NCBI GenBank assembly: GCA_965261055.1
Contig: OZ253440.1
Coordinates: 1,426,001-1,490,000, forward strand
Reading direction: 5' to 3'
DNA: 64,000 nucleotides
Source: G965261055 sp965261055 [NCBI: Fibrobacteria bacterium]
GTDB taxonomy: Bacteria > Fibrobacterota > Fibrobacteria > UBA11236
In this document: one piece after another, positions 1 to 64,000 of the stretch
How the letters are laid out: every line of letters starts with the position of its first letter
Position numbering within the stretch: the first letter of the stretch is position 1
Translations under genes and position numbers: made by a program
Notes under the pieces: model-generated
Told to the model about the DNA's origin: nothing
Databases searched by the model: none
The model's input: the letters and a program-made list of their open reading frames with translations, nothing else

Positions 1-399
1 TTCCGTATATTTGCGAACTTTTTTGACATCCCATTTTAACATTGTTTTCAGAATACTAAGGGGATTTAAAGAAGGGTCGTTACAACGGTTGTTAGAAACA
101 GTAACTTGTTCATTTTGCTTAGAGTATTTCCAGAAAATACATTCCTTAAGAACTAACTCTACACTGGGAGTTTTTAATTGGAAGTCACCTCCTTCTACAT
201 AGATAGAACCCTCGTAAATATTTGTTGATCTCAATAAAGAATGAAAAGAATGAACTTTGAATTGAGCATGAATAGATTCAGCTTTCAAATAATATTTTTT
301 AACAGCATCAACAAGAGCATCTCCTGAAATAGCTTTAGGATTACTGAAGGAAGAAAAAATTAAGGTTAAAATTAAAATAATAATGTTGCTGTATCGCAT
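1..399 (-). CDS. LolA-like outer-membrane lipoprotein carrier (partial, 3' end outside window)
   Basis: The first 133 codons of a minus-strand gene that runs off the window start. It opens with a signal peptide (MRYSNIIILILTLIFSSFSN), followed by a short helix with the pattern DALVDAVKKYYLKAESIHA and a strand pair reading YEGSIYVEGGDFQLKTP. This order (helix, then a 'G-x-hydrophobic-x-x-x-G-x-F-x-hydrophobic' beta pair, then a W-x-Y segment, here FWKYSK) is that of LolA-type periplasmic carriers, which move lipoproteins from the inner to the outer membrane. An AGGA ribosome-binding sequence precedes the ATG. The gene starts inside the last codons of the decayed glycosidase gene upstream, so the two were probably co-transcribed. 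Two cysteines in the visible part are not usual for LolA. The assignment rests on the N-terminal half only. Confidence 0.6.
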   Translation of the reverse strand, partial: MRYSNIIILILTLIFSSFSNPKAISGDALVDAVKKYYLKAESIHAQFKVHSFHSLLRSTNIYEGSIYVEGGDFQLKTPSVELVLKECIFWKYSKQNEQVTVSNNRCNDPSLNPLSILKTMLKWDVKKVRKYTE

Positions 400-1329
400 G
401 TTTGTTTTCCTTTTTTTTGAATCCAATTTTTAAAGATCTGTGTTATTGAGTCGCTGTGTAAAATCCAAGTAGGTTCAGATTTTGAATGTTTACCATAGTT
501 AAAATAAATAAATGCTGTCACTCTGTAATCACTACATTCCTTTTTTAGGAAATCTTTTATCCAAACTGCCTTTCTGGGGTCGTTAGCGATACCTATTTCT
601 AAGATAAAAAGAGGTTTTTGGAGTTTATGCATGATTTGAATGAATTTTTTCGAAAATTTCTTCAATTTCTTCGTAATCTTGCTATTGGTGCCATTTGTCG
701 AAATTATCTCCAAAATTATAGTCTTTTAATTCTAAAACATCCACTTTTCTCTTGCTAGGATAATAGACTAAAAATTCAGATTTAGAATTGTTATAAATAA
801 CATTAGGTGAAAATATCCATTTTCTATTATGAGCATCTATTTTTTTACAGATAGTATGAATTTTTTCTCAAACCTTTTTTAAACAAATCTGGTTGTTTTC
901 CTCACGACAACCAATTTCGATTCGTTTCAAATCCGAATTGATAAAAAAGATCTATACCGTCTTTTTTAGCAAATATAAACTATTCTGTATAATAGTGATC
1001 GAATTGACCATTTATAATGTTTTGAAAGTAAATTTTGGTTATAGACTTATTACTCCAAATAGTAAGTTCTTGACTTATAATACTTGTTGCACTATATTAT
1101 TAAAGTTTATAATTTCTTGAGAAAATGAATGTATAAGGGTCTCTAAAAAAATAAAACATGTTGTGGTGAGGCTCCTAAAGTTCTGATTTGTTTTTGCAAA
1201 TTTTGTTTGTATTGTGAAGGTGACGACTGATCAGCAAATTTGGCAAACTCTTCAAGTTAGTTCTCAACTGGAATGCGTAAGAGTTAATACGAGTATGATC
1301 CAAAGTATTTTGTATTGCTTAAATATCAT
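372..1329 (-). pseudogene. Decayed GH26-like glycoside hydrolase gene
   Basis: Reading the minus strand across frames reconstructs a secreted protein of about 320 residues. It begins at an ATG at 1329 with a signal peptide (MIFKQYKILWIILVLTLTHS). It then has a segment INGQFDHYYTE, the segment FGFETNRNW (equivalent to the family's H-E-M-N-G-x-W acid/base region), FSPNVIYNN, VYYPSKRKVDVLELKDYN, and finally KPLFILEIGIANDPRKAVWI with the nucleophile-type Glu, then FIYFNYGK. This order matches GH26 beta-mannanase/endoglucanase-like enzymes. The reading is broken by stops (TGA where a Trp is expected after NWLS; TAGs after YYTE and KWHQ) and by at least three frame changes. Only residues near the C-terminus (372-713) remain as one open frame. 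It cannot make a working enzyme. The exact GH family is an inference from motif order. Confidence 0.75.
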
Positions 1330-1403
1330 CTTTTTATGATATCAATTTCTTTTGTTATAGATAGAGGTATTTTTTTTTGTTAGTTTGTAGACGATAAAAA
1401 ACG

Positions 1404-2201
1404 ATGGAAACGCTTTATTACACTGTTGCTTTACTTAATATTGCCTTATATGGTAGAGCTTTTTTATTGCATAGTGATGTATTTTTTAAGGTGCAAAAAC
1501 CTTCCTTTGAGCATTATACTTATTATACTTTAGGGGTTGTTACTCATGTGTTATTGTTGTTTTTACTAGCCTTTATAAATAATCGTTGTCCGTTAGCCAA
1601 CTCTGGGGAAGCTCTCCTTTTCTTTTCTTTTTTGTTTTCTATTACTTATATGATTCCTTATTTTTTATTTCAAAGAAAAGAATTAGCTGTATTCTTTTTT
1701 TTACCAATCTTAATGCCATCTATTATTAGTTTAATTTTAATAGAACCAGTCTCAACAACACCTGCATTTTATGATAGTTATTTTTCTTTTCATATCATAG
1801 TTAGTTTAACGGCTTATTGCTGTTTGACTGTTTCTAGTTTATTTTCTTTGATGTATTTATGGTTTTTAAAAAAATTGAAAAACCGTGATTTTGGACTTAC
1901 TTTTCAAAGGTTTCCATCTTTAAATGAACAAGAACTATTTTCAGTCATTTGGCTTGTTTTAGGAGTTATTTTAATGTTTGTTGCTTCTTTTGTTGGTCGA
2001 TTGTGGATAATGGCTTATTCAAGTCAATTAAAATTTGATAATGTGATCTTAGTTGTTCTATCTCTTCTACTTGCTTTTACTGTTCTTATTATTTTGAAAA
2101 CAATGAATGTAGTCAGTTTGGTTTGGTTCCATCGTTTTAACATTTTTTTGCTATTTAGTCTGATATTAATTCAAACTGTGGGGATACATGGCTTTAAGTA
2201 A
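1404..2201 (+). CDS. HemX/CcsA-like integral membrane protein
   Basis: A 265-residue protein with about eight hydrophobic segments spread over its whole length and very few charged loops. The segment around residues 127-215 (HIIVSLTAYCCLTVSSLFSL, then FPSLNEQELF and a GLW-like GRLWIMAY) resembles the HemX/CcsA/ResC cytochrome-c-assembly family. The classical tryptophan-rich WWD haem-handling motif is not visible, so HemX (often found directly before hemA) fits better than a true haem-delivery CcsA. It overlaps hemA by 14 nt and is the first gene of a hemX-hemA-hemE run, which implies a role tied to haem synthesis. HemX in other bacteria has been linked to the level of glutamyl-tRNA reductase. 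No strong ribosome-binding site precedes the ATG. Confidence 0.7.
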   Translation: METLYYTVALLNIALYGRAFLLHSDVFFKVQKPSFEHYTYYTLGVVTHVLLLFLLAFINNRCPLANSGEALLFFSFLFSITYMIPYFLFQRKELAVFFFLPILMPSIISLILIEPVSTTPAFYDSYFSFHIIVSLTAYCCLTVSSLFSLMYLWFLKKLKNRDFGLTFQRFPSLNEQELFSVIWLVLGVILMFVASFVGRLWIMAYSSQLKFDNVILVVLSLLLAFTVLIILKTMNVVSLVWFHRFNIFLLFSLILIQTVGIHGFK

Positions 2202-3480
2202 AGAGACTCAGTTTGAATTTGTTGTTTTTGGAATTAATCATAGGACAGCATCAATTGATTTAAGGGATCAAGTCTATTTTAATTTAAGTGAAATTAAAGA
2301 GCAGTCTAAATTATGGGTAGAAAAGTTTTCTTGTAAAGAAATCTTAATTATGTCTACATGTAATCGTACAGAGATTTATGTAAATATTTCTCGAGAAAAA
2401 TATCACAAAATATCCGAAGCTTGGAGACAATACAAAGAAGTGTCGAAAGAAGTTTTTTATGAACATTTATACACTCATAAAAATAGCGGAGCTATACAAC
2501 ACTTATTTAAAGTTTGTGGAGCTTTGGACAGCATGATCTTAGGAGAGAACCAAATTCTAGGTCAGGTTAAACAAGCATATGAACAAGCTAAGAATAATAA
2601 GTCTGTTCAAAGTTCTTTTAACCAAATTTTTCAAACATCTTTTTTTGTAGGTAAAAAGATCCGTTCTGAAACAGAACTTGGGCGTGGTGCTTTAAGTATT
2701 GCATCAGCTTCAGTTGAACTTATTAAAAAGATAGGCGGTGATAAAATTTTTAAAAAGAAAATTGCAATTGTCGGTGTTGGGGAAATGTCTAATATTATTT
2801 GTAATAGTTTAAAGAGGGATAATTGTGAATCTTTTGATTTTTATAACCGTACAATTGAAAAAGCTAAATCATTTTCAAAACCTTTTTCAGGTAATGTTTT
2901 TAGTCTTCAAGATTTACATAAAAAAATCAATGAATATGATATTATTATTTCTGCGACGACATCTCCCAATTTTATTTTAACTAAGAAAGATTTAAAAAAA
3001 CATTTGTCTAAAAAAAACCTTTTGGTTTTGATTGATATAGCAGCTCCTAGAGATATTGATTCTTCTTGTAGTGACATTTCTAATGTATTACTATTTTCTA
3101 TTGATGACTTGAAACAAATTATTGTTGAGAATCAAAGCTCTAGAAAAAAGGAAGCTATTAAAGCAATTTCCCTTTTGGAGAAAGAAGCAGAAAAATTATA
3201 TGAAGATTTGCAGTTTTTGCCTATTAATAGTTTTGTTCAAGATTTAAAAAAGGAATTTGATGATTCTATAAAAAGTACTTTGTTACAATTGCAAAAAAAA
3301 TATTCTCAAAAAGAGTTTTTGGTTTTAGAAAAAAAAATACATGCTTTAAATGGGAAGATAAAGCATAAAAGTATTCTAGATATTAAAAAGAATTATTTGA
3401 ATTTATCGAATCAAAATTTCAAAGAAATAATTAGTCATTATAAACAAGATTTATCTAAATATTTAAAAGAAATACAATGA
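2188..3480 (+). CDS. hemA: Glutamyl-tRNA reductase
   Basis: Catalyses the NADPH-dependent reduction of glutamyl-tRNA(Glu) to glutamate-1-semialdehyde, the first step of the C5 route to tetrapyrroles, in the cytoplasm. The 430-residue length is normal. The N-terminal catalytic domain shows GINHRTASIDLR and STCNRTEIY with the nucleophilic Cys near residue 58, and MILGENQILGQVK near 117-129. A Rossmann segment (IAIVGVGEMS) follows near 192, and the C-terminal part is the helical dimerisation domain. It overlaps hemX upstream by 14 nt, and its TGA stop overlaps the hemE ATG (ATGA), so all three are probably translated from one message. The C5 enzyme means the organism does not rely on a glycine-dependent ALA synthase. 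Confidence 0.97.
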   Translation: MALSKETQFEFVVFGINHRTASIDLRDQVYFNLSEIKEQSKLWVEKFSCKEILIMSTCNRTEIYVNISREKYHKISEAWRQYKEVSKEVFYEHLYTHKNSGAIQHLFKVCGALDSMILGENQILGQVKQAYEQAKNNKSVQSSFNQIFQTSFFVGKKIRSETELGRGALSIASASVELIKKIGGDKIFKKKIAIVGVGEMSNIICNSLKRDNCESFDFYNRTIEKAKSFSKPFSGNVFSLQDLHKKINEYDIIISATTSPNFILTKKDLKKHLSKKNLLVLIDIAAPRDIDSSCSDISNVLLFSIDDLKQIIVENQSSRKKEAIKAISLLEKEAEKLYEDLQFLPINSFVQDLKKEFDDSIKSTLLQLQKKYSQKEFLVLEKKIHALNGKIKHKSILDIKKNYLNLSNQNFKEIISHYKQDLSKYLKEIQ

Positions 3481-4529
3481 ATAAAGTAATGGAAAATGCA
3501 ATTTTAGAGTCTCCATTTTTGAAGGCTTGTTTGGGAGAAAAAACAGATTATACTCCAGTTTGGTTTATGAGACAAGCTGGCCGTTATATGGATTGCTATT
3601 TAAAGGATAAAGCAAAGTTTAAAAGTTTTTTGGAGTTTTGTAAGCACCCAGAAACTTTAGCTAAAGTAACAATTGAAGCACAGCAAGTTTTGAATGTAGA
3701 TGCGGCTATTTTGTTTTCAGATTTACCATTGTTGCTTGAGGCAATGGGACTTAAACTGAGCTACTCGGAAGGTCCGTTGATTGAAATCCCTATTCGATCT
3801 CCGAAGGATATTGAAAAATTACAACCTCAAAAATCAGAAGAAATGTTATTTGTTGCAGATACAATACGCCTTATCAATCAAAATGGATCTGCGGGCATTC
3901 CATTGATTGGTTTTTCTGGGGCTCCGTTTACATTAGCATCTTATGCTATAGAGGGGAAAGGTTCTAAAAATTATTACCATCTTAAACATTTTATGATGCA
4001 TGAGCCTAAGGCTTGGCATGCCCTTATGGAAAAAATGATGGAATCTATAATTTATTATTTACAAATGCAAATTGATGCGGGTGTGCATTGTGTTCAGCTT
4101 TTTGATAGTTGGGTTGGATGTCTGTCTCCTCATCATTATGAGACCTTTGCTTTACCTTACACCAAAGGTATTATATCGTCTTTAAAAGGTCAAGTTCCTA
4201 TTATTTATTTTGGAACAGGTGCCGGGTCATTTATGAATTTAATGAGTTCTACTGAAGCTGATGTGATTGGTTTTGATTGGCAAACGCCTTTGTTTCCTCT
4301 TTGGGATGATTTAAAGTTGAAAGCAGTTCAAGGTAATTTGGATCCCCTCTCTTTATGTGGTCCTATAGATTTTCTTAAAAAAGAAGTTGATTTAATTTTG
4401 AATCAGGTTAAAGATAAGTCAGGATACATTTTTAATTTAGGACATGGAATAATACCTCAAACTCCTGTCGAAAATGTGGTAGAAATAACCAGTTATATTC
4501 ATGAACAGTCTAAGAAATTTAGAATATAG
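3477..4529 (+). CDS. hemE: Uroporphyrinogen III decarboxylase
   Basis: Removes four acetate carboxyls from uroporphyrinogen III to give coproporphyrinogen III in haem synthesis. At 350 residues it has the usual length. Signature segments are PVWFMRQAGRYM near residue 28 (substrate-binding arginines), ILFSDLPLLLEAMGL, the FDSW segment in the middle of the barrel and GHGIIPQTPVENV near the C-terminus. The ATG at 3477 overlaps the hemA stop; a second in-frame ATG lies at 3489 and could also serve. hemB, hemC and hemD are not next to it in this window. It is the last intact gene before a 2.6-kb stretch of decayed sequence. Confidence 0.97.
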   Translation: MNKVMENAILESPFLKACLGEKTDYTPVWFMRQAGRYMDCYLKDKAKFKSFLEFCKHPETLAKVTIEAQQVLNVDAAILFSDLPLLLEAMGLKLSYSEGPLIEIPIRSPKDIEKLQPQKSEEMLFVADTIRLINQNGSAGIPLIGFSGAPFTLASYAIEGKGSKNYYHLKHFMMHEPKAWHALMEKMMESIIYYLQMQIDAGVHCVQLFDSWVGCLSPHHYETFALPYTKGIISSLKGQVPIIYFGTGAGSFMNLMSSTEADVIGFDWQTPLFPLWDDLKLKAVQGNLDPLSLCGPIDFLKKEVDLILNQVKDKSGYIFNLGHGIIPQTPVENVVEITSYIHEQSKKFRI

Positions 4530-4686
4530 TTAGGTGATATATTTTCAATATTATTTTTGAATAAAGAATGAGTAAAAAATATGCTATGATATGTAGTTTT
4601 TAACTGATAAATAAAAATTTTTTGGATTTATGTACTTACTGCCACAATTAAAAAGTTTTCATCCTATACAATAAGCACGATTATTT

Positions 4687-5070
4687 AATTTTTACTTATC
4701 TACTTTAACAGTCGTAGCGACAGTATCATCTTTGAGTGAAATAAGCAGTATCAGTGAGTACAGTAACAATCAAGAGTAATGATAGCAGATGGATCTCGTA
4801 CAGCGGAAGTAGCAGTAACAGTCAGTATAAGTGGTATGATTGTTAATCCTTTTTATATCAATTTATCAGTAGGAGATAAATTGCTAATAACAGTGACAGT
4901 ATCACCATATGATACGACAGACAAAACAGTGACATGGTTAAGTAATATTGACGCAATAGCCAGTATCTGATGCTGGTGAAATAACAGTAGTATCACTGGG
5001 TCAAGAACAATCAGGTAACGGCAACAGATAGAGTGCACACAGCAAAAGTAGAAGTATTAATATTCAATAA
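4687..5070 (+). pseudogene. Remnant of Big2 (bacterial Ig-like) repeat protein
   Basis: An open segment (about 4779-4970) reads like a Big2 Ig-like repeat: an AEVAVTVSISGMIV start, LSVGDKLLITVTVSPYDT, then KTVTWLSNIDAIASI. The next strand, DAGEITVVSLG, continues in another frame. Just before it, the end of a preceding repeat can be read as STVTIKSNDS in a third frame. There is no start codon with a signal peptide and several frame changes, so this is a fragment. It may belong to the same former gene as the next remnant, or be a separate copy. The same repeat family is intact in the lipoprotein at 54753-56888. Confidence 0.65.
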
Positions 5071-5093
5071 TTAAATTAGTTCAGTGTGCGAAG

Positions 5094-6900
5094 ACATGAA
5101 AATATCTTACTGATGGCTCTTGTTGTCTTCAACTGTGGAGATGTTGTTCCTCCAGTGGTATCATCTGTTTCAGTTGATTTTATAGAAATGACTCCCCAAA
5201 TGTGGTTACAATTCAACAATGGGCAAGTACAACGTTAACAGCAACGGTGACTGTTACGGGAAGTGCAGATACTACAGTTGACTGGTATTCTTCTGATACA
5301 AGTATAGCAACGATTGATAGTACTGGAGTTGTACTTGGGATAGCAGTTGGTTCTGTAAAAATTAAAGATACATCGACAGTTACAGACACAATTTTTTCTG
5401 AATCTAAGATTATAGTAGAACCATTGCCATCAATGACAAACGTTCGAGTTGTTTCAGGTAGTGTATTGCTTTCTGTTAATGGAACGACACAGTTGCAATC
5501 TATTGTTGAAGTTATTTCGAGAGCATCAGAAAGCGTAGAATGGTCAACGAATGCTTTGACGAGTGTTTTAAAGTTAGTGCTACAGGTTTAGTGATAGGTG
5601 TTGGATCAGAATCAGGAATGATTACAGTGACATCTACAGTTGATGTGACTAAATCGGGTATTATAACAATTATAGTTTCTTCAGATAATACTACTAGCAG
5701 TAACATTAGTGAGAATAGATACATCCTCAGCTACTAATGTTGCAGTAGGAGGAAGATTAATTTTAACAGCAACAATTAACAGAAGAGAAAGGAGCATCTA
5801 TGTTATTAATTTGGAGCTCTTCAGATGAATCTATAGCGACTGTTAATAATGTAGAGATTGTTACAGGTAGATTAGTGAGTGGTAACGATTAAGTAAACCT
5901 CTATTATAACACCAAGAGAATTAGATAGTATTGCTATTAAAGTGAACAAATCCCGTAGCAGTGAAGTTTATCAGTTAGCTCAATCAGGCAACGTAATAAG
6001 TGGTTCTCCTCAGGAGTTAGTATAATTGGTAGCACCGCTCATAACAACAGGTTTAGTGATTTATACGTCAACAGATAGCACGAAAGCTTCAGTAGATGGA
6101 AGTGGCTTGGTCATTTTTTATCTTAGGGTATGGTAGAAATCTAGGTAGCAGTAGGTGGATTTAGTGTCAATGTATCAGTCACTGTTTTAAGTTAACTTTT
6201 TCCATCTGTAAGTCTCAGGTTATTAGAACCATTAGATTCATTGAATCCTGTTGAGATCGGTAAAAAATAAGCATTAGATATTCAGTAGATACATTAGATG
6301 AAGCAATAAACTCAGTAATATTGACATCAAGTGATAGATCGGTAGCCGACAGTAGAGGAGACAATAAATGTGATGACTTCAGTTTATGATACTACGCAAT
6401 CTTTAGAATTTTTAGTTACAATATTAAAAAACATTTCAACAGAGACTACTATTACTTATACAATAATCAATTTTGATTTAGTTCTAAACACCAATTATGA
6501 TACAGCCGCAAAACAAGAAGTAGCGATCTCTGATGGTGATAAAACAACGAATGTTAGTGGTAATGAAAGGTTTCAAGTACATCTTAGTAATTGACTAGTG
6601 TCTACATAGCTTTTCTAAGACTTATAGGAATGGTATTTATAACTATTATGGTCGTGATGAAGGATATGCTATTTCTGTTATAAATGGGAATACTGTAAAG
6701 TTTATGAAGGATAATATTGTTGCTGAAATAGTGACAATTTTAAATGCTACAAAGGATATTACAGTAGTGACTCTTAGTCTATTAACTACTTTTAATCAAG
6801 TGGTAATCACTTTTTTTAAGTTTCTTTGATTGCTTCTGTGATTGCTTTTTATGAAATAGAAATTTTGGGAGTTGAAGTTACTGAATAGTTTTTAATCATA
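5094..6900 (+). pseudogene. Decayed Big2-repeat lipoprotein gene
   Basis: The 5' end can be read, with a frame change, as a short lipoprotein leader (ILLMALVVFNCGDVVPP), comparable to the FFSCGETGP leader of the intact paralogue at 54753. It is followed by at least three Big2-type repeats in shifting frames: TTVDWYSSDTSIATIDSTG near 5273-5330, a segment near 5390-5740 with ESVEWSTN and SGMITVTST, and LLIWSSSDESIATVNN near 5800-5850. Near 6370-6594 an open stretch of 74 codons looks like a non-repeat C-terminal domain. In-frame stops and frameshifts occur every 100-300 nt, so no product of useful length can be made. Its boundaries, especially the 3' end, are approximate. Confidence 0.65.
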
Positions 6901-7189
6901 GAAAATGATAAATAGTCATCTTATAACAGAGATGCCTTTATTATTTTAAAACTCTTTAAAAATAAGTCTATTCAATTGTCATCAATCACCTCTGTAGTCA
7001 ATGTTGTCAATTTTAACCAAATTCTTTCAAAGATTTGACTGATGATTTGTAACAGATTTTAATTACCAATAACTGATAGAGTGGAATGAATTCATAGTGT
7101 GTTTTAGCCTTAGAATAAAAGCATTGAAGTCTTAAACATAGAGGGAGGATGAAGGGGTGTCTTTTAAAGACAAATGAAATTGAATTCGT

Positions 7190-7798
7190 TTATCTAGAAT
7201 AGTATTCAACAATAAGTTGTTCGTTAACTGGAACGGGTACAAGCTCTCTTTCTGGAATTTGATTTAGTGTTCCACTCATTTGAACTTTATTCACAGAGTA
7301 ATATTTTGGAATAGGTTGATCTTGAGATTCAGTTAAAGACGCTAAAATTTGAGGGTGATTTTTTGATTTTTCTGTAACTGCGATTTCAGCACCAACTTTA
7401 ATATTATGACTTGGTGTAAAGATTCGAACATTATTAATCATGAAATGACCATGTGTCACATATTGACGAGCAGCATAAATTGTTTTAGCAAAACCTAAGC
7501 GAAAAACAGCAACATCAGCACGCATTTCAATTAGTCCTAATAGAACACTGCCTGTACTTTTATGAGAGTGAGTTGTTTTTTTAAAATAAGCCTTGAGTTG
7601 TTTTTCAGAAATATTATAAGTGAATTTTAGTCTTTGTTTTTCCAAAAGTTGTGTTTTGTAAACAGAAGGATTTTTTTTGCGTTCAGAACCGTGTTGTCCC
7701 GGTAATGATGGACGCTTTTCCATGATACGACTCGCCTTAGGAGTGATAGGCATATTCATAGCTCGCGATATACGAACTTTTGGTCTACTTTTTTGCAT
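7190..7798 (-). CDS. rpsD: Small ribosomal subunit protein S4 (uS4)
   Basis: A primary 16S rRNA-binding protein that nucleates assembly of the 30S body. The 202-residue product from the ATG at 7798 shows the N-terminal region with MEKRPSLPGQHGSERKK, the LRxYF-like KQLKAYF segment and the S4 RNA-binding domain (ARQYVTHGHFMINNVRI). I chose the ATG at 7798 because AAAGG lies just upstream and the family starts close to it; an upstream in-frame ATG at 7825 would add nine residues with no match. The gene stands alone: it is not beside rpsM, rpsK or rpoA, where it sits in many bacteria. The cysteine zinc motif found in some S4 N-termini is absent. Confidence 0.95.
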   Translation of the reverse strand: MQKSRPKVRISRAMNMPITPKASRIMEKRPSLPGQHGSERKKNPSVYKTQLLEKQRLKFTYNISEKQLKAYFKKTTHSHKSTGSVLLGLIEMRADVAVFRLGFAKTIYAARQYVTHGHFMINNVRIFTPSHNIKVGAEIAVTEKSKNHPQILASLTESQDQPIPKYYSVNKVQMSGTLNQIPERELVPVPVNEQLIVEYYSR

Positions 7799-7914
7799 AA
7801 GGAACCTTTTAAGTAAATTAAGCACAGAAAGGTAAAATTTTTACTGAATATTTACAAGGATAAAATACGGGTGTTTATAAATTTTATAAAGAGGGAGGAT
7901 TCTTTGGTAAGTGA

Positions 7915-10900
7915 TTATTTTCCAATGACTGTAGAATTGTATAAACCAAGAGTGATTCCCCATTTAATTTCTGTCGCATAAGTATTTAAACCAAAGATTT
8001 TTAGATGCTCCAAATTATAACGAGAACGATCTAACACAGACGCTAACTCAAAATAGAATCGGACTGGAAAATGGTAGTAAAAGAAAGAGCTGATTTCGAC
8101 TCCCCAACCTATAGATGATGGCCAATTTTTTGTGATTTCTGAGTAAATATTCCAAATTTCTTGATCAAAAACATTGCTTGTTTCTGTAAATGCATGAAAA
8201 AATATATCTTTAATGAACAAAGGATCTATTCCACTGTTGATATTTTTAAATAAAGGGAAGAAATAGTCTAGTGCTAATCTGAATGAATGAAGTCCTTGTT
8301 GAAATAGGTTTTCTGTATTACGGAGAAAAGGAAGTCCCCTCAAATTAAGTGAATTTTTAAAAAAAGAGTTTAAACTATCTATTGAATTATCGTTGGTAAT
8401 AGACCAAGATAACATGCTTTTGGTTTCGTTAGATATTTTTAAGACATGATTTGAAAACCAAGGAAGCTTAAAAGCAAAAGTGAAGATAGAATTCCATTTT
8501 TGTAAGCGAAAGTTTCGAAAGTTTTCTTTGAGTAAACCGTTATTATCAATTTTAAAATTATCTCTGAACGAGCTAGATCCTCTAATTAAATCAGCCCAAT
8601 GCCAAGAGTAGTGAGTATCAATAAAAAACCCTATAGGGATAAGAGGACTGATTTTGTTGTTAAGAGTGTTTAAACTCCAAATTAAAGAAGAATGTAAATT
8701 GTTAAAACTATTAAAACGGAAGGGGACTTTATAAAAGTTAAAATGTAATTCTTGATACCCAACATTAACTCCAATAAAATGTTTTTCTTCTTGCGAGAAA
8801 GGATTCTTTACCCCTAAAGGATAACGAGCTTCTAACTGAGTATAAAAAATGGATTGAGAATTATTTGAAACATTTTTTAATTCTGTTCCTTGTGTTCTAT
8901 CAGTAATCGTATCAAATGAATTAATATTCTGAAATAAAAGATTAAAATCAAATGTAACTGAGGTTGTTCTGTTTTGGTAATTAAAGAACAAATCATAATC
9001 TTGTTTAGGTGCTAAAACATTACCGCTCTCGTCAGCATAATCTTCTAAATTTGAATTGATTTCTAAGAAAAATCCTGAAGATAAAGAATGTTTGTTTAAA
9101 GGGTCATTTAAGAAAATACTAAGACCTGCTAAAAATTTAGAGTCTCCATCAGTTGCGGTTTTGTTTAAAGAAGAGCGTTCTTGAATTGAAAGTATTGGTT
9201 GGAAAATAGGTCGGCCAATTGATTGGATTGAGGAATAAGGTTTAGATTGGTTAAATGAAAAAAAGTCGTCTCCTAATATAGCTTGGGTTGATGTGTTTTT
9301 TTCAAAGTTGGTGAGGATTGTTTGTTTAAAAACTGTATTATCTTTTAATGGTTTTAATGAATCTAAAAGATAGAGAGAAAATCCATCTAAATCATATCCA
9401 ATGTACGCAATTTGTTGTGTTTCTTTTTTATAGGCGGGTTGAAATGCCCCTCCAATAACATTTGTCAAAGGTTTTATTCTGTTATTTTGATATAAATACA
9501 AATTGTAAATACCATTTTTATAATCAGAGCTAAAAATAAAATCATAATTATTCACCCATTCAGGATCTATAAAATTAGAACTGTCTTTAGATAAAACAAT
9601 TTTAATTTTTTTTGTTTTAAGATTTAAAAGAGCTATTTTTTGCCACCCCCCATTAAAGTATGAAAATAAAACAGATTTCCCATTTGGAGAATATTGGGGA
9701 GAATTTATTTTAAATCCGATTGGAGTTGAGTCTAAAGAAGTCGGAAATAAAAGCTCAATAGAATGAGTATCTAATAAACCTAAAGAATCAAATTTAGCTT
9801 GGTAGAGAGAAAAGCGTGTTTGATGTTCTCTAATGAAAATAAGGTGATTCTTTGTAGGATGAATATCTGGTTGTACAATGTTGGAGAAATTAGAAATAGA
9901 CTGATGTTGTTTTAATTTAAAGGATGAATCTATTTTAGCTTTTTTTAAAGTTAACTTTTTGTTTCTCGTTGGATAAATGAGTATGTTTGTGCTAAAATTT
10001 ATAGAAAACTTTTCTTTAACTTTAGAGTCAATGGATTTGATTTTAAAGTTGTCTTTATCTTTTAGGTTTACTTTGTGAAGTGATTTAGAGCTTTTATTTT
10101 GATAGTTAGAGATAAAGAAGACAGTGTTAGATGTAAGATCCCATTTTGGATGCATATTATAAAAATTTCTGTTAGTTACTTTTGAACCCTCAACTAGTTT
10201 TCCTATAGTTTTTTGAACTTTTTGATATTTTTTCTCTAGAGAGTTTTTCCAATCCACCCAAAGTAGGTGAGGGCTTTTTCCTGTTTTAGACTTGAGTATG
10301 GAAGATAAGGTAAAGAAGGTGAATGCTTGACGATTTTTCCACAAATTTTTAATAAAATCATCTCCGTATGTTGAAGATAGATACAATACAAAAGAAAATC
10401 CTTGTGTGTACGGACCTAATTCATAATTAATAGCTTTGCCTGTGAAAACTCCCATGTGTTGATAACTCAATAAAGAATCATGAAGGGTTGCGACTCTAAG
10501 TAGCATATCTCTATGTGTATCCCAAGAGTCATAACCTAGACGAGATGATTCATATTGAGCGACACCTTCGTTAAACCAATTGGGTTGTAATCCTAAGGGC
10601 AGTAAAAGTTGAAATTGAAATAGGTTTCTTTCGTTGAAGTAATCTTGATAAACAAGATTTAAACCTAGTATAGAAGGAGATATAACTTTGGCTTTACGGA
10701 TTGAAAGTACATGTGATAATTCATGAGTGAGAACATCTTCGATCCATTGATGCTCTCCTCTTAAAGGGTTTTCCCATTTAGAAATCCAAATAGCAACTCT
10801 GTTTTGATAAGGGTTCGCAAACCCATTTGAGAAAAGGTCTTCGTAAAGAAGAAGTTGAATTTTTTGTTTATTGTATGCAGGATAGCGTATGAGTAATTTT

Positions 10901-11070
10901 TTCATAATTTCATTGCTAATTTCAGAAACATATTCTGCAATAAGATGATTTTTTTGATTGTAATATATCTCAAAAAAATTGGTTGTTTTTTGCATCCATT
11001 TTTCATCTTTAGCCCAACATTGTGGTGCAATTAGATTTAGATATAGGAGAACCAAAAGAAAACGATACAT
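7915..11070 (-). CDS. Secreted HExxH metallopeptidase / PD40 propeller / beta-barrel protein
   Basis: A 1051-residue protein with a signal peptide (residues 1-20, ending CWA). Residues about 25-280 form a gluzincin-like peptidase domain: HELSH at 116-120 and a third-ligand segment WFNEGVAQYES with Glu near 168. Residues about 300-580 contain PD40/TolB-type blades such as PQYSPNGKSVLFSYF and IDPEWVNNYDFIFSSDYKNG. From about 620 to the end the sequence alternates short amphipathic strands and aromatic residues like an outer-membrane beta-barrel, though the last residue is Lys rather than Phe. The zinc ligands are intact, so peptidase activity is plausible. The substrate is unknown. It is divergent from the yceD operon and separate from rpsD downstream. 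The peptidase call is fairly firm; the barrel and its surface location are inferences. Confidence 0.7.
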   Translation of the reverse strand: MYRFLLVLLYLNLIAPQCWAKDEKWMQKTTNFFEIYYNQKNHLIAEYVSEISNEIMKKLLIRYPAYNKQKIQLLLYEDLFSNGFANPYQNRVAIWISKWENPLRGEHQWIEDVLTHELSHVLSIRKAKVISPSILGLNLVYQDYFNERNLFQFQLLLPLGLQPNWFNEGVAQYESSRLGYDSWDTHRDMLLRVATLHDSLLSYQHMGVFTGKAINYELGPYTQGFSFVLYLSSTYGDDFIKNLWKNRQAFTFFTLSSILKSKTGKSPHLLWVDWKNSLEKKYQKVQKTIGKLVEGSKVTNRNFYNMHPKWDLTSNTVFFISNYQNKSSKSLHKVNLKDKDNFKIKSIDSKVKEKFSINFSTNILIYPTRNKKLTLKKAKIDSSFKLKQHQSISNFSNIVQPDIHPTKNHLIFIREHQTRFSLYQAKFDSLGLLDTHSIELLFPTSLDSTPIGFKINSPQYSPNGKSVLFSYFNGGWQKIALLNLKTKKIKIVLSKDSSNFIDPEWVNNYDFIFSSDYKNGIYNLYLYQNNRIKPLTNVIGGAFQPAYKKETQQIAYIGYDLDGFSLYLLDSLKPLKDNTVFKQTILTNFEKNTSTQAILGDDFFSFNQSKPYSSIQSIGRPIFQPILSIQERSSLNKTATDGDSKFLAGLSIFLNDPLNKHSLSSGFFLEINSNLEDYADESGNVLAPKQDYDLFFNYQNRTTSVTFDFNLLFQNINSFDTITDRTQGTELKNVSNNSQSIFYTQLEARYPLGVKNPFSQEEKHFIGVNVGYQELHFNFYKVPFRFNSFNNLHSSLIWSLNTLNNKISPLIPIGFFIDTHYSWHWADLIRGSSSFRDNFKIDNNGLLKENFRNFRLQKWNSIFTFAFKLPWFSNHVLKISNETKSMLSWSITNDNSIDSLNSFFKNSLNLRGLPFLRNTENLFQQGLHSFRLALDYFFPLFKNINSGIDPLFIKDIFFHAFTETSNVFDQEIWNIYSEITKNWPSSIGWGVEISSFFYYHFPVRFYFELASVLDRSRYNLEHLKIFGLNTYATEIKWGITLGLYNSTVIGK

Positions 11071-11104
11071 ATGAAAAAAATAATTTTAGAAATATAAAAT
11101 CTAA

Positions 11105-11212
11105 ATGGAATTAAGTTTTTTTAAAATCGTTATTTCTGTATTTTTGTTGCTGAGTGGTTTTAAATGGATTAAACAAGAAGGATCTTTAAATAATTTTAGT
11201 TTGTGTTCTTAA
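11105..11212 (+). CDS. Possible 35-residue membrane peptide
   Basis: A short open frame, MELSFFKIVISVFLLLSGFK followed by a polar tail, directly upstream of and co-directional with the yceD-like gene (16 nt gap). It has one hydrophobic stretch at residues 5-19. There is no clear ribosome-binding site before the ATG and no family is recognised. It may be only leader sequence of the operon. Confidence 0.25.
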   Translation: MELSFFKIVISVFLLLSGFKWIKQEGSLNNFSLCS

Positions 11213-11228
11213 AAACTATATTTAGTTT

Positions 11229-11753
11229 ATGGATATAGATTTAAATAGTTTAGAGCAAAATACAACCTATTCTCAAATTTTTTTATTTGAAGAAGACTCA
11301 GAACTTAAGGAATTAAACTGCAGAGGTGAAATTGCATTTGAATTTAGTGTGATTTTTGCAGGCGAACAGAAACTCATTGAAGGGCTTTTGCAGGGGTTGA
11401 TAAAATCAGCTTGTCGTTATTGTAGTGAAGATTTACAATTAAAATACAGTTTGCCGATTAAGATATTACTTGAATTTAAGGATAAAAAGGGTGTTTTTTG
11501 GGATGATGAAGCCGATGAAATCGATAATTATTGTATTTCTGTTGGTTTTAATGAGCCAAAACTCTCAATAATTTCTATAATTCGCGAACAAATTCTTCTT
11601 AATTTGAATCCTGATATGTCCTCAGAGTATACTCAGGGGAGTGTTTGCTCTAGTTGTAAAGACCAAAAGTCTAATAACTTTTTAGAACATAATACTCAAT
11701 CACTTCGGAGCGAGTTAGAGAGAATAAAACTTAAATTACAGCGAGAACAGTAA
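11229..11753 (+). CDS. yceD: YceD/DUF177 family protein
   Basis: The 174-residue protein has the features of the DUF177/YceD family, whose members affect 23S rRNA processing and sit beside rpmF in most bacteria. Visible are a C-x-x-C pair in the middle (ACRYCSED, near residue 62), a stretch of acidic residues (DDEADEID) and a second pair near the C-terminus (GSVCSSCKD). In the family such cysteines lie at equivalent places. It begins a run yceD-rpmF-fabH-fabD-fabG with gaps of 7 to 31 nt. The molecular role is not settled; the family assignment depends strongly on position before rpmF. Confidence 0.8.
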   Translation: MDIDLNSLEQNTTYSQIFLFEEDSELKELNCRGEIAFEFSVIFAGEQKLIEGLLQGLIKSACRYCSEDLQLKYSLPIKILLEFKDKKGVFWDDEADEIDNYCISVGFNEPKLSIISIIREQILLNLNPDMSSEYTQGSVCSSCKDQKSNNFLEHNTQSLRSELERIKLKLQREQ

Positions 11754-11772
11754 TAATAAACAGGTTATAATT

Positions 11773-11952
11773 ATGGCAGTACCAAAAAGGAAGACCTCCA
11801 CAACAAGAAGAGATAAAAGAAGAACACATTGGAAGTTAGCAACTCCTACTTTAGCAACATGCTCCCACTGTGGGCATTTTGTTGTACCACACTTAGTTTG
11901 TGGAAATTGTGGTTTTTACGGTGGTAAAGAAGTTTTAGAACCAGAGGAGTAA
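11773..11952 (+). CDS. rpmF: Large ribosomal subunit protein L32 (bL32)
   Basis: A 59-residue protein that is unmistakably L32: it starts MAVPKRKTSTTRRDKRRTHW and ends with a zinc ribbon made of C-S-H-C and C-G-N-C (Cys 30, 33, 43, 46). It is therefore the zinc-binding form, not the cysteine-free form that some bacteria make under zinc shortage. It lies 19 nt after yceD, and fabH begins 7 nt after its stop, with the ribosome-binding site of fabH (AGGAG at 11945-11949) inside its last codons. Confidence 0.98.
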   Translation: MAVPKRKTSTTRRDKRRTHWKLATPTLATCSHCGHFVVPHLVCGNCGFYGGKEVLEPEE

Positions 11953-11959
11953 GTCTGTT

Positions 11960-12901
11960 TTGTCTACAATTATTTCTGGTATAGGCGTTTACTATCCTCA
12001 GGAGATTTTAACCAATGCTAAATTGGAGACGATGGTTGATACTTCTGATGAATGGATTTCTACCCGTACAGGAATTAAAGAAAGGCGTATTTTAGCTAAA
12101 GATTCTCTTTTACAGCCTTCTGACTTGGGAGTTGAAGCCGCTAAAATTGTTTTTGATAAAACAAATTTTTCTCCCGAAAATTTAGACGGAATTATCTGTA
12201 CAGGTATAGTTGCAGATAAATCTTTTCCTGCGACAGCCTGTTTTATTCAGCAAAAAATAAAAGCAAAAGGTTTTGCTTTTGATGTTATTGCTGCTTGTGC
12301 AGGTTTTGTTTATGCTTTAAATTTAGCTCATAGTATGATTAACAGTGGGCAGTGTAAAAATATTTTAATTGTTGCAACTGAGATGCTTTCTAAAGTGGTT
12401 GATTGGAGTGACAGAAATACTTGCATCTTATTTGGAGATGCTGCGGGAGCCGCTCTCGTAAGTCATTCAGATGATCATAATCGAGGTTTAATTGCTTCAA
12501 AATTAGAATCGAAAGGTTCTGAAGCTAATATTTTGCGTTTAAATTCTCCAAATTCTTATCTTCAAATGGAAGGACCTAAGGTTTTTAAAAGAGCTGTTTC
12601 TTCTTTGTCTGAAATTGTTTGTAATATTTGTTCTGAACACAATTTAAAAATAGATCAATTACATTTGGTGTTATTCCATCAAGCTAACATACGAATTTTG
12701 GAAGCTGTTCAAGCAAAATTGGGTTTGGAAAATTCTCAACTTTTGGTGAATATTCAAAGATTTGGTAACACTTCTTCGGCATCAATCCCATTACTTTTAC
12801 AAGATGCAGAAGATCAAAATTTATTAATACCAGGAAAACTAATGGTTTTATCTGCTATAGGTGGTGGAATGAGTTGGGGTTGTAATTTGTTGCGTTGGTA
12901 A
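11960..12901 (+). CDS. fabH: 3-oxoacyl-ACP synthase III (KAS III)
   Basis: Condenses acetyl-CoA with malonyl-ACP to start type II fatty acid synthesis. The 313-residue product carries the catalytic Cys113 in AACAGFVYAL, His240 in LFHQANIRI and Asn270 in RFGNTSSASIP. It starts with TTG at 11960; no nearer ATG would retain the family's N-terminal STIISGIGVYYP segment, and AGGAG lies about 10 nt upstream. The usual plsX gene between rpmF and fabH is missing here. Followed by fabD after 31 nt. Confidence 0.96.
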   Translation: MSTIISGIGVYYPQEILTNAKLETMVDTSDEWISTRTGIKERRILAKDSLLQPSDLGVEAAKIVFDKTNFSPENLDGIICTGIVADKSFPATACFIQQKIKAKGFAFDVIAACAGFVYALNLAHSMINSGQCKNILIVATEMLSKVVDWSDRNTCILFGDAAGAALVSHSDDHNRGLIASKLESKGSEANILRLNSPNSYLQMEGPKVFKRAVSSLSEIVCNICSEHNLKIDQLHLVLFHQANIRILEAVQAKLGLENSQLLVNIQRFGNTSSASIPLLLQDAEDQNLLIPGKLMVLSAIGGGMSWGCNLLRW

Positions 12902-12932
12902 CTGATTATAATGATTTAAAATAAGAGTAGAT

Positions 12933-13856
12933 ATGAAAAAGATTTTTTTATTTCCAGGTCAAGGTTCACAGTATATAGGAATGGGTCAGAAAATGTTGGA
13001 TTATATTCCAGCTAAAAATCTGTTAAATAGAGCAAATGAAATTGTTGATATTGATTTAGAAAAATTAATGTTTGAGGGATCTGAGTCAGATTTGCGAAAA
13101 ACAGAAAATACTCAGCCAGCTTTGTTTGTGGCTTCTATGATGGCATTTGAATATCTGAAAGAAAAGAATTGTTCTTTTGATTTTGTTGCAGGTCATTCAT
13201 TAGGAGAGTATTCAGCGTTGTGTGCAGCTAGTTTTTTTTCTTTTGAAGATGCACTTGAATTAGTTAAGCTCAGAGGAGAATTGATGTCTAAAGCTGGAGA
13301 AGTTTCTCCCGGTACAATGTCAGCTATTTTAGGTTTAGCAGTTGATAAAGTTGAACAAATTGTAAATCAAGCTAAGGATAATGGAGACATTGTTGTTGCC
13401 AATTATAATACACCTTCTCAAATTGTTATTTCAGGTGAAACTAAAGCGATTGAGGTCGCTCAAGAATTAGCTATAGATGCGGGGGCAAAACGGGTTGTAC
13501 CTTTGCCAGTCAGTGGTCCTTTTCATTCTCCACTGATGAGTAAAGCATCAAAACCGTTGGAAGAAGCTTTAAATAATACTCGTATTTTTGATATTAAAAC
13601 TCCTGTTATTTGTAATGTTGATGGTTTGTTAGAGCAAGATGCGTTCAAAATTCGCGAAAAACTTTTAAAGCAAATGGTTTCGCCTGTGCGTTGGGTTGCA
13701 TCTGTTGAAGAAATGATCAAACTTGGAGTCACTCAAGGTTATGAAATTGGATCTGGAAAAGTCTTAAGAGGATTAATACGCTGTATATCTAGAGAAATAA
13801 ATGTAGATGTAATTGAATCTGTATTAGAGTGTGAGCAATTATTGGGAGAAATGTAG
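12933..13856 (+). CDS. fabD: Malonyl-CoA:ACP transacylase
   Basis: Transfers the malonyl group from CoA to acyl carrier protein, supplying the extender unit for fatty acid synthesis. The 307-residue length is standard. The N-terminal GQGSQYIGMG, the nucleophile elbow GHSLGEYSA (Ser89) and the catalytic His198 in SGPFHSPLM are all present. It lies between fabH and fabG in one operon; the fabG ATG follows its stop by one nucleotide. Confidence 0.97.
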   Translation: MKKIFLFPGQGSQYIGMGQKMLDYIPAKNLLNRANEIVDIDLEKLMFEGSESDLRKTENTQPALFVASMMAFEYLKEKNCSFDFVAGHSLGEYSALCAASFFSFEDALELVKLRGELMSKAGEVSPGTMSAILGLAVDKVEQIVNQAKDNGDIVVANYNTPSQIVISGETKAIEVAQELAIDAGAKRVVPLPVSGPFHSPLMSKASKPLEEALNNTRIFDIKTPVICNVDGLLEQDAFKIREKLLKQMVSPVRWVASVEEMIKLGVTQGYEIGSGKVLRGLIRCISREINVDVIESVLECEQLLGEM

Positions 13857-13857
13857 T

Positions 13858-14604
13858 ATGAGTTTATTTAAAAATCAAACAGCCCTTATTACTGGAGCGA
13901 GTCGAGGTATTGGTTTAGAAATTGCTAAAGAGTTTGCTTCCCAAAAAGTAAATTTACAGTTGGTTTCAACCAACTTAGATCAAATTCAACAAGTAGCAGA
14001 TTCTATTTCAAAAGAATATGGAGTTAAAGCAACGGGTTGGGCTTGTAATGCTGGTTTGGCTAAATCTGTTGCAGAAACGGTAAAATTAATGTTGCAACAG
14101 CACCCAGAAATCCATATTTTAGTGAATAACGTAGGTATTACTCGTGATGGGCTATTAATGAGAATGAAAGATCAAGACTTTGAAGATGTTCTTCAAGTGA
14201 ATCTTTCTTCTGTTTTTTATTTTTCCAAAGCAGTTATTCGTCCTATGTTAAAGCAAAAATATGGGCGTATTATTAATATGTCTTCTGTGATAGGTGTTAA
14301 AGGTCAAGCTGGACAAGCTAATTATGCAGCATCTAAAGCCGGTATTATAGGTTTCACAAAAAGTTTTGCTCGTGAATTTGCTAAAAAAGGAATTACTTGT
14401 AATGCGATAGCTCCAGGCTTTATTCGTTCAGATATGACGGATCAAATTAGTGAAGAATACAAACAGAAAATTTTATCCGAAATTCCTTCTGCATCTTTTG
14501 GAGAAGTTCGAGACATTGCTTACCTAACTTCTTTTTTAGCTAGTTCTAGAGCGGGTTATATTACAGGCCAAACAATAGGAATTGATGGTGGCTTAGGAAT
14601 GTAA
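13858..14604 (+). CDS. fabG: 3-oxoacyl-ACP reductase
   Basis: NADPH-dependent short-chain reductase that reduces 3-oxoacyl-ACP in fatty acid elongation. The 248-residue protein starts MSLFKNQTALITGASRGIG, with the cofactor motif TGASRGIG, NNVGITRDGLLMRM and the catalytic YAASK (Tyr and Lys near 150). The ATG at 13858 is preferred over an in-frame one at 13831 because the latter lies inside fabD, while GGAGAA at 13844-13849 precedes the former. It is the last gene of the operon; acpP and fabF, often next, are absent, and a hairpin with a T-tract follows. Confidence 0.96.
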   Translation: MSLFKNQTALITGASRGIGLEIAKEFASQKVNLQLVSTNLDQIQQVADSISKEYGVKATGWACNAGLAKSVAETVKLMLQQHPEIHILVNNVGITRDGLLMRMKDQDFEDVLQVNLSSVFYFSKAVIRPMLKQKYGRIINMSSVIGVKGQAGQANYAASKAGIIGFTKSFAREFAKKGITCNAIAPGFIRSDMTDQISEEYKQKILSEIPSASFGEVRDIAYLTSFLASSRAGYITGQTIGIDGGLGM

Positions 14605-14626
14605 ATCAAATACATGAGAATATGTT

Positions 14627-15679
14627 TTAGATTAGGCAATATTGATTGCCTAGTTTTCTTTTTATGATTCCTAAAGACTCCATTTCAGAAAGGTTTAGAA
14701 ATAAATCTTGAGGAGAATGCATTTCATTATTGGAGATATATTCTATTGACTTTCCTTGTTGAAGGTAGGTTAAAATTTCTTTTTGCAAAGAATTGAGAGA
14801 ATCTAAAAATAAGGGAAGATTTTGTTTTGAAGGCGAAGGTTTCTGAATTTTTTTGGGAACCGCTTGTTCGGGATGTGTTAATAGAGTTGCAATTCCATTT
14901 TGAATTAGAGAATCTGTTCCTCTTGACAGTGGATTTAAAAGATTGCTAGAAACTGCAAAAATAGGTCGATTTTCTTTTTGAGCATATTTGGCCGTAATTA
15001 AAGCTCCACTTTTTTCTTGAGCTTCCATGATAATTGTTGCTTCAGACATTCCAGCAATAATACGGTTCCGTTGAGGAAAAGAGAAGGAACTGGCTCGCGT
15101 CCCAAGAGGGTATTCTGAAATTAAAGTTTGTTCTTCCCACATTTTTTGATGCAATAGGCTAGAGTTTTTTAAAAAACAATCTAGGGAAGAGCCTAAAACT
15201 CCTATACTATTCATAAGTTGGTGGCAATATTGATCAATACCTAAAGCCATGCCTGAGATAGCATGTATATTTTCTTTTTTCCAAAAATCGCAAAAATATT
15301 GTGTAACCTTGAGACCGTAGTGTGAGGGTTTACGAGTTCCTATTATGCTAATACAAGATGAATGTAACGATCCTCTGATAAATAAATAAGAAGGAGGACT
15401 TTGTGTTTTTTTAAGTAAAGAGGGATAATCGGAACTGTAGAAGGATAAAATTTGAATGTTGTTTTCTTGACAATAATTTAGATTATCTTCTGTTTTTTTA
15501 AGGTTTGGTCCTTTAAGAATATTTTTGATAGTGAGTGGACTTGCTTGAGGAACAATGGACTTTAAATCCTCAAATGTAGAACCATAAATATGATCTGCAG
15601 AGGAAAAATGTTTTGTAAGTTTGTGCCAAGTTCCAGAACTTGTTTCTAAAGAAAGTGAAAATTTTAATAGATCTTTCAT
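14627..15679 (-). CDS. dprA: DNA processing protein DprA/Smf
   Basis: Loads RecA on incoming single-stranded DNA during natural transformation. The 350-residue protein has the Rossmann-like core: ISIIGTRKPSHYG, SGMALGIDQYCHQ, GVLGSSLD, EYPLGTRASSFSFPQRNRII and SGALITAKYAQKENRPIFAV. The C-terminal 70 residues look like a winged-helix domain. With the comEA-like gene and pilM/pilN-like genes nearby it suggests DNA uptake ability, although DprA is also found in non-competent bacteria. Its 3' end is convergent with fabG and contains that operon's terminator hairpin. Confidence 0.93.
   Translation of the reverse strand: MKDLLKFSLSLETSSGTWHKLTKHFSSADHIYGSTFEDLKSIVPQASPLTIKNILKGPNLKKTEDNLNYCQENNIQILSFYSSDYPSLLKKTQSPPSYLFIRGSLHSSCISIIGTRKPSHYGLKVTQYFCDFWKKENIHAISGMALGIDQYCHQLMNSIGVLGSSLDCFLKNSSLLHQKMWEEQTLISEYPLGTRASSFSFPQRNRIIAGMSEATIIMEAQEKSGALITAKYAQKENRPIFAVSSNLLNPLSRGTDSLIQNGIATLLTHPEQAVPKKIQKPSPSKQNLPLFLDSLNSLQKEILTYLQQGKSIEYISNNEMHSPQDLFLNLSEMESLGIIKRKLGNQYCLI
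14633..14663 (+). terminator. Rho-independent terminator of the fab operon, inside the dprA 3' end
   Basis: An 8-bp perfect stem (taggcaat at 14633-14640 and attgccta at 14645-14652) with a 4-nt loop, followed by gttttcttttt. It lies 29 nt after the fabG stop on the plus strand and at the same time encodes the last codons of dprA on the minus strand. Confidence 0.7.
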
Positions 15680-15766
15680 TTCTAAAATATACTAAACATT
15701 TGTTCACTATTCAAAAGTTATATCAAAAGTTATAATTTCTTTAGAAGAATTACTATATTTCGGTTT

Positions 15767-16057
15767 ATGAATATTACGACGGAAGAAATTCAACGGTTAG
15801 CAAAACTTTCTAGATTAGCTTTAGGTTCAGAAGAAATTGAAAAATTAAAGCCTTCTATGGAAAAAATAATAGGTTATATTAAAAACATAAAAGAAGTTGA
15901 CTTGTCCAATGTTGAACCGACAACTCGGATGAGCTTTTCTTCTCAAGATTTGCGTCCTGACATTGTATCTGAGGAATCTTTCTCTCCTGAAGCAATTTTT
16001 AGAAATGCTCCCAAGGTTGTTGATTCTCATTTTTCTATCCCTAAAACCTTTTCGTAA
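15767..16057 (+). CDS. gatC: Asp-tRNA(Asn)/Glu-tRNA(Gln) amidotransferase subunit C
   Basis: Small subunit that stabilises the GatCAB amidotransferase, which converts mischarged Glu-tRNA(Gln) and/or Asp-tRNA(Asn). The 96-residue protein shows the family pattern: ITTEEIQRLAKLSRLAL at the start, then VDLSNVEPTTRM in the middle and LRPDIV after it. gatA and gatB are not adjacent, so the complex is encoded at separate loci. kdsB follows after 4 nt, with pyrG and more genes in the same direction. Confidence 0.92.
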   Translation: MNITTEEIQRLAKLSRLALGSEEIEKLKPSMEKIIGYIKNIKEVDLSNVEPTTRMSFSSQDLRPDIVSEESFSPEAIFRNAPKVVDSHFSIPKTFS

Positions 16058-16061
16058 CTAA

Positions 16062-16769
16062 ATGGTTCAGCATCTGCCTATTGCTTGTGTTGTTCCTGCT
16101 CGTTTAAATTCTTCTAGGTTATCTCGTAAGTTATTATTAGACTTACATGGACATCCAGTCATTTATCATACTCTACAAAAAGCATTAGAATGCGATATTT
16201 TTAGTCAAGTCTATTGTGTGATTGATTCTATAGAAATTAAACAAGTTTTAGAAGGGTTGTCGTGTCAAGTTATTTTGTCTCCAGAGGCTTGTAACGGAAC
16301 AGAGAGAATCGCAAAGTGTTTGTCTCAAATTAATGAGCCTTTGATTTTAAATTTACAAGGGGATGAGCCAGTGATGAAGCCTAGTATATTAAAATCTTTT
16401 GCCAAAAATATTCTCACAGATCCTACTAAGTGCTGGGTTTCAGGACACTCTTGTTCAGATACACAAGATTTAGAAAATCCTTCAAGAGTTAAAATTTTAT
16501 TAAAAAATCAAAAAATAGTGGATTTTGTTCGAAAAATCCCTGTAGGGTGGAACGAGAGTATTATGATACAAACTGGTTTATATGGTTATTCTCAAGAATT
16601 GTTAAAAGAATACTTGGGTTTAAGTGTTTCTGTAAGAGAAATTGTAGAATCACATGAAATCCTGCGTTGGAATACATTTTTTAATTTTAGATTAAGTATA
16701 TTAAGCGAAAAAAGTCTTTCGTTAGACACAAAGGAAGATTGGTATAAAATACAGAATTTTCTATATTAA
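16062..16769 (+). CDS. kdsB: 3-deoxy-manno-octulosonate (KDO) cytidylyltransferase
   Basis: Activates KDO as CMP-KDO for addition to lipid A, so it marks an LPS-bearing cell. The 235-residue protein carries the nucleotide-binding start VVPARLNSSRLSRKLL (equivalent to PARxxSxRxPxK) and LNLQGDEPVM with the metal-binding Asp. The C-terminal part includes QTGLYGYSQELL. It lies between gatC (4 nt) and pyrG. The enzyme uses CTP, which the next gene product makes. Confidence 0.94.
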   Translation: MVQHLPIACVVPARLNSSRLSRKLLLDLHGHPVIYHTLQKALECDIFSQVYCVIDSIEIKQVLEGLSCQVILSPEACNGTERIAKCLSQINEPLILNLQGDEPVMKPSILKSFAKNILTDPTKCWVSGHSCSDTQDLENPSRVKILLKNQKIVDFVRKIPVGWNESIMIQTGLYGYSQELLKEYLGLSVSVREIVESHEILRWNTFFNFRLSILSEKSLSLDTKEDWYKIQNFLY

Positions 16770-16807
16770 GCTGAATAATTTAAGTGAATTTGAAATCAGG
16801 TTGTTTT

Positions 16808-18463
16808 GTGAAAAAACAAACAAAGTATATTGTATTTAGTGGTGGTGTTTTATCTGGTTTGGGTAAGGGAATAAGTGTTGCTTCTATTGGTCACCTTTTA
16901 TCCCAAAATCATAAAGTAATTCCTATTAAATGCGATGGATATTTAAATTCTGATCCAGGAACAATGAATCCTGTTGAACATGGAGAGGTTTTTATTTTGG
17001 ATGATGGTGGCGAAGTTGATATGGACTTTGGTCATTATGAACGCTTTTTAGGAGTAGAAGCTAAATCTCATTGGAACTTAACCATGGGTAAGGTTTTTAA
17101 AAAAATTGTAGAGCGTGAAAGGGAAGGCGTTTATTTAGGAAAAACAGTTCAGTTCATCCCGCATGTAACAGATGTTATTAAGGAATGGTTCTCTCGTATT
17201 GAAGAAGAAGAAGAACCTGATATTATTTTAATAGAAGTTGGTGGAACAGTTGGTGATTTAGAAAATCAATTCTATTTAGAAGCTATACGACAATTACGAA
17301 GAGAGAAAGAAAAACATGATTTAATCCATGTACATCTAACCTATGTACCAGTTCCTCAAGGGGTACAAGAACAAAAGTCAAAGCCAACACAAATGTCTGT
17401 ACGTACTTTGAATCAATTGGGAATAGAACCTGATATTATTATCGCTCGTTGTGAAGATTATTTAACCGAGGCTGTGAAAGAAAAAATAGCTTCATATGCT
17501 AATTTACAGTCAAATGCAATTTTTTCTGGAATAGATGTTGATGTGATTTATGAAAATCCTTTGATTTATCAAAATCAAGGTGTTATAGAAATTTTAGAAG
17601 AAAAGTTAAGTTTAAAACTATCTCCAGAACTTAAGCGTTGGAACCAACCTATTAAAACACTTTGTCTTTTAGAAGAGAAGGAAGAAGGTCCTATAATTGT
17701 AATTGCTATTTGCGGAAAGTATATGAGTTTGGAAGATTCTTACGCATCGATTGTGGAAGCACTAATTCATTGCGAAGCTCAGTATAATGTCAGAATAGGA
17801 ATTCGTTGGATTGATACAGATTTTGAAAAAGAACAGCCTAACTCTTCTTTAGAGAAAATTTTTGAAAATATAGATGGTGTTATTATTCCTGGTGGATTTG
17901 GTTTGCGAGGTGCTGAAGGAAAAATAAAAGTAATACAGTATGTGAGAGAGCAACAAATACCATTTTTAGGAATTTGCTATGGGATGCAATTGGCTGTTGT
18001 TGAGTTTGCTAGAAATGTTTGTGGTATTGAAGGTGCTAAATCTTTAGAGATGGGAAAATACGATGAAATTGTAAAAGAGCCTGTTGTGACTATTTTAGAA
18101 GATCAAAAGTCGATTAAATTAAAGGGCGGAACAATGCGTCTAGGAGGTCATGACATTTCTTTATTAGAAGGATCTTTAGCTGAGAATTTGTACAAGTCTA
18201 GTGAAATACGAGAACGTTTTAGACATCGCTATGAAGTCAATCCTTCTTTTGTAAAGCAATTAGAATCTAAGGGAATGGTTTTTTCTGGGAAGGCAAAGTT
18301 TGAAAATATTGTTCAGATTGTTGAGTTGCCTGAGCATTGTTATTTTATGGGTTGTCAGTTTCATCCAGAAATCACGAGTCGTTTAGAAAAGCCGTCACCT
18401 GTATTTCAAGGTTTAGTAGAGACAATTTTGAAAAAAATTAATTACAATCATGATCCAATTTAA
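16808..18463 (+). CDS. pyrG: CTP synthase
   Basis: Makes CTP from UTP, ATP and glutamine. The synthetase domain opens KYIVFSGGVLSGLGKGISVA and contains CDGYLNSDPGTMNP and EVGGTVGDLEN. The class I glutamine amidotransferase domain has the nucleophile in FLGICYGMQLAV and the catalytic His-Glu in FHPEITSR. The GTG at 16808 gives 551 residues and an N-terminus matching the family, with AGG seven nucleotides before it. Another GTG at 16784 would add eight residues with no family match. It overlaps the comEA-like gene by 14 nt. Confidence 0.97.
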   Translation: MKKQTKYIVFSGGVLSGLGKGISVASIGHLLSQNHKVIPIKCDGYLNSDPGTMNPVEHGEVFILDDGGEVDMDFGHYERFLGVEAKSHWNLTMGKVFKKIVEREREGVYLGKTVQFIPHVTDVIKEWFSRIEEEEEPDIILIEVGGTVGDLENQFYLEAIRQLRREKEKHDLIHVHLTYVPVPQGVQEQKSKPTQMSVRTLNQLGIEPDIIIARCEDYLTEAVKEKIASYANLQSNAIFSGIDVDVIYENPLIYQNQGVIEILEEKLSLKLSPELKRWNQPIKTLCLLEEKEEGPIIVIAICGKYMSLEDSYASIVEALIHCEAQYNVRIGIRWIDTDFEKEQPNSSLEKIFENIDGVIIPGGFGLRGAEGKIKVIQYVREQQIPFLGICYGMQLAVVEFARNVCGIEGAKSLEMGKYDEIVKEPVVTILEDQKSIKLKGGTMRLGGHDISLLEGSLAENLYKSSEIRERFRHRYEVNPSFVKQLESKGMVFSGKAKFENIVQIVELPEHCYFMGCQFHPEITSRLEKPSPVFQGLVETILKKINYNHDPI

Positions 18464-18830
18464 TAGTACTGAAAAAATTTCGTTATCTGTTCTTTCATTC
18501 TTAATGTTATCTGGTGTGGTTTTTTCAAATTGGAGTGACTTGATTGCTGTAAAAAAAGAGTTGTCAGTTAATGTAGTAGAAGTCATTCAAAAACCAGTTG
18601 TTCAAAATGTAGAGGTGGCGGTAAGTGTTACAAGTAAGAAGCTTATTTCTATTAATAAAACTGACTTGCAGACTCTTATAACAATTAAAGGAATTGGAAA
18701 AGTAACTGCACAAAGAATTTTAGATTATCGTCAACAGAATGGTAATTTTAAAAATTTGGGAGAGCTTATCAAAATAAAAGGAATAGGTCCTAAAAAAATT
18801 AAAAAAATATTACCCAAAGTTTGTTTATGA
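18450..18830 (+). CDS. ComEA-like helix-hairpin-helix DNA-binding protein
   Basis: A 126-residue protein with an N-terminal hydrophobic segment (residues 10-30) that should anchor it in the inner membrane or act as a signal. The C-terminal domain is tandem helix-hairpin-helix: INKTDLQTLITIKGIGKVTA then GELIKIKGIGPKKIKKI. This is the layout of ComEA, the periplasmic double-strand DNA receptor of transformation, although similar short proteins of other function exist. It overlaps pyrG at its 5' end and its stop overlaps the ATG of the next gene, a PilM-like gene, which fits a link to type IV pili. Confidence 0.8.
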   Translation: MIQFNSTEKISLSVLSFLMLSGVVFSNWSDLIAVKKELSVNVVEVIQKPVVQNVEVAVSVTSKKLISINKTDLQTLITIKGIGKVTAQRILDYRQQNGNFKNLGELIKIKGIGPKKIKKILPKVCL

Positions 18831-19741
18831 ATCCTTTAAAAATAAATAACCGAGTTACAATTGATATTAGTTCTAATACTTTTAAACTCATTGAATATGA
18901 TGTTGTAAATACAAAGATTGTGAGTGTTTCTACTCTCTCGTTAACAGAAAGAGATTTGTACTCTAAAGAAATTTTAGCTAAAATAAAAAAATGGTGTGTA
19001 ACAAATATTAAAGATGTACAAGCCTCCGTATCTGTTTTACTATCTCTTAAGGAGGCTATAATACATTCGCCTTGTATGATAAAATCATTTGATGCTGAAG
19101 AACAATTAGAATGGGAACTTTCTAAATATATTGGTCATTCTTTGGAGGATTATTCTTGGGATTATCATATTTTAAAAGAGAGAGAAGGAATGAAGTGGGC
19201 GACTGCCGTTGCTTGTCGTGATTCTGTTCTGGAAAGAGTAAAACAACTTTTTCTACTAGATAAAATTAATTTAGAAAGCGTCTCGATTGATATCTTTGGG
19301 GCAATGAATCTTCTAAACCATAACTCTAAAAAATACAAAGACAGTTTGATTTTGTCTGTTTATGAAGAGCATCTATACCTTATTGAAACTGAAGATCAAC
19401 AAATAGATCATGTTCATTGGATCCCGCTATCAGAGAATGTAAATAGGTTTAATTTTAGTGAGAAAAGAAAGGTATTAGATGATGCATTAGAGAAAATGAC
19501 TTCTTTCTTATTTAAGAATCATTTAAATCATTCCCAAAATAAAATCACATTGTTGGGAGATTTATCTATTCTACCAGCATTTAGAAAAGCACTGTCGGAT
19601 CATTTCTCTAATCCAGTAGAAACACCTTCATTAGATGATATCGTTCTAGATAGTGAATTAGCGAATAAGAAAAATTTGTCAAAATCAGGTGGTATTTTTT
19701 GTAGTGCTATAGGTAACAACTTAGTAGGTGAAAATGATTAA
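18827..19741 (+). CDS. PilM-like actin-fold protein of type IV pilus/type II secretion assembly
   Basis: A protein of 304 residues beginning MNPLKINNRVTIDISSNTFKL, where VTIDISSNTFKLIEYD matches the first phosphate-binding hairpin of PilM-type actin-like proteins. Residues about 75-180 (EEQLEWELSKYIGHSLEDYSWDYHIL, shortened here to its key E-W-E and D-Y segments) resemble the PilM signature. The second half is divergent. The ATG at 18827 overlaps the comEA-like stop (ATGA); a TTG six bases earlier is less likely. The following gene is PilN-like, which supports the call. PilM binds the N-terminal tail of PilN at the cytoplasmic face. Confidence 0.7.
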   Translation: MNPLKINNRVTIDISSNTFKLIEYDVVNTKIVSVSTLSLTERDLYSKEILAKIKKWCVTNIKDVQASVSVLLSLKEAIIHSPCMIKSFDAEEQLEWELSKYIGHSLEDYSWDYHILKEREGMKWATAVACRDSVLERVKQLFLLDKINLESVSIDIFGAMNLLNHNSKKYKDSLILSVYEEHLYLIETEDQQIDHVHWIPLSENVNRFNFSEKRKVLDDALEKMTSFLFKNHLNHSQNKITLLGDLSILPAFRKALSDHFSNPVETPSLDDIVLDSELANKKNLSKSGGIFCSAIGNNLVGEND

Positions 19742-20585
19742 AATAAATTTATTAAAGAGTAAAGGCATTAACATTAGTCAAGTTTCAGAACTCAAAAAGC
19801 AAAAAATAGAGTCGTCTAGTATACCTTTGAAGAAAAAGAAGCTAGTTAAAGAAAAAAGAAAAATTGTTAAAGGTTTGGGTGTTGTAGTATTACTTGCTGT
19901 TTCATTTTTATTAATTGATCGCATTTTATTTTCAGAATCTTCTGAAAATAAAAATTTAAAATTAGATTCCAATAAACTGATTTACCACAAGATGAAATGG
20001 GGTGATAAGATTAATTATCAGATCGCATTTTATAATAAAATATTACCTTTGTTTTCAGGTTTGATAAAAAGCAATCTTATTTGGGATACACTTTCTATTC
20101 AGATACCGAATCAAATTGCTTTTAAAGGCTCTTTTTTTAAGGGGGAGAAGAATAAATCTCTTTATGATTTAATCAGTTTAGAAGATTTAAAAATTTTAAA
20201 ATCGGAACGATACAGATTAGGCGAATTAGTTCAGGGTTTTGTATTAAATATAGAAATTAATAAACTTTATATTTTAGGAAATGTGAATCGTGTGTATAAA
20301 AAGGGTCAGGTTTCTTCCGCTGTAGAGAGATGGAAAGATTTGATTAAAGTTAAATCTTTAAAATTGAGGGAATTCAAATTTTTAGAAAACAAAAGAGTTT
20401 CAAATCTTCAAGTTTCAAATTATTCTGTTGAATTAGAGGCTAAGGAATATCAAGATTTTCTATATGTTATTCAAGAGATGTTTTTGGGTTATTCTAAAGT
20501 AGGGATGTCTAGATTAATTATGGTACCAGTTCCTCAAGGAATCAAAATTAGAATGTTGTTGACTATAGTTTCTAGTCGTATTTAA
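19734..20585 (+). CDS. PilN-like membrane protein
   Basis: A 283-residue protein starting MIKINLLKSKG, the conserved N-terminal tail by which PilN binds PilM. A strongly basic stretch follows, then one membrane segment near residues 47-63 (KGLGVVVLLAVSFLLID) and a periplasmic domain of more than 200 residues. The ATG at 19734 is chosen because AGGTGA is just upstream and it gives the canonical MIKINLL start; a GTG at 19728 is possible. It is longer than usual PilN (about 200 residues), and no separate pilO or pilP follows, so the extra length may replace PilO in part. This last point is inference. Confidence 0.65.
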   Translation: MIKINLLKSKGINISQVSELKKQKIESSSIPLKKKKLVKEKRKIVKGLGVVVLLAVSFLLIDRILFSESSENKNLKLDSNKLIYHKMKWGDKINYQIAFYNKILPLFSGLIKSNLIWDTLSIQIPNQIAFKGSFFKGEKNKSLYDLISLEDLKILKSERYRLGELVQGFVLNIEINKLYILGNVNRVYKKGQVSSAVERWKDLIKVKSLKLREFKFLENKRVSNLQVSNYSVELEAKEYQDFLYVIQEMFLGYSKVGMSRLIMVPVPQGIKIRMLLTIVSSRI

Positions 20586-20587
20586 TA

Positions 20588-21118
20588 ATGCTCAGAATTA
20601 CCGGAGGTAATCTTAAAGGGAGACAATTAGCTAGTCCATCTTCTTTTGATATTGTAAGACCCACTTCTTCTAAAGTCAGACAAGCTTTATTTCACATTTT
20701 AGGAGATCTGAATGGTTTGACTTTTTGTGATGTTTGTGCTGGAACTGGTTTGGTTGGAATAGAAGCTTTGAGTAGAGGAGCTTTTCATGTAACATTTGTA
20801 GAAAACAATTTGACGGTGTATCAACAACTCAAAAAAAATATAAATACTTTGTCTATACAACCCAAACAATTTAAATTATTTAAGACTAATGCTAGAAGTA
20901 ATTTATTTGATAATCTTAAACAGCAGTTTGATATTATTTTTGTTGACCCCCCTTTTCAACAAAATTTTGATTCTTTGGTTCAAGAAATGGCTACGTTGGT
21001 TTCTCCTAATGGTCAAATGGTTATACAGTATCCGTCTCATCAAAGTCTAAAATGGAAAGAACAAGCTGAAAAAGTTAAAGTATATGGTGAATCAAGTTTA
21101 GCATTTATTAGATTCTAG
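20588..21118 (+). CDS. rsmD: 16S rRNA (guanine966-N2)-methyltransferase
   Basis: Methylates G966 of 16S rRNA using S-adenosylmethionine. The 176-residue protein shows the family start LRITGGNLKGRQLASP, then RPTSSKVRQALFHIL, a SAM-binding segment FCDVCAGTGLVGIEALSRGA and the catalytic VDPPF. It starts 2 nt after the pilN-like stop and is followed after 37 nt by coaD, an rsmD-coaD pairing seen in many bacteria. Confidence 0.95.
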   Translation: MLRITGGNLKGRQLASPSSFDIVRPTSSKVRQALFHILGDLNGLTFCDVCAGTGLVGIEALSRGAFHVTFVENNLTVYQQLKKNINTLSIQPKQFKLFKTNARSNLFDNLKQQFDIIFVDPPFQQNFDSLVQEMATLVSPNGQMVIQYPSHQSLKWKEQAEKVKVYGESSLAFIRF

Positions 21119-21155
21119 CTACACAATAGGGTCAGCTTTTTTTATTTTAGTAAAA

Positions 21156-21638
21156 ATGAAAGCTATTTATCCAGGAGTTTTTGATCCTTTGACATGTGGT
21201 CATTTAGATGTGATTGAAAGAGCTTCTAAATTATTTCCGAAAGGTTTAAAAATTGTATTAGGTCGTAACTCTCAAAAAAATCTTTTATTTACCGTTGAAG
21301 AAAGGATTGAATTAATTGAACAATCCACTTTACATCTAAATAATGTAGAAGTGCTGTTTTATGAAGGATTAATTGTAGAATACCTTAAACAAGAAAAAGA
21401 TCATGTTATTGTAAGAGGCTTAAGGGCTGTGAGTGATTTTGAATATGAGTTACAAATAGCATCTATTAATCAAAAGGTGTATGATCAGGCAGAAACTATT
21501 TTTCTATCAGCTCGGGAACATTTTACTTATTTGAGTTCTAGTTTAGTTAAAGAGCTAGCATCTTTTCATACATCTATTAAAGACTTCGTTACACCTTCTG
21601 TAGAAGAAGCTTTAAGAAAAAAATTTCCATTGGATTAA
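21156..21638 (+). CDS. coaD: Phosphopantetheine adenylyltransferase
   Basis: Transfers AMP to 4'-phosphopantetheine in coenzyme A synthesis. The 160-residue protein carries the nucleotidyltransferase signature YPGVFDPLTCGHLDVIERA (with T-x-G-H), RGLRAVSDFEYELQ and the C-terminal LSSSLVKELA. Length and motifs are standard. A rhomboid gene starts 6 nt after its stop. Confidence 0.97.
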   Translation: MKAIYPGVFDPLTCGHLDVIERASKLFPKGLKIVLGRNSQKNLLFTVEERIELIEQSTLHLNNVEVLFYEGLIVEYLKQEKDHVIVRGLRAVSDFEYELQIASINQKVYDQAETIFLSAREHFTYLSSSLVKELASFHTSIKDFVTPSVEEALRKKFPLD

Positions 21639-21644
21639 AATTTT

Positions 21645-22448
21645 ATGGACCAAAAAAACCTTTTATCTTCTGTAATGAAAATCTTATTAATCATCAATGT
21701 TGGTGTTTTTGTATTGGATTTAATAACAGAAGGCGAAATTATTAATCGTTATGGTGGTTTATCTTTGCCTGAAATTAAAAATTTGCAATTGTGGAGATTT
21801 GTTTCGTATTTCTTTATCCATAGTCAAAATGGTTTTACACATATTCTATTTAATATGTTGATGTTATGGATGTTTGGAAACTCTGTTGTTTTATCTTTAG
21901 GAGAAAAATCTTTTTTGAGATTTTATTTTATGTCAGGAATATTTGCTGGTGTTGTAACTATGCTATTTGATGTGTACACAGGTGTTCCTAAAATTTATAT
22001 AGGATCTTCTGGAGCTGTTTTATCTGTCGTTGTCTTTTTTGGTTGTTATAGTCCTAATCAGAAATTATGGATTTGGGGTATTTTTCCTTTGAAAGCAAAA
22101 TGGATGGTTGTTCTTATTGTTTTAGGGGATATTTTATTTTTTGGAGATAATAATATTGCTAGCATTAGTCATTTGGCAGGAGCTTTTTTCGGATTTGCGT
22201 ATTATTATGTCTTTTTTAAACGAAGCTTATCAAAATGGAAGCAAAAATTAAAACAATATCAAGTCGAAAATCAAGAGAATCAAGAGCTTATATTGAATCA
22301 ATCTGATGCTATTTTAAAAAAAATATCAGAGCATGGTTTGAATTCATTAACAGCTAAAGAAAAATTAATTTTAAAACAGTCTTCTGAAATTCGCAAGATA
22401 AATGAGAAAAATAAGATAGGTAAGCGTAAAAATTTCTATGGAGAGTAA
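21645..22448 (+). CDS. Rhomboid-family intramembrane serine protease
   Basis: A 267-residue integral membrane protein with about six hydrophobic segments in the first 205 residues and a charged cytoplasmic tail. The catalytic pair is present: Ser122 in IGSSGAVLS (the G-x-S-G motif) and His176 in ISHLAGAFFG. The H-x-x-x-N of the second segment is also there (THILFN, His66 and Asn70). Rhomboids cleave substrates within the membrane; the substrate here is unknown. The tail contains an E-K-L-I-L-K-Q-S segment near the end, as in many bacterial rhomboids. It overlaps the CCA transferase gene by 11 nt. Confidence 0.93.
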   Translation: MDQKNLLSSVMKILLIINVGVFVLDLITEGEIINRYGGLSLPEIKNLQLWRFVSYFFIHSQNGFTHILFNMLMLWMFGNSVVLSLGEKSFLRFYFMSGIFAGVVTMLFDVYTGVPKIYIGSSGAVLSVVVFFGCYSPNQKLWIWGIFPLKAKWMVVLIVLGDILFFGDNNIASISHLAGAFFGFAYYYVFFKRSLSKWKQKLKQYQVENQENQELILNQSDAILKKISEHGLNSLTAKEKLILKQSSEIRKINEKNKIGKRKNFYGE

Positions 22449-23886
22449 AATAAAAATTCTTTCGATATCTGAAGCAATAAGTACTCTAGAGATTTCATTA
22501 CACCTTCAAGAAATAATAGATCATATTCAAGATTGTGGAGGGAGGTCTATTTTAGTTGGAGGAGCTGTTAGAGATTTGTTTTTGGGGATAAAATCTAAAG
22601 ACTTTGACATTGAGATTTATCATTTAGAAATAGAAGATTTAATTTTTGTATTAAAAAAATGCGGTAAGGTTAATCTAGTTGGCAAGTCTTTTGGTATTAT
22701 TCTAATGATAATCAATGGGATTGAGATTGATTTTTCTTTGCCTAGAACCGAACAAAAGACAGGAGAGGGACACAAAGGCTTTAAAGTTAATTATCACTCA
22801 AAATTATCATTTAAAGCGGCATCATTTCGCAGGGATTTTACAATTAATACCATCGGTATTGATTTAAAAACAAAGGAGATATTGGATCCTCATGCAGGGT
22901 TGAAGGATTTGAGAAAAGGAGAATTAAGACATGTTTCAAAGGCATTTGGAGAAGATCCATTAAGAGCTTTAAGGGCTGTTCAATTTTCAGCTCGTTTTGG
23001 TTTTTCAATTGCTTTAGACACGCAAGTCATTTGCTCAAAACAACCTTTAGATGAGCTACCGAAAGAAAGGTTATACGAAGAGTTCAAAAAACTACTCTTA
23101 AAATCCAAACGACCCTCTATAGGAATGGAATGGATGAGAAAAATGAGCTTACTACGGTTCTTTCCAGAATTAAAAAATTTAATAGGTGTTCAGCAAGATT
23201 CAGAATGGCATTCAGAAGGTGATGTTTGGACTCATAATAATATGACTTTGGATCAAGCGGCATTAATTCGTGATCAAGAGATATCAAATCAAGAAGAAAA
23301 CTCTGAATTTTTGAAGATGACTTTAATGCTAGGAGCTTTATGTCATAATTTAGGAAAGCCATTAACTACAGCTCATATGGATAGTCGTTGGAGAGGCCCA
23401 TCACATGATATTAAAGGTGTTGAGCCTACCTTATCATTTTTAAATAGATTGACTAGAGATCAAAAAATTATATCTGTTGTTGTTGGTTTTGTTAAAGAAC
23501 ACTTAAGACCTTCTATTTTGTATAGAGATCGTTTAGAGATAACAGATTCGGTTATTCGGCGTTTATCTTTGAGAGTTGATATCCGAGCATTAATTAGAGT
23601 GGCAAAAGCAGATCATTTTGGTAGAAAAACGACTGATGCTATAGAAAAGTCATTTCCAGCAGAGCTTTGGTTAAAAGTGAAATTAAAAGAGTTAGGTTTA
23701 GATAAAGAACGCCCCAAGCCTATGTTAACAGGGAAAATACTAAAGAGTTATGGAATTTCTCCAGGACCAAGAATGGGTGAAATAATTCGAGAGGCGTTTG
23801 AATTACAATTAGAAGGACAGATAAAAAGTAGAGATGATTTGACTATGTGGCTTAGTAATAATTATATTAGGGATTTATTAAGTTAG
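22438..23886 (+). CDS. tRNA nucleotidyltransferase/poly(A) polymerase family protein
   Basis: A class II nucleotidyltransferase of 482 residues. The head domain shows ILVGGAVRDLFLG and the metal-binding KDFDIEIY near residues 40-60, then RRDFTINTIGIDL and DPLRALRAVQFSARF. Further on, LGALCHNLGKP followed by HDIKGVEP resembles an HD-type domain in which one His may replace the usual pattern. CCA addition is the most likely job, because no tRNA CCA end is encoded in the one tRNA visible here (tRNA-Trp at 59580). A separate role such as A-adding only cannot be excluded by eye. Confidence 0.9.
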   Translation: MESKIKILSISEAISTLEISLHLQEIIDHIQDCGGRSILVGGAVRDLFLGIKSKDFDIEIYHLEIEDLIFVLKKCGKVNLVGKSFGIILMIINGIEIDFSLPRTEQKTGEGHKGFKVNYHSKLSFKAASFRRDFTINTIGIDLKTKEILDPHAGLKDLRKGELRHVSKAFGEDPLRALRAVQFSARFGFSIALDTQVICSKQPLDELPKERLYEEFKKLLLKSKRPSIGMEWMRKMSLLRFFPELKNLIGVQQDSEWHSEGDVWTHNNMTLDQAALIRDQEISNQEENSEFLKMTLMLGALCHNLGKPLTTAHMDSRWRGPSHDIKGVEPTLSFLNRLTRDQKIISVVVGFVKEHLRPSILYRDRLEITDSVIRRLSLRVDIRALIRVAKADHFGRKTTDAIEKSFPAELWLKVKLKELGLDKERPKPMLTGKILKSYGISPGPRMGEIIREAFELQLEGQIKSRDDLTMWLSNNYIRDLLS

Positions 23887-23898
23887 ATAAAGGGATAT

Positions 23899-24234
23899 AT
23901 GAAAAAATTATTAGTTATAAGCGTTTTAGCGTGTGTTACATTATCGTTTGCGTCAGCAGGTGCTAAGTTATACAAAGAAAAATTATGCTCAACATGTCAT
24001 GGCCCTACAGGTGCAGAACCTCTTACGGGTGATTATCCTAAATTGGTCGGTCAGAATTATAAGTATTTAGTAAAACAAACTAAATTTATTAGAGATGGTA
24101 AGCGTAAATCAGGTTTATCGGTAACCATGAAAGCAACAATTGGAAAAATATCTAATGAAGATATCAAAAAAATTTCTAAGTGGTTAAGTAAAGGACCAGC
24201 TAAAAAGAGTAAAGGATCCGTTAAAAATAAATAA
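23899..24234 (+). CDS. Small periplasmic class I cytochrome c
   Basis: A 111-residue secreted protein with a signal peptide (cut near SFASA-G), one haem-binding motif CSTCH (Cys30 to His34) and a likely axial Met in SVTMKAT. The C-terminus is unusually lysine-rich. The segment YPKLVGQNYKYLVKQTKFIRDGKR is typical of cytochromes c of the c4/c5-like group. It shuttles electrons in the periplasm; the partner is unknown. It needs a cytochrome c maturation system that is not seen in this window. It stands 12 nt after the nucleotidyltransferase gene and is followed by a strong terminator. Confidence 0.92.
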   Translation: MKKLLVISVLACVTLSFASAGAKLYKEKLCSTCHGPTGAEPLTGDYPKLVGQNYKYLVKQTKFIRDGKRKSGLSVTMKATIGKISNEDIKKISKWLSKGPAKKSKGSVKNK

Positions 24235-24259
24235 ATAATTTGAGATTTGATATTTAAAA

Positions 24260-24295
24260 AAAAAAGCCTTGTATTTTAAAATACAAGGCTTTTTT
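24260..24295. terminator. Bidirectional Rho-independent terminator
   Basis: A perfect 17-bp inverted repeat (aaaaagccttgtatttt and its complement, 24261-24294) with A-tract on one side and T-tract on the other. It lies between the convergent cytochrome c gene and prfB and can serve both strands. Confidence 0.9.
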
Positions 24296-24305
24296 AATTT
24301 TGTAT

Positions 24306-25377
24306 TTAGGATTGTAAAAGAAAAGATTTGATAAAAGAACCCATGTCTCCATCCATTACAGCTTTAATGTTAGATGTTTCAAAATTGGTTCTAAGGTCTT
24401 TTACCATATTATAGGGATGAAATACATAAGAGCGGATTTGACTTCCCCATTCAATATTTAGCTTTTCTTGAGCATTCTCCGTTTTAGATCTTTCTTTTTC
24501 TTGAATTTGGTGTTGGTAAACTTTGGAGGTAAGTACTTTTAGAGCATTTGAACGATTTTTGTGTTGACTTCGGTCTGATTGACAAGTAGAAACTATCCCT
24601 GTTGGAATATGAGTCATTCTTACTGCTGAATCTGTTTTGTTAACATGCTGTCCTCCAGCTCCAGAAGCTCGGTAGGTATCTACACGAATGTCTCTAGATT
24701 CTATTTCAAATTCTATGTCGTTTAAGACAGGGTAAACTTCAACGGCGGCGAAAGAAGTATGGCGACGAGAATTAGAATCAAAGGGTGAAATACGGATTAA
24801 ACGGTGGACACCAATTTCTGACTTTAAGTATCCATAAGCGTAGTCGTGTATAACCTCAAAACTAACACTTTTAATACCAGCCTGTTCGCCTGGTTCGTCA
24901 TTAATGATTTTAAAAGAAATATTGTTTCTTTCAAAATAACGCATATACATTCTCATTAGCATTTGAGCCCAATCGCAAGATTCAGTACCACCAGCTCCTG
25001 GGTGAATGTTTAGGATGGCAGGGCGTTCGTCGTTGACATTACTTAGCATTTTTTTGAATTCAAGATTTTTAATTTTAATTTCTAGTGTACGCTCAGTTTG
25101 TTTTAGTTCAGTTAAAAAATCCTCATCGGGATTTTCATTAGTGATTTCTACTAAAGAGCAGTATTCTATAAATTGTTGGTCAACTAAATTCCAATCACTA
25201 ATCCAAGTTCTTAGTATTTTGAGTTCTTTTTGAATAGAAGCCGCTTTTTTAGAGTCATTCCAAAAAGTAGAATTTTGGGTAATGATTGTTAGTCTTAGTA
25301 TATCTTTCTCTTTACCAGGTAAGTCAAAGATACTCCTTAAGTTGATCTAAACGATGTTGAAAAGCTTTAAGGGACAT
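24306..25377 (-). CDS. prfB: Peptide chain release factor 2, expressed by programmed +1 frameshift
   Basis: Terminates translation at TGA and TAA. The gene is split over two frames: 17 codons from the ATG at 25377 end in CTT TGA (TGA at 25324-25326). A +1 shift at CTT-T then continues LDLPGKEKDILRL and onward to the end at 24306, about 353 residues in all. The slip site is preceded by the Shine-Dalgarno-like AAGGAG two codons upstream, as in the classical RF2 autoregulation site. The downstream part contains HPGAGGTESCDWAQML, the peptidyl hydrolase motif region RASGAGGQHVNKTDSAVRM (GGQ), and a segment where SPF would stand for stop recognition (ISPFDSNSRRHTSFAAV). Low RF2 lets the ribosome pause at TGA and shift. 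Confidence 0.96.
25323..25338 (-). promoter_or_regulatory. Programmed +1 frameshift site of prfB
   Basis: On the minus strand the sequence reads AAGGAGTATCTTTGAC: an internal Shine-Dalgarno-like element, CTT as the slippery codon, in-frame TGA and a following C. It is nearly identical to the well-known RF2 site and sits at codon 17-18. Confidence 0.95.
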
Positions 25378-25384
25378 AAGGAAA

Positions 25385-26407
25385 TTATTGTTGGGGTTTA
25401 AATTTTAGAATCTGGCGTACTTCTTTACTTTTTCCTAGGCCTAATAAGTCAGCACAGAGAGAGCAGTAGGCAGAATCTTTATCAATACTAAATTCTTCAG
25501 AAGCAGGGTACACACAACATTTAATACAGATTGATTTACCAAGTAGAGGTTTTTTAAAAATGTGAGATCCTTCCAAATCTTTTTTTACATTAGCAATTAG
25601 TTCTTCAGGAGTTAATTGTTTTGTGACTGCATTAAGTCTTTCTTCTTTGTTACTTCCAATCATACAGACTATAGAAAGTTTATCGCCTTTTACAATTTGA
25701 CGATCGATTGTAGAAGGAACTTCTTTAAAAAATAATTGTGCAGCCTTAATAGTTGATAGTTCTTTAAAAGTAGCATTAGAATTTGTTTTTAGTTTTTTAG
25801 AGGCTTTAGAAGCCGTTTTTTTATCAGCTATTTTAGTTGTAGCCGTTTTTTTAGAGGCTTTAGAAGCCGTTTTTTTATCAGCTATTTTAGTTGTAGCCGT
25901 TTTTTTAGAGGCTTTAGAAGCCGTTTTTTTATCAGCTATTTTAGTTGTAGCCGTTTTTTTAGAGGCTTTAGAAGCCGTTTTTTTATCAGCTATTTTAGTT
26001 GTAGCCGTTTTTTTAGAGGCTTTAGAAGCCGTTTTTTTATCAGCTATTTTAGTTGTAGCCGTTTTTTTAGAGGCTTTAGAAGCCGTTTTTTTATCAGCTA
26101 TTTTAGTTGTAGCCGTTTTTTTAGAGGCTTTAGAAGCCGTTTTTTTATCAGCTATTTTAGTTGTAGCCGTTTTTTTAGAGGCTTTAGAAGCCGTTTTTTT
26201 ATCAGCTATTTTAGTTGTAGCCGTTTTTTTAGAGGCTTTAGAAGCCGTTTTTTTATCAGCTATTTTAGTTGTAGCCGTTTTTTTAGAGGCTTTAGAAGCC
26301 GTTTTTTTATCAGCTATTTTAGTTGTAGCCGTTTTTTTAGAGGCTTTAGAAGCCGTTTTTTTATCAGCTATTTTAGTTATTTTTTTTGGTTTTATTTTCT
26401 TCACCAT
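25385..26407 (-). CDS. Lys/Ala-rich tandem-repeat protein with four-cysteine C-terminal domain
   Basis: A 340-residue protein. After an 11-residue start (MVKKIKPKKIT) come ten full copies and one partial copy of an 18-residue unit, KIADKKTASKASKKTATT, with no visible amino-acid change. Basic, proline-poor repeats like these recall histone H1-like or AlgP-type nucleoid proteins. The 135-residue tail contains C-x-x-C (CIKC), 17 residues, then C-x-x-C (CSLC), a spacing shared with DksA/TraR zinc fingers, though the surrounding sequence does not clearly match them. I predict nucleic-acid binding and zinc binding, but no family is recognised. It lies 7 nt upstream of prfB on the same strand and 10 nt downstream of a cyclophilin gene. 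Confidence 0.85.
   Translation of the reverse strand: MVKKIKPKKITKIADKKTASKASKKTATTKIADKKTASKASKKTATTKIADKKTASKASKKTATTKIADKKTASKASKKTATTKIADKKTASKASKKTATTKIADKKTASKASKKTATTKIADKKTASKASKKTATTKIADKKTASKASKKTATTKIADKKTASKASKKTATTKIADKKTASKASKKTATTKIADKKTASKASKKLKTNSNATFKELSTIKAAQLFFKEVPSTIDRQIVKGDKLSIVCMIGSNKEERLNAVTKQLTPEELIANVKKDLEGSHIFKKPLLGKSICIKCCVYPASEEFSIDKDSAYCSLCADLLGLGKSKEVRQILKFKPQQ
25794..26374 (-). repeat. 54-bp tandem repeat array within a coding sequence
   Basis: Ten full and one partial copy of a 54-bp unit, apparently identical at the nucleotide level, encode the 18-residue repeats of the lysine-rich protein. The unit is a multiple of three, so copy-number change keeps the frame. 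Each unit also contains A7 runs on the coding strand. Array edges are approximate. Confidence 0.92.
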
Positions 26408-26417
26408 GAGGTCTTTC

Positions 26418-26906
26418 TTAGTTTGATGTAATGTTAATATATAAAATTGGATCGTCTTTTTCTAAGCGAGTCAGAACATCAAAACCAGAAATAATTTCCC
26501 CAAAAACAGTAGAGTTAATTAAATTAACTTCTTGTTGAGTATGTGTGATATAAAATTGATAACCTACAAATTGCTTCAAAGGAAGCATAGCAATTATTCC
26601 TGCAGATCTAGACTTTACAGTTGTTAGAGGAGTTGACTTTACAGCCTCTTTTAATGCGATAGAGTCTAATGTGGAGTTTTTTTCTGTTTTAGAAAAAAAG
26701 CCTTGAATAATTATTTTGAACACGGTCTGGTTGTAAAGATCTCTGTTACTAAAATCAATAAATCGTTTAACGGTGTTAGGAGCTCTTTTTGAGTCTAGTA
26801 AAATTTCAATTTTACCTTCATGTGTATGGATAGTTGCTTTTTGTTTCAGGTTCTCTTGTGCGAACATTTTCGAGAACAATAATAAAATAAGAAAGAAATA
26901 ATGCAT
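26418..26906 (-). CDS. Cyclophilin-like peptidyl-prolyl isomerase, divergent, secreted
   Basis: A 162-residue protein with a short signal peptide (MHYFFLILLLFSKMFAQ) and the cyclophilin fold pattern: ATIHTHEGKIEILLDSKRAPNTVKRFI is shortened here to its key G-K-I and A-P-x-T-V, then NQTVFKIIIQGFF, SAGIIAML, YQFYITHT and TVFGEIISGFDVL. The catalytic Arg of the usual F-H-R-V motif is absent (FKIIIQGF), and the QGGD segment is changed to QGFFSK, so isomerase activity is doubtful. It may act as a periplasmic chaperone. It lies 10 nt before the repeat-protein gene. Confidence 0.8.
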   Translation of the reverse strand: MHYFFLILLLFSKMFAQENLKQKATIHTHEGKIEILLDSKRAPNTVKRFIDFSNRDLYNQTVFKIIIQGFFSKTEKNSTLDSIALKEAVKSTPLTTVKSRSAGIIAMLPLKQFVGYQFYITHTQQEVNLINSTVFGEIISGFDVLTRLEKDDPILYINITSN

Positions 26907-27021
26907 AAAAATCAGAAATAGATATAACCTAAAATTTAATAAAATATTCTATGATTAATAAAAATAAAAGTGATTCCAATAAAAAACAAATTAGCAAATG
27001 TTACTTTTGTATTTTTATGTT

Positions 27022-28332
27022 ATGAATTCAAACACAGATACAATATATGCTCGGGCTGTGCCTAATGGTTATTCTGGAGTCAGCTTAATACGTGTTTCAG
27101 GTCCAAAAGTTCTTGATTTATTTAAACAAGAATTAAAAAAAGATCCGAAGCATAAAGAAATGTTGTATGGTGGTTTTTATTGTTTTAAGACGGGTATCAA
27201 AATTGATCAGGTTGCATTTTGTTATTTTAAAGGACCTCGCAGTTTTACAGGCGAAGATGTTGTAGAAATTTTCCCTCATGGAAATCCCCTTATTATTGAA
27301 AATATTTTAAAGGCTTTGAGTCAAAAATCAGGTTTTCGTTTAGCTAATAAGGGAGAATTTACTCAGAGAGCTTTAGAAAATAAAAAAATGGATTTGGTTC
27401 AAGTTGAGGCTTTAAATACGGTTGTTCATGCAAAACATCAAACTATTTTGAAAAAAGCTCAACAATCATTAGGAGGAGATTTAAGTAAAAATTTGAATAG
27501 ACTTAAACAAAGGTTAGAATACATTGCAATTCAATTAGAATTAGATATTGATTTTTCCGAAGAAGAATTGGAGTCAACTTACCATTTATGGCATAAACTA
27601 TTAAAAATGATACAGACAGATTTAGATAAAATGTGTCAAAGTTGGAATAATACAAAGCATTTACACCAAAACATATTAATTGGCTTTTTTGGAAAACCTA
27701 ATGCAGGAAAATCCAGTTTAATTAATAATTTAATAGGTACGGATCGTCTTATTGTTTCAAGTTTGGCTGGAACAACGCGAGATTATATTGAAATCTCTTT
27801 TAAATTGCCATCAGGACTCTGTACTTTAGTAGACACCGCTGGCTTAGGATTGGCTATTGATCAGATTGACTCATTGGCAATGCAACAAACAGAAGAAATT
27901 TTAAAAGTAGCTGATTTTAAGGTGCTTTTAGTTGATGGAGGTGAGGTTCTTCCAAAGTTTAACTTTGATGCTGATTTGATTGTAGCAACAAAAAAAGACT
28001 TAAATAATTTTTTGCCTCAAAACTCTGATTTGGAAATTTCAAACACAACTTTAGAAGGGTTTGATGCACTTAGAGAAAAACTTGATAAAATGGTATTTGG
28101 ATTGTCACAAGAAGAGGATTACCTTTTAACTTCGGAAAGGCAATATCAACATTTAAAACTAAGTTTAACTCATATTGAACATGCTTTGAAGATGATTGAA
28201 CATCAACCTAAAGCTGAATTAGTTGCCTTTGAAGTTAGGCAAACCTACCAGCAATTACAGGATTTAATAGGCGAATATCAGCCGAATGAAATTCTTAATC
28301 AAATATTTCAAGGTTTTTGTATTGGGAAATAA
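27022..28332 (+). CDS. mnmE: tRNA modification GTPase MnmE
   Basis: With MnmG it makes the 5-carboxymethylaminomethyl group at U34 of certain tRNAs. The 436-residue protein begins MNSNTDTIYARAVPNGYSGV. It has the folate-binding N-terminal domain (GPRSFTGEDVVEI, KGEFTQRA-like NKGEFTQRALEN), a G domain with GKPNAGKSSLIN, TTRDYIE and DTAGLG, and the C-terminal C-x-G-K (GFCIGK) that ends the family. The base-recognition motif is ATKKDL rather than the usual NKxD, a mild deviation. I start at the ATG at 27022, which gives the family N-terminus; an ATG at 26998 would add eight hydrophobic residues. Confidence 0.96.
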   Translation: MNSNTDTIYARAVPNGYSGVSLIRVSGPKVLDLFKQELKKDPKHKEMLYGGFYCFKTGIKIDQVAFCYFKGPRSFTGEDVVEIFPHGNPLIIENILKALSQKSGFRLANKGEFTQRALENKKMDLVQVEALNTVVHAKHQTILKKAQQSLGGDLSKNLNRLKQRLEYIAIQLELDIDFSEEELESTYHLWHKLLKMIQTDLDKMCQSWNNTKHLHQNILIGFFGKPNAGKSSLINNLIGTDRLIVSSLAGTTRDYIEISFKLPSGLCTLVDTAGLGLAIDQIDSLAMQQTEEILKVADFKVLLVDGGEVLPKFNFDADLIVATKKDLNNFLPQNSDLEISNTTLEGFDALREKLDKMVFGLSQEEDYLLTSERQYQHLKLSLTHIEHALKMIEHQPKAELVAFEVRQTYQQLQDLIGEYQPNEILNQIFQGFCIGK

Positions 28333-28620
28333 ATGGTGAAATATCGATTAAACTACCTGAACAAATCTAAGATTTCAGTTTGACTCACTCAGAATAAAAC
28401 AATAAATAGAATTGGGTAAAATAGATTAAGTGCTTCAACAAAAAAATCAAGAATTAACCATTGATATTTTAGGAAAATATTTGAAGTCAATTTGAAGTCA
28501 TTAAGGTAACTAAATGTATTTGAAAAACAAGAGGTTTTAAACCATTATTTAACTTAAATCTTTCAATTCTTTGAATAAACTTATTTGTTTCTAATCTTTC
28601 AGTTATCCAATTTTAAATTA
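28333..28620. other. AT-rich spacer with no recognisable gene
   Basis: About 290 nt after mnmE and before the 3' end of a small minus-strand lipoprotein gene. It contains stops in all frames, no convincing terminator hairpin and no RNA gene that I can recognise. It borders a decayed stretch, so it may be erased coding sequence. Confidence 0.5.
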
Positions 28621-28624
28621 GAGT

Positions 28625-28807
28625 TTATTTAGTGACTTCCGACCCACAACGCCAAGCTAACCAACAGGTATTTGTAATAGTCTCATTTTTTTGTTGGGAG
28701 CCATCTTCAAAGTATGTTAATACCTTTTTTCTACCAAAGGAACAACTGAAAAGTAGTACTAATAAAATTAAAAAAGAATTCTTAATTATTATTCTTTGAT
28801 ATTTCAT
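28625..28807 (-). CDS. Small putative lipoprotein
   Basis: A 60-residue product with a lipoprotein-type leader (SFLILLVLLFSCSFGRKK, Cys at 22) and a short polar tail that contains two further cysteines. The CSFG-K-K junction resembles that of the SPOR-like lipoprotein at 39165 (NCSFGPKK). No family is recognised. It lies in a gene-poor, decayed stretch, so it could itself be a truncated remnant. Confidence 0.45.
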   Translation of the reverse strand: MKYQRIIIKNSFLILLVLLFSCSFGRKKVLTYFEDGSQQKNETITNTCWLAWRCGSEVTK

Positions 28808-28835
28808 GATTTTACATATTTACGGGGAGGATCTA

Positions 28836-28937
28836 TTGTCTAAAGTTAAATCGTTGGAAAAAGCTTGGAATAGATATATAACAAGACAAGATATAAAGGA
28901 TATAATTAAAGAGGTAGGTTCAAAATGTTTCTCATAA
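28836..28937 (+). CDS. Possible 33-residue basic peptide (TTG start)
   Basis: A short frame starting at TTG, preceded at good spacing by GGGGAGG (28824-28830), an unusually strong ribosome-binding sequence for this window. The product is a charged, probably helical peptide containing EKAWNRYITRQDIKDIIKE. It overlaps the next short frame by 13 nt. No family is recognised. Confidence 0.35.
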   Translation: MSKVKSLEKAWNRYITRQDIKDIIKEVGSKCFS

Positions 28938-28990
28938 TTCTAATAGTGATACTTTATATAATTTTAGGTAAGATACTAGAAAGATTATAA
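28925..28990 (+). CDS. Possible 21-residue membrane micropeptide
   Basis: The frame encodes almost only a membrane helix, MFLIILIVILYIILGKI, with a short basic end. A GAGGTAGG sequence lies just upstream of the ATG. It overlaps the preceding charged peptide frame, an arrangement that would couple their translation. The size resembles type I toxins or small regulatory membrane peptides, but nothing else supports such a role. Confidence 0.3.
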   Translation: MFLIILIVILYIILGKILERL

Positions 28991-29609
28991 TTTAATGGTC
29001 TCAAAACCACTAGATAAAGATAATCCGTCATGTCCATAAGAAGACCCATTAAAAGAGGAATCGTGATCCAAAGTAAATTGAGAATAGAACAACTCAAAAC
29101 CTAAATTAAGATACACTTTTTTATCTTATATGAATAATTGTAAAAAAACTAAATTTGTAGAAATGCATAACTTTATTTTTATATAAGGGTAAATTTAACC
29201 CTAATCTATATGTTTTATTTATAAGAATAAATGGCGATAAAATAATATTCAAGTACCTATTTCTAGTATTTATTTTGTCAAATAAATTATAAGAAAGCTT
29301 CAAATCATTTAATCCAAAATCTAATTTTTTTTTACTTTAAAAGTTATCCTTATTAGGTCTAAATTTATGACATTTAGCTAAAAACGGATTTTCATTTTGT
29401 ATCGGAAAATAAGTAGAAAATAGATTTTCATTTTTATTCTCTCATATTGTATCTTTATGTTTCTTTTGAAATTTTGGGTAATTATGAATGGTTGGGAGTA
29501 ATTTACCAATGGTAACACCAGTAGAACCCTATAGCACCCCCCAAGGATTAGTTCTCCTATGTATAGTTTTTTTAGTTAAGACCTTGTTTGTGTAATTCTT
29601 TTTCGTCAT
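28985..29609 (-). pseudogene. Decayed gene, possibly outer-membrane or surface protein
   Basis: Starting from an ATG at 29609 with AAGGTAAAG upstream, one frame can be followed for about 100 codons through TAG, TGA and TAA stops (MTKKNYTNKVLTKKTIHRRT, then GSTGVTIGKLLPTIHNYPKF and YFPIQNENPFLAKCHKF). An open frame of 60 codons at 29121-29303 follows, then another short frame with LGFELFYSQFTLDHDSSF and GHDGLSLSSGFETIKL. The last parts alternate hydrophobic and polar residues as in a beta-barrel. No family is recognised. The remnant starts 44 nt after the htrA stop on the same strand. Confidence 0.45.
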
Positions 29610-29652
29610 TTTCTTTACCTTATCTTAAAACTACTAATATAACTTTTATTCT

Positions 29653-31158
29653 TTATTTTTTTCGAGCTCTAATCGCAATGAGTCGTTTCTTCCCATTGGA
29701 TAACACATAGAAAGCAATGTTTTTTTCACTACCGATGTTTTTTAAATCTTTATGAAAATCTTTTGGATTTGTTATTTTAATAAAATTTCGATTTTTAGAA
29801 GATTTATAGCTTAAAATGATGTCACCAACTTTTAAATTTCGGGCAATAAAAGACGATCTAATTTCACTGACAACGACGCCTTCATTGCTCGGTATTTGAA
29901 GTTCTTTAGCTAAATCTACAGTTAATTTTTTATAGTTAAATCCTAAATGAGGGACAATGTACTCACCGTAAATTTTAGACTGATCAGTTCCATTTTTAGA
30001 ATTATAGTTAAAATCTTGGTTTAAAGAACCTATGCGAACATCAATTGTTAATTTTTTTTCACCTCTTAAAATGTAGAAATTATATGTTTCTTGAGGAGAT
30101 AATTCGCTTACAATATTTCTTAAAAAAGAAGCGTCTTCAATTTCAGTATCATCGATCTTTAAAATAATATCGCTTATTTTTAATCCAGCAAAAACCGCTG
30201 GGGATTCTTCAACCAATCCTTGAATTTGTGCTCCGTATCCAGTTTTTAATCCTAAAGCTAGAGAAAGGTTTGAAGAAACATTTGTGATTTCAACACCTAA
30301 AAAACCTCGAATCACTTTTCCTTCATAAATAAGGTCTTCAGCTACTTTTTTTGCCATACGAATTGGGATTGCAAAACTGAGACCTTGGTAGCCACCAGAT
30401 TTAGAAACGATTAAAGTATTTATTCCTATCACTTCTCCTTGAAGGTTAACCAAAGGACCTCCAGAATTGCCTGGATTAATAGCAGCATCAGTTTGAATGT
30501 AATTGTAGTAACCGTTACCTTGATTAAACTGGGTACGACGACCTGTTGCTGAAATAATTCCAGTCGTTACAGTATTGTCGTATCCGAAAGGGTTTCCAAT
30601 AGCTAAAACCCATTCACCAATACGTACTTTGTTAGAAGCTCCAAATGGAAGAGTTTTAAGCTCATTTTTAGGTGCATTGATTTTTACAACAGCAACATCT
30701 GTTTTTTCATCAATACCAACAACATCTGCTTCGTAAGTGTTTTTATTGTAGAGGGTAATTTTGACTCGTGTCGCTTGTTTAATGACATGGGCATTTGTTA
30801 AAATATGACCTTGACTAGAAATGATAAAACCAGATCCAACACCTAGAGGGCGTTCTAGTTGTTTATTTTTTTGTTTGTCTTTGTAAGGGTAAGGAGTTCC
30901 GTAAAAATATTCCCAAAGCTTTTCGTTACGTTCGTTTCTAGAAATGCCTTTGATAAAAGTACTGACACTGACAACGCTTTTAGATGTTTTATTTGCAATT
31001 CGCGTGAATAAATTATTTAAAGCTTTTGTGGGTAAGTCTTTTGTTGAAACAGGTGAACCTTTCCCGATGTCAATAGATCCTTTTTTAGGTCTTTTTGCTT
31101 CTGCGAGTAAATTAAAGTTGTTAGAGATACAAAAAATAAGGATTAAAAATAGTCTCAT
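29653..31158 (-). CDS. HtrA/DegP-type periplasmic serine protease
   Basis: A periplasmic protease-chaperone for misfolded envelope proteins. The 501-residue protein has a signal peptide (about residues 1-21) and a trypsin-like domain with His124 in LTNAHVIKQ, Asp154 in KTDVAVVKI and Ser232 in NPGNSGGPLV. Two PDZ domains follow, near 285-370 (RGFLGVEIT, DIILKIDDTEIED) and 405-495. All three catalytic residues are intact. Which of DegP, DegQ or DegS it corresponds to cannot be told; two PDZ domains argue against DegS. Its promoter should lie in the 220-nt divergent region shared with the PII gene. Confidence 0.95.
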   Translation of the reverse strand: MRLFLILIFCISNNFNLLAEAKRPKKGSIDIGKGSPVSTKDLPTKALNNLFTRIANKTSKSVVSVSTFIKGISRNERNEKLWEYFYGTPYPYKDKQKNKQLERPLGVGSGFIISSQGHILTNAHVIKQATRVKITLYNKNTYEADVVGIDEKTDVAVVKINAPKNELKTLPFGASNKVRIGEWVLAIGNPFGYDNTVTTGIISATGRRTQFNQGNGYYNYIQTDAAINPGNSGGPLVNLQGEVIGINTLIVSKSGGYQGLSFAIPIRMAKKVAEDLIYEGKVIRGFLGVEITNVSSNLSLALGLKTGYGAQIQGLVEESPAVFAGLKISDIILKIDDTEIEDASFLRNIVSELSPQETYNFYILRGEKKLTIDVRIGSLNQDFNYNSKNGTDQSKIYGEYIVPHLGFNYKKLTVDLAKELQIPSNEGVVVSEIRSSFIARNLKVGDIILSYKSSKNRNFIKITNPKDFHKDLKNIGSEKNIAFYVLSNGKKRLIAIRARKK

Positions 31159-31335
31159 AATTATTCCATCGGGTATAAGTTTTTAATTTGATTTTTTGGG
31201 TTTGATGCAAATTTTATATTGAACAATTTTTGAACCCATCATGCTAAAAATATCCATTTATAGTATGATTATCAACTAAAAACACCTGTTTAGAATTATT
31301 ATTTTAGTTTAATAGGATACATTTACTAAAATTAA

Positions 31336-31716
<381 letters not shown>

Positions 31717-31740
31717 AATAATTATTTGATACAAGTAAAA

Positions 31741-31772
31741 AAAAGCCGTTAAGTTACTAACGGCTTCTTCTT
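31741..31772. terminator. Rho-independent terminator between the PII gene and the malic enzyme gene
   Basis: A 9-bp perfect stem (aagccgtta at 31743-31751, taacggctt at 31758-31766) with a 6-nt loop, an A-rich run before it and a T-rich run after. It lies between convergent genes and probably acts for both. Confidence 0.85.
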
Positions 31773-31787
31773 AAATAGAGGTAAATA

Positions 31788-32975
31788 CTAAACTTTACTA
31801 AAGTCAGTTTTTAATGCATTTCGTTTTACAGCTTCGGCTACAATAGCTGAAACCCTTTTGTCTAGAGGGCTAGGTACAATGCGATTGTAGTCTACATCAT
31901 GAATAGAATTCGCTAAAGCAAGGGCGGCTGCGAGTTTCATTCCATTAGTAATTCTAGGGGCATGAGAATCTAAAGCACCTCTAAAGATACCAGGAAAGGC
32001 TAGAACATTATTAAGTTGATTATCAAAGTCACTACGACCCGTCCCTACAATTTTTGCTCCACCTTTTTTTGCTTCATCAGGCATTATTTCTGGAACTGGA
32101 TTTGCCATTGCGAATACAATAGAGCTTGGGTTCATCGTTTGAATGTTTGTAGAGTCAATGAGATTGCTACGACTAACCCCGACAAAAACATCTTTATTTT
32201 TCATAACTTCTTGAATACTGCCTGTTTTACTGTTTTTATTGATGATTTTAAGAAGATCTATTTTCATTGGGTTGAGATCAGTTCGATCTTTGTAGATAGC
32301 TCCTTTTGAATCACAAAGAATGACATCGTTTACAAAAAGTTTGCTATCTCTAATATACTTTCCTTGAAGAAGAAGTTTAGTAATGGCGATTCCTGCAGAG
32401 CCAGCACCATTAACAACTACATTTAAAGTACGAATGTCTTTATTTAGAACTTTACAAGCATTAATTAGACCAGCTAGCACAACAATTGCCGTTCCGTGTT
32501 GGTCGTCATGAAAAACAGGGATACCAATATCTTGTAGTGTGTCTTCAATTTCAAAACAGCGTGGTGCAGAAATGTCTTCAAGGTTGATTCCCCCAAAACC
32601 AGGAGAAATATTACGAACAGTATTAATAATTTCTTTAGTATCTGTGGTGTTCAAACAAATAGGCCAAGCATCAATATTTGCAAATTGTTTAAATAAAATA
32701 GCTTTACCTTCCATTACAGGTAAAGCAGCGTGAGGACCGATATCACCTAGACCTAGTACAGAAGTTCCATCTGTGACTACGGCAACAGTGTTTTGTTTAA
32801 TTGTATGCGTATAAACTGCGTTGAAATCCTTGTTGATTAGTTCACAAGGTCCAGCTACACCAGGAGTGTAAGCTAAGGATAAATCGTCTTGAGTATCTAG
32901 ATTGAGTTTAGGCACTATAGAGAGTTTTCCTTTTAATCTTTCGTGAAGTTTAGTTGATTCTTCTGAATAATTCAT
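31788..32975 (-). CDS. Malic enzyme (oxaloacetate-decarboxylating malate dehydrogenase)
   Basis: Oxidatively decarboxylates malate to pyruvate with NAD(P). The 395-residue protein shows the bacterial short-form signature: LAYTPGVAGPCELI, VTDGTSVLGLGDIGPHAALP, GGINLEDISAPRCFEIE, FHDDQHGTAIVVLAGL and a Rossmann motif VVNGAGSAGIAI. It lacks the phosphotransacetylase-like extension of MaeB proteins. Coenzyme preference cannot be read safely from sequence. It is separated from lpxK upstream by 65 nt and may be in the same transcript. Confidence 0.94.
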   Translation of the reverse strand: MNYSEESTKLHERLKGKLSIVPKLNLDTQDDLSLAYTPGVAGPCELINKDFNAVYTHTIKQNTVAVVTDGTSVLGLGDIGPHAALPVMEGKAILFKQFANIDAWPICLNTTDTKEIINTVRNISPGFGGINLEDISAPRCFEIEDTLQDIGIPVFHDDQHGTAIVVLAGLINACKVLNKDIRTLNVVVNGAGSAGIAITKLLLQGKYIRDSKLFVNDVILCDSKGAIYKDRTDLNPMKIDLLKIINKNSKTGSIQEVMKNKDVFVGVSRSNLIDSTNIQTMNPSSIVFAMANPVPEIMPDEAKKGGAKIVGTGRSDFDNQLNNVLAFPGIFRGALDSHAPRITNGMKLAAALALANSIHDVDYNRIVPSPLDKRVSAIVAEAVKRNALKTDFSKV

Positions 32976-33040
32976 ATTTAAGTCTTATTTGAATAAGGTT
33001 ATCAAAAGTAGAAAATAGTTTAGTTGTTGTCTTTTTCAAA

Positions 33041-33985
33041 TTAAGCTGGCATATTTAAAGAATAAGAAGTTCTTATAGCTTCTTTAATTTCTATGCAGTA
33101 CTTTTTTTGATTATTATCAAGTTTAATAAAGTCTTTGCTTGTCATTAAAATTAAAAAAGACTTACCTTTAGAGTGCAAAATATTTTTTAAAAAAGAGTTG
33201 TGTATTTTTTGATGATCTCTTAAAAAATAGGTTTGTTGGATTTGGACATTGTTTGTTTGTAGATCTTGCACAAATTTTTTAGGATTTCCAATGGCTGTAA
33301 TGACTAGATATTTTTTGAAAAAATTAAAATCTTTTGGAAAAATAAGTTTTCTTATAAAATACAAAGATTTGTTAGAAGGTTTTCTAGAAAAGGGTCCAAA
33401 AACTACTTTGTGATGGGGTAGTATTATTTTAGAAGAAAATCTAAAGTCTCCCAGAGGCCATTTTTTAAAGTAAGAATTCTGGTTTTCCTGATTTTGAGGT
33501 TGAGTAAGCCAAATGCCTTGTGCTTTTCTTAAACGAAAATCAGTAGCTCCGTCATCAGATAATATTAAATCGTAATCTTTTTTTTTGGATATAATTTCCC
33601 AGCATTTCCATCTATTTCTAGTAACAACAACATCACAGTGAGTTGCTTTCTTTAAAAGAATAGCTTCTTCAGAAGTTTCTAACCAAGAAGTATTAGAAGT
33701 AACTTTCATATAAAGTCGTGATCCTTTTTTGTTAATCCAATAGGCCATAATTAAAACTTTTATTTTTTTTTCTTGAGTTTGTTGTGCTAAAGATATAATA
33801 AAAGGAGTTTTTCCAGATCCACCCATTCTAAAGCCACCAACCCAGCAAAGAGGTACTTTAGGTATGGCTCTTTTTTTGAAGGATTGATTTTTTAAAGAAA
33901 GCCAGAGGGCAAATTGATAGACAGGAATTAATCCTAACTTTAAAAAGGAGTTTACAGTTTTTAGATGCTTACTTACATTTTCCAT
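33041..33985 (-). CDS. lpxK: Tetraacyldisaccharide 4'-kinase
   Basis: Phosphorylates the 4' position of the lipid A precursor at the inner membrane, so it marks lipid A synthesis. The 314-residue protein has an N-terminal membrane-associated helix (FLKLGLIPVYQFALWLSL), the P-loop GGFRMGGSGKTPFIISLAQ and the segment ILSDDGATDFRL, where the family usually has D-D-G-F-Q-H. Loss of the FQH triplet is a real divergence in a core family; function is still likely, given gene length and P-loop. It is divergent from gpmA, with only 22 nt between starts. Confidence 0.85.
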   Translation of the reverse strand: MENVSKHLKTVNSFLKLGLIPVYQFALWLSLKNQSFKKRAIPKVPLCWVGGFRMGGSGKTPFIISLAQQTQEKKIKVLIMAYWINKKGSRLYMKVTSNTSWLETSEEAILLKKATHCDVVVTRNRWKCWEIISKKKDYDLILSDDGATDFRLRKAQGIWLTQPQNQENQNSYFKKWPLGDFRFSSKIILPHHKVVFGPFSRKPSNKSLYFIRKLIFPKDFNFFKKYLVITAIGNPKKFVQDLQTNNVQIQQTYFLRDHQKIHNSFLKNILHSKGKSFLILMTSKDFIKLDNNQKKYCIEIKEAIRTSYSLNMPA

Positions 33986-34007
33986 TTGAAATTTTTAGAA
34001 TATTTTT

Positions 34008-34754
34008 ATGTATAAATTAGTTATTGTTCGTCATGGAGAAAGTGTTTGGAACCAAGAAAATCGATTTACAGGATGGAAAGATGTTCCTTTATCTGAAAAA
34101 GGGCATATGGAAGCAACTGAAGCTGGTCGTCTACTTTTAAAAGAGGGTTTCGAATTTGACGAAGTATTTACTTCTTGCCTTAAAAGAGCAATTGAAACGA
34201 TGTGGCATATTTTGAGAGAGTCAAATCAAATGTGGTTGCCTGTTACGCACTCTTGGAAAATTAACGAACGTCATTATGGGGCTTTACAAGGACTTAATAA
34301 GTCAGAAACAACTGTAAAATATGGTGAAGAACAGGTTAATATTTGGCGTCGAAGTTACGATACTCCTCCTCCAGAATTAAGTTTAGATGATGATCGTCAT
34401 CCTGGTAAAGACCGTTGTTATGCAAATTTAGATTCTAAAGATTTACCTGTAGCAGAAAGTTTGAAAGATACTATAAAACGTGTTGTTGACTTTTGGGAAG
34501 ATCAAATCGTTCCACAGGTTAGAAGTAATAAAAAAGTTTTAATCGTTGCTCATGGAAATAGTCTAAGAGCTTTGATTAAATACTTGGAAGGAATGACTTC
34601 TGAGGAAATTTTACAGGTAAATATTCCTACTGGAACTCCTTTTGTTTATGAGCTAGATGAAAACTTAAAGTATATTCAGAAATATTATTTAGGAAATCCA
34701 GAAGAAATTAACATAGCAATGCAAGCTGTAGCCAATCAAAGTAAAAAGAAATAA
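34008..34754 (+). CDS. gpmA: 2,3-bisphosphoglycerate-dependent phosphoglycerate mutase
   Basis: Interconverts 3- and 2-phosphoglycerate in glycolysis. The 248-residue product has the phosphohistidine motif [20 protein letters not shown], then [15 protein letters not shown] and the second catalytic His in [13 protein letters not shown]. The length and motifs match the dPGM family closely. The ATG is 22 nt from the start of the divergent lpxK, leaving little room for two full promoters, so regulatory elements must overlap the coding starts. Confidence 0.97.
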
Positions 34755-34829
34755 TTTGTAAGATTAAATATTAGGGTTAAAGGTCTTATTCTAGTTAGAA
34801 TAAAAGGGTATTTTCAACATAGGGTTTTG

Positions 34830-35075
34830 TTAGTAGGATTGAAGTCCTAACTTTTCTTCTACTACAGGTTCTTGTTTACGATCGATGGCGGTAATAACCC
34901 ATTGATTTTCTTTAAATGTCACTTCAGTATAAATTGATTTGGCTCCCCAAGCATCTACATTTTCCCGATAACCAAATTTGAGGTTTTCCCATTGTTGTTT
35001 GGGAATTTTTTTATCATTTAGAGTTTTTTCTGCTAAAGTAATGAGGTCTTGGGCTTGAAAATGTTCACAGGGCAT
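34830..35075 (-). CDS. Conserved-looking small protein of unknown function
   Basis: An 81-residue soluble, charged protein without signal peptide or membrane segment. It contains a helix-rich first half (QDLITLAEKTLNDKKIPKQQ) and a likely strand pair in the second (SIYTEVTFKENQWVITAIDR). It follows mtaB by 4 nt on the same strand, so it is almost certainly co-transcribed with it. I do not recognise a family. Confidence 0.65.
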   Translation of the reverse strand: MPCEHFQAQDLITLAEKTLNDKKIPKQQWENLKFGYRENVDAWGAKSIYTEVTFKENQWVITAIDRKQEPVVEEKLGLQSY

Positions 35076-35079
35076 AATT

Positions 35080-36378
35080 TTAATTTAGCAATTCTATTAA
35101 AGAACAATGAATAATTGGATATTTTTCTGTTTCGGATTGACTCCATGAAGACTTGAGTTCTACAAGTGCTTGTTTGTGTTGTTGAACTTTGACATCAACT
35201 TTAATCCGCACAAAGTTATCTAGTACTCCGATACTATTTTTTTCAAATAAAGCAACACGTTTTTGATCTATGAGCTGTTTCAAAAATTTTTCTTGTTGTT
35301 GTTGAATAACTAATCGAAGTTTGGTACAGCGTGTTTTCTTTTCAATGGTAGAGATTTGATTCGGCAAAGTAGCCGCTGGGGTTCCATTTTTTGCTGAAAA
35401 AGGAAAGACATGTCCATAGTAGAGTGGAAGAGTCTTAACAAAATTAACTGTTTCTAGGAATTCTAATTCCGATTCGTTAGGAAAACCAACAATGACATCA
35501 ATCCCTAAACCAAAATTAGGATCTATTTGATGAAGATTATTAAAAAGCTTTGTTAAGTAGGTCGCGTCGTATTGTCTTTTCATTCGGTTTAGAATAGAAG
35601 AAGAACCAGATTGGATTGCTATATGTAAAAAGCGGCAGAGTTTTTTAGGAAACCGTCGGAATAAATGTAAAACACGATCATTGATTTCTAGAGGTTCTAT
35701 ACTACTTAAGCGGACACGAAAATTACTATCAGTGTTTAATATTATTTCTAAAATATTGGCAAAGTCTAAATCGTTATAATGATAGTGCCCTACATGGATA
35801 CCAGTTAACACAATTTCTTTGTATCCTTGTTGAATGAGTTGGCTTAGTTGTTCCCTAATCTGTACAGGATCTAGTGAACGAGACCGCCCTCGAACATGAG
35901 GAATGATGCAATAAGAACAATATTGATTGCAACCATCTTGTATTTTAAGATTTGCTCTTGTTTTTTCTCCAAAATGATAAATCATTTTTTGTTCCATTAT
36001 TTTGAGTTTTCGGATAGGAGTGTTAACAATAGGCTTTGTTTTTGATGTTTCTAAATATTCGAAGATTTGATTTTTATTTGTATTATCAACAACTAAATTG
36101 ACGCCTAGTTTTGAAAGTGTTTCTGGATTTTGTTGAGCAGAACAACCTGTCGCTACAATTTGGCTATTAGAAAATTTTTTCACTAATCTTTTAATAATTT
36201 GTTGGCTTTTTTTATCGCTTGCATTGGTCACTGTGCAAGTGTTGACGATGTGTACATCTGCATTTGAAAATTCTTGAACTTTTTGATAGCCTTGTTCAAA
36301 AAAACTGGAAATAATTGATTCGCTATCAAATTGATTAGCACGACAGCCCAAAGTATAAATAGCAACAGTTTTTTTCAT
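35080..36378 (-). CDS. mtaB: tRNA N6-threonylcarbamoyladenosine (t6A37) methylthiotransferase
   Basis: A radical SAM enzyme that methylthiolates t6A37 of ANN-decoding tRNAs. The N-terminal methylthiotransferase domain has three cysteines in YTLGCRANQFDSE, HIVNTCTVTN and VATGCSAQQ. The radical SAM cluster motif is C-x-x-x-C-x-x-C in DGCNQYCSYCIIPHVRGRSRS, and a TRAM-like domain closes the protein. The GCRxNQ start distinguishes MtaB from MiaB and RimO. The ATG at 36378 (432 residues) is preferred; a GTG at 36387 would add three residues. Confidence 0.93.
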   Translation of the reverse strand: MKKTVAIYTLGCRANQFDSESIISSFFEQGYQKVQEFSNADVHIVNTCTVTNASDKKSQQIIKRLVKKFSNSQIVATGCSAQQNPETLSKLGVNLVVDNTNKNQIFEYLETSKTKPIVNTPIRKLKIMEQKMIYHFGEKTRANLKIQDGCNQYCSYCIIPHVRGRSRSLDPVQIREQLSQLIQQGYKEIVLTGIHVGHYHYNDLDFANILEIILNTDSNFRVRLSSIEPLEINDRVLHLFRRFPKKLCRFLHIAIQSGSSSILNRMKRQYDATYLTKLFNNLHQIDPNFGLGIDVIVGFPNESELEFLETVNFVKTLPLYYGHVFPFSAKNGTPAATLPNQISTIEKKTRCTKLRLVIQQQQEKFLKQLIDQKRVALFEKNSIGVLDNFVRIKVDVKVQQHKQALVELKSSWSQSETEKYPIIHCSLIELLN

Positions 36379-36435
36379 TCTAGCCACTAATTTAAAAAAT
36401 GATTAACTTTATTTCATAATAACAGTGGGATTCAA

Positions 36436-36651
36436 ATGAAAAAAATTAGAGTAGCATTGCTTTTGGGTGGTTTTATATGTTTATTAATAACAACATTTTT
36501 AATGTTACAGTTTTCTCCACAGACTACATTGTTTGGATTTTCAAAAATCAAAGCATCTTATTTTTTTATGGTTTTGGGAGGTATTAGCTACTTTATAGGG
36601 AGATTACTCTATTTTTGGTCCTTTATAAGAGGTAAAAAATCTAAAATTTAA
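36436..36651 (+). CDS. Small two-helix membrane protein
   Basis: A 71-residue protein with two membrane segments (about residues 6-24 and 42-64) and a basic C-terminus (RGKKSKI). GTGGGA lies upstream of the ATG at a plausible distance. It is divergent from mtaB and followed by a 390-nt gap. No family is recognised. Confidence 0.55.
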   Translation: MKKIRVALLLGGFICLLITTFLMLQFSPQTTLFGFSKIKASYFFMVLGGISYFIGRLLYFWSFIRGKKSKI

Positions 36652-37039
36652 TGTACGAATTCTTATTTAAGATTTCCTTACGATAAGTCATAAGAGTAAT
36701 TAAAGATTCATTTTTTATTTTATAGATCAAATTTTTAAATACCTTTTGGTATGGGCTGTGTATTATTTTGAACAAAACTTTGGTTTTTTTGAGAAAATTT
36801 AAAAGAAATATTAAGTTTTTCTGATTTTATTTTTGTTGCTTGTTAAGAAAGCAGAGGTTTTGAAAATGCCCCCATTTTATCTTGAGATTCTTTCTTCTAA
36901 AAAAATACAACATTGTGATATAAATCTTTTTTAGTTAAAATGAAGGTATCTTCTTACGGTAATTGGATTTTTATCTATTCAATGGAACAATTTATCTATT
37001 TTTGGTTATCGTAAAGAATAAAAATTCAAAGGTTAATAT
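36652..37039. other. Intergenic region upstream of hisG, no gene seen
   Basis: About 390 nt, very AT-rich, with stops in all frames. No tRNA, tmRNA, RNase P, SRP RNA or riboswitch core is recognisable, and no his leader peptide (a run of His codons) is present. It should hold the hisG promoter, but no convincing -35/-10 pair stands out. Confidence 0.5.
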
Positions 37040-37909
37040 ATGCAACTTACATTAGGTTTACCTAAAGGAAGCTTACAAGAATCTACTTTAAGTCTATTTA
37101 AAAAAGCTGGAATACATATTAGTTCAAGTAGTCGTTCTTATTATCCAACTAGTGATGATAAAGAATTAGAGCTTATTTTTATGAGACCACAAGAGATTCC
37201 TCGTTATGTTGAACAAGGAATTCTAGATGCAGGAATTACAGGTTTAGATTGGACTAGGGAAAATAAAGCAAAGGTTGATGTTGTTTGTGAATTAGAATAC
37301 AGTAAAGTCTCGCGTTCTAAATGTAAATGGGTTTTAGCTGTTCCTGAAAAATCTAAGTTTAGAAAACCTGAAGATTTAAAAAAAGCTCGTATTGCAACAG
37401 AACTAGTGGCTACAACCAAAAGTTATTTTAAGAAAAAAAAGATTCCAGTTCAAGTCGAATTTTCATGGGGTGCAACAGAGGTAAAACCTCCAAGGCTTGT
37501 TGATGCAATTGTTGATATTACTGAAACGGGTGCTTCGCTTAGAGCAAACCAGTTAAAAATTATTGATGTTTTACTAGAAACAACAACTGTATTAATTGCA
37601 AATAAAACAATAAGGAAAGATAAATTTAAAGGTCAAAAATTGGAAGATTTAAAACTGTTATTAGGAGCAACTTTAAAAGCTGAAAATTATATTGGTTTGA
37701 AATTTAATGTTATGGAAAAGGATCTAAAGAAAATTTTGAATTTGCTACCTGCTCTTAATAAACCAACAGTTTCTAACCTGTCTGATGAAAAATGGTTTGC
37801 AGTCGAGACGATCATTCTTAAGAGTGAAGTTAAAAATATTGTTCCTAGGACAAAAAGAGCTGGGGCTACAGATATTTTAGAGTACCCTATTCATAAAATT
37901 ATTGATTAA
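37040..37909 (+). CDS. hisG: ATP phosphoribosyltransferase, long form
   Basis: Catalyses the first and regulated step of histidine synthesis, joining ATP and PRPP. The 289-residue length, with a C-terminal ACT-like regulatory region (about residues 210-289), is that of the long, HisZ-independent form, usually inhibited by histidine. Motifs are LTLGLPKGSLQESTL at the start, DAGITGLDW, and the PRPP-binding loop VDAIVDITETGASLRAN. No other his gene is near, so the pathway is dispersed or partly lost. It is convergent with birA with a gap of only 3 nt. Confidence 0.95.
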   Translation: MQLTLGLPKGSLQESTLSLFKKAGIHISSSSRSYYPTSDDKELELIFMRPQEIPRYVEQGILDAGITGLDWTRENKAKVDVVCELEYSKVSRSKCKWVLAVPEKSKFRKPEDLKKARIATELVATTKSYFKKKKIPVQVEFSWGATEVKPPRLVDAIVDITETGASLRANQLKIIDVLLETTTVLIANKTIRKDKFKGQKLEDLKLLLGATLKAENYIGLKFNVMEKDLKKILNLLPALNKPTVSNLSDEKWFAVETIILKSEVKNIVPRTKRAGATDILEYPIHKIID

Positions 37910-37912
37910 TTT

Positions 37913-38641
37913 TTATTCTAAGTATGTAGAAGATAACCAATGTTTTTTTTGTTGGTTGTTTACAATTTGTAAATGACCTTGTTTATTAATTGCGACAGGT
38001 TTGTAACTTGTTTTCGATGTATCATCTCGGAGATAAACAGTTTTGTTCCAGTTATGAATAAGGCTCCATTCTTTAAGCGTCCAATCAATAAGTTGCTCTG
38101 TGTTTAGGCTAAGCCTTTTTTTGAACGATGTTAAAAATTGGTGCAAAAAGAGTTGATTACATACATGTTTGATGCCGATTTCTTCTAGCGAAATGGTTTG
38201 TTTGTTTTTTATTTTAGGTGATTGTGTTATATTTAGACCTATTCCTACTAAGTAGTGATAGGGAGTTGATTCTATTAAAATTCCAGACAGTTTTTGATTT
38301 TTAAATAGTAAGTCATTTGGCCATTTACAATATAAAAAAGAGGAATCTAAAGTATTATTTTTTAATAAAATTCTAATTTTATCATGAAGAATAATACTAG
38401 TGTAAAGAGGTAATAGACCTATAAATTTAGTGTCCCAGTATTTTTTATTTACGCCAATCGTAGAATGTAAGTTTCCTTTTAAACTTTCCCATTTACGATA
38501 ACGTGTTCCTTTACCTTGAGTTTGGTAGGTAGAGGTTACACATAAAAAGTTTTGCTGTTCAGCAATTAGACGAGCCAAGCTCATTGTTGAATCACATGAA
38601 TGAACATTTATATCAGAGAAATATGGAGATATTAAAGTCAA
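37913..38641 (-). CDS. birA: Biotin--[acetyl-CoA-carboxylase] ligase
   Basis: Attaches biotin to the biotin carboxyl carrier protein. The 242-residue protein is of the single-function class without a DNA-binding N-terminal domain, so it is not a repressor. Visible motifs are STYQTQGKGTRYRKW (the GRGRxxR-like biotinyl-AMP loop, here G-K-G-T-R-Y-R), CKWPNDLLFKNQKLSGILIE and VGIGLNI. It lies 4 nt after a TPR-protein gene on the same strand. Confidence 0.92.
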   Translation of the reverse strand: MTLISPYFSDINVHSCDSTMSLARLIAEQQNFLCVTSTYQTQGKGTRYRKWESLKGNLHSTIGVNKKYWDTKFIGLLPLYTSIILHDKIRILLKNNTLDSSFLYCKWPNDLLFKNQKLSGILIESTPYHYLVGIGLNITQSPKIKNKQTISLEEIGIKHVCNQLFLHQFLTSFKKRLSLNTEQLIDWTLKEWSLIHNWNKTVYLRDDTSKTSYKPVAINKQGHLQIVNNQQKKHWLSSTYLE

Positions 38642-38645
38642 TCTT

Positions 38646-39116
38646 TTAATTTAGATTTAAATCAGATAAATCTTCGGGAAGTAAGTTTCTGATTTCTTTG
38701 GAAGACAATAAATCTTTTTCTTTAGTTTCGTGTTTTAAATAAATGTCAAAATCCTCTATAAGTTCTTTGAATGGAGATAAATCTTTGATTTGGGGAATTA
38801 CTTTCGTATCTAAAATTTGTTTAGCAATCTTTGGCTTGTCTAAATCATAAAAAAGAGTGGATACGATATGTAGTAATGCTGATTCGTGTGATGGATCGTA
38901 ACGAAGGCTTTTTTCAAAATAGAGTAAAGCTTGTTGGTACTCTTCCATAATGTAGAAACATAATCCCCATTCATATAAGAGCTCTCCAGAGTGTTGATCC
39001 GCGGGAATTTCTTTTATTTTTTCGATTGTTTGTTGTAATTTTTGATAACAATTTTCTTTCCCGTGATCAGCAAAAAGATTTAAAGCTTGCTCAATTTCAT
39101 TTTTAAATTCTGACAT
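38646..39116 (-). CDS. TPR-repeat protein
   Basis: A 156-residue soluble protein with at least two tetratricopeptide repeats near residues 42-110 (LLYEWGLCFYIMEEYQQALL, then YFEKSLRYDPSHESALLHIV). It has no signal peptide or membrane segment, so it should be cytoplasmic and act by protein binding. It stands just upstream of birA in the same direction and is divergent from the SPOR-like lipoprotein gene. The partner is unknown. Confidence 0.75.
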   Translation of the reverse strand: MSEFKNEIEQALNLFADHGKENCYQKLQQTIEKIKEIPADQHSGELLYEWGLCFYIMEEYQQALLYFEKSLRYDPSHESALLHIVSTLFYDLDKPKIAKQILDTKVIPQIKDLSPFKELIEDFDIYLKHETKEKDLLSSKEIRNLLPEDLSDLNLN

Positions 39117-39164
39117 ATTATTTTATTTATTATTTTTTAGACTAAAATTAAAAGAAAAGAATCT

Positions 39165-39626
39165 ATGAAGCAAGCTGTTATTTTTTATTTAGCTCTTTTT
39201 TTGGTCATCAATTGTAGTTTTGGACCTAAAAAAAGAGATTTAGATTATTCTATCTACTATCCTCCTATTAAAAAAAGACAGAAGGAATTTTCTTCTGCGA
39301 TAGAAATTGATACGATATTGCAAAAGCATGAGTTTCGACCAAGTATACTAAACTATAAAACTGCATCAAAAATTCAAGGAGAAGAAAATTTTGGTATTGT
39401 TGAGGATTATCGCATACAGTTTAGTAATATTGCTGAAATACAAGAAGCACTAAACCAGAAAAATAAAATTGAAAAAGCAATTAATCAAGAAGTTGAGATG
39501 ATTTTTGAACCACCATTTTACAAATTACAGTTAGGTGGTTTTGAATCAGAATCAGCAGCACAAAGTAAATTAAATTACTTTAGTAGATTGGGTATTTTTG
39601 GTTTTGTTCTTCAAAGTAAAAATTGA
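39165..39626 (+). CDS. Lipoprotein with SPOR-like C-terminal domain
   Basis: A 153-residue protein with a lipoprotein leader (YLALFLVINCSFGPKK, Cys near 17). The C-terminal 40 residues read FYKLQLGGFESESAAQSKLN then GIFGFVLQ. This is the beta-alpha-beta pattern 'Y-x-hydrophobic-Q-x-G-x-F-x-x-x-x-x-A' of SPOR domains, which bind denuded peptidoglycan at division sites. The domain is short, so the match is partial. It is convergent with the membrane gene that ends the porin operon. Confidence 0.65.
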   Translation: MKQAVIFYLALFLVINCSFGPKKRDLDYSIYYPPIKKRQKEFSSAIEIDTILQKHEFRPSILNYKTASKIQGEENFGIVEDYRIQFSNIAEIQEALNQKNKIEKAINQEVEMIFEPPFYKLQLGGFESESAAQSKLNYFSRLGIFGFVLQSKN

Positions 39627-39636
39627 TATAGCTGTT

Positions 39637-40158
39637 CTAAGATTTTTTAAAAGTGTTAGGAGATAGTAAATCTTTAAGACAGTAAAAGACAATAAAGAAA
39701 AAGCTTCCATAGAGCAAAATGCTAGAGATAAACATTAAAATAATAAAGTAGTCACTTACAAATCGAATTCCCCATATAGATCCAAATGTTGTGATAATAG
39801 ATATAAATGGCTCTATAATAAGAATGGATTTGAGTTTGTTTTCAGGAAAAGAGCTATAACTAAAAATCAATAAGACTGTTAAAAAGATAAACGAAAATGA
39901 AATAATGTGACCGTGAGTGTTAATAAGTAAAGACTCAAGAGATAGTGGAAAATGTTCTGGTATGGCTTCTTCAAGACTAATTTCCATTTGGCTTGTAGTG
40001 GAGATGCCATTGAAGTGTTTTAAAGTTCCATTAGAAGAAAAGTTAGTGTTAAAAAAAACATAGATTACTCCTAAAATAACACCAATTGTAAGTACAATTA
40101 AATAGCTTACTAGAATTTTTTGTTGGAATAATCCTATTGTTTTAAGGTTTTGTTTCAT
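39637..40158 (-). CDS. Four-helix membrane protein of the porin/FMN operon
   Basis: A 173-residue protein with membrane segments at about residues 15-37, 88-108, 112-132 and 138-163, and a periplasmic or cytoplasmic loop of about 50 residues between the first two. Segment two begins with LLINTHGHIISFSF, in which closely spaced histidines at the membrane edge might bind a haem or metal; this is only a guess. Its start overlaps the FMN-binding gene by 17 nt, so both are translated from one message. No family is recognised. Confidence 0.65.
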   Translation of the reverse strand: MKQNLKTIGLFQQKILVSYLIVLTIGVILGVIYVFFNTNFSSNGTLKHFNGISTTSQMEISLEEAIPEHFPLSLESLLINTHGHIISFSFIFLTVLLIFSYSSFPENKLKSILIIEPFISIITTFGSIWGIRFVSDYFIILMFISSILLYGSFFFIVFYCLKDLLSPNTFKKS

Positions 40159-40720
40159 ATGTTCGTTGCTTTAAAATAGATTGAGCTAATAAATTTAGTT
40201 TAAAAATTCCTTTAGTAATAGAATGGACTGAAATTGTTGCAGCAGATATTCCTTGAATACTTGAACCAACTCTAAAGTCACTCTTTGTTTTTTTACCTAT
40301 GAATTGAGATAACCATTTTGAGTTCTGAATTCCCCCTCCGTAGGGTTCTCGGTAGCGTAAAATATGACTAACTTTATAATTTGCTTTTTCGTCAAATAAC
40401 ACGATAAAGGTAATCGGTTGGGCCTTCCCTAGTACATTATCAATTATTGCCAAGAATTTTTTGTCATTAAAATTGATAAATGAAAGATAAACCTTGTTTT
40501 TAAAATAGAATCTTTGTTTAGCTGTATACTCAATCTGCTTTTTTTCTTCTTTAGGAATAATATGTGTTTTCCATTCTAATTGTAAAGAATCAGAAATGTT
40601 TAATTCCTGTTGAAGCCATTTTTTAGCTTGGTTTAAAGTTGAATTTCCCCATGTTAGACAAGGGGAAAGACAAAAAATAAGAAAAATTAAAAATTTTGAT
40701 TTAGAAAGAATAGCCAGCAC
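40142..40720 (-). CDS. Secreted FMN-binding domain protein (RnfG/NqrC-like domain)
   Basis: A 192-residue protein with a signal peptide (SKFLIFLIFCLSPCLTWG). Its C-terminal part carries the FMN-binding domain: LRYREPYGGGIQ, then SSIQGISAATISVHSITKG. The SAATIS segment corresponds to the S-G-A-T-x-S/T motif whose Thr is covalently flavinylated by ApbE in related proteins; the usual Gly is Ala here. It should be a periplasmic flavoprotein that moves electrons. It overlaps the porin gene by about 20 nt and the membrane-protein gene by 17 nt. Confidence 0.8.
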   Translation of the reverse strand: MLAILSKSKFLIFLIFCLSPCLTWGNSTLNQAKKWLQQELNISDSLQLEWKTHIIPKEEKKQIEYTAKQRFYFKNKVYLSFINFNDKKFLAIIDNVLGKAQPITFIVLFDEKANYKVSHILRYREPYGGGIQNSKWLSQFIGKKTKSDFRVGSSIQGISAATISVHSITKGIFKLNLLAQSILKQRTYETKP

Positions 40721-41813
40721 CTAAGTTAAAAAGAGTTGTTTTTTCGTTTCCTACGATTCTTTTACCGAAATCAGCTTTGTAGGTGATATGATTAATAGGT
40801 TTGTATGAAAGATTAATAAGCCAGTTTGTTTCTCTAATTTGTGCTCCAATCTTATTGTTAAGACTTTCAACACGGACTCCAGTCCAAAGTTGACGTGACA
40901 CATGCTTAGAAAGTAGGTTAACTCCTAGTTCTGTGTAAAATCCATTTGAACCTTGTCCAATGGAATCATCAAGAAAGATTAAAGCTCCTTCTATTAATAC
41001 AAAAAAACGGTAATTTTCGTATTTAACATGACCTTCTAAAACTTGAATAGAAAGGCTTTTATTACCTATACTATCATTAACTATAACATCACCTCTATTG
41101 TCTTGATTATGACTGATGGAACCTCCAGCTAAAAGTCCAAAACTTGAAGTCCATTGAATTTTTCCTGTATAAAGTAAGGAATGAGCATTTGTCTTGTATC
41201 CTTTTTGGCGACCCGATCTTAAATTCGTTTGTTGATCTCTAACTGCATACAAATTTAGACCACCTAAAACACTTCCTATAAGAGTTACTTCTGAATTTAT
41301 ATTCCAAGTTAAAGATGCTCCATTATCAAACCAAGTTGATGGAATAATTTTGTTGGTATAACGAGGTCTTTCAACACTTAGAAATAAATTAGGTTCGTGG
41401 AAAGAATTGATATAAGAAACAGGTGCGAGTAAAGCACCTACTTTAAAATTTAGTTGATTGTTTAAAAAAGTATATTGAATATAAGCTTGTTCTAATTCAA
41501 GTTCTCCTTTACCATTTTTTTGTACGAAATTATGTTCCAATTCTACTTCTGCTTCTACTGACAGTTGTTCTGTCCATGAATGAGAAAGAAATAGGACAAA
41601 GCGGTGAAAATCTAATTTTCGGGTTGATTTTTCTCCATTATTTTTGGAAAAGTTGTAATGTAACTCTCCGTAACCGCCAATCGTTGATGTTGGTTCAAAA
41701 AAATCGTTAGAGTAACTATCTGACCATGTTAAAGAGTGAAGCAGTAAACAAGACAAGATTATTTTAAAAAAATATTGTTTGTTGTTTTTCATAAATTGTT
41801 TGTTGTTTTTCAT
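40701..41813 (-). CDS. Outer-membrane porin-like beta-barrel protein
   Basis: A protein of about 370 residues with a signal peptide (YFFKIILSCLLLHSLTWS) and amphipathic strands throughout. Segments such as GGYGELHYNF, KLDFHRFVLFLSHSWTEQL and EAEVELEHNFV match phosphate-selective-type porins, and the protein ends in a strand closing with Phe (LFNLGAGYSF), as expected for barrel insertion. The start is uncertain: ATGs at 41843, 41813 and 41792 are in frame, and the last two arise from a 21-bp tandem duplication. I list 41813. It leads an operon with an FMN-binding protein and a membrane protein. Confidence 0.85.
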   Translation of the reverse strand: MKNNKQFMKNNKQYFFKIILSCLLLHSLTWSDSYSNDFFEPTSTIGGYGELHYNFSKNNGEKSTRKLDFHRFVLFLSHSWTEQLSVEAEVELEHNFVQKNGKGELELEQAYIQYTFLNNQLNFKVGALLAPVSYINSFHEPNLFLSVERPRYTNKIIPSTWFDNGASLTWNINSEVTLIGSVLGGLNLYAVRDQQTNLRSGRQKGYKTNAHSLLYTGKIQWTSSFGLLAGGSISHNQDNRGDVIVNDSIGNKSLSIQVLEGHVKYENYRFFVLIEGALIFLDDSIGQGSNGFYTELGVNLLSKHVSRQLWTGVRVESLNNKIGAQIRETNWLINLSYKPINHITYKADFGKRIVGNEKTTLFNLGAGYSF

Positions 41814-41814
41814 A
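41772..41814. repeat. 21-bp tandem duplication across a porin start codon
   Basis: The sequence attgtttgttgtttttcata occurs twice in a row, so the coding strand reads MKNNKQF then MKNNKQY. It creates two alternative ATGs seven codons apart for the porin gene. Confidence 0.85.
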
Positions 41815-41991
41815 ATACTTATATTTTTTGAGGTTAAAAGCATCTTTTAAATGCCTATTTTCTGATTATTCTTTTTAAATATAATTACCTACTTATATAA
41901 TAGGCAATAGATTTTTACTTAAATAATACTTTTTTACTTAAATAGTACCTTATATAGAGACTTTTGCAAGTGTTAGACAGGGTGCGAATCG

Positions 41992-42594
41992 CTATTTTTG
42001 AGTATTTGGAAATAACTTTTCGATGTATTTCCCTAAAATATCAACTTCAACATTGATTTTATTGCCAACTTTAAGTTGAGAAAAATTTGTTTCTTTTAAA
42101 GTAATTGGAATTAGAGAGACTTTAACAGAATTTAGCATGGTTTTGGCAAGTGTCAAACTGACGCCGTTAAGGGTTATCGAACCCTGATCTATACAATATT
42201 TGATTAGAGAAGGTGCTAGATTGATGATGAGTTCTCGTGTACCATCCTCTAAAATATTGATTTCAGAAAGCTCTCCTAAACCATCAATATGACCCAAGAC
42301 ACAGTGTCCATTTAAGAGTGTTTTTAATGTTAATGCTTTTTCTAAATTTAATATATCCCCTTTTTTTAAGTCTCTTAAATTAGTCTTATTTAAAGTTTGA
42401 TGGATACAATAAACGGTGAAGGTTTGGTTATCCATTGCTTCGATGCTAAGGCAAATGCCATTAACGCTAATGCTGTTACCTAAATTTGTGTCTTTAAGCC
42501 AGTCAGGATCACAAGTAATGATTAAATGTTGTCCTTTGTCATTCTTAATTATCTTTTCAAGATGAGCTACTTGCTGTATAATACCAGTGAACAC
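41992..42594 (-). CDS. ribE: Riboflavin synthase, alpha chain
   Basis: Dismutates two 6,7-dimethyl-8-ribityllumazines to riboflavin. The 200-residue protein has the two homologous barrels: MFTGIIQQVAHLEKI with SVNGICLSI, then LNGHCVLGHIDGLGEL with GSITLNGVSLTLA. It starts 2 nt after the ribD stop, so the two form one transcription unit. No ribB/ribA or ribH gene follows in the window. This symbol is also written ribC in some species. Confidence 0.95.
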   Translation of the reverse strand: MFTGIIQQVAHLEKIIKNDKGQHLIITCDPDWLKDTNLGNSISVNGICLSIEAMDNQTFTVYCIHQTLNKTNLRDLKKGDILNLEKALTLKTLLNGHCVLGHIDGLGELSEINILEDGTRELIINLAPSLIKYCIDQGSITLNGVSLTLAKTMLNSVKVSLIPITLKETNFSQLKVGNKINVEVDILGKYIEKLFPNTQK

Positions 42595-42596
42595 TA

Positions 42597-43664
42597 TTAG
42601 AAACCTTTTGTAATTTGGGTGATAGAGTCGTTTTTAAATCGATGGATATGTGTTGTTTTATAATTCTCTTTGGAGAATGGAATGCCCTTAGTTAGGTCTT
42701 TTTTCCAAGATAGCCCTTGGTTTAGAGTTTTGTTAGAAGTTAAAATATAGAAGATATTCCAATAGCTTGTTTTTAGCCATTGTTGTAATACCCATGATCC
42801 ACCTTCTATTAAAACACTGTGTAAAGGTAGTTTATTGATTGTATCAAAAAGGCAGTTTATGGAAGGAACTTTTAAGAGAACATGTTTAACATGTTTAGGT
42901 AGATTTAAATTTTGAGGCGATAGAATGATGGTTTCTCGTTTGGAGGATTTCTTGAATATTTGATAGGTTGATGGGAATTCTGTTTGTGCATAGCTCCAAA
43001 TAAGAACCGTTGTTTTGGAATGGGGTACATCTTTGATGTAGTAAGGTTTTAAAGATGGATTATCAATGCGGAGTGAATTAGCTCCAATTAAGATTGAATC
43101 AACTCTGTTTCTAAGTTTGTGAGTCCACTGTTGACACTCTATACCTGTTATTTTTGTTTGAATTTGTGAAAGTGTATTGATGAAGCCATCTTTAGATTGG
43201 GCTATCTTTAGAATAATTAAAGGAACTCCTGTTTTTATAAAATGAAAATAATCTTGATAAAATTCTTGAATTTCTTTTTCCATTACTCCAATAATAATGC
43301 TAATATTGGCCTTTTTTAATTTTTTAATGCCTTGTCCAGAAACTTTTTTAAAAGAGTCTTGAGTCGCAATAAAGACAGTTTTAATTTGATTTTGAATAAT
43401 AAAATCTGAGCAAGGAGGAGTTTTCCCGTAATGAGAGCAAGGTTCTAAAGTAACATACATTGTACTATTTTTAACTGGAGCAGTACTGGATTTAATGGCT
43501 ATAACTTCGGCATGAGAGTTTCCATACTTTTGTGTATATCCTTCTCCGATGACAGATTTGTTTTGAACAATGATACACCCGACAGCAGGATTTGGGTAGG
43601 TGTTGCCTTTAGCTAAGTAGGCTTGTTTTAAAGCTAGCGTCATAAATTTATGATGTTCATCCAT
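42597..43664 (-). CDS. ribD: Bifunctional riboflavin deaminase/reductase RibD
   Basis: Carries out the deamination and side-chain reduction steps that follow GTP cyclohydrolase II. The N-terminal deaminase domain has the zinc motif HAEVIAIKS (His-Ala-Glu) and PCSHYGKTPPCSDFI near residues 50-85. The C-terminal reductase domain contains LKIAQSKDGFI, ILIGANSLRIDNPSL and LIEGGSWVLQQW. The 355-residue length is usual. Only 61 nt separate it from the divergent nadE, too little for an FMN riboswitch, so none regulates it here. Confidence 0.96.
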   Translation of the reverse strand: MDEHHKFMTLALKQAYLAKGNTYPNPAVGCIIVQNKSVIGEGYTQKYGNSHAEVIAIKSSTAPVKNSTMYVTLEPCSHYGKTPPCSDFIIQNQIKTVFIATQDSFKKVSGQGIKKLKKANISIIIGVMEKEIQEFYQDYFHFIKTGVPLIILKIAQSKDGFINTLSQIQTKITGIECQQWTHKLRNRVDSILIGANSLRIDNPSLKPYYIKDVPHSKTTVLIWSYAQTEFPSTYQIFKKSSKRETIILSPQNLNLPKHVKHVLLKVPSINCLFDTINKLPLHSVLIEGGSWVLQQWLKTSYWNIFYILTSNKTLNQGLSWKKDLTKGIPFSKENYKTTHIHRFKNDSITQITKGF

Positions 43665-43725
43665 AAATTCAAATGTAAAATATTTTTAATGCAGAACGGA
43701 ATAAGCTTTTTCTAATTTTCTAAAC

Positions 43726-45612
43726 ATGTTTAAAGTAGGTTTAGCTCAAATAGAGGTTTGTCTTGGACAAGTATATCAGAATGCTCAGAACATTTTAGAG
43801 TATATACAAACATATAAAAACGAAGTTGACTTATTTGTTTTCCCAGAACTTTGTTTAACAGGTTATTTATTAGGTGACCTATGGGAGTTTAAAGACTTTC
43901 TTAATGAAGCAGAATATTGGAATCAAAAAATAATAGAGGCGTCAGTTGGTACTAGTGTAATTTTCGGTAATGTTCAAGTGGATTGGAAGAAGAAAGGAGA
44001 AGATGGTCGGCCACGGAAATACAACGCAGCTATTTTGGCTCAAAATGGAAAAGCTTTAAGGCATCCTCGAACGGGTTTAAATTATCAAATTAAAACTTTG
44101 CAACCTAACTACCGTGAATTTGATGACGAACGGCATTTTTATTCTTTGCAAAAATGGTGCCAAGAGTCGTCATTTCAATTGGAAGAGGCTTTATCTCCTT
44201 TTCAAGTATTACTTAATGGTCAAAAAATTTCTTTGGCACTGACTCTTTGTGAGGATGGTTGGGACGATTATTACTCAAATAAGCCTTTTTCAATGCTTAA
44301 AAAAAAATCTGCACAAATTATTGTTAATTTAAGTTGTTCTCCGTTTACTATTAATAAATCTCAAAAAAGAGATGAAGTTTTTGGACAGCAAGTCGCAGAA
44401 TTAAACACAACCATCATTTATAGTAATTGTGTCGGAATTCAAAATAACGGTAAAAATATCTTTACTTTTGAAGGTGGGTCTGGAATTTATTTCTCCAATG
44501 GAACGAAATATAATGCTTTGGAGCATTACCAAGAAGGCTTTTCTGTTGTTGATTGCGATTCAAATTCAAAAAAAAATGTTGCCTTAAAAACTTTAAAATC
44601 AATATCAAAGATACAACAAATTGTTCAGGCCCTGAGTTATGGATCGACTTGTTTTCTTAAACAATTGAAACTAGATAAAGTTGTTATTGGAGTTTCTGGA
44701 GGCATTGATAGTGCTGTTTGTGCTGCTCTTTATCGCCAAATTTTGCCCCCAGAAAATATTTTATTGGTTTCTATGCCAGGTCCTTATACAAGTCATCTTA
44801 CACGCTCTTTAGCAAAAAAATTGGCAGATAATCTACAGTGTTATTTTACAGAAATTACAATTGATGAATGTTTTTCATTAACACAAAAACAATTGCAAAA
44901 TTTAAAAATTAGCTCAGTAAACGGTATGCTTGAAAAGGAATTAAATTTATCTTCCTTTCATTTAGAAAATGTACAAGCAAGAGATCGTTCTAGTCGTATT
45001 TTATCGGCTTTGTCTTCTTCTTTTGGAGGAGTTTTTACTTGTAATTCAAATAAGGTAGAAATGACTGTTGGTTATTCTACTTTATATGGAGATTTAGGTG
45101 GTTTCTTAGCTTTAATTGGAGATTTATGGAAAGGGGAAATTTATGCTGTTGCTCAATATTTAAATAAAGAAGTATATCATTCCGAGGTTATTCCAGATGG
45201 GACTTTAACGATTGTTCCTAGTGCAGAATTAAATGCTCAGCAAGATGTTGAAAAGGGACAAGGTGATCCTCTAATTTATGAATATCATGATGCTCTATTT
45301 AAGAGTTGGGTGCAAGGGCGTGATCGATTAACGCCTACTGATATTTTATTGTGTTACAAGAAAAATGTTTTACAAGAAAGATTAAAATGTTCCAAAGATC
45401 CTATGATTATATTTTCAAGCCCTTTGGAATTTATTCAAGATTTAGAAAAATGGTGGAACCAATATCAAGGAATGGGTGTCGCCAAAAGAATACAATCACC
45501 ACCCTTGCTTTCGTTAAGCTCACGTAGTTTTGGTTACGATCACCGAGAGAGTATTATAAAATCGTTTTATTCAACACAATATCAAAACATTAAAAAAGAA
45601 CTTTTAGGCTAG
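43726..45612 (+). CDS. nadE: Glutamine-dependent NAD+ synthetase
   Basis: Amidates nicotinic acid adenine dinucleotide to NAD+. The 628-residue protein has two domains. An N-terminal nitrilase-type glutaminase carries Glu41 in FPELCLTGY, Lys123 in IKTLQPNYREFDDERHF and Cys175 in LTLCEDGWDD. The C-terminal synthetase has a P-loop VIGVSGGIDSAVCAALY near residue 325. All catalytic residues are present, so the protein can use glutamine directly. The xer recombinase gene follows after 6 nt and glmS after that. Confidence 0.96.
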   Translation: MFKVGLAQIEVCLGQVYQNAQNILEYIQTYKNEVDLFVFPELCLTGYLLGDLWEFKDFLNEAEYWNQKIIEASVGTSVIFGNVQVDWKKKGEDGRPRKYNAAILAQNGKALRHPRTGLNYQIKTLQPNYREFDDERHFYSLQKWCQESSFQLEEALSPFQVLLNGQKISLALTLCEDGWDDYYSNKPFSMLKKKSAQIIVNLSCSPFTINKSQKRDEVFGQQVAELNTTIIYSNCVGIQNNGKNIFTFEGGSGIYFSNGTKYNALEHYQEGFSVVDCDSNSKKNVALKTLKSISKIQQIVQALSYGSTCFLKQLKLDKVVIGVSGGIDSAVCAALYRQILPPENILLVSMPGPYTSHLTRSLAKKLADNLQCYFTEITIDECFSLTQKQLQNLKISSVNGMLEKELNLSSFHLENVQARDRSSRILSALSSSFGGVFTCNSNKVEMTVGYSTLYGDLGGFLALIGDLWKGEIYAVAQYLNKEVYHSEVIPDGTLTIVPSAELNAQQDVEKGQGDPLIYEYHDALFKSWVQGRDRLTPTDILLCYKKNVLQERLKCSKDPMIIFSSPLEFIQDLEKWWNQYQGMGVAKRIQSPPLLSLSSRSFGYDHRESIIKSFYSTQYQNIKKELLG

Positions 45613-45618
45613 CTTTAA

Positions 45619-46527
45619 ATGAATACAGGCTTAAAAATGACTTTATTAGAAGTTACTGAACATTTTTTAAAAGATGTTGTTTTTTGTTCTAGATATTCTA
45701 TTAATACGCAACAGGCTTATAAACGAGACATAGAGAAGTTTGTTTCTTTTATGGGTACAACTGTAGCAGTTTTTAAATTCTCGGATCCTGAATTTACTAG
45801 TCAGAATTTAAATGATTTTTTAACTTTCTTGATTCAAGGAACATCTGCATCATCACAATCCAGATTGATAACAACTTTAAAGCGATTTGGATCTTTTCTT
45901 CTTTTACACGATTATATTAAAAAAAATTACTTCCAATTTTTAGTTTTACCTAAAATTCCTAAAAAGTTATCAACAATAGCTAGTGCCAAGGTGCTCAGAG
46001 AATCTTTGAATCAAAATGTAACCAGCTTTATAGACTTAAGAACGAAAGTTTGTATAGAGCTTTTGTATGGATCTGGTCTTCGTATAGGAGAATTAGTTCT
46101 CTTGAAGTGGAGTCATTTTAAACAAGATCAAATCACGGTTCTTGGGAAAGGAAACAAAATAAGGGTAGTGCCTATTTCAAAAGCAAGTTTAGCTATCTTA
46201 GAAGAATATCGTCTTTTATGGATGGAAAGATTTCAAAATGAGAAATCTCAAGATAGAGTATTTATTACCCAAATAGGGTTTACTATTGGAAAACGTACTT
46301 TGCAAAAACAGATTCAAAAATGGCTTTTGGAAGCAGGGCATTTAGGGCAGGCATCCGCTCATGTTTTAAGGCATTCTTTTGCAACACATTTATTAGACGA
46401 AGGAGCGGATTTATTAGCTATAAAAGAAATGTTAGGGCATTCCTCACTATCTACAACTCAAAAATACACACAAGTTTCTATACAGAACATGAAAGAAGCA
46501 ATTTGTCTAAAGCATCCTAGAGGATAA
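45619..46527 (+). CDS. Tyrosine recombinase of the XerC/XerD type
   Basis: Site-specific recombinase, probably the chromosome dimer-resolution enzyme. The 302-residue protein has an N-terminal SAM-like core-binding domain (NTQQAYKRDIEKFVSFM) and a catalytic domain with Arg in LLYGSGLRIGELVLLKW, the beta-hairpin Lys in VLGKGNKIRVVPIS, H-x-x-R in SAHVLRHSFATHLLDEGADL (key His and Arg), LGHSSLSTTQ and the nucleophile in KYTQVS. Its place between nadE and glmS and the absence of mobile genes around it argue for a housekeeping Xer rather than an integrase. XerC and XerD cannot be told apart here. Confidence 0.93.
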   Translation: MNTGLKMTLLEVTEHFLKDVVFCSRYSINTQQAYKRDIEKFVSFMGTTVAVFKFSDPEFTSQNLNDFLTFLIQGTSASSQSRLITTLKRFGSFLLLHDYIKKNYFQFLVLPKIPKKLSTIASAKVLRESLNQNVTSFIDLRTKVCIELLYGSGLRIGELVLLKWSHFKQDQITVLGKGNKIRVVPISKASLAILEEYRLLWMERFQNEKSQDRVFITQIGFTIGKRTLQKQIQKWLLEAGHLGQASAHVLRHSFATHLLDEGADLLAIKEMLGHSSLSTTQKYTQVSIQNMKEAICLKHPRG

Positions 46528-46556
46528 ATTTTATATTTCATAAAAAAAGGTGTTTT

Positions 46557-48365
46557 ATGTGTGGTATTGTGGGTTATAGTGGTTCTAAAAATGCAATTCG
46601 AATTGTTTTAGACGGTTTAGCTTATTTAGAGTACCGAGGATATGATTCGTCAGGGGTTTCGTATCTTAACGGTGACGGTATTCAAACTAAAAAAGAAAAA
46701 GGTCGTTTAAATATTTTAGAAGATAAAATCAATTTTGATCAAGAGCAAGCTAGATTAGCAATTGGTCATACGCGTTGGGCAACGCATGGAGTCGTAAACA
46801 CATTCAATGCTCATCCTCATGTAACAGAGGATATTGCTATTGTACATAATGGGATTGTTGAAAATGCTCAAGAATTAAAAATAGATCTCATAGAAAAGGG
46901 AGAGACCTTTAAAAGTCAAACTGATTCTGAAGTCTTTTTAAAATTAATAGAATCTTATTTAAAAAATAAAAAAGAAATATCTAAAGCAATTTGTTTGGCC
47001 TTTCAAAAAGTAAAAGGAAACTCTGCTTTTGTTGTTCTCTCTAAGAATGATCAAAAATTATACGGAATCAAAAGAAACGCACCTTTAGTGTGTGGGATAA
47101 ATCAACAAGACTCAAGTCTTTTTATTTCTTCCGATCCTTATTCTTTGGTTGGTTTAGTGGATACTTTATTTTTTCCTGAAGATTCTATACTTTGTTTTGG
47201 AAATTATCAAACAAAGACTGGTTATTCTTTCCAAGAATTAGATGGAACTCCTTCCAAACGATATACCGTACAAGAAAATCAATTAAAAGCTCAAAAGCAA
47301 GACAAAGGTCGCTTTAAACACTTTATGTTGAAAGAGATTTTTGAACAGCCTAGTTTAATAAAAAATCTATATCAAGTATATTCTTCTAGTCAAGAGCAAG
47401 AAAAAATACAAAATCTGTTAAAACAATCCATAGATTATATCACAATAGTAGCTTGCGGAACGGCTTATTACGCTGGACTTATTATTCAAAATTATTTAAA
47501 AAAATATACATCAATTAAAGTGAGTGTAAACTATGCTTCTGAATTTCGTTACACGCATTATAAGCCGTCTAAATCTGAAATTGGTTTACTGATTAGTCAG
47601 TCTGGTGAAACAGCAGATACTTTAGCTTGTCGTGATTTATTTGAACAACATCAAGTGTTGCATTATGCTATTTTAAATGTTGAAGGATCTACCTTATCTC
47701 GTTATAGCGATGGTTGTCTCTTTATTCATGGTGGTTTTGAAATAGGTGTTGCTAGTACAAAGGCATTCACTCTACAAGTTTTAACAGGGTTAATCATGAC
47801 TTCTGTCTTAGAACAGGGAAAAGTCAAACCAGAACTAGAACAAGAATTTTCTATTCTCGCTTCAAAAATAAATGAGTTGCTTCAGAATCATTCTCATATT
47901 CAAAAGGTAGCACAAGAAATAGTGAATTATCGCGGTTTCATTTTTACAGGTCGTCAATCTCATTACCCAATAGCATTAGAGGGTGCTTTGAAAATGAAAG
48001 AGATAACATACATTCAATCACAGGGCTATGCTGCTGGAGAATTGAAGCATGGACCTATCTCTTTGATTGATCAAGAAATGGTTAATGTCGCTCTTTTAAC
48101 ACCAGATTTATTTGATAAAACTTTATCTAATTTACAGGAAGTCCATGCTAGAGGTGGAAAGATTGTGGTAATTGGGCAAGTGAATAATGCAGAAGTTTCA
48201 GAGATAGCTGATTTTTGTATTCACTTGAATTATGAAGGTTTAGACGATACCGCACCTTTATTAAGTAATGTCGTTTTACAGTTGTTAAGTTATTATGTTG
48301 GTAGGCAAAAAGGAACGGATATTGATAAGCCCCGTAATTTAGCTAAAAGTGTGACTGTCGAGTAA
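46557..48365 (+). CDS. glmS: Glutamine--fructose-6-phosphate aminotransferase
   Basis: Makes glucosamine-6-phosphate for peptidoglycan and LPS. The 602-residue protein opens with the mature-type catalytic Cys2 (MCGIVGYSGSKNA) and shows GYDSSGVSYL, RWATHGVVN and HNGIVENA in the glutaminase domain. Two sugar isomerase domains follow (VACGTAYYAG and LISQSGETADTLAC, then IFTGRQSHYPIALEGALKMK) and the C-terminal DKPRNLAKSVTVE. It lies 29 nt after the xer gene. No ribozyme-type leader (glmS riboswitch) fits in that gap. Confidence 0.97.
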   Translation: MCGIVGYSGSKNAIRIVLDGLAYLEYRGYDSSGVSYLNGDGIQTKKEKGRLNILEDKINFDQEQARLAIGHTRWATHGVVNTFNAHPHVTEDIAIVHNGIVENAQELKIDLIEKGETFKSQTDSEVFLKLIESYLKNKKEISKAICLAFQKVKGNSAFVVLSKNDQKLYGIKRNAPLVCGINQQDSSLFISSDPYSLVGLVDTLFFPEDSILCFGNYQTKTGYSFQELDGTPSKRYTVQENQLKAQKQDKGRFKHFMLKEIFEQPSLIKNLYQVYSSSQEQEKIQNLLKQSIDYITIVACGTAYYAGLIIQNYLKKYTSIKVSVNYASEFRYTHYKPSKSEIGLLISQSGETADTLACRDLFEQHQVLHYAILNVEGSTLSRYSDGCLFIHGGFEIGVASTKAFTLQVLTGLIMTSVLEQGKVKPELEQEFSILASKINELLQNHSHIQKVAQEIVNYRGFIFTGRQSHYPIALEGALKMKEITYIQSQGYAAGELKHGPISLIDQEMVNVALLTPDLFDKTLSNLQEVHARGGKIVVIGQVNNAEVSEIADFCIHLNYEGLDDTAPLLSNVVLQLLSYYVGRQKGTDIDKPRNLAKSVTVE

Positions 48366-48429
48366 TTGAAAAATAAATCATTTAATTATTTTTATTTTCA
48401 AATCACTCACTTTAAAGGTTAAGTTCGAA

Positions 48430-49290
48430 ACTTAATTATACTCTTTATAAGCTTTTAACTATATGTGTTTGTAGTTTTGGAATAAGTGTCTCAATTAATT
48501 CTTTATCTTTTTTTAGATAAAAGAAGTTTTGAGAGGAGTGCTTGTTGTTTTTCATCTTCATATAAGGCTTCCAATTAATTTTTGACATAGATCATCATCC
48601 CTCCGTATAAATTTTGTGCATTAGACTTAATCATGATAAAGTGTTTCTAATTGATGATATAGCTTTATTTTTTATTATAATTTTCATTTTAAAATTATAT
48701 AAATTTGGAAATTTCTTTAACTCTTTAAATTGCGTTTTATTTTGTTTAATGTGTGAACTGATCCAACTAGATTGTCTAATAATTCTTTTATTTTTTGAAA
48801 AAATAGATTGAAAGAAATGGGGCTCTTTAAGAAGCGTTATATCTGAATATTCCCAAAATTGGTTTTTTTGTTTTTGGATACTCATTATACAATATATATC
48901 TATTTTTTGGGTTTAATATGTAGACTACTAGGCAATCATTTCTTCTGTTTTCATCTTTTACAAAAAACCATAAAGCAGTTAAAGGGTTTTGTAAGATCTA
49001 ATAATCTTGTTAATAAACCGTAATGTTGGACTAGTACAGTAGATGATAAACTACTGTTATAAAGTTTTTGATGATAATAACTAAATTCTTGATAGATTCG
49101 ATTTTCTCTCTTATCTAATTTATTGATCAAATTAACTCTTGCTATTTTAGGTATTAACTTCCAGTCTTTTGATTGACCTTTAAATAAAAAATTTCCTTTA
49201 GTGAAATCATATTTGTTTAAATAAAGAAATATATTCTGCAATATTTATGGAGACTTTTATATATCTATAGAATGGACTTATAAATATGAA
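48430..49290 (-). pseudogene. Decayed FRG-domain gene
   Basis: The minus strand encodes, over several frames, a protein with the FRG-domain motif: NFLFKGQSKDWKLIPKIAR (key F-x-G-Q-S and the following P), then YQEFSYYHQKLYN and VLVQHYGLLTRLLDLTKPFN, the equivalent of the family's Q-H-Y-G-L-P-T-R-L-L-D-W-T. After a frame change comes DCLVVYILNPKNRYI. A second change leads to KNKRIIRQSSWISSH and a C-terminal part running to about 48430. Two frame changes lie at A-rich homopolymers near 48958 and 48870, and the 3' end has more stops. FRG proteins are often accessory genes found near defence loci. Nothing else of a defence system remains here. Confidence 0.7.
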
Positions 49291-49332
49291 ATTCATTTAG
49301 TGACTTTCCTTTTTTATCTTTTTGAAATTCTT

Positions 49333-50395
49333 ATGAAATCAATGTTACTTACAATTATCTATCTTATTCTAACCGCATTTTTGATGACTTGTGGAGGTAC
49401 CTTTACTATTGTTGTTTCAGATACAGTTAATAGTTTGGATAGTGTAGGAGTAAGAGCATTTTTTAATGGTAAAATAGATTTAAGTAACTTATCTAATTTT
49501 GTTAATCAAACAAAAGCCTAGTTATATTACTAAAGATAATACGGGTGAGAATGTGGTTACAGATAAAGGTGCTACTCTTGGATGGGTATTATTTTACGAT
49601 AAAAATTTGTTCGTTAATAATACAGTATCTTATTCTAGTCGCGATTAGCAACAATTTGGATTTAGTGATACTAATGTAGCTAGCCTAGGTGTTGTTGGTC
49701 AAACAGGTAGACGCAGTATGTGTTTGATTAACTCTCGTTTTACAAAAGAAGTTAAGTTTTTTGGAATAAAGAGTTGCTATTTTAGAAGTCCAAACAATGA
49801 AGTCCATTTAAGATCACATTGAGGTGGGTTTTAGTGGGGCTAATGGTGACACTAACATAGATAGTCTATTAATGAGTAGTATTAGTTATTATGAGATTTT
49901 GTTTATGGTGGCACTGAAGTTACAGAGGATAAAGTTCAAAAAACAATTGCTCAATTTGTAAGGACTAGTCATTTGATAGTGATAGGGTAACGCTAATAAT
50001 GATGGAACGCTTTTAGCAATTTTACAGATGATGAAAATGCAAGAAAAACTTTGTTTTTAAGGTTCCTCTAGGTCGTATAATAGGATCAGGTTGTTGTTGT
50101 ACCGGTTGTCACAGATCGCCTGAATTTGATATTGACCCTCAAAGTCTTAATAATACTGTGCTTAAAAAATAGGTTCTACTACTGAATTAGAGGCAGGCAG
50201 GCATTAATTGTTCTCCTTCATTGTGTGATTTAGTGACCCCACAAGATTAATTAAACGATTCTTTGATACACGATGGTGGTTTTTTATTATTTAAATGAGC
50301 GATTGAACATTATGACTCAATTCCTGATAACATTCTACCTAATCAAAATGTAGATATGCGATTACTTCTTGATGGGAATCCACAAAAGTCATAAT
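49333..50395 (+). pseudogene. Decayed di-haem cytochrome c peroxidase (MauG/CcpA family) lipoprotein gene
   Basis: The first 63 codons are open and give a lipoprotein-like leader (LILTAFLMTCGGTF). After a frameshift near 49515 the reading continues ATLGWVLFYDKNLFVNNTVS then YSSRD-stop, where the family has a C-x-x-C-H haem site, followed by FGFSDTNVASLGVVGQTGRR. A second site survives as CCTGCH near 50090. Near 50235-50395 come LIHDGGFLLFK, AIEHYDSIPDNILPNQNVDM and RLLLDGNPQK, which match the C-terminal 'H-D-G-x-F... Y' end of the family. The first haem motif is mutated and at least five stops or frameshifts are present, so no enzyme can be made. Confidence 0.7.
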
Positions 50396-50475
50396 TAAGA
50401 TAAAATCAATGCAGATTAATGTATTCTTGGATTACATAATATGCTATCTTTGTATCCCTAACCTTTTTAAGCGTG

Positions 50476-51312
50476 ATGGATCAAATTATTCGTAGTACAG
50501 GTGAAGTTGCCGAACTTCGTTTTGTTTTAGTGGATGTCACTGAAACAGCTAATCATATTGGTTCATTGCACAAATTAGAAAGTGATTCATTACAAATATT
50601 AGCTCAATCTATTGCAGGTGGTATGATGATGACTTCTATGATGAAACATCCTGGTGTTTTACAATTTGATTTTTGTATTAAAAACCCTCTTTTGCATGTT
50701 CAAACAGATGTGACTCCAACAGGTTATGTTCGCTCCAGAGTTGTTGCTGATGTTGGTCAAAAGTTGAGTCAAAAATTACAAACAATGACTGTTATTAAGC
50801 GTAATGAAAAAGGAACTAAAGTACAAGAAAGTATTGTTCAAATGGCATCTTCAAATTTAGTTGATGTTTTAAATCAGTATCAATTAGAATCAGAGCAAAC
50901 GCGTTCTATTTTTCGTATTGAATGCGAATGGAGGAATGAACAAAAACGAGAGTTTAAGCATTTTGTAGGTATTTTGGTAGAAGCTTTTCCAAAAGCATCA
51001 GATGCTCTTTTTCAAGAAGCAAAACACGCGTTTCAGAAACTGCCTTTTTTTCAAAGTTCTGAAGATATTTTTAATTTAAAGGCTTTACTAGAAAAAGTTG
51101 CTAGTCCTCATTCTTTTCAGATTCATAAAGAAATGAATATCCAACATTTTTGTCCCTGTAGTAAAGAAAGGTTGTTAAATAGTTTGATGGCATTAAGTTC
51201 AAAAGAATTACAAGAGTTATTTAAGGATCAAAGTTGTTTGCAAACAGAATGTGATTTCTGTTGTGAAAGATATGAAGTTTATCCTCAAGAATTAGAAGTG
51301 GTTTCTTCTTAA
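50476..51312 (+). CDS. hslO: Redox-regulated chaperone Hsp33
   Basis: A chaperone switched on by oxidation of its zinc-bound cysteines. The 278-residue protein has an N-terminal domain with the segment LAQSIAGGMMMTSMM and a C-terminal zinc switch: C-x-C (FCPCSKE) followed by C-x-x-C (ECDFCCERY) after about 30 residues. The ATG at 50476 is used; a GTG immediately before it is in frame. It is followed by a cytochrome c'-like gene. The surviving oxidative-stress chaperone is next to the decayed peroxidase gene, which may be chance. Confidence 0.95.
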   Translation: MDQIIRSTGEVAELRFVLVDVTETANHIGSLHKLESDSLQILAQSIAGGMMMTSMMKHPGVLQFDFCIKNPLLHVQTDVTPTGYVRSRVVADVGQKLSQKLQTMTVIKRNEKGTKVQESIVQMASSNLVDVLNQYQLESEQTRSIFRIECEWRNEQKREFKHFVGILVEAFPKASDALFQEAKHAFQKLPFFQSSEDIFNLKALLEKVASPHSFQIHKEMNIQHFCPCSKERLLNSLMALSSKELQELFKDQSCLQTECDFCCERYEVYPQELEVVSS

Positions 51313-51346
51313 TTCTATAATTATAATTTAAAATTAAAGGAAGTAT

Positions 51347-51778
51347 ATGATATATTTTAAGTCAATAATTTTTCTCATTGTGTTGGGAGGAGGGTTAGTT
51401 TGTTGTGAATTTAAAAAAGATTTGATTAGTTGTATGGACTCGTTGCAAAATTTTTCTCATAAATTGTCTCTTTCGATTGATTTTAAAAACCAAGAATTAT
51501 CAAATTTTTATTTACATGAAATAGAAGAGGTGATAGAGGATTTAAATGAAATAGAGCATTACCATGAGATTCCAATTCAAAAATTGACAAAAGCTATTTT
51601 AGAGCCTTCTTTTAAAGAGTTAGAAAAAGTAGTTAAGGAAAATGATTGGAAACAAGCCTCAAAGAAAATGGATAAAATGATACAATCTTGTAATCAATGT
51701 CACCGTTCAGTTGGTTTTGATTATATTCAAATTGTTCGTACAACTCAAAATCCATTTATGCAATCTTTTACACCTTAG
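51347..51778 (+). CDS. Cytochrome c'-like haem lipoprotein
   Basis: A 143-residue secreted protein. The leader (FLIVLGGGLVCCEFKKD) suggests lipid attachment at a Cys near residue 20. The middle is helical and charged, and a haem-binding C-x-x-C-H (CNQCH) lies near residue 121, close to the C-terminus. That is the layout of cytochrome c'-type four-helix bundles. The end NPFMQSFTP resembles related short proteins. It may bind haem for electron transfer or gas binding; the role is unknown. AAAGGAAG precedes the ATG. Confidence 0.75.
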   Translation: MIYFKSIIFLIVLGGGLVCCEFKKDLISCMDSLQNFSHKLSLSIDFKNQELSNFYLHEIEEVIEDLNEIEHYHEIPIQKLTKAILEPSFKELEKVVKENDWKQASKKMDKMIQSCNQCHRSVGFDYIQIVRTTQNPFMQSFTP

Positions 51779-51803
51779 TATAAATTTTCATTTTTTTAGC
51801 ATA

Positions 51804-53207
51804 GTGCAAAATACTTCTATTCATTTACCTCCAATTAAAAAATCAGAAGGAATTGTATCTTTAGCTGGTTCAAAGAGTATCGCTAACCGTATTTTGCCTA
51901 TGGTAGCGTTTTCAACTAAGTCTCAACCTTGGACGATTCAAAACCTCCCTTTGGGTGAAGATGTCTCTTTAATGATAAGTGCATTAAAAATATTAGGAAC
52001 TAAAGTAAAAGTAACTTCTCAAACTCATTACGCTATTGATATAGAACTTTTTCCTATTCAAAAATTAGTCAATCAGTATTCGTTTTTGCATTTAGGTAAC
52101 TCTGGAACATGCATGCGATTTTTGACTGGAATGTTGTCTGTTCAGTCGCAAGGTACTTTTATTTTGGATGGTGTTTCTAGAATGCGTCAGCGTCCTATTT
52201 CGGAGTTGGTTCAAGCAATACAGCAGTGGGATTTTTTTCAAGATGGTGTTCGGTTTTCATTTTTAGGAGAGCCTAATTATCCTCCTTTGAAATTGAAGTC
52301 CCAAACTTTACAAGGTGGTGTTACGCATGTTTCTGGAAATATTTCAAGTCAATATTTGACTGGTTTATTGATGGCAATGCCTTTTAGTAAACATGATGTT
52401 TCTGTTGAAGTAAAGTTACCTTTGATTTCTAAACCATACGTTGATATGACGATTCGAATGCTTGAAGATGTCTCTAGTATTAGAATACAAAGTAAAGAAG
52501 AATCAAATAAAATAAAATATTTTCTTAAAAAATCAGAAGAGAATATTTCAGAAGTTAGAAATTATAATTATTTGGTAGAAATTGATGCCTCTTCTGCTTC
52601 TTATTTTTTAGCCTTGGGGGCTATTTCTGGAACTGAAAAAGGAGTTTGCATTCAAAATTTTCCTGTGTTAAAAACTCTTCAGGGGGAAGCTGAGTTTTTG
52701 GAAGTCTTAATTAGAATGGGTGCTAAAATTAAATACAGAGTTCAAAAACAGTGGATTAATCAAGAACAGTGGGGACGACTTATTCTGAAACCACAAATCT
52801 GTGATGTTTGTGTTAGCCAAGCACAACTAAAAGCTATACATCATGATGTAGAAACAATGTCTGATACGGGTATGACCTTGGCAATAGTTGCCTTATTTGC
52901 GGAGGGTGAAACTGTCATTCGAGGTATTTCAAATTGGCGTTATAAAGAAACAGACCGTATTGAGGCAATGCAAGCGGAGCTAAAAAAATTAGGAGCTAAG
53001 GTTAAAGGTGATCATAATACATTAAAAATCACAGCTCCTAAAAAGTGGTTAGAAACCAGTATTGAAACCTACAATGATCATCGTATGGCAATGTGTTTTT
53101 CTTTAGCTTGTCTTTCTCCTGTTGCTGTGACAATCCTAAATCCAGAATGCAGTGAAAAGACATACCCTCATTACTTTCAAGATTTTCAACGGTTATGTCA
53201 AACCTAA
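51804..53207 (+). CDS. aroA: 3-phosphoshikimate 1-carboxyvinyltransferase (EPSP synthase)
   Basis: Condenses shikimate-3-phosphate with phosphoenolpyruvate on the way to chorismate. Motifs are VSLAGSKSIANRILPMVAF at the start, LGNSGTCMRFLTGML, then SSASYFLALGA, WRYKETDRIEAMQAEL and ETYNDHRMAMCFSLA. The start is not certain: a GTG at 51804 gives 467 residues and an N-terminus of the right length, after the cytochrome gene stop at 51778. A more upstream frame start inside that gene would add 31 hydrophobic residues with no family match. It overlaps dacB by 13 nt. Confidence 0.95.
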   Translation: MQNTSIHLPPIKKSEGIVSLAGSKSIANRILPMVAFSTKSQPWTIQNLPLGEDVSLMISALKILGTKVKVTSQTHYAIDIELFPIQKLVNQYSFLHLGNSGTCMRFLTGMLSVQSQGTFILDGVSRMRQRPISELVQAIQQWDFFQDGVRFSFLGEPNYPPLKLKSQTLQGGVTHVSGNISSQYLTGLLMAMPFSKHDVSVEVKLPLISKPYVDMTIRMLEDVSSIRIQSKEESNKIKYFLKKSEENISEVRNYNYLVEIDASSASYFLALGAISGTEKGVCIQNFPVLKTLQGEAEFLEVLIRMGAKIKYRVQKQWINQEQWGRLILKPQICDVCVSQAQLKAIHHDVETMSDTGMTLAIVALFAEGETVIRGISNWRYKETDRIEAMQAELKKLGAKVKGDHNTLKITAPKKWLETSIETYNDHRMAMCFSLACLSPVAVTILNPECSEKTYPHYFQDFQRLCQT

Positions 53208-54613
53208 AATTTCTTTTATTATGTCTTTTTAGCATTTATCTATCGTGGGGAAGTTTAAAGCAGAGTCAAATGGAAAGAGGATTAGACTCTTTAATCCGCC
53301 ATTCAGAGTTTAAAAATCACATTGGAGTTAGTCTTTACTCTATCTCTAAAAATAGATCGCTTTATGGTTATCGTAGTGGAGTTTCTTTTGTACCTGCTTC
53401 TATTTTAAAATTGGTTGTTACTGCAATGGCTTTAGATGTTTTACCAGCTAATTTATATGCTTCTAATGATATAGAACTAGAAGGAGAGTTGAAAGGTGAT
53501 ACTTTCGTAGGAGATGTATTTATTGTGGGAAAGGGAGATCCTCATTTATCAGATTTATCGTTTCCTTCAGCAGAAGTTGCAATGGATTCTTTTGTGAGCC
53601 TTATTCAAAAAGAAGGGATACAGCATATTATTGGTAGCGTATATGCCATAGACACTCTTTTCGGAAGGTTATCTTATCCTAGTATTTGGTCCAAACGGCA
53701 TGCAAAGTATTGCTATGGTTCTAAGGTAACATCTTTAACTTTTAATCGTAACTGTTTGTTAATTAAAATAAAATCATTGAAACAAGATTTTAATATTAAG
53801 TTAAAGCCTAATATAGAGTATATCCAAATTGAGAATAGAATAAAAATAAAAGATGAGGTACAAACTTCTATCAGTTTTTTTTGGGATAGAGAAAATCAAA
53901 AGTTAATACTAAATGGAACGATGCCATCTTTTAGTTCCTTTGAAAAAGCTTTCGTTAGAGAGGACTCTCAAATGTATTTTATTCAAGCATTTTTACAAGC
54001 TACAAAGAATCAAAATCTAAGTGTTGATTTATTAAATGGACAGATTACTTTTCAAAAACCATCATTTAAGAAAATATTGTCTTTCCGAACATTTCCAATG
54101 GTTAAAGTGATTTATCAAATTAACCAACAAAGTCAAAATTTACAAGCTGAAATGTTATTGAGAATGATAGGTTTTTACCTTACAGGAAAAGCTAGTCTTG
54201 AATTAAGTCTTGCTGTTGAAAAGGACTTTTTAAATGGATTGGGATTAGACTTGCGGAGAATTAAACTTTATGATGGAAGTGGTTTATCTCACAAAAATAG
54301 AGTAACGCCATGGTTCATTATGTCTTTATTAATTAAAATTTCAAAAAAGCCTTACTTTAAAAAATATTGGAATAGCTTGGCTGTTCCAGGAAAACATGGT
54401 ATTAGTGTTGAAAGGCTTAAAGATTTGCATAAAAATATCCGTTGGAAAACGGGCTATTTAAAGGGAGTGCAAACAGCATCGGGTTATTATTATAATACAA
54501 TAGATACAATAGCGTTTAGTATAATGATTAATAATTCATTTGTTCAAGATGAAAAATCAGCTGATTTTATTAATCAATTGATAAAATTAATACACAAATC
54601 AGATACTTTTTAA
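53195..54613 (+). CDS. dacB: D-alanyl-D-alanine carboxypeptidase/endopeptidase (PBP4 type)
   Basis: A periplasmic penicillin-binding protein that trims or cleaves peptidoglycan cross-links. The 472-residue protein has a signal peptide (about residues 1-18), the catalytic S-x-x-K in VPASILKLV (Ser69, Lys72), the PBP4 segment DGSGLSHKNRVTPW near 363-376 and K-T-G in RWKTGYLKGVQTASG. The large insert between the first two motifs is typical of PBP4. Its start overlaps the aroA 3' end. Confidence 0.93.
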   Translation: MSNLKFLLLCLFSIYLSWGSLKQSQMERGLDSLIRHSEFKNHIGVSLYSISKNRSLYGYRSGVSFVPASILKLVVTAMALDVLPANLYASNDIELEGELKGDTFVGDVFIVGKGDPHLSDLSFPSAEVAMDSFVSLIQKEGIQHIIGSVYAIDTLFGRLSYPSIWSKRHAKYCYGSKVTSLTFNRNCLLIKIKSLKQDFNIKLKPNIEYIQIENRIKIKDEVQTSISFFWDRENQKLILNGTMPSFSSFEKAFVREDSQMYFIQAFLQATKNQNLSVDLLNGQITFQKPSFKKILSFRTFPMVKVIYQINQQSQNLQAEMLLRMIGFYLTGKASLELSLAVEKDFLNGLGLDLRRIKLYDGSGLSHKNRVTPWFIMSLLIKISKKPYFKKYWNSLAVPGKHGISVERLKDLHKNIRWKTGYLKGVQTASGYYYNTIDTIAFSIMINNSFVQDEKSADFINQLIKLIHKSDTF

Positions 54614-54752
54614 GGTGATTTTACTTTTTAACTATATATTTAATTTATTGTTGTGTTTTTTATTAAGAATATTAAGAATAATACATTAAAAATTGAATTA
54701 TACAAGATTTATTTATACATTGGTAATGTGTACTTTAACATGAGGAGATATT

Positions 54753-56888
54753 ATGAAGAGTAAGATAAAATACATAATTTTCACAGGCTTTTTTGCCTTG
54801 TTTTTTAGTTGTGGTGAGACTGGACCTGCTAACACAGTCGTGTCAGTAAGTGGCATAAGAGTTACTGCACCTAAAGCAGAAATAGCAATTGATAGTACTG
54901 TAAATCTGGTCGCAAATGTTTTTCCGTCTTCGGCTTCAAACAAAATAGTAACTTGGCACTCGTCTGATACCGATGTAGCGACAGTTGATACAGTTGGACT
55001 TGTTACAGGTCTTTCTGGAGGAACTGTTACAATTATTGTTACATCAATGGCAGATACAACTAAAAGTGGAAGGGTATCTATAATCGTTCTTACTCCTGTA
55101 ACTTCAGTCAGCATTAGTGGTGATACTTCTACTGCGGTAAATAATCTCGTTATATTAACTGCAATTGTTTTACCGGAAATGGCTTCAAACAAAATTGTTG
55201 TGTGGAGTTCTGATGATCAAGCTAAAGCAACTGTAAATGCTTCAGGTAGGGTTACCATTGGTACTGTACCAGGTTTTGTAAATATTACAGCTAGATCTGA
55301 GTCTAATCCTGCTGTGTTTCAAACACAAATGATTCAAATTCTACAGCCTGTACAACAAATTGAAGAGACTGAGACTTCTAGTAGAAAAACAAGCGTTGGA
55401 ATAGGCCAAGTACTTGATATCGCAAATGCATTCATGATTCTCCCTTCTAATGCTTCCAATACAGCGGTTACATGGACTAGTAGCGACAGTGATTTAGCTA
55501 CTATTTCGGAAACAGGAATGCTAGAAGGAGTATCAACTGGAGTTGTAACAATCACAGTAACACCTCAAGATCCAGTTTTCTCTGGATCTCCATTAGAATT
55601 TACATTTGTAGTAACGACTGCTTCAGTTATCATTAATAGTAATATTAACAACATACTTATTGGATCAATGGGAGAACGACTTACTGTCAGTGGTGGTGAA
55701 TCCGTTTCTTGGGAATCTTCGGATGCTACTGTAGCCACTGTTGATTCAACAACAGGTTTGGTTACTCCTGTTAATGCTGGTATTGCTATAATCACAGCGA
55801 CATCTACAGAAGATCCGTCTGCGGTAGATCGAGTTGAGATTACAGTAGTTGTTCCTGTTGCTTCTATCGTTCTTACCTCGTTAAGAACTGAATTATTGTT
55901 TGGTAGTACACTTAACTTAGTTGCTTCAGTTCTTCCGCTAACAGCTACTCAAGCTGTACAATGGACAATAAGTGACGACACAAAAGCTACAGTGAGATCA
56001 GATGGTCTCGTAACAGCTAAAAGGATTGCAGGTTCTGTAGAAGTTATAGCAACATCTACGGATGGTTCTGGAATAAGTGATACGATCGCATTGACTATCA
56101 AAGACTCAAGGGTATTTGGATATGAAATTAGAGGAACTTCTAGTGACACTATTTTAATACATGAAACAGGCATTTTTGCTGGATTAGATAGCACTGATTT
56201 GTTATCGTCTGTTGTACCAAGTGGTGCTTCAGTAGCTAATGATGAAGATGAGGCAACGGCTTACATTTTAGTTTCAGGAGGAACTGAATTTGTTTATACG
56301 ATTTTAGGAACTATAGATTTGTCTGATGAAAATCTGTTTTTAACAGTTCAAGCAATTTTTTCTAATTCATCTCTTCTAGGCTCTGGGTTTACAGTTTCAC
56401 TATTAGATTCAAATGGAGGAATTCTTCCAGGAACAACTACGCCAAGACAAAATGTGAGTGATGCTCCTAATGTTCAGTTAACAACACAGTACTCATTGCA
56501 ATTCTTAACTTTTAGACAAAGTAAAAATAGACCATTAGAAGGACTAAAAACCTGTATGCCTATAACAGCGACTATTAATAATGCCTCTAGTCTAGTTGTT
56601 ACGGGGAATATTGTTATGCTTAATTTAACTTTAAGTGAGGTAGCTATGTCTTTTAACTCTATAGGTGTGGTATTGGATACTGGTGCAATTATTTCACCAA
56701 AAGTACCAAGAGTATCAGTTTCTACTTTGAGTGATACGGGATTAACTTTAAATATCTCTTTTGACAAAATAAATGCTGGTCGTCGTTACAAAGGATTCTT
56801 TCCAGAAAGTGCTTTTCAACTTGAAAGTGGATTTTGTTCATCAGCCTTTGAAATTAGTTTTGAAGTACCAGTAGTACCATCAACATAA
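54753..56888 (+). CDS. Big2 (Ig-like) repeat surface lipoprotein
   Basis: A 711-residue lipoprotein with leader FTGFFALFFSCGE (Cys near 20) and about five Big2-type repeats at residues 29-113, 114-196, 198-288, 289-367 and 368-451. Each shows a variant of 'V-T-W-x-S-S-D-x-x-x-A-T-V-x-x-x-G-x-V', for instance KIVTWHSSDTDVATVDTVG. A different C-terminal domain of about 250 residues follows, with two cysteines near its end. Such repeats support adhesion or surface display; the ligand is unknown. AGGAGATATT precedes the ATG. It is the only intact member of a family that has decayed copies at 4.7-6.9 kb. Confidence 0.88.
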   Translation: MKSKIKYIIFTGFFALFFSCGETGPANTVVSVSGIRVTAPKAEIAIDSTVNLVANVFPSSASNKIVTWHSSDTDVATVDTVGLVTGLSGGTVTIIVTSMADTTKSGRVSIIVLTPVTSVSISGDTSTAVNNLVILTAIVLPEMASNKIVVWSSDDQAKATVNASGRVTIGTVPGFVNITARSESNPAVFQTQMIQILQPVQQIEETETSSRKTSVGIGQVLDIANAFMILPSNASNTAVTWTSSDSDLATISETGMLEGVSTGVVTITVTPQDPVFSGSPLEFTFVVTTASVIINSNINNILIGSMGERLTVSGGESVSWESSDATVATVDSTTGLVTPVNAGIAIITATSTEDPSAVDRVEITVVVPVASIVLTSLRTELLFGSTLNLVASVLPLTATQAVQWTISDDTKATVRSDGLVTAKRIAGSVEVIATSTDGSGISDTIALTIKDSRVFGYEIRGTSSDTILIHETGIFAGLDSTDLLSSVVPSGASVANDEDEATAYILVSGGTEFVYTILGTIDLSDENLFLTVQAIFSNSSLLGSGFTVSLLDSNGGILPGTTTPRQNVSDAPNVQLTTQYSLQFLTFRQSKNRPLEGLKTCMPITATINNASSLVVTGNIVMLNLTLSEVAMSFNSIGVVLDTGAIISPKVPRVSVSTLSDTGLTLNISFDKINAGRRYKGFFPESAFQLESGFCSSAFEISFEVPVVPST

Positions 56889-56903
56889 AACTTTTTAGTT
56901 TTT

Positions 56904-56949
56904 ACAAAAAAAAGGAAAGGTTTTTTTTAAAGCCTTTTCTTTTTTTTGC
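56904..56949 (+). terminator. Probable Rho-independent terminator after the Big2 lipoprotein gene
   Basis: An A-rich/G-rich arm (aaaaaggaaagg) and its near complement (ccttttctttttttt) form a hairpin followed by T residues, 16 nt after the stop. The stem has a few G-T pairs and mismatches. Confidence 0.6.
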
Positions 56950-56971
56950 AATTTTATAAGCTGTTTTAGCC

Positions 56972-58270
56972 ATGAGACGAAATTTATTACATCTAGGAGC
57001 ATCTAAACTTAATTACGAGATTAGAAAAATAGTTAAGGTTGCTCATTATTTCTCTGATTTGGGTGTTGTTATTAATTGGGAGAATATAGGGGATCCTATT
57101 CAGAAAGGTCATAAAATTCCGAATTGGATGAAATCAATTGTTTCAGATCTAGTACAAGACTCTGAAAGTTATAGCTATTCACTAACTAAAGGGTTTTTAG
57201 AAACAAGGGAATACTTAGCTAAAAAAACAAATAAATTAAGTGGAGTTCAAATAACAGCGGATGACATACTATTTTTTAATGGGTTGGGAGATGCTATTGC
57301 TAAAGTATATGAGTATTTAGATCCTAAAGCACGAGTTATGGTTCCTTCTCCGGCATACTCAACACATTCTTTGTCAGAAGCAAGTCATGCTTCAAGTGAG
57401 CCTATTGTGTATCAATTAGATCCAGAGAATGGTTGGAGGCCAGATTTATCAAAACTAAGAGAACAGATTATTAGTTTGCCAGAAATTGTAGGTGTTTTAA
57501 TTATTAACCCGGATAACCCTACAGGTTTGGTTTATCCTATAGATGTCTTACAGGGAATTGTTGATTTGGCAAAAGAATTTGATTTGTTTATTGTTGCAGA
57601 TGAAATTTATGAGCATATTACTTATAATGGAATTACATATACTCCTTTATCACAAATTATAGGTGATGTTTGTGGAATTGCGATGAAAGGTATCAGCAAA
57701 GAGTTCCCTTGGCCTGGATCGCGTTGTGGGTGGATTGAAGTTTACAATAAGGGTAAAGATGTAGAATTTGCGGCATTAGCTCAAACATTGGAAAACGTTA
57801 AGATGTTAGAGGTTTGTTCTACGACTTTACCTCAGATGTCTATTCCCAAAATTATGGAACATTCTCAGTTCCAGCCATACCGTGAGGAAGAAAATCGACA
57901 AATTGCAAAAAGAGGAGATATTTTATTACAATATTTGGAAGATTTGTCACAAATTGTTGTCAATAAAACCTACGGTGCTTTCTACAATACTATTATTTTT
58001 AGGAAAAATACTTTAAATGATCGTCAAACTCTTACAATAGAGAATAAAAAAGTAAAAAGAAAAGTAGAAGAACAGATTGTTGGAGTTGCCCTAGATAAAA
58101 GATTTGTTTATTATCTTTTAGCAAAAACAGGAATTTGTGTAGTCCCTATATCTTCGTTTAGTTCTGATTTATTAGGATTTAGGGTAACTTTATTAGAACA
58201 AGATGAGAAAAAACTACATAAAATGTACCACTCTCTCAGAAACTCTATTGTTGAGTACACTCAAACCTAA
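56972..58270 (+). CDS. PLP-dependent aminotransferase, class I/II
   Basis: A 432-residue fold-type I aminotransferase. Signature segments are VLIINPDNPTGLVYP, the PLP-binding Asp-x-x-Tyr segment IVADEIYEHITYNG, and the Schiff-base lysine in MKGISKEFPWPGSRCGW. The family often has SK-x-x-x-x-P-G-x-R, which fits here. Substrate specificity (aspartate, alanine or other) cannot be read safely. It is followed by tuf after about 108 nt and lies after a terminator, so it should have its own promoter. Confidence 0.88.
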   Translation: MRRNLLHLGASKLNYEIRKIVKVAHYFSDLGVVINWENIGDPIQKGHKIPNWMKSIVSDLVQDSESYSYSLTKGFLETREYLAKKTNKLSGVQITADDILFFNGLGDAIAKVYEYLDPKARVMVPSPAYSTHSLSEASHASSEPIVYQLDPENGWRPDLSKLREQIISLPEIVGVLIINPDNPTGLVYPIDVLQGIVDLAKEFDLFIVADEIYEHITYNGITYTPLSQIIGDVCGIAMKGISKEFPWPGSRCGWIEVYNKGKDVEFAALAQTLENVKMLEVCSTTLPQMSIPKIMEHSQFQPYREEENRQIAKRGDILLQYLEDLSQIVVNKTYGAFYNTIIFRKNTLNDRQTLTIENKKVKRKVEEQIVGVALDKRFVYYLLAKTGICVVPISSFSSDLLGFRVTLLEQDEKKLHKMYHSLRNSIVEYTQT

Positions 58271-58378
58271 AAAATTTTTTTTTTCAAAATAACTAGAATC
58301 TTTTTCTAATATTTTCTACTATTATCCGCCTAGAAATTAGATTTTCTAAAATATAGCTGTTTTTTAAGGAGATTAACC

Positions 58379-59569
58379 ATGGCGAAGGAAAAATTTGAAA
58401 GAACAAAACCACATGTTAATATTGGTACTATTGGTCATGTGGATCACGGTAAAACAACATTAACAGCTGCGATTTGTACAACACTTGCAAAAAAAGGTGG
58501 AACAGAGGCTAAATCATTTGCTGAAATTGATAATGCTCCAGAAGAAAAAGAGAGAGGAATTACAATTAGTACTTCTCATGTTGAATATGAAACAGAAGGG
58601 CGTCATTATGCTCATGTTGATTGTCCAGGGCATGCTGATTATGTTAAAAACATGGTAACAGGAGCTGCTCAAATGGATGGTGGTATCTTGGTTGTATCTG
58701 CAGCAGATGGACCAATGCCTCAAACACGTGAGCATATTTTATTGGCTCGTCAAGTAGGTGTACCTGCATTGGTAGTTTTCTTGAATAAAGTGGATATGGT
58801 TGATGATACTGAGCTTGTTGAGCTTGTAGAAATGGAAGTTAGAGAGCTTCTTTCTAAATATGACTTTCCAGGTGATGATATTCCCTTTACAAAAGGATCT
58901 GCTTTGAAAGCATTAGAAGGTGATGAATCTGAAATTGGTGGTTCATCAATTCTTGCGTTGATGAAATCTGTTGATGATTATATTCCAGAGCCTCAAAGAG
59001 ATGTTGATAAAGATTTCTTAATGCCTGTAGAAGATGTTTTCTCTATTACTGGTCGTGGAACAGTTGCTACTGGTCGTATTGAAACAGGTGTTGTTCATGT
59101 TTCTGACGAAATTGAAAGAGTAGGAATGGATGAGAGTAAAAAATATGTTGTCACAGGCGTTGAAATGTTCCGTAAATTATTAGAAGACGCTCAAGCTGGA
59201 GATAATGTTGGCCTTCTTTTAAGAGGTATTGAGAAGAAAGACATTTCTAGAGGACAAGTTCTTTGTAAACCAGATTCTATTAAGCCTCATAAAAAATTTA
59301 AAGCAGAAGTTTATATTTTAAGTAAAGATGAGGGTGGAAGACATACTCCGTTCTTTAAAGGTTACAGACCTCAGTTTTATTTTAGGACAACGGATGTCAC
59401 AGGTGAAATTGAGTTGCCAGAAGGGACAGAAATGGTAATGCCTGGCGATAATGTTACAATTACAGGCTCTTTAATTACTCCAATAGCGATGGCAAAGGAT
59501 TTACGTTTTGCAATACGTGAAGGTGGTAGAACTGTGGGTGCTGGAGTTGTAATGGAAATTGTTGAGTAA
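58379..59569 (+). CDS. tuf: Elongation factor Tu
   Basis: GTP-dependent delivery of aminoacyl-tRNA to the ribosome. The 396-residue protein has the G1 motif [11 protein letters not shown]2 region [15 protein letters not shown]3 [12 protein letters not shown] and G4 NKVDMVDD, then the domain 2 and 3 sequences with [19 protein letters not shown] precedes the ATG. It heads the conserved tuf-trnW-secE-nusG-rplKAJL-rpoB order. It is followed by tRNA-Trp after 10 nt, probably in the same transcript. Confidence 0.99.
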
Positions 59570-59579
59570 ATAAAATTTT

Positions 59580-59652
59580 AGGTCTGTGGCTCAATTGGTA
59601 GAGTAGTGGTCTCCAAAACCATTGGTTGTGGGTTCAAGTCCCTCCAGGCCTG
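59580..59652 (+). tRNA. tRNA-Trp (anticodon CCA)
   Basis: A 73-nt cloverleaf: acceptor AGGTCTG pairs with CAGGCCT (one G-T), D-arm around GCTCAATTGGTAGAG, anticodon loop CTCCAAA with anticodon CCA closed by GTGGT/ACCAT, and T-loop TTCAAGT. The T-stem has one T-T mismatch (GTGGG/CCCTC). The CCA 3' end is not encoded (GATGG follows), so it has to be added. Its place between tuf and secE is conserved in bacteria. Confidence 0.95.
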
Positions 59653-59672
59653 ATGGTTTAAAAGAAGAGAAG

Positions 59673-59870
59673 ATGAGAAAAGTTCAAAATTATTTAAAAG
59701 AAGTTGTTGTTGAACTCAAGAAGGTTATTTGGCCTTCTTGGGATGAACTCAAACAATCTACTTTTATTGTGCTCGCTTTTAGTTTGTTGGCTAGTTTTTA
59801 TATTTTTGCGGCTGATTCTGTTTTAATTCGTGTCATTGAAGTTGTAACAAACCTTATAGGAGTCATTTAA
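59673..59870 (+). CDS. secE: Preprotein translocase subunit SecE
   Basis: Essential membrane clamp of the SecYEG channel. The 65-residue single-helix form has an amphipathic segment with the conserved VVELKKVIWPSWDELKQST and one membrane helix (FIVLAFSLLASFYIFAAD). The ATG at 59673 gives the family start MRKVQNYLKEV; an in-frame upstream ATG at 59622 lies within the tRNA and is not a start. nusG follows after 1 nt. Confidence 0.96.
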   Translation: MRKVQNYLKEVVVELKKVIWPSWDELKQSTFIVLAFSLLASFYIFAADSVLIRVIEVVTNLIGVI

Positions 59871-59871
59871 A

Positions 59872-60411
59872 ATGACTAAAAAATGGTATGTATTACGAAC
59901 CTTTTCTGGGCAAGAGGCTAAAGTCAAAACGGACTTAGAATTTAGTATTGAAAAACGAGGTTTAAAGGATGTCTTCGGAAAAATTTTGTTACCAACACAG
60001 AAGGTAGTTTCTGTGTCTGGTGGAAAAAAAACAACACGAGAAAGAAAGTTTTTTCCTAGTTACCTTATCGTTGAGATGGAAATGAATAAAGATGCTTATC
60101 ATTTCGTTACGGAAACTCCCAGAGTGACTAACTTTGTAGGAATAAATGAACCTCAGCCATTAAGACAAATTGAGATTGACCGTATTTTTTCTGATATGGG
60201 TTTAGTTGAAAAAACGGAAACAAGTGTTGTGGTTGACTGTCCTTTTACTGTGAGTCAACCAGTTAAAATCAAAGATGGTCCTTTTAAAGAATTTGATGGG
60301 GTTGTTCAAGAAATTATTGATGGCAAAAACAAGGTTCGAGTGTCCGTGAGTGTATTCGGGAGATCTACACCTGTTGAATTGCAATTTTATCAATTAGAAG
60401 CTTTAACTTAG
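59872..60411 (+). CDS. nusG: Transcription termination/antitermination factor NusG
   Basis: Binds RNA polymerase and Rho or ribosomal S10. The 179-residue protein has the NGN domain (WYVLRTFSGQEAKVKTDLE, FFPSYLIVEMEMN, RVTNFVGI) and the C-terminal KOW domain (PVKIKDGPFKEFDGVVQEI). Compact and without insertions. It lies between secE and rplK. Confidence 0.98.
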   Translation: MTKKWYVLRTFSGQEAKVKTDLEFSIEKRGLKDVFGKILLPTQKVVSVSGGKKTTRERKFFPSYLIVEMEMNKDAYHFVTETPRVTNFVGINEPQPLRQIEIDRIFSDMGLVEKTETSVVVDCPFTVSQPVKIKDGPFKEFDGVVQEIIDGKNKVRVSVSVFGRSTPVELQFYQLEALT

Positions 60412-60420
60412 AGGTTAATC

Positions 60421-60846
60421 GTGGTTAAACAAATTAGTGGTTATATTAAATTACAAGTAGAAGCAGGTAAGGCTAATCCTTCTCCTCCTGTCGGTCCTGC
60501 ATTGGGTCAGAAAGGGATTAATATTATGGATTTTTGTAAATCTTTTAATGATCGTACTAAAGATCAAGCAGGAATGATTATTCCTGTTGTTATTACTGTC
60601 TTTAAAGATAAGTCTTTTACTTTTATTACAAAAAGTCCTCCTGTTTCTGTATTAATTAAAAAGGTATTGAAACTAAAAAAAGCATCAGGAGAGCCTAATA
60701 GAATTAAAGTTGGTAAAATTACGCAGGCTCAAATTGAAGAAATTGCAAAGATAAAAATGTCAGATTTGAATGCTAATACATTAGAAGCCGCCTGTAATAT
60801 GATAGAAGGCACTGCGAGAAGCATGGGTGTTGAAAAAGCAAGTTAA
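60421..60846 (+). CDS. rplK: Large ribosomal subunit protein L11 (uL11)
   Basis: Forms the GTPase-associated centre with 23S rRNA. The 141-residue protein has the N-terminal [19 protein letters not shown] and the C-terminal RNA-binding [20 protein letters not shown]. It starts at GTG (60421) with GAGGTTAAT just upstream. rplA follows after 21 nt. Confidence 0.98.
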
Positions 60847-60867
60847 GAAAATTGGGTACAAGAAAGT

Positions 60868-61560
60868 ATGAAAAAACGAGGAAAAAATTATTTGGCAATG
60901 GCTGAGAAGAAAGTCAAACAAGGTTATGATTTATTTGAAGCTGTAGAGTTTTTTAAAGAAAATTCACAGCGTAAATTTGATGAAACTTTAGAATTACATT
61001 TTAATTTAGGTGTTGATCCTAAACACTCGGAGCAAGTTGTTCGAGGAAATGTTTTATTACCTCATGGAACTGGTAAAAAGGTAACGGTTTTGGTTTTTGC
61101 TAAAGGTCCAGCAATTGAGCAGGCTAAATCAGCAGGAGCTGATTTTATTGTAGATGATGAGATTATTCGTAAAATATTAGAAGATGGCTGGATGGAGTTT
61201 GATAAGGTTGTATCAACTCCTGATATGATGCCAGTTGTGGGTAAGTTGGCTAGAATTTTAGGCCCTAGAGGTCTTATGCCCAATCCTAAAACAAGAACTG
61301 TTACTCCCAACATTGAAAAAGCTGTACAAGAATTAAAAGCAGGGAAAGTTTCTTATCGCGTTGATAAGACTTCAAATGTGCATATTACAGTAGGTAAAAT
61401 GTCTTTTAATTCTCAAGCTTTAGTTGAAAATGGAAAAGCTCTTATTGAATCGGTTGTTAAAGGTAAGCCAGCAACAGCGAAGGGTGAGTATGTTAAGAGT
61501 ATTTCTTTAACAACAACAATGAGTCCAAGTATTTCACTTTCAAAAAATTTGGTAAGGTAA
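60868..61560 (+). CDS. rplA: Large ribosomal subunit protein L1 (uL1)
   Basis: Builds the L1 stalk and in many bacteria represses its own operon by binding the L11-L1 message. The 230-residue protein has the segment TVLVFAKGP, MMPVVGKLARILGPRGLMP followed by NPKTRTV, and GKVSYRVDKTSNVHI. Standard length. rplJ follows after 6 nt. Confidence 0.98.
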   Translation: MKKRGKNYLAMAEKKVKQGYDLFEAVEFFKENSQRKFDETLELHFNLGVDPKHSEQVVRGNVLLPHGTGKKVTVLVFAKGPAIEQAKSAGADFIVDDEIIRKILEDGWMEFDKVVSTPDMMPVVGKLARILGPRGLMPNPKTRTVTPNIEKAVQELKAGKVSYRVDKTSNVHITVGKMSFNSQALVENGKALIESVVKGKPATAKGEYVKSISLTTTMSPSISLSKNLVR

Positions 61561-61566
61561 GAAATT

Positions 61567-62094
61567 ATGCAAACACTTGAACAAAAAAAAGAAATAGTTT
61601 CAAAATTAAGTGAACAAGTTCAAAACGCATCAGCTTGCTATTTTGTAGATTTTACTGGAATGGATGTTGAGTTAATGACTTCACTAAGAGCTAGTTTCAT
61701 TGAAAAAAAAATTTCAATGCAAGTTATAAAGAATACTTTACTAAAAAGAACATTAGTTGAATGTGATTTGTCAGAATACAAAGCACAACTTGTTGGTCCA
61801 ACGGCTCTTATTTTAGGGAATGAAGAAGACCCTATATTGCCAGCCAAAATAATTGTTGATTTCCATAAGAATAATAAAGATTTAATGAAAGTTAAATTGA
61901 TTAATTTTGAAAAAACAGATTATACAGGAGAACAATTAGTTTCTTTCTCGAAAATGCCTGGAAAAAAAGAGCTACAAACTCAAATACTTTCATTAACTTT
62001 AGGATCTGGATCCAATTTGGTAGGTGTTATCAAAGGAGTTGGGCAAACAATTGTATCACAAATTAGTAGTCTTGTAGAAAGACTCGAAAAATAA
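61567..62094 (+). CDS. rplJ: Large ribosomal subunit protein L10 (uL10)
   Basis: Anchors the L7/L12 dimers to the ribosome. The 175-residue protein starts with KKEIVSKLSEQVQNASACYF, has KNTLLKRTLVE and LVGPTALIL, and a C-terminal helix for L7/L12 binding. Only 6 nt separate it from rplA, so no long L10 leader of the kind seen in some bacteria exists here. Confidence 0.97.
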   Translation: MQTLEQKKEIVSKLSEQVQNASACYFVDFTGMDVELMTSLRASFIEKKISMQVIKNTLLKRTLVECDLSEYKAQLVGPTALILGNEEDPILPAKIIVDFHKNNKDLMKVKLINFEKTDYTGEQLVSFSKMPGKKELQTQILSLTLGSGSNLVGVIKGVGQTIVSQISSLVERLEK

Positions 62095-62115
62095 ATTTTC
62101 ATTAAGGAGTAAAAC

Positions 62116-62505
62116 ATGTCAGAAATAACGACAGAAATCAAAGAAATTGGAGATAAAATAGTTGGCTTAACTTTAACTCAGGCTAAAGCTCTTGCAGACT
62201 ATTTAAAAGAAGAGCACGGTTTAGAGACTGTAGCAGGTGGTGCTGTGGTGATGGCTGGTGCTACTAGTACTACTAGTGTCGTTACTGAAGAAAAATCAGA
62301 ATTTGATATTGTTCTAGAAGAAGTTGGTGGTAATAAAATAGCTGTTATTAAAGCTGTTAGAGCAATTACAGCTTTAGGTTTAGCTGAAGCTAAAGCTCTT
62401 GTTGATGGTGCTCCAAAAGTAGTTAAAGAAGGTGTTGCTAAAGATGATGCTGAAAAATTAAAGGCTGAATTAGAAGCAGCTGGTGCTAAAGTAAATTTGA
62501 AGTAA
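62116..62505 (+). CDS. rplL: Large ribosomal subunit protein L7/L12 (bL12)
   Basis: Stalk protein that recruits translation factors. The 129-residue protein has an N-terminal dimerisation part ([20 protein letters not shown]), an Ala/Gly/Thr-rich hinge, and the C-terminal domain with [20 protein letters not shown] and [20 protein letters not shown] precedes the ATG. A terminator-like hairpin follows before rpoB. Confidence 0.98.
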
Positions 62506-62525
62506 GTGTAATGTAACAAATTTAT

Positions 62526-62560
62526 CAAGTGAGAGTTCTTTGACCTCACTTGGTTTTTTT
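62526..62560 (+). terminator. Terminator/attenuator hairpin between rplL and rpoB
   Basis: A perfect 8-bp stem (caagtgag at 62526-62533, ctcacttg at 62545-62552) with an 11-nt loop, followed by a T7 run. rpoB begins 44 nt later, so it would lower, not abolish, rpoB transcription from the ribosomal operon. Confidence 0.8.
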
Positions 62561-62603
62561 GTTTATTTTGTTGTCTTCCATTCATGTTATAAAAAAGGTT
62601 TCG

Positions 62604-64000
62604 ATGGATCAATTAATCAACCGTAAAGATTATTCTTCTAGTAGTTTTGAATTTAAGCTTCCTAATTTATTAGGTATTCAACGTAGGTCGTTTGAAAAAT
62701 TTCTGCAACGCGATGTAGGTATGAACGATAAATTGAATGAAGGACTACAAAAAGCTTTTCAAGATAATTTTCCTATTCAGGATACACGCAATAAATATTC
62801 TTTAGAATTTGAGAGTTATTCTTTGGGGAAACCTAAGTATACGGAGAGGGAATGCTTATTATATGGAAGAACATATGAAGTTCCTGTCCGAGCTACATTA
62901 AGTTTAAATGTATTTGAAGGTGAAGATCGTCGTTTTTTAGAAAAGATTACGAATGATGTTTACATTTCTGAATTACCGTTAATGACCGAAAATGGTTCAT
63001 TTATTATTAATGGGGCAGAGAGAGTTATTGTTTCTCAGCTTCATCGTTCTCCAGGTGTAAGTTTTGATGAACTTGAAAATCCAGAAGGAGGAAGCATTTA
63101 CAAAGCTAAAGTTATACCAAGAAAAGGTTCTTGGATTGAGTTTATTTTGGATGTTAATGATGTCATGTATGTTAGTATTGACCGTCGTCGTAAGATACCA
63201 ACAACGATTTTAATACGTATTCTAGGAATAGCTTCCAATGAAGAGATTTTAGAGCATTTTTATGAAAAAGAATCGTTGAAGTTACATGAGGATATGTTTG
63301 ATGATTTTTTAACTGAAGATTGCGTTCTATTTAATGATGTTATTAATGAAAATACAGGTGAAATTATAGCGAATGCTGGAACATTACTTTCAGGTATGAT
63401 TTGTACTAAAATTTTATCTTCAGGAATTACTAAAGTTGATGTCGTTAAAGATGCGGAAGCAAATCCTGTTATTTACAAAACTATTTTAGCGGACAACACT
63501 AAAGATGAAGAAACTGCTTTATTTCGTGTTTATAATTTGATACGTCCAGGTGAAACGACTAATATCTCTACAGCTAGAGAACTTTTTCGTCGTTTATTTT
63601 TCGATGCAAAGCGTTATGATTTAGGTAGTTTAGGTCGATACCGTTTAAACACCCGTTTAAAATTAGACATTGCTGAAGATATTTTAACTTTGACCGAGAA
63701 AGACATCTTAAAAATAATATCATATTTAGTTTCTTTAAAATTAAAAGAAGGTGTTCTTGATGATATTGATCATTTGGGAAGTCGTCGTGTACGTTCTGTC
63801 GGAGAATTAATTCAGGAACAATTTAATTCAGGCTTTACTCGTATGACTCGTGTTGTTCGAGAGAAAATTAATTTGCGAGATACGGAAGATATTACACCAC
63901 AGGATTTGATTAATTCAAGAACAGTTGGTTCAGTAATTATGTCTTTTTTTGGTTCCTCTCAGTTGTCTCAATTTATGGATCAAATGAATCCTTTATCTGA
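62604..64000 (+). CDS. rpoB: RNA polymerase beta subunit (partial, 3' end outside window)
   Basis: The first 465 codons of rpoB, cut by the window end. It begins MDQLINRKDYSSSSFEFKLP with AAAAAAGG upstream. Recognisable are GIQRRSFEKFL, ISELPLMTENGSFIINGAER (protrusion and lobe region), SQLHRSPGVSF, LGRYRLNTRLKL, DIDHLGSRRVRSVGELIQ and, at the very end, the rifampicin-pocket start SSQLSQFMDQMNPLS. In that visible part the Asp and Gln residues known to contact rifampicin are of the usual susceptible type, but the pocket is incomplete here. Confidence 0.98.
   Translation, partial: MDQLINRKDYSSSSFEFKLPNLLGIQRRSFEKFLQRDVGMNDKLNEGLQKAFQDNFPIQDTRNKYSLEFESYSLGKPKYTERECLLYGRTYEVPVRATLSLNVFEGEDRRFLEKITNDVYISELPLMTENGSFIINGAERVIVSQLHRSPGVSFDELENPEGGSIYKAKVIPRKGSWIEFILDVNDVMYVSIDRRRKIPTTILIRILGIASNEEILEHFYEKESLKLHEDMFDDFLTEDCVLFNDVINENTGEIIANAGTLLSGMICTKILSSGITKVDVVKDAEANPVIYKTILADNTKDEETALFRVYNLIRPGETTNISTARELFRRLFFDAKRYDLGSLGRYRLNTRLKLDIAEDILTLTEKDILKIISYLVSLKLKEGVLDDIDHLGSRRVRSVGELIQEQFNSGFTRMTRVVREKINLRDTEDITPQDLINSRTVGSVIMSFFGSSQLSQFMDQMNPLS

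What the first reader, a model, noticed from the sequence alone, without database searches (positions are those of the whole stretch)
25385..26407. Protein built from ten identical 18-residue Lys/Ala repeats joined to a four-cysteine domain
Seen: ten full and one partial copy of a 54-bp unit with no visible nucleotide change, followed by a 135-residue domain with C-x-x-C, 17 residues, C-x-x-C. Identity of all copies means recent expansion or strong homogenisation. The unit length keeps the frame, so repeat number can vary among cells without loss of the C-terminal domain. Known: Lys/Ala repeat tails act in histone H1-like and AlgP-like nucleoid proteins, and the cysteine spacing is that of DksA/TraR zinc fingers. 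Inference: a nucleic-acid-binding regulator whose tail length, and therefore binding strength, is tuned by copy number. This combination of parts is not one I recognise.
Basis: partly seen in the sequence, partly recalled or inferred. Interest (0 to 1): 0.7.

Follow-up and report, generated by a model that had tools for sequence, protein, structure and literature searches.

The report
Lysine-rich repeat tail on zinc-ribbon protein
A gene whose protein has a long, positively charged tail made of identical repeats joined to a small, probably zinc-binding domain turns out to be an extreme member of a protein family spread through the Fibrobacter group of bacteria, most likely a DNA- or RNA-coating protein; the tail type is familiar, the family appears to be undescribed.

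Summary
In detail: a 340-residue minus-strand gene (25385-26407) carries a 54-bp unit in 10 full copies plus 46 bp, identical at every base, then a 135-residue domain with CxxC-17-CxxC. The window groups with Fibrobacterota. The window protein reaches no Pfam or NCBIfam cut-off, but a profile of the domain finds it in 117 of 167 Fibrobacterota genomes and, on reading, in none of 593 genomes of two other sets. Relatives also carry Lys/Ala-rich tails, with a cyclophilin gene directly upstream in 21 of 39 loci; the domain is under purifying selection. The perfect array is peculiar to the window: longest exact repeat 532 bp, against at most 59 bp in 47 homologue frames. DksA membership is not supported: the profile comparison is no better than to a control zinc ribbon, and most of these genomes have a DksA-type gene elsewhere. 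Best reading: an H1-like tail binds DNA, RNA or polyphosphate and tethers a new zinc-ribbon module. Length-variable H1-like tails are known (Hc2, AlgP). Whether copy number tunes function, or is assembled correctly, was not testable.

The parts
25385..26407 (-). Gene of the Lys/Ala-tail zinc-ribbon protein (340 aa)
   Evidence: ORF; C-terminal domain found in 117 of 167 Fibrobacterota genomes
25793..26378 (-). 54-bp tandem array, 10 full copies plus 46 bp, all identical; encodes the 18-residue unit TKIADKKTASKASKKTAT
25388..25792 (-). Conserved C-terminal domain (135 aa)
   Evidence: alignment A1; profile search; median dN/dS 0.074 over 183 dependent pairs of homologues
25454..25528 (-). Four-cysteine ribbon, C-x2-C-x17-C-x2-C, followed by the conserved stretch A..L.LG...E
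   Evidence: invariant columns of 21 rows; zinc binding is inferred from the four cysteines
26418..26906 (-). Cyclophilin-type peptidyl-prolyl isomerase, probably exported (hydrophobic N terminus, by eye), 10 bp upstream; the recurrent partner gene
   Evidence: PF00160, E 1.8e-18; such a gene directly upstream in 21 of 39 loci
24306..25377 (-). prfB (release factor 2), starting 7 bp after the stop of the tail gene, with the +1 frameshift motif CTTTGAC at 25329-25323
   Evidence: PF00472 and PF03462 for 24306-25049; motif and the two frames; prfB is also next to the ribbon end in G159 (L138)

Best explanation
The gene encodes a protein of a family found here only in Fibrobacterota, made of a strongly basic Lys/Ala tail (net +60) and a small C4 ribbon domain. 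The tail most likely coats or tethers to DNA, or to another polyanion such as RNA or polyphosphate, without sequence specificity, as H1-like tails do; the conserved ribbon most likely holds the specific partner. In the window's lineage the tail has been rebuilt by unequal recombination or replication slippage of one 54-bp unit, which keeps the frame and the C-terminal domain whatever the copy number. Shown: the array, the frame, family membership by homology, conservation of composition rather than of exact repeats, purifying selection on the domain, the recurrent cyclophilin neighbour. Inferred: disorder, zinc binding, binding of nucleic acid, tethering, the mechanism of expansion.
For: Profile A1 of the C-terminal domain matches 117 of 167 genomes of the Fibrobacterota set, 0 of 296 of the Bacteroidota set and 6 of 297 of a third set at E 3.6e-4 to 9e-3; of these six, five lie in biotin-synthase-like frames and one at the end of an exported-protein frame, none with a Lys/Ala tail (names by recognition). 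Homologue tails: median 223 aa, K 26%, A 24%, net charge +43 over 41 untruncated frames. C-domain dN/dS median 0.074 over 183 dependent pairs. Cyclophilin directly upstream in 21 of 39 loci, most of these with a lepA-like gene divergent (the one checked, in G159, is lepA). Tail length differs in 40 of 41 pairs with domain identity above 90%, including a clean 60-residue difference at 100% domain identity (L212/L214). Precedents: AlgP tail, DNA binding and repeat-number variation (PMC9239181, abstract and passages); Hc2 36-residue elements gained and lost in frame (PMC2848022, abstract and passages).
Against: No biochemical data. The single-sequence AlphaFold model has mean pLDDT 34 and is worthless, so the fold of the domain is unknown. 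The neighbours lepA, prfB and mnmE belong to translation and would fit an RNA- or ribosome-linked role as well. The window array has no proline and the whole tail one, unlike AlgP or most relatives (median 12%). Eight of 39 loci lack the cyclophilin. The acidic C-terminal extension of many relatives is missing from the window protein.
Confidence: 0.6

Rival explanations
1. A DksA/TraR-type regulator of RNA polymerase with an added basic tail.
For: Cysteine spacing CxxC-17-CxxC as in DksA (recalled); best PDB profile hit is 2kq9, named DnaK suppressor protein, E 0.0018, aligned over 83 profile positions and not the ribbon alone; DksA proteins in the same phylum also carry Lys/Ala tails.
Against: No DksA model among the 25 of 27 Pfam families listed for 21 members at E 1, while a tailed DksA of the phylum scores 55 bits; hhalign probability 9.1 against 11.3 for a control ribbon; a PF01258 match over the cut-off in 147 of 167 genomes; no DxxDxA motif (recalled) before the cysteines; two deep homologues have 14 and not 17 residues between the cysteine pairs (L232, L233, my count).
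Confidence: 0.1
2. An RNA- or ribosome-associated basic protein acting in translation.
For: Neighbours lepA (relatives), prfB and mnmE (window); Lys-rich extensions and small zinc ribbons are common in ribosome-associated proteins (recalled).
Against: The translation neighbours change (mnmE in the window stands where lepA does in relatives; prfB was looked for in 40 loci and found only in L138, by a search that drops overlapped frames); the most frequent neighbour is a cyclophilin with an apparent signal peptide.
Confidence: 0.2
3. The perfect array is wholly or partly an assembly artefact (wrong copy number); the gene itself is real.
For: A 586-bp exact array is hard to resolve with short reads (recalled); 7 of 50 distinct homologue frames run into a contig end (no control gene was counted); none of 47 homologue frames has such an array.
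Against: The frame stays open through 10.9 units with unique sequence on both sides, and the 340-aa frame is intact.
Confidence: 0.1

Closest known systems
AlgP / PhaF of Pseudomonas (H1-like KPAA tails)
   Same: Lys/Ala low-complexity tail of some 150-200 residues on a small folded domain; repeat number altered in clinical isolates (PMC9239181, abstract and passages)
   Different: AlgP tail is C-terminal and proline-rich with an N-terminal helical domain; here the tail is N-terminal, the window array has no proline, and the partner domain is a C4 ribbon
Hc2 (hctB) of Chlamydia and BpH1 of Bordetella
   Same: Basic repeat protein in which 36-residue elements (Hc2) are gained and lost without loss of frame (PMC2848022, abstract and passages)
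   Different: No zinc domain described there; Hc2 has 14 variants of its elements, here all copies are identical
DksA/TraR C4 zinc-finger family (PF01258)
   Same: C-x2-C-x17-C-x2-C spacing; Fibrobacterota DksA can also have a Lys/Ala N-terminal tail
   Different: No Pfam or profile support; most of the same genomes have a PF01258 match elsewhere
Zn_ribbon_9 family (PF02591) and CT398
   Same: C4 ribbon at the C terminus; CT398 (4ilo) is a PDB profile hit at E 0.026
   Different: No Lys/Ala tail in the C-terminal halves read; hhalign probability only 11.3

Membership tests
DksA/TraR (PF01258) | Score over the Pfam cut-off (24.9 bits) | tested here: not met
   No family for the window domain; PF01258 not among the 25 of 27 families listed for the 21 members at E 1
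DksA/TraR (PF01258) | C4 finger with CxxC-17-CxxC (recalled) | tested here: met
   Window and the 39 homologue frames; L232 and L233 have 14 residues instead
DksA/TraR (PF01258) | Profile similarity above that to another C4 ribbon | tested here: not met
   hhalign probability 9.1 for DksA, 11.3 for PF02591; both alignments rest on 5 rows
DksA/TraR (PF01258) | Coiled-coil hairpin with acidic tip DxxDxA (recalled) | tested here: inconclusive
   Motif absent by reading the residues before the first cysteine (sequence); fold not resolved
Bacterial H1-like proteins (Hc2, BpH1, AlgP type) | Long low-complexity basic Lys/Ala domain | tested here: met
   205 residues, net +60; K 33%, A 20% over a 225-residue span
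Bacterial H1-like proteins (Hc2, BpH1, AlgP type) | Match to a curated H1-like model | tested here: not met
   NF038053 (Burkholderia H1-like) at 7.2 bits, cut-off 80; no other H1-like model was listed
Bacterial H1-like proteins (Hc2, BpH1, AlgP type) | Binding to DNA | not testable with these tools
   Needs a binding assay
Fibrobacterota tail-ribbon family (defined here) | Domain homology, Lys/Ala-rich N-terminal tail, cyclophilin gene upstream | tested here: met
   Search from the window domain alone reaches E 2.7e-22; tail; cyclophilin upstream

The most novel reading that the evidence does not exclude
A phylum-level nucleoid (or polyphosphate) organiser, undescribed and nearly universal in one large part of Fibrobacterota, in which a new zinc-ribbon module is anchored by a fast-evolving H1-like tail whose length changes by whole in-frame units, so that cells of one population differ in tether length while the ribbon is held fixed. 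In the window lineage, 21 A7 tracts inside the array add a second possible switch: both other sense frames are closed within one unit, so a one-base slip would remove the ribbon.
Probability: 0.3. Interest if true: 0.65.

Novelty: new variant of a known kind. Interest (0 to 1): 0.45.

Why it matters
It names a conserved protein family for which I found no Pfam-A or NCBIfam model, with a recurrent gene neighbourhood and a wide spread in a phylum that includes the cellulose-degrading Fibrobacter. It gives a natural system for asking whether H1-like tail length matters, since the domain hardly changes while tails vary between close relatives. It also suggests that Lys/Ala tails were joined more than once to C4 modules in this phylum (this family and DksA).

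Tried and rejected
DksA membership: rejected after a control comparison. Structure: single-sequence prediction had mean pLDDT 34 and was not used; no fold search was run. Weak hits in the third genome set were read and proved unrelated. The window domain found no relative in genome contigs, viral contigs (and, with the profile, 73), plasmids or PDB by single sequence, and no PHROGs family. The exact repeat unit was not found in viral contigs. Weak family hits set aside: for the window, NCBIfam Cas10i (16.7 bits, cut-off 175) and Pfam Orexin_rec2 to the tail (11.3 bits, cut-off 25); among the 21 members, Cas10i in 3 (best E 0.0013), GTPase Era in 1 (E 0.00016), Rpr2 in 6 (best E 0.012) and MAM1 in 1 (E 0.0011); cut-offs of these member hits were not shown. 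Literature: the listings showed no paper on this family; they are capped (20 of 1,762 and 6 of 311 rows) and cover open-licence papers only, so absence from print is not shown.

Dropped rows: L109, L138 and L161 were left out of the tail table because the tail rule gave no tail; L160, a ribbon hit without the usual tail, and L104 and L107, whose starts the rule sets too late, are among the 41 untruncated frames. The first pair count (45 of 47) held repeated genes and L104/L107; the clean recount is 40 of 41. The dN/dS pairs include repeated loci of the same gene. The L1 tree used 21 of the 107 genomes with a match plus two outgroup rows.

Full report
Observation. The gene at 25385-26407 (-) encodes 340 residues. 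The tandem array at 25793-26378 has a 54-bp unit, 10.9 copies, 100% identity; ten copies match at 54/54 bases and the partial one at 46/46, giving ten exact copies of TKIADKKTASKASKKTAT. The tail is 205 residues with net charge +60, the C-terminal part 135 residues with net +6. Each of the two other sense frames has a stop in every unit, and 21 A7 tracts lie inside the array.

Where the window comes from. No whole genome is held for it. Ribosomal protein L1 of the window is at best about 60% identical to matches among 167 genomes of the phylum of a Fibrobacter MAG (107 of 167 matched). In a tree of 24 rows (the window, 21 of those matches, two outgroup rows) it falls with the 21 at 99/99, on a long branch. 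I therefore place it in or beside Fibrobacterota, without a close sequenced relative in the sets searched.

The C-terminal domain is a family. Single-sequence search of the same 167 genomes gave hits down to E 2.7e-22. A profile of 21 rows (A1) matched 117 of 167 genomes at E 0.001 or better; the positives are G001 and 116 of G047-G171, with none among G007-G046. The same profile matched 0 of 296 genomes of the Bacteroidota set and 6 of 297 of a third set, at E 3.6e-4 to 9e-3; on reading, five of these lie in biotin-synthase-like frames and one at the end of an exported-protein frame. Nine columns are invariant in the 21 rows: the four cysteines and A, L, L, G, E after the fourth. Pairwise dN/dS on the domain has a median of 0.074 over 183 dependent pairs with dS 0.05-1.2; some distant pairs reach 0.3-0.8. 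The window protein reaches no Pfam or NCBIfam cut-off; the other members give only scattered hits, the best E 0.0011 in Pfam and 0.00016 in NCBIfam, each in 1 of 21.

The tail. The homologues that I read carry basic Lys/Ala-rich N-terminal tails, including the deep ones from G047-G049, apart from the ribbon-only hits L160-L162. Over 41 untruncated frames the median tail is 223 residues with K 26%, A 24%, P 12% and net charge +43. What is conserved is composition and charge. The window is an outlier in repetitiveness: 86% of its tail 24-mers recur and the longest exact repeat is 532 bp, against at most 12% and 59 bp in 47 homologue frames. Among 35 distinct genes, 41 pairs have domain identity above 90% and 40 of these differ in tail length; L212 and L214 have identical domains and tails that differ by 60 residues at 99% identity. 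MAG assembly could contribute to such differences.

Neighbourhood. A cyclophilin gene (PF00160) lies 10 bp upstream in the window. In 39 fetched loci with a target frame (of 40; L138 fell below the threshold) it is directly upstream in 21. Of the other 18, six have no sequence upstream, three are ribbon hits without the usual tail (L160-L162), one (L163) has the cyclophilin overlapping the extended frame, and eight lack it, six of which have a lepA-like gene next to the tail gene. In G159 the gene appears to be split between two contigs, with lepA (TIGR01393 over cut-off), cyclophilin and a Lys-rich frame at the end of one, and the ribbon and prfB at the end of the other: the window's own order, except that mnmE stands where lepA would be.

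DksA. Against it: no PF01258 hit among the families listed, hhalign probability 9.1 for Fibrobacterota DksA and 11.3 for a control C4 ribbon, and a PF01258 match over the cut-off in 147 of 167 genomes. For it: the best PDB profile hit is the DksA-like 2kq9 at E 0.0018, with a LIM protein at 0.0027 and CT398 at 0.026. I conclude that it is a C4 ribbon of unassigned kind. Some DksA proteins of the phylum do bear Lys/Ala tails (L172, L178, L179, L180, L181), while L182 and L183 do not, so the tail-plus-finger plan probably arose more than once.

Mechanism. In AlgP a Lys/Ala/Pro tail binds DNA, is needed for the spacing of polyphosphate granules, and has altered repeat number in clinical isolates (PMC9239181, abstract and passages). 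In Hc2, 36-residue elements are duplicated and deleted in frame (PMC2848022, abstract and passages). By analogy the tail here is a non-specific polyanion-binding tether and the ribbon the specific part. This is inference; zinc binding, disorder and nucleic-acid binding were not tested.

Verdict. The feature is real and belongs to a widespread family for which I found no description in the libraries and listings searched. The perfect array is, in this sample, a state of the window's lineage alone; its copy number in nature is unknown. I rate it a new variant of a known kind.

Noticed in passing
window 24306-25377 (-), motif 25329-25323: prfB carries the RF2 +1 programmed frameshift motif CTTTGAC after an AGGAG stretch; its first frame starts 7 bp after the tail gene's stop.
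   Followed up: yes
L172, L178, L179, L180, L181: DksA/TraR proteins of several Fibrobacterota carry Lys/Ala-rich N-terminal tails of their own.
   Followed up: partly
L160, L161, L162: The ribbon module also occurs without the usual tail: in G164 and G165, and in G053 followed by about 190 residues without a Pfam match.
   Followed up: partly
genomes G007-G046 against the rest: Inverse distribution in a sample of 60 genomes: PF02591 at E 0.001 in 23 of 29 genomes of G007-G046, which lack the tail family, and in 3 of 31 of the others (my count).
   Followed up: no
window 25793-26378: 21 A7 tracts in the array; a one-base slip would close the frame within one unit and remove the ribbon.
   Followed up: partly
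L133, L135, L144-L147: Six loci lack the cyclophilin gene but keep a lepA-like gene divergent beside the tail gene.
   Followed up: no
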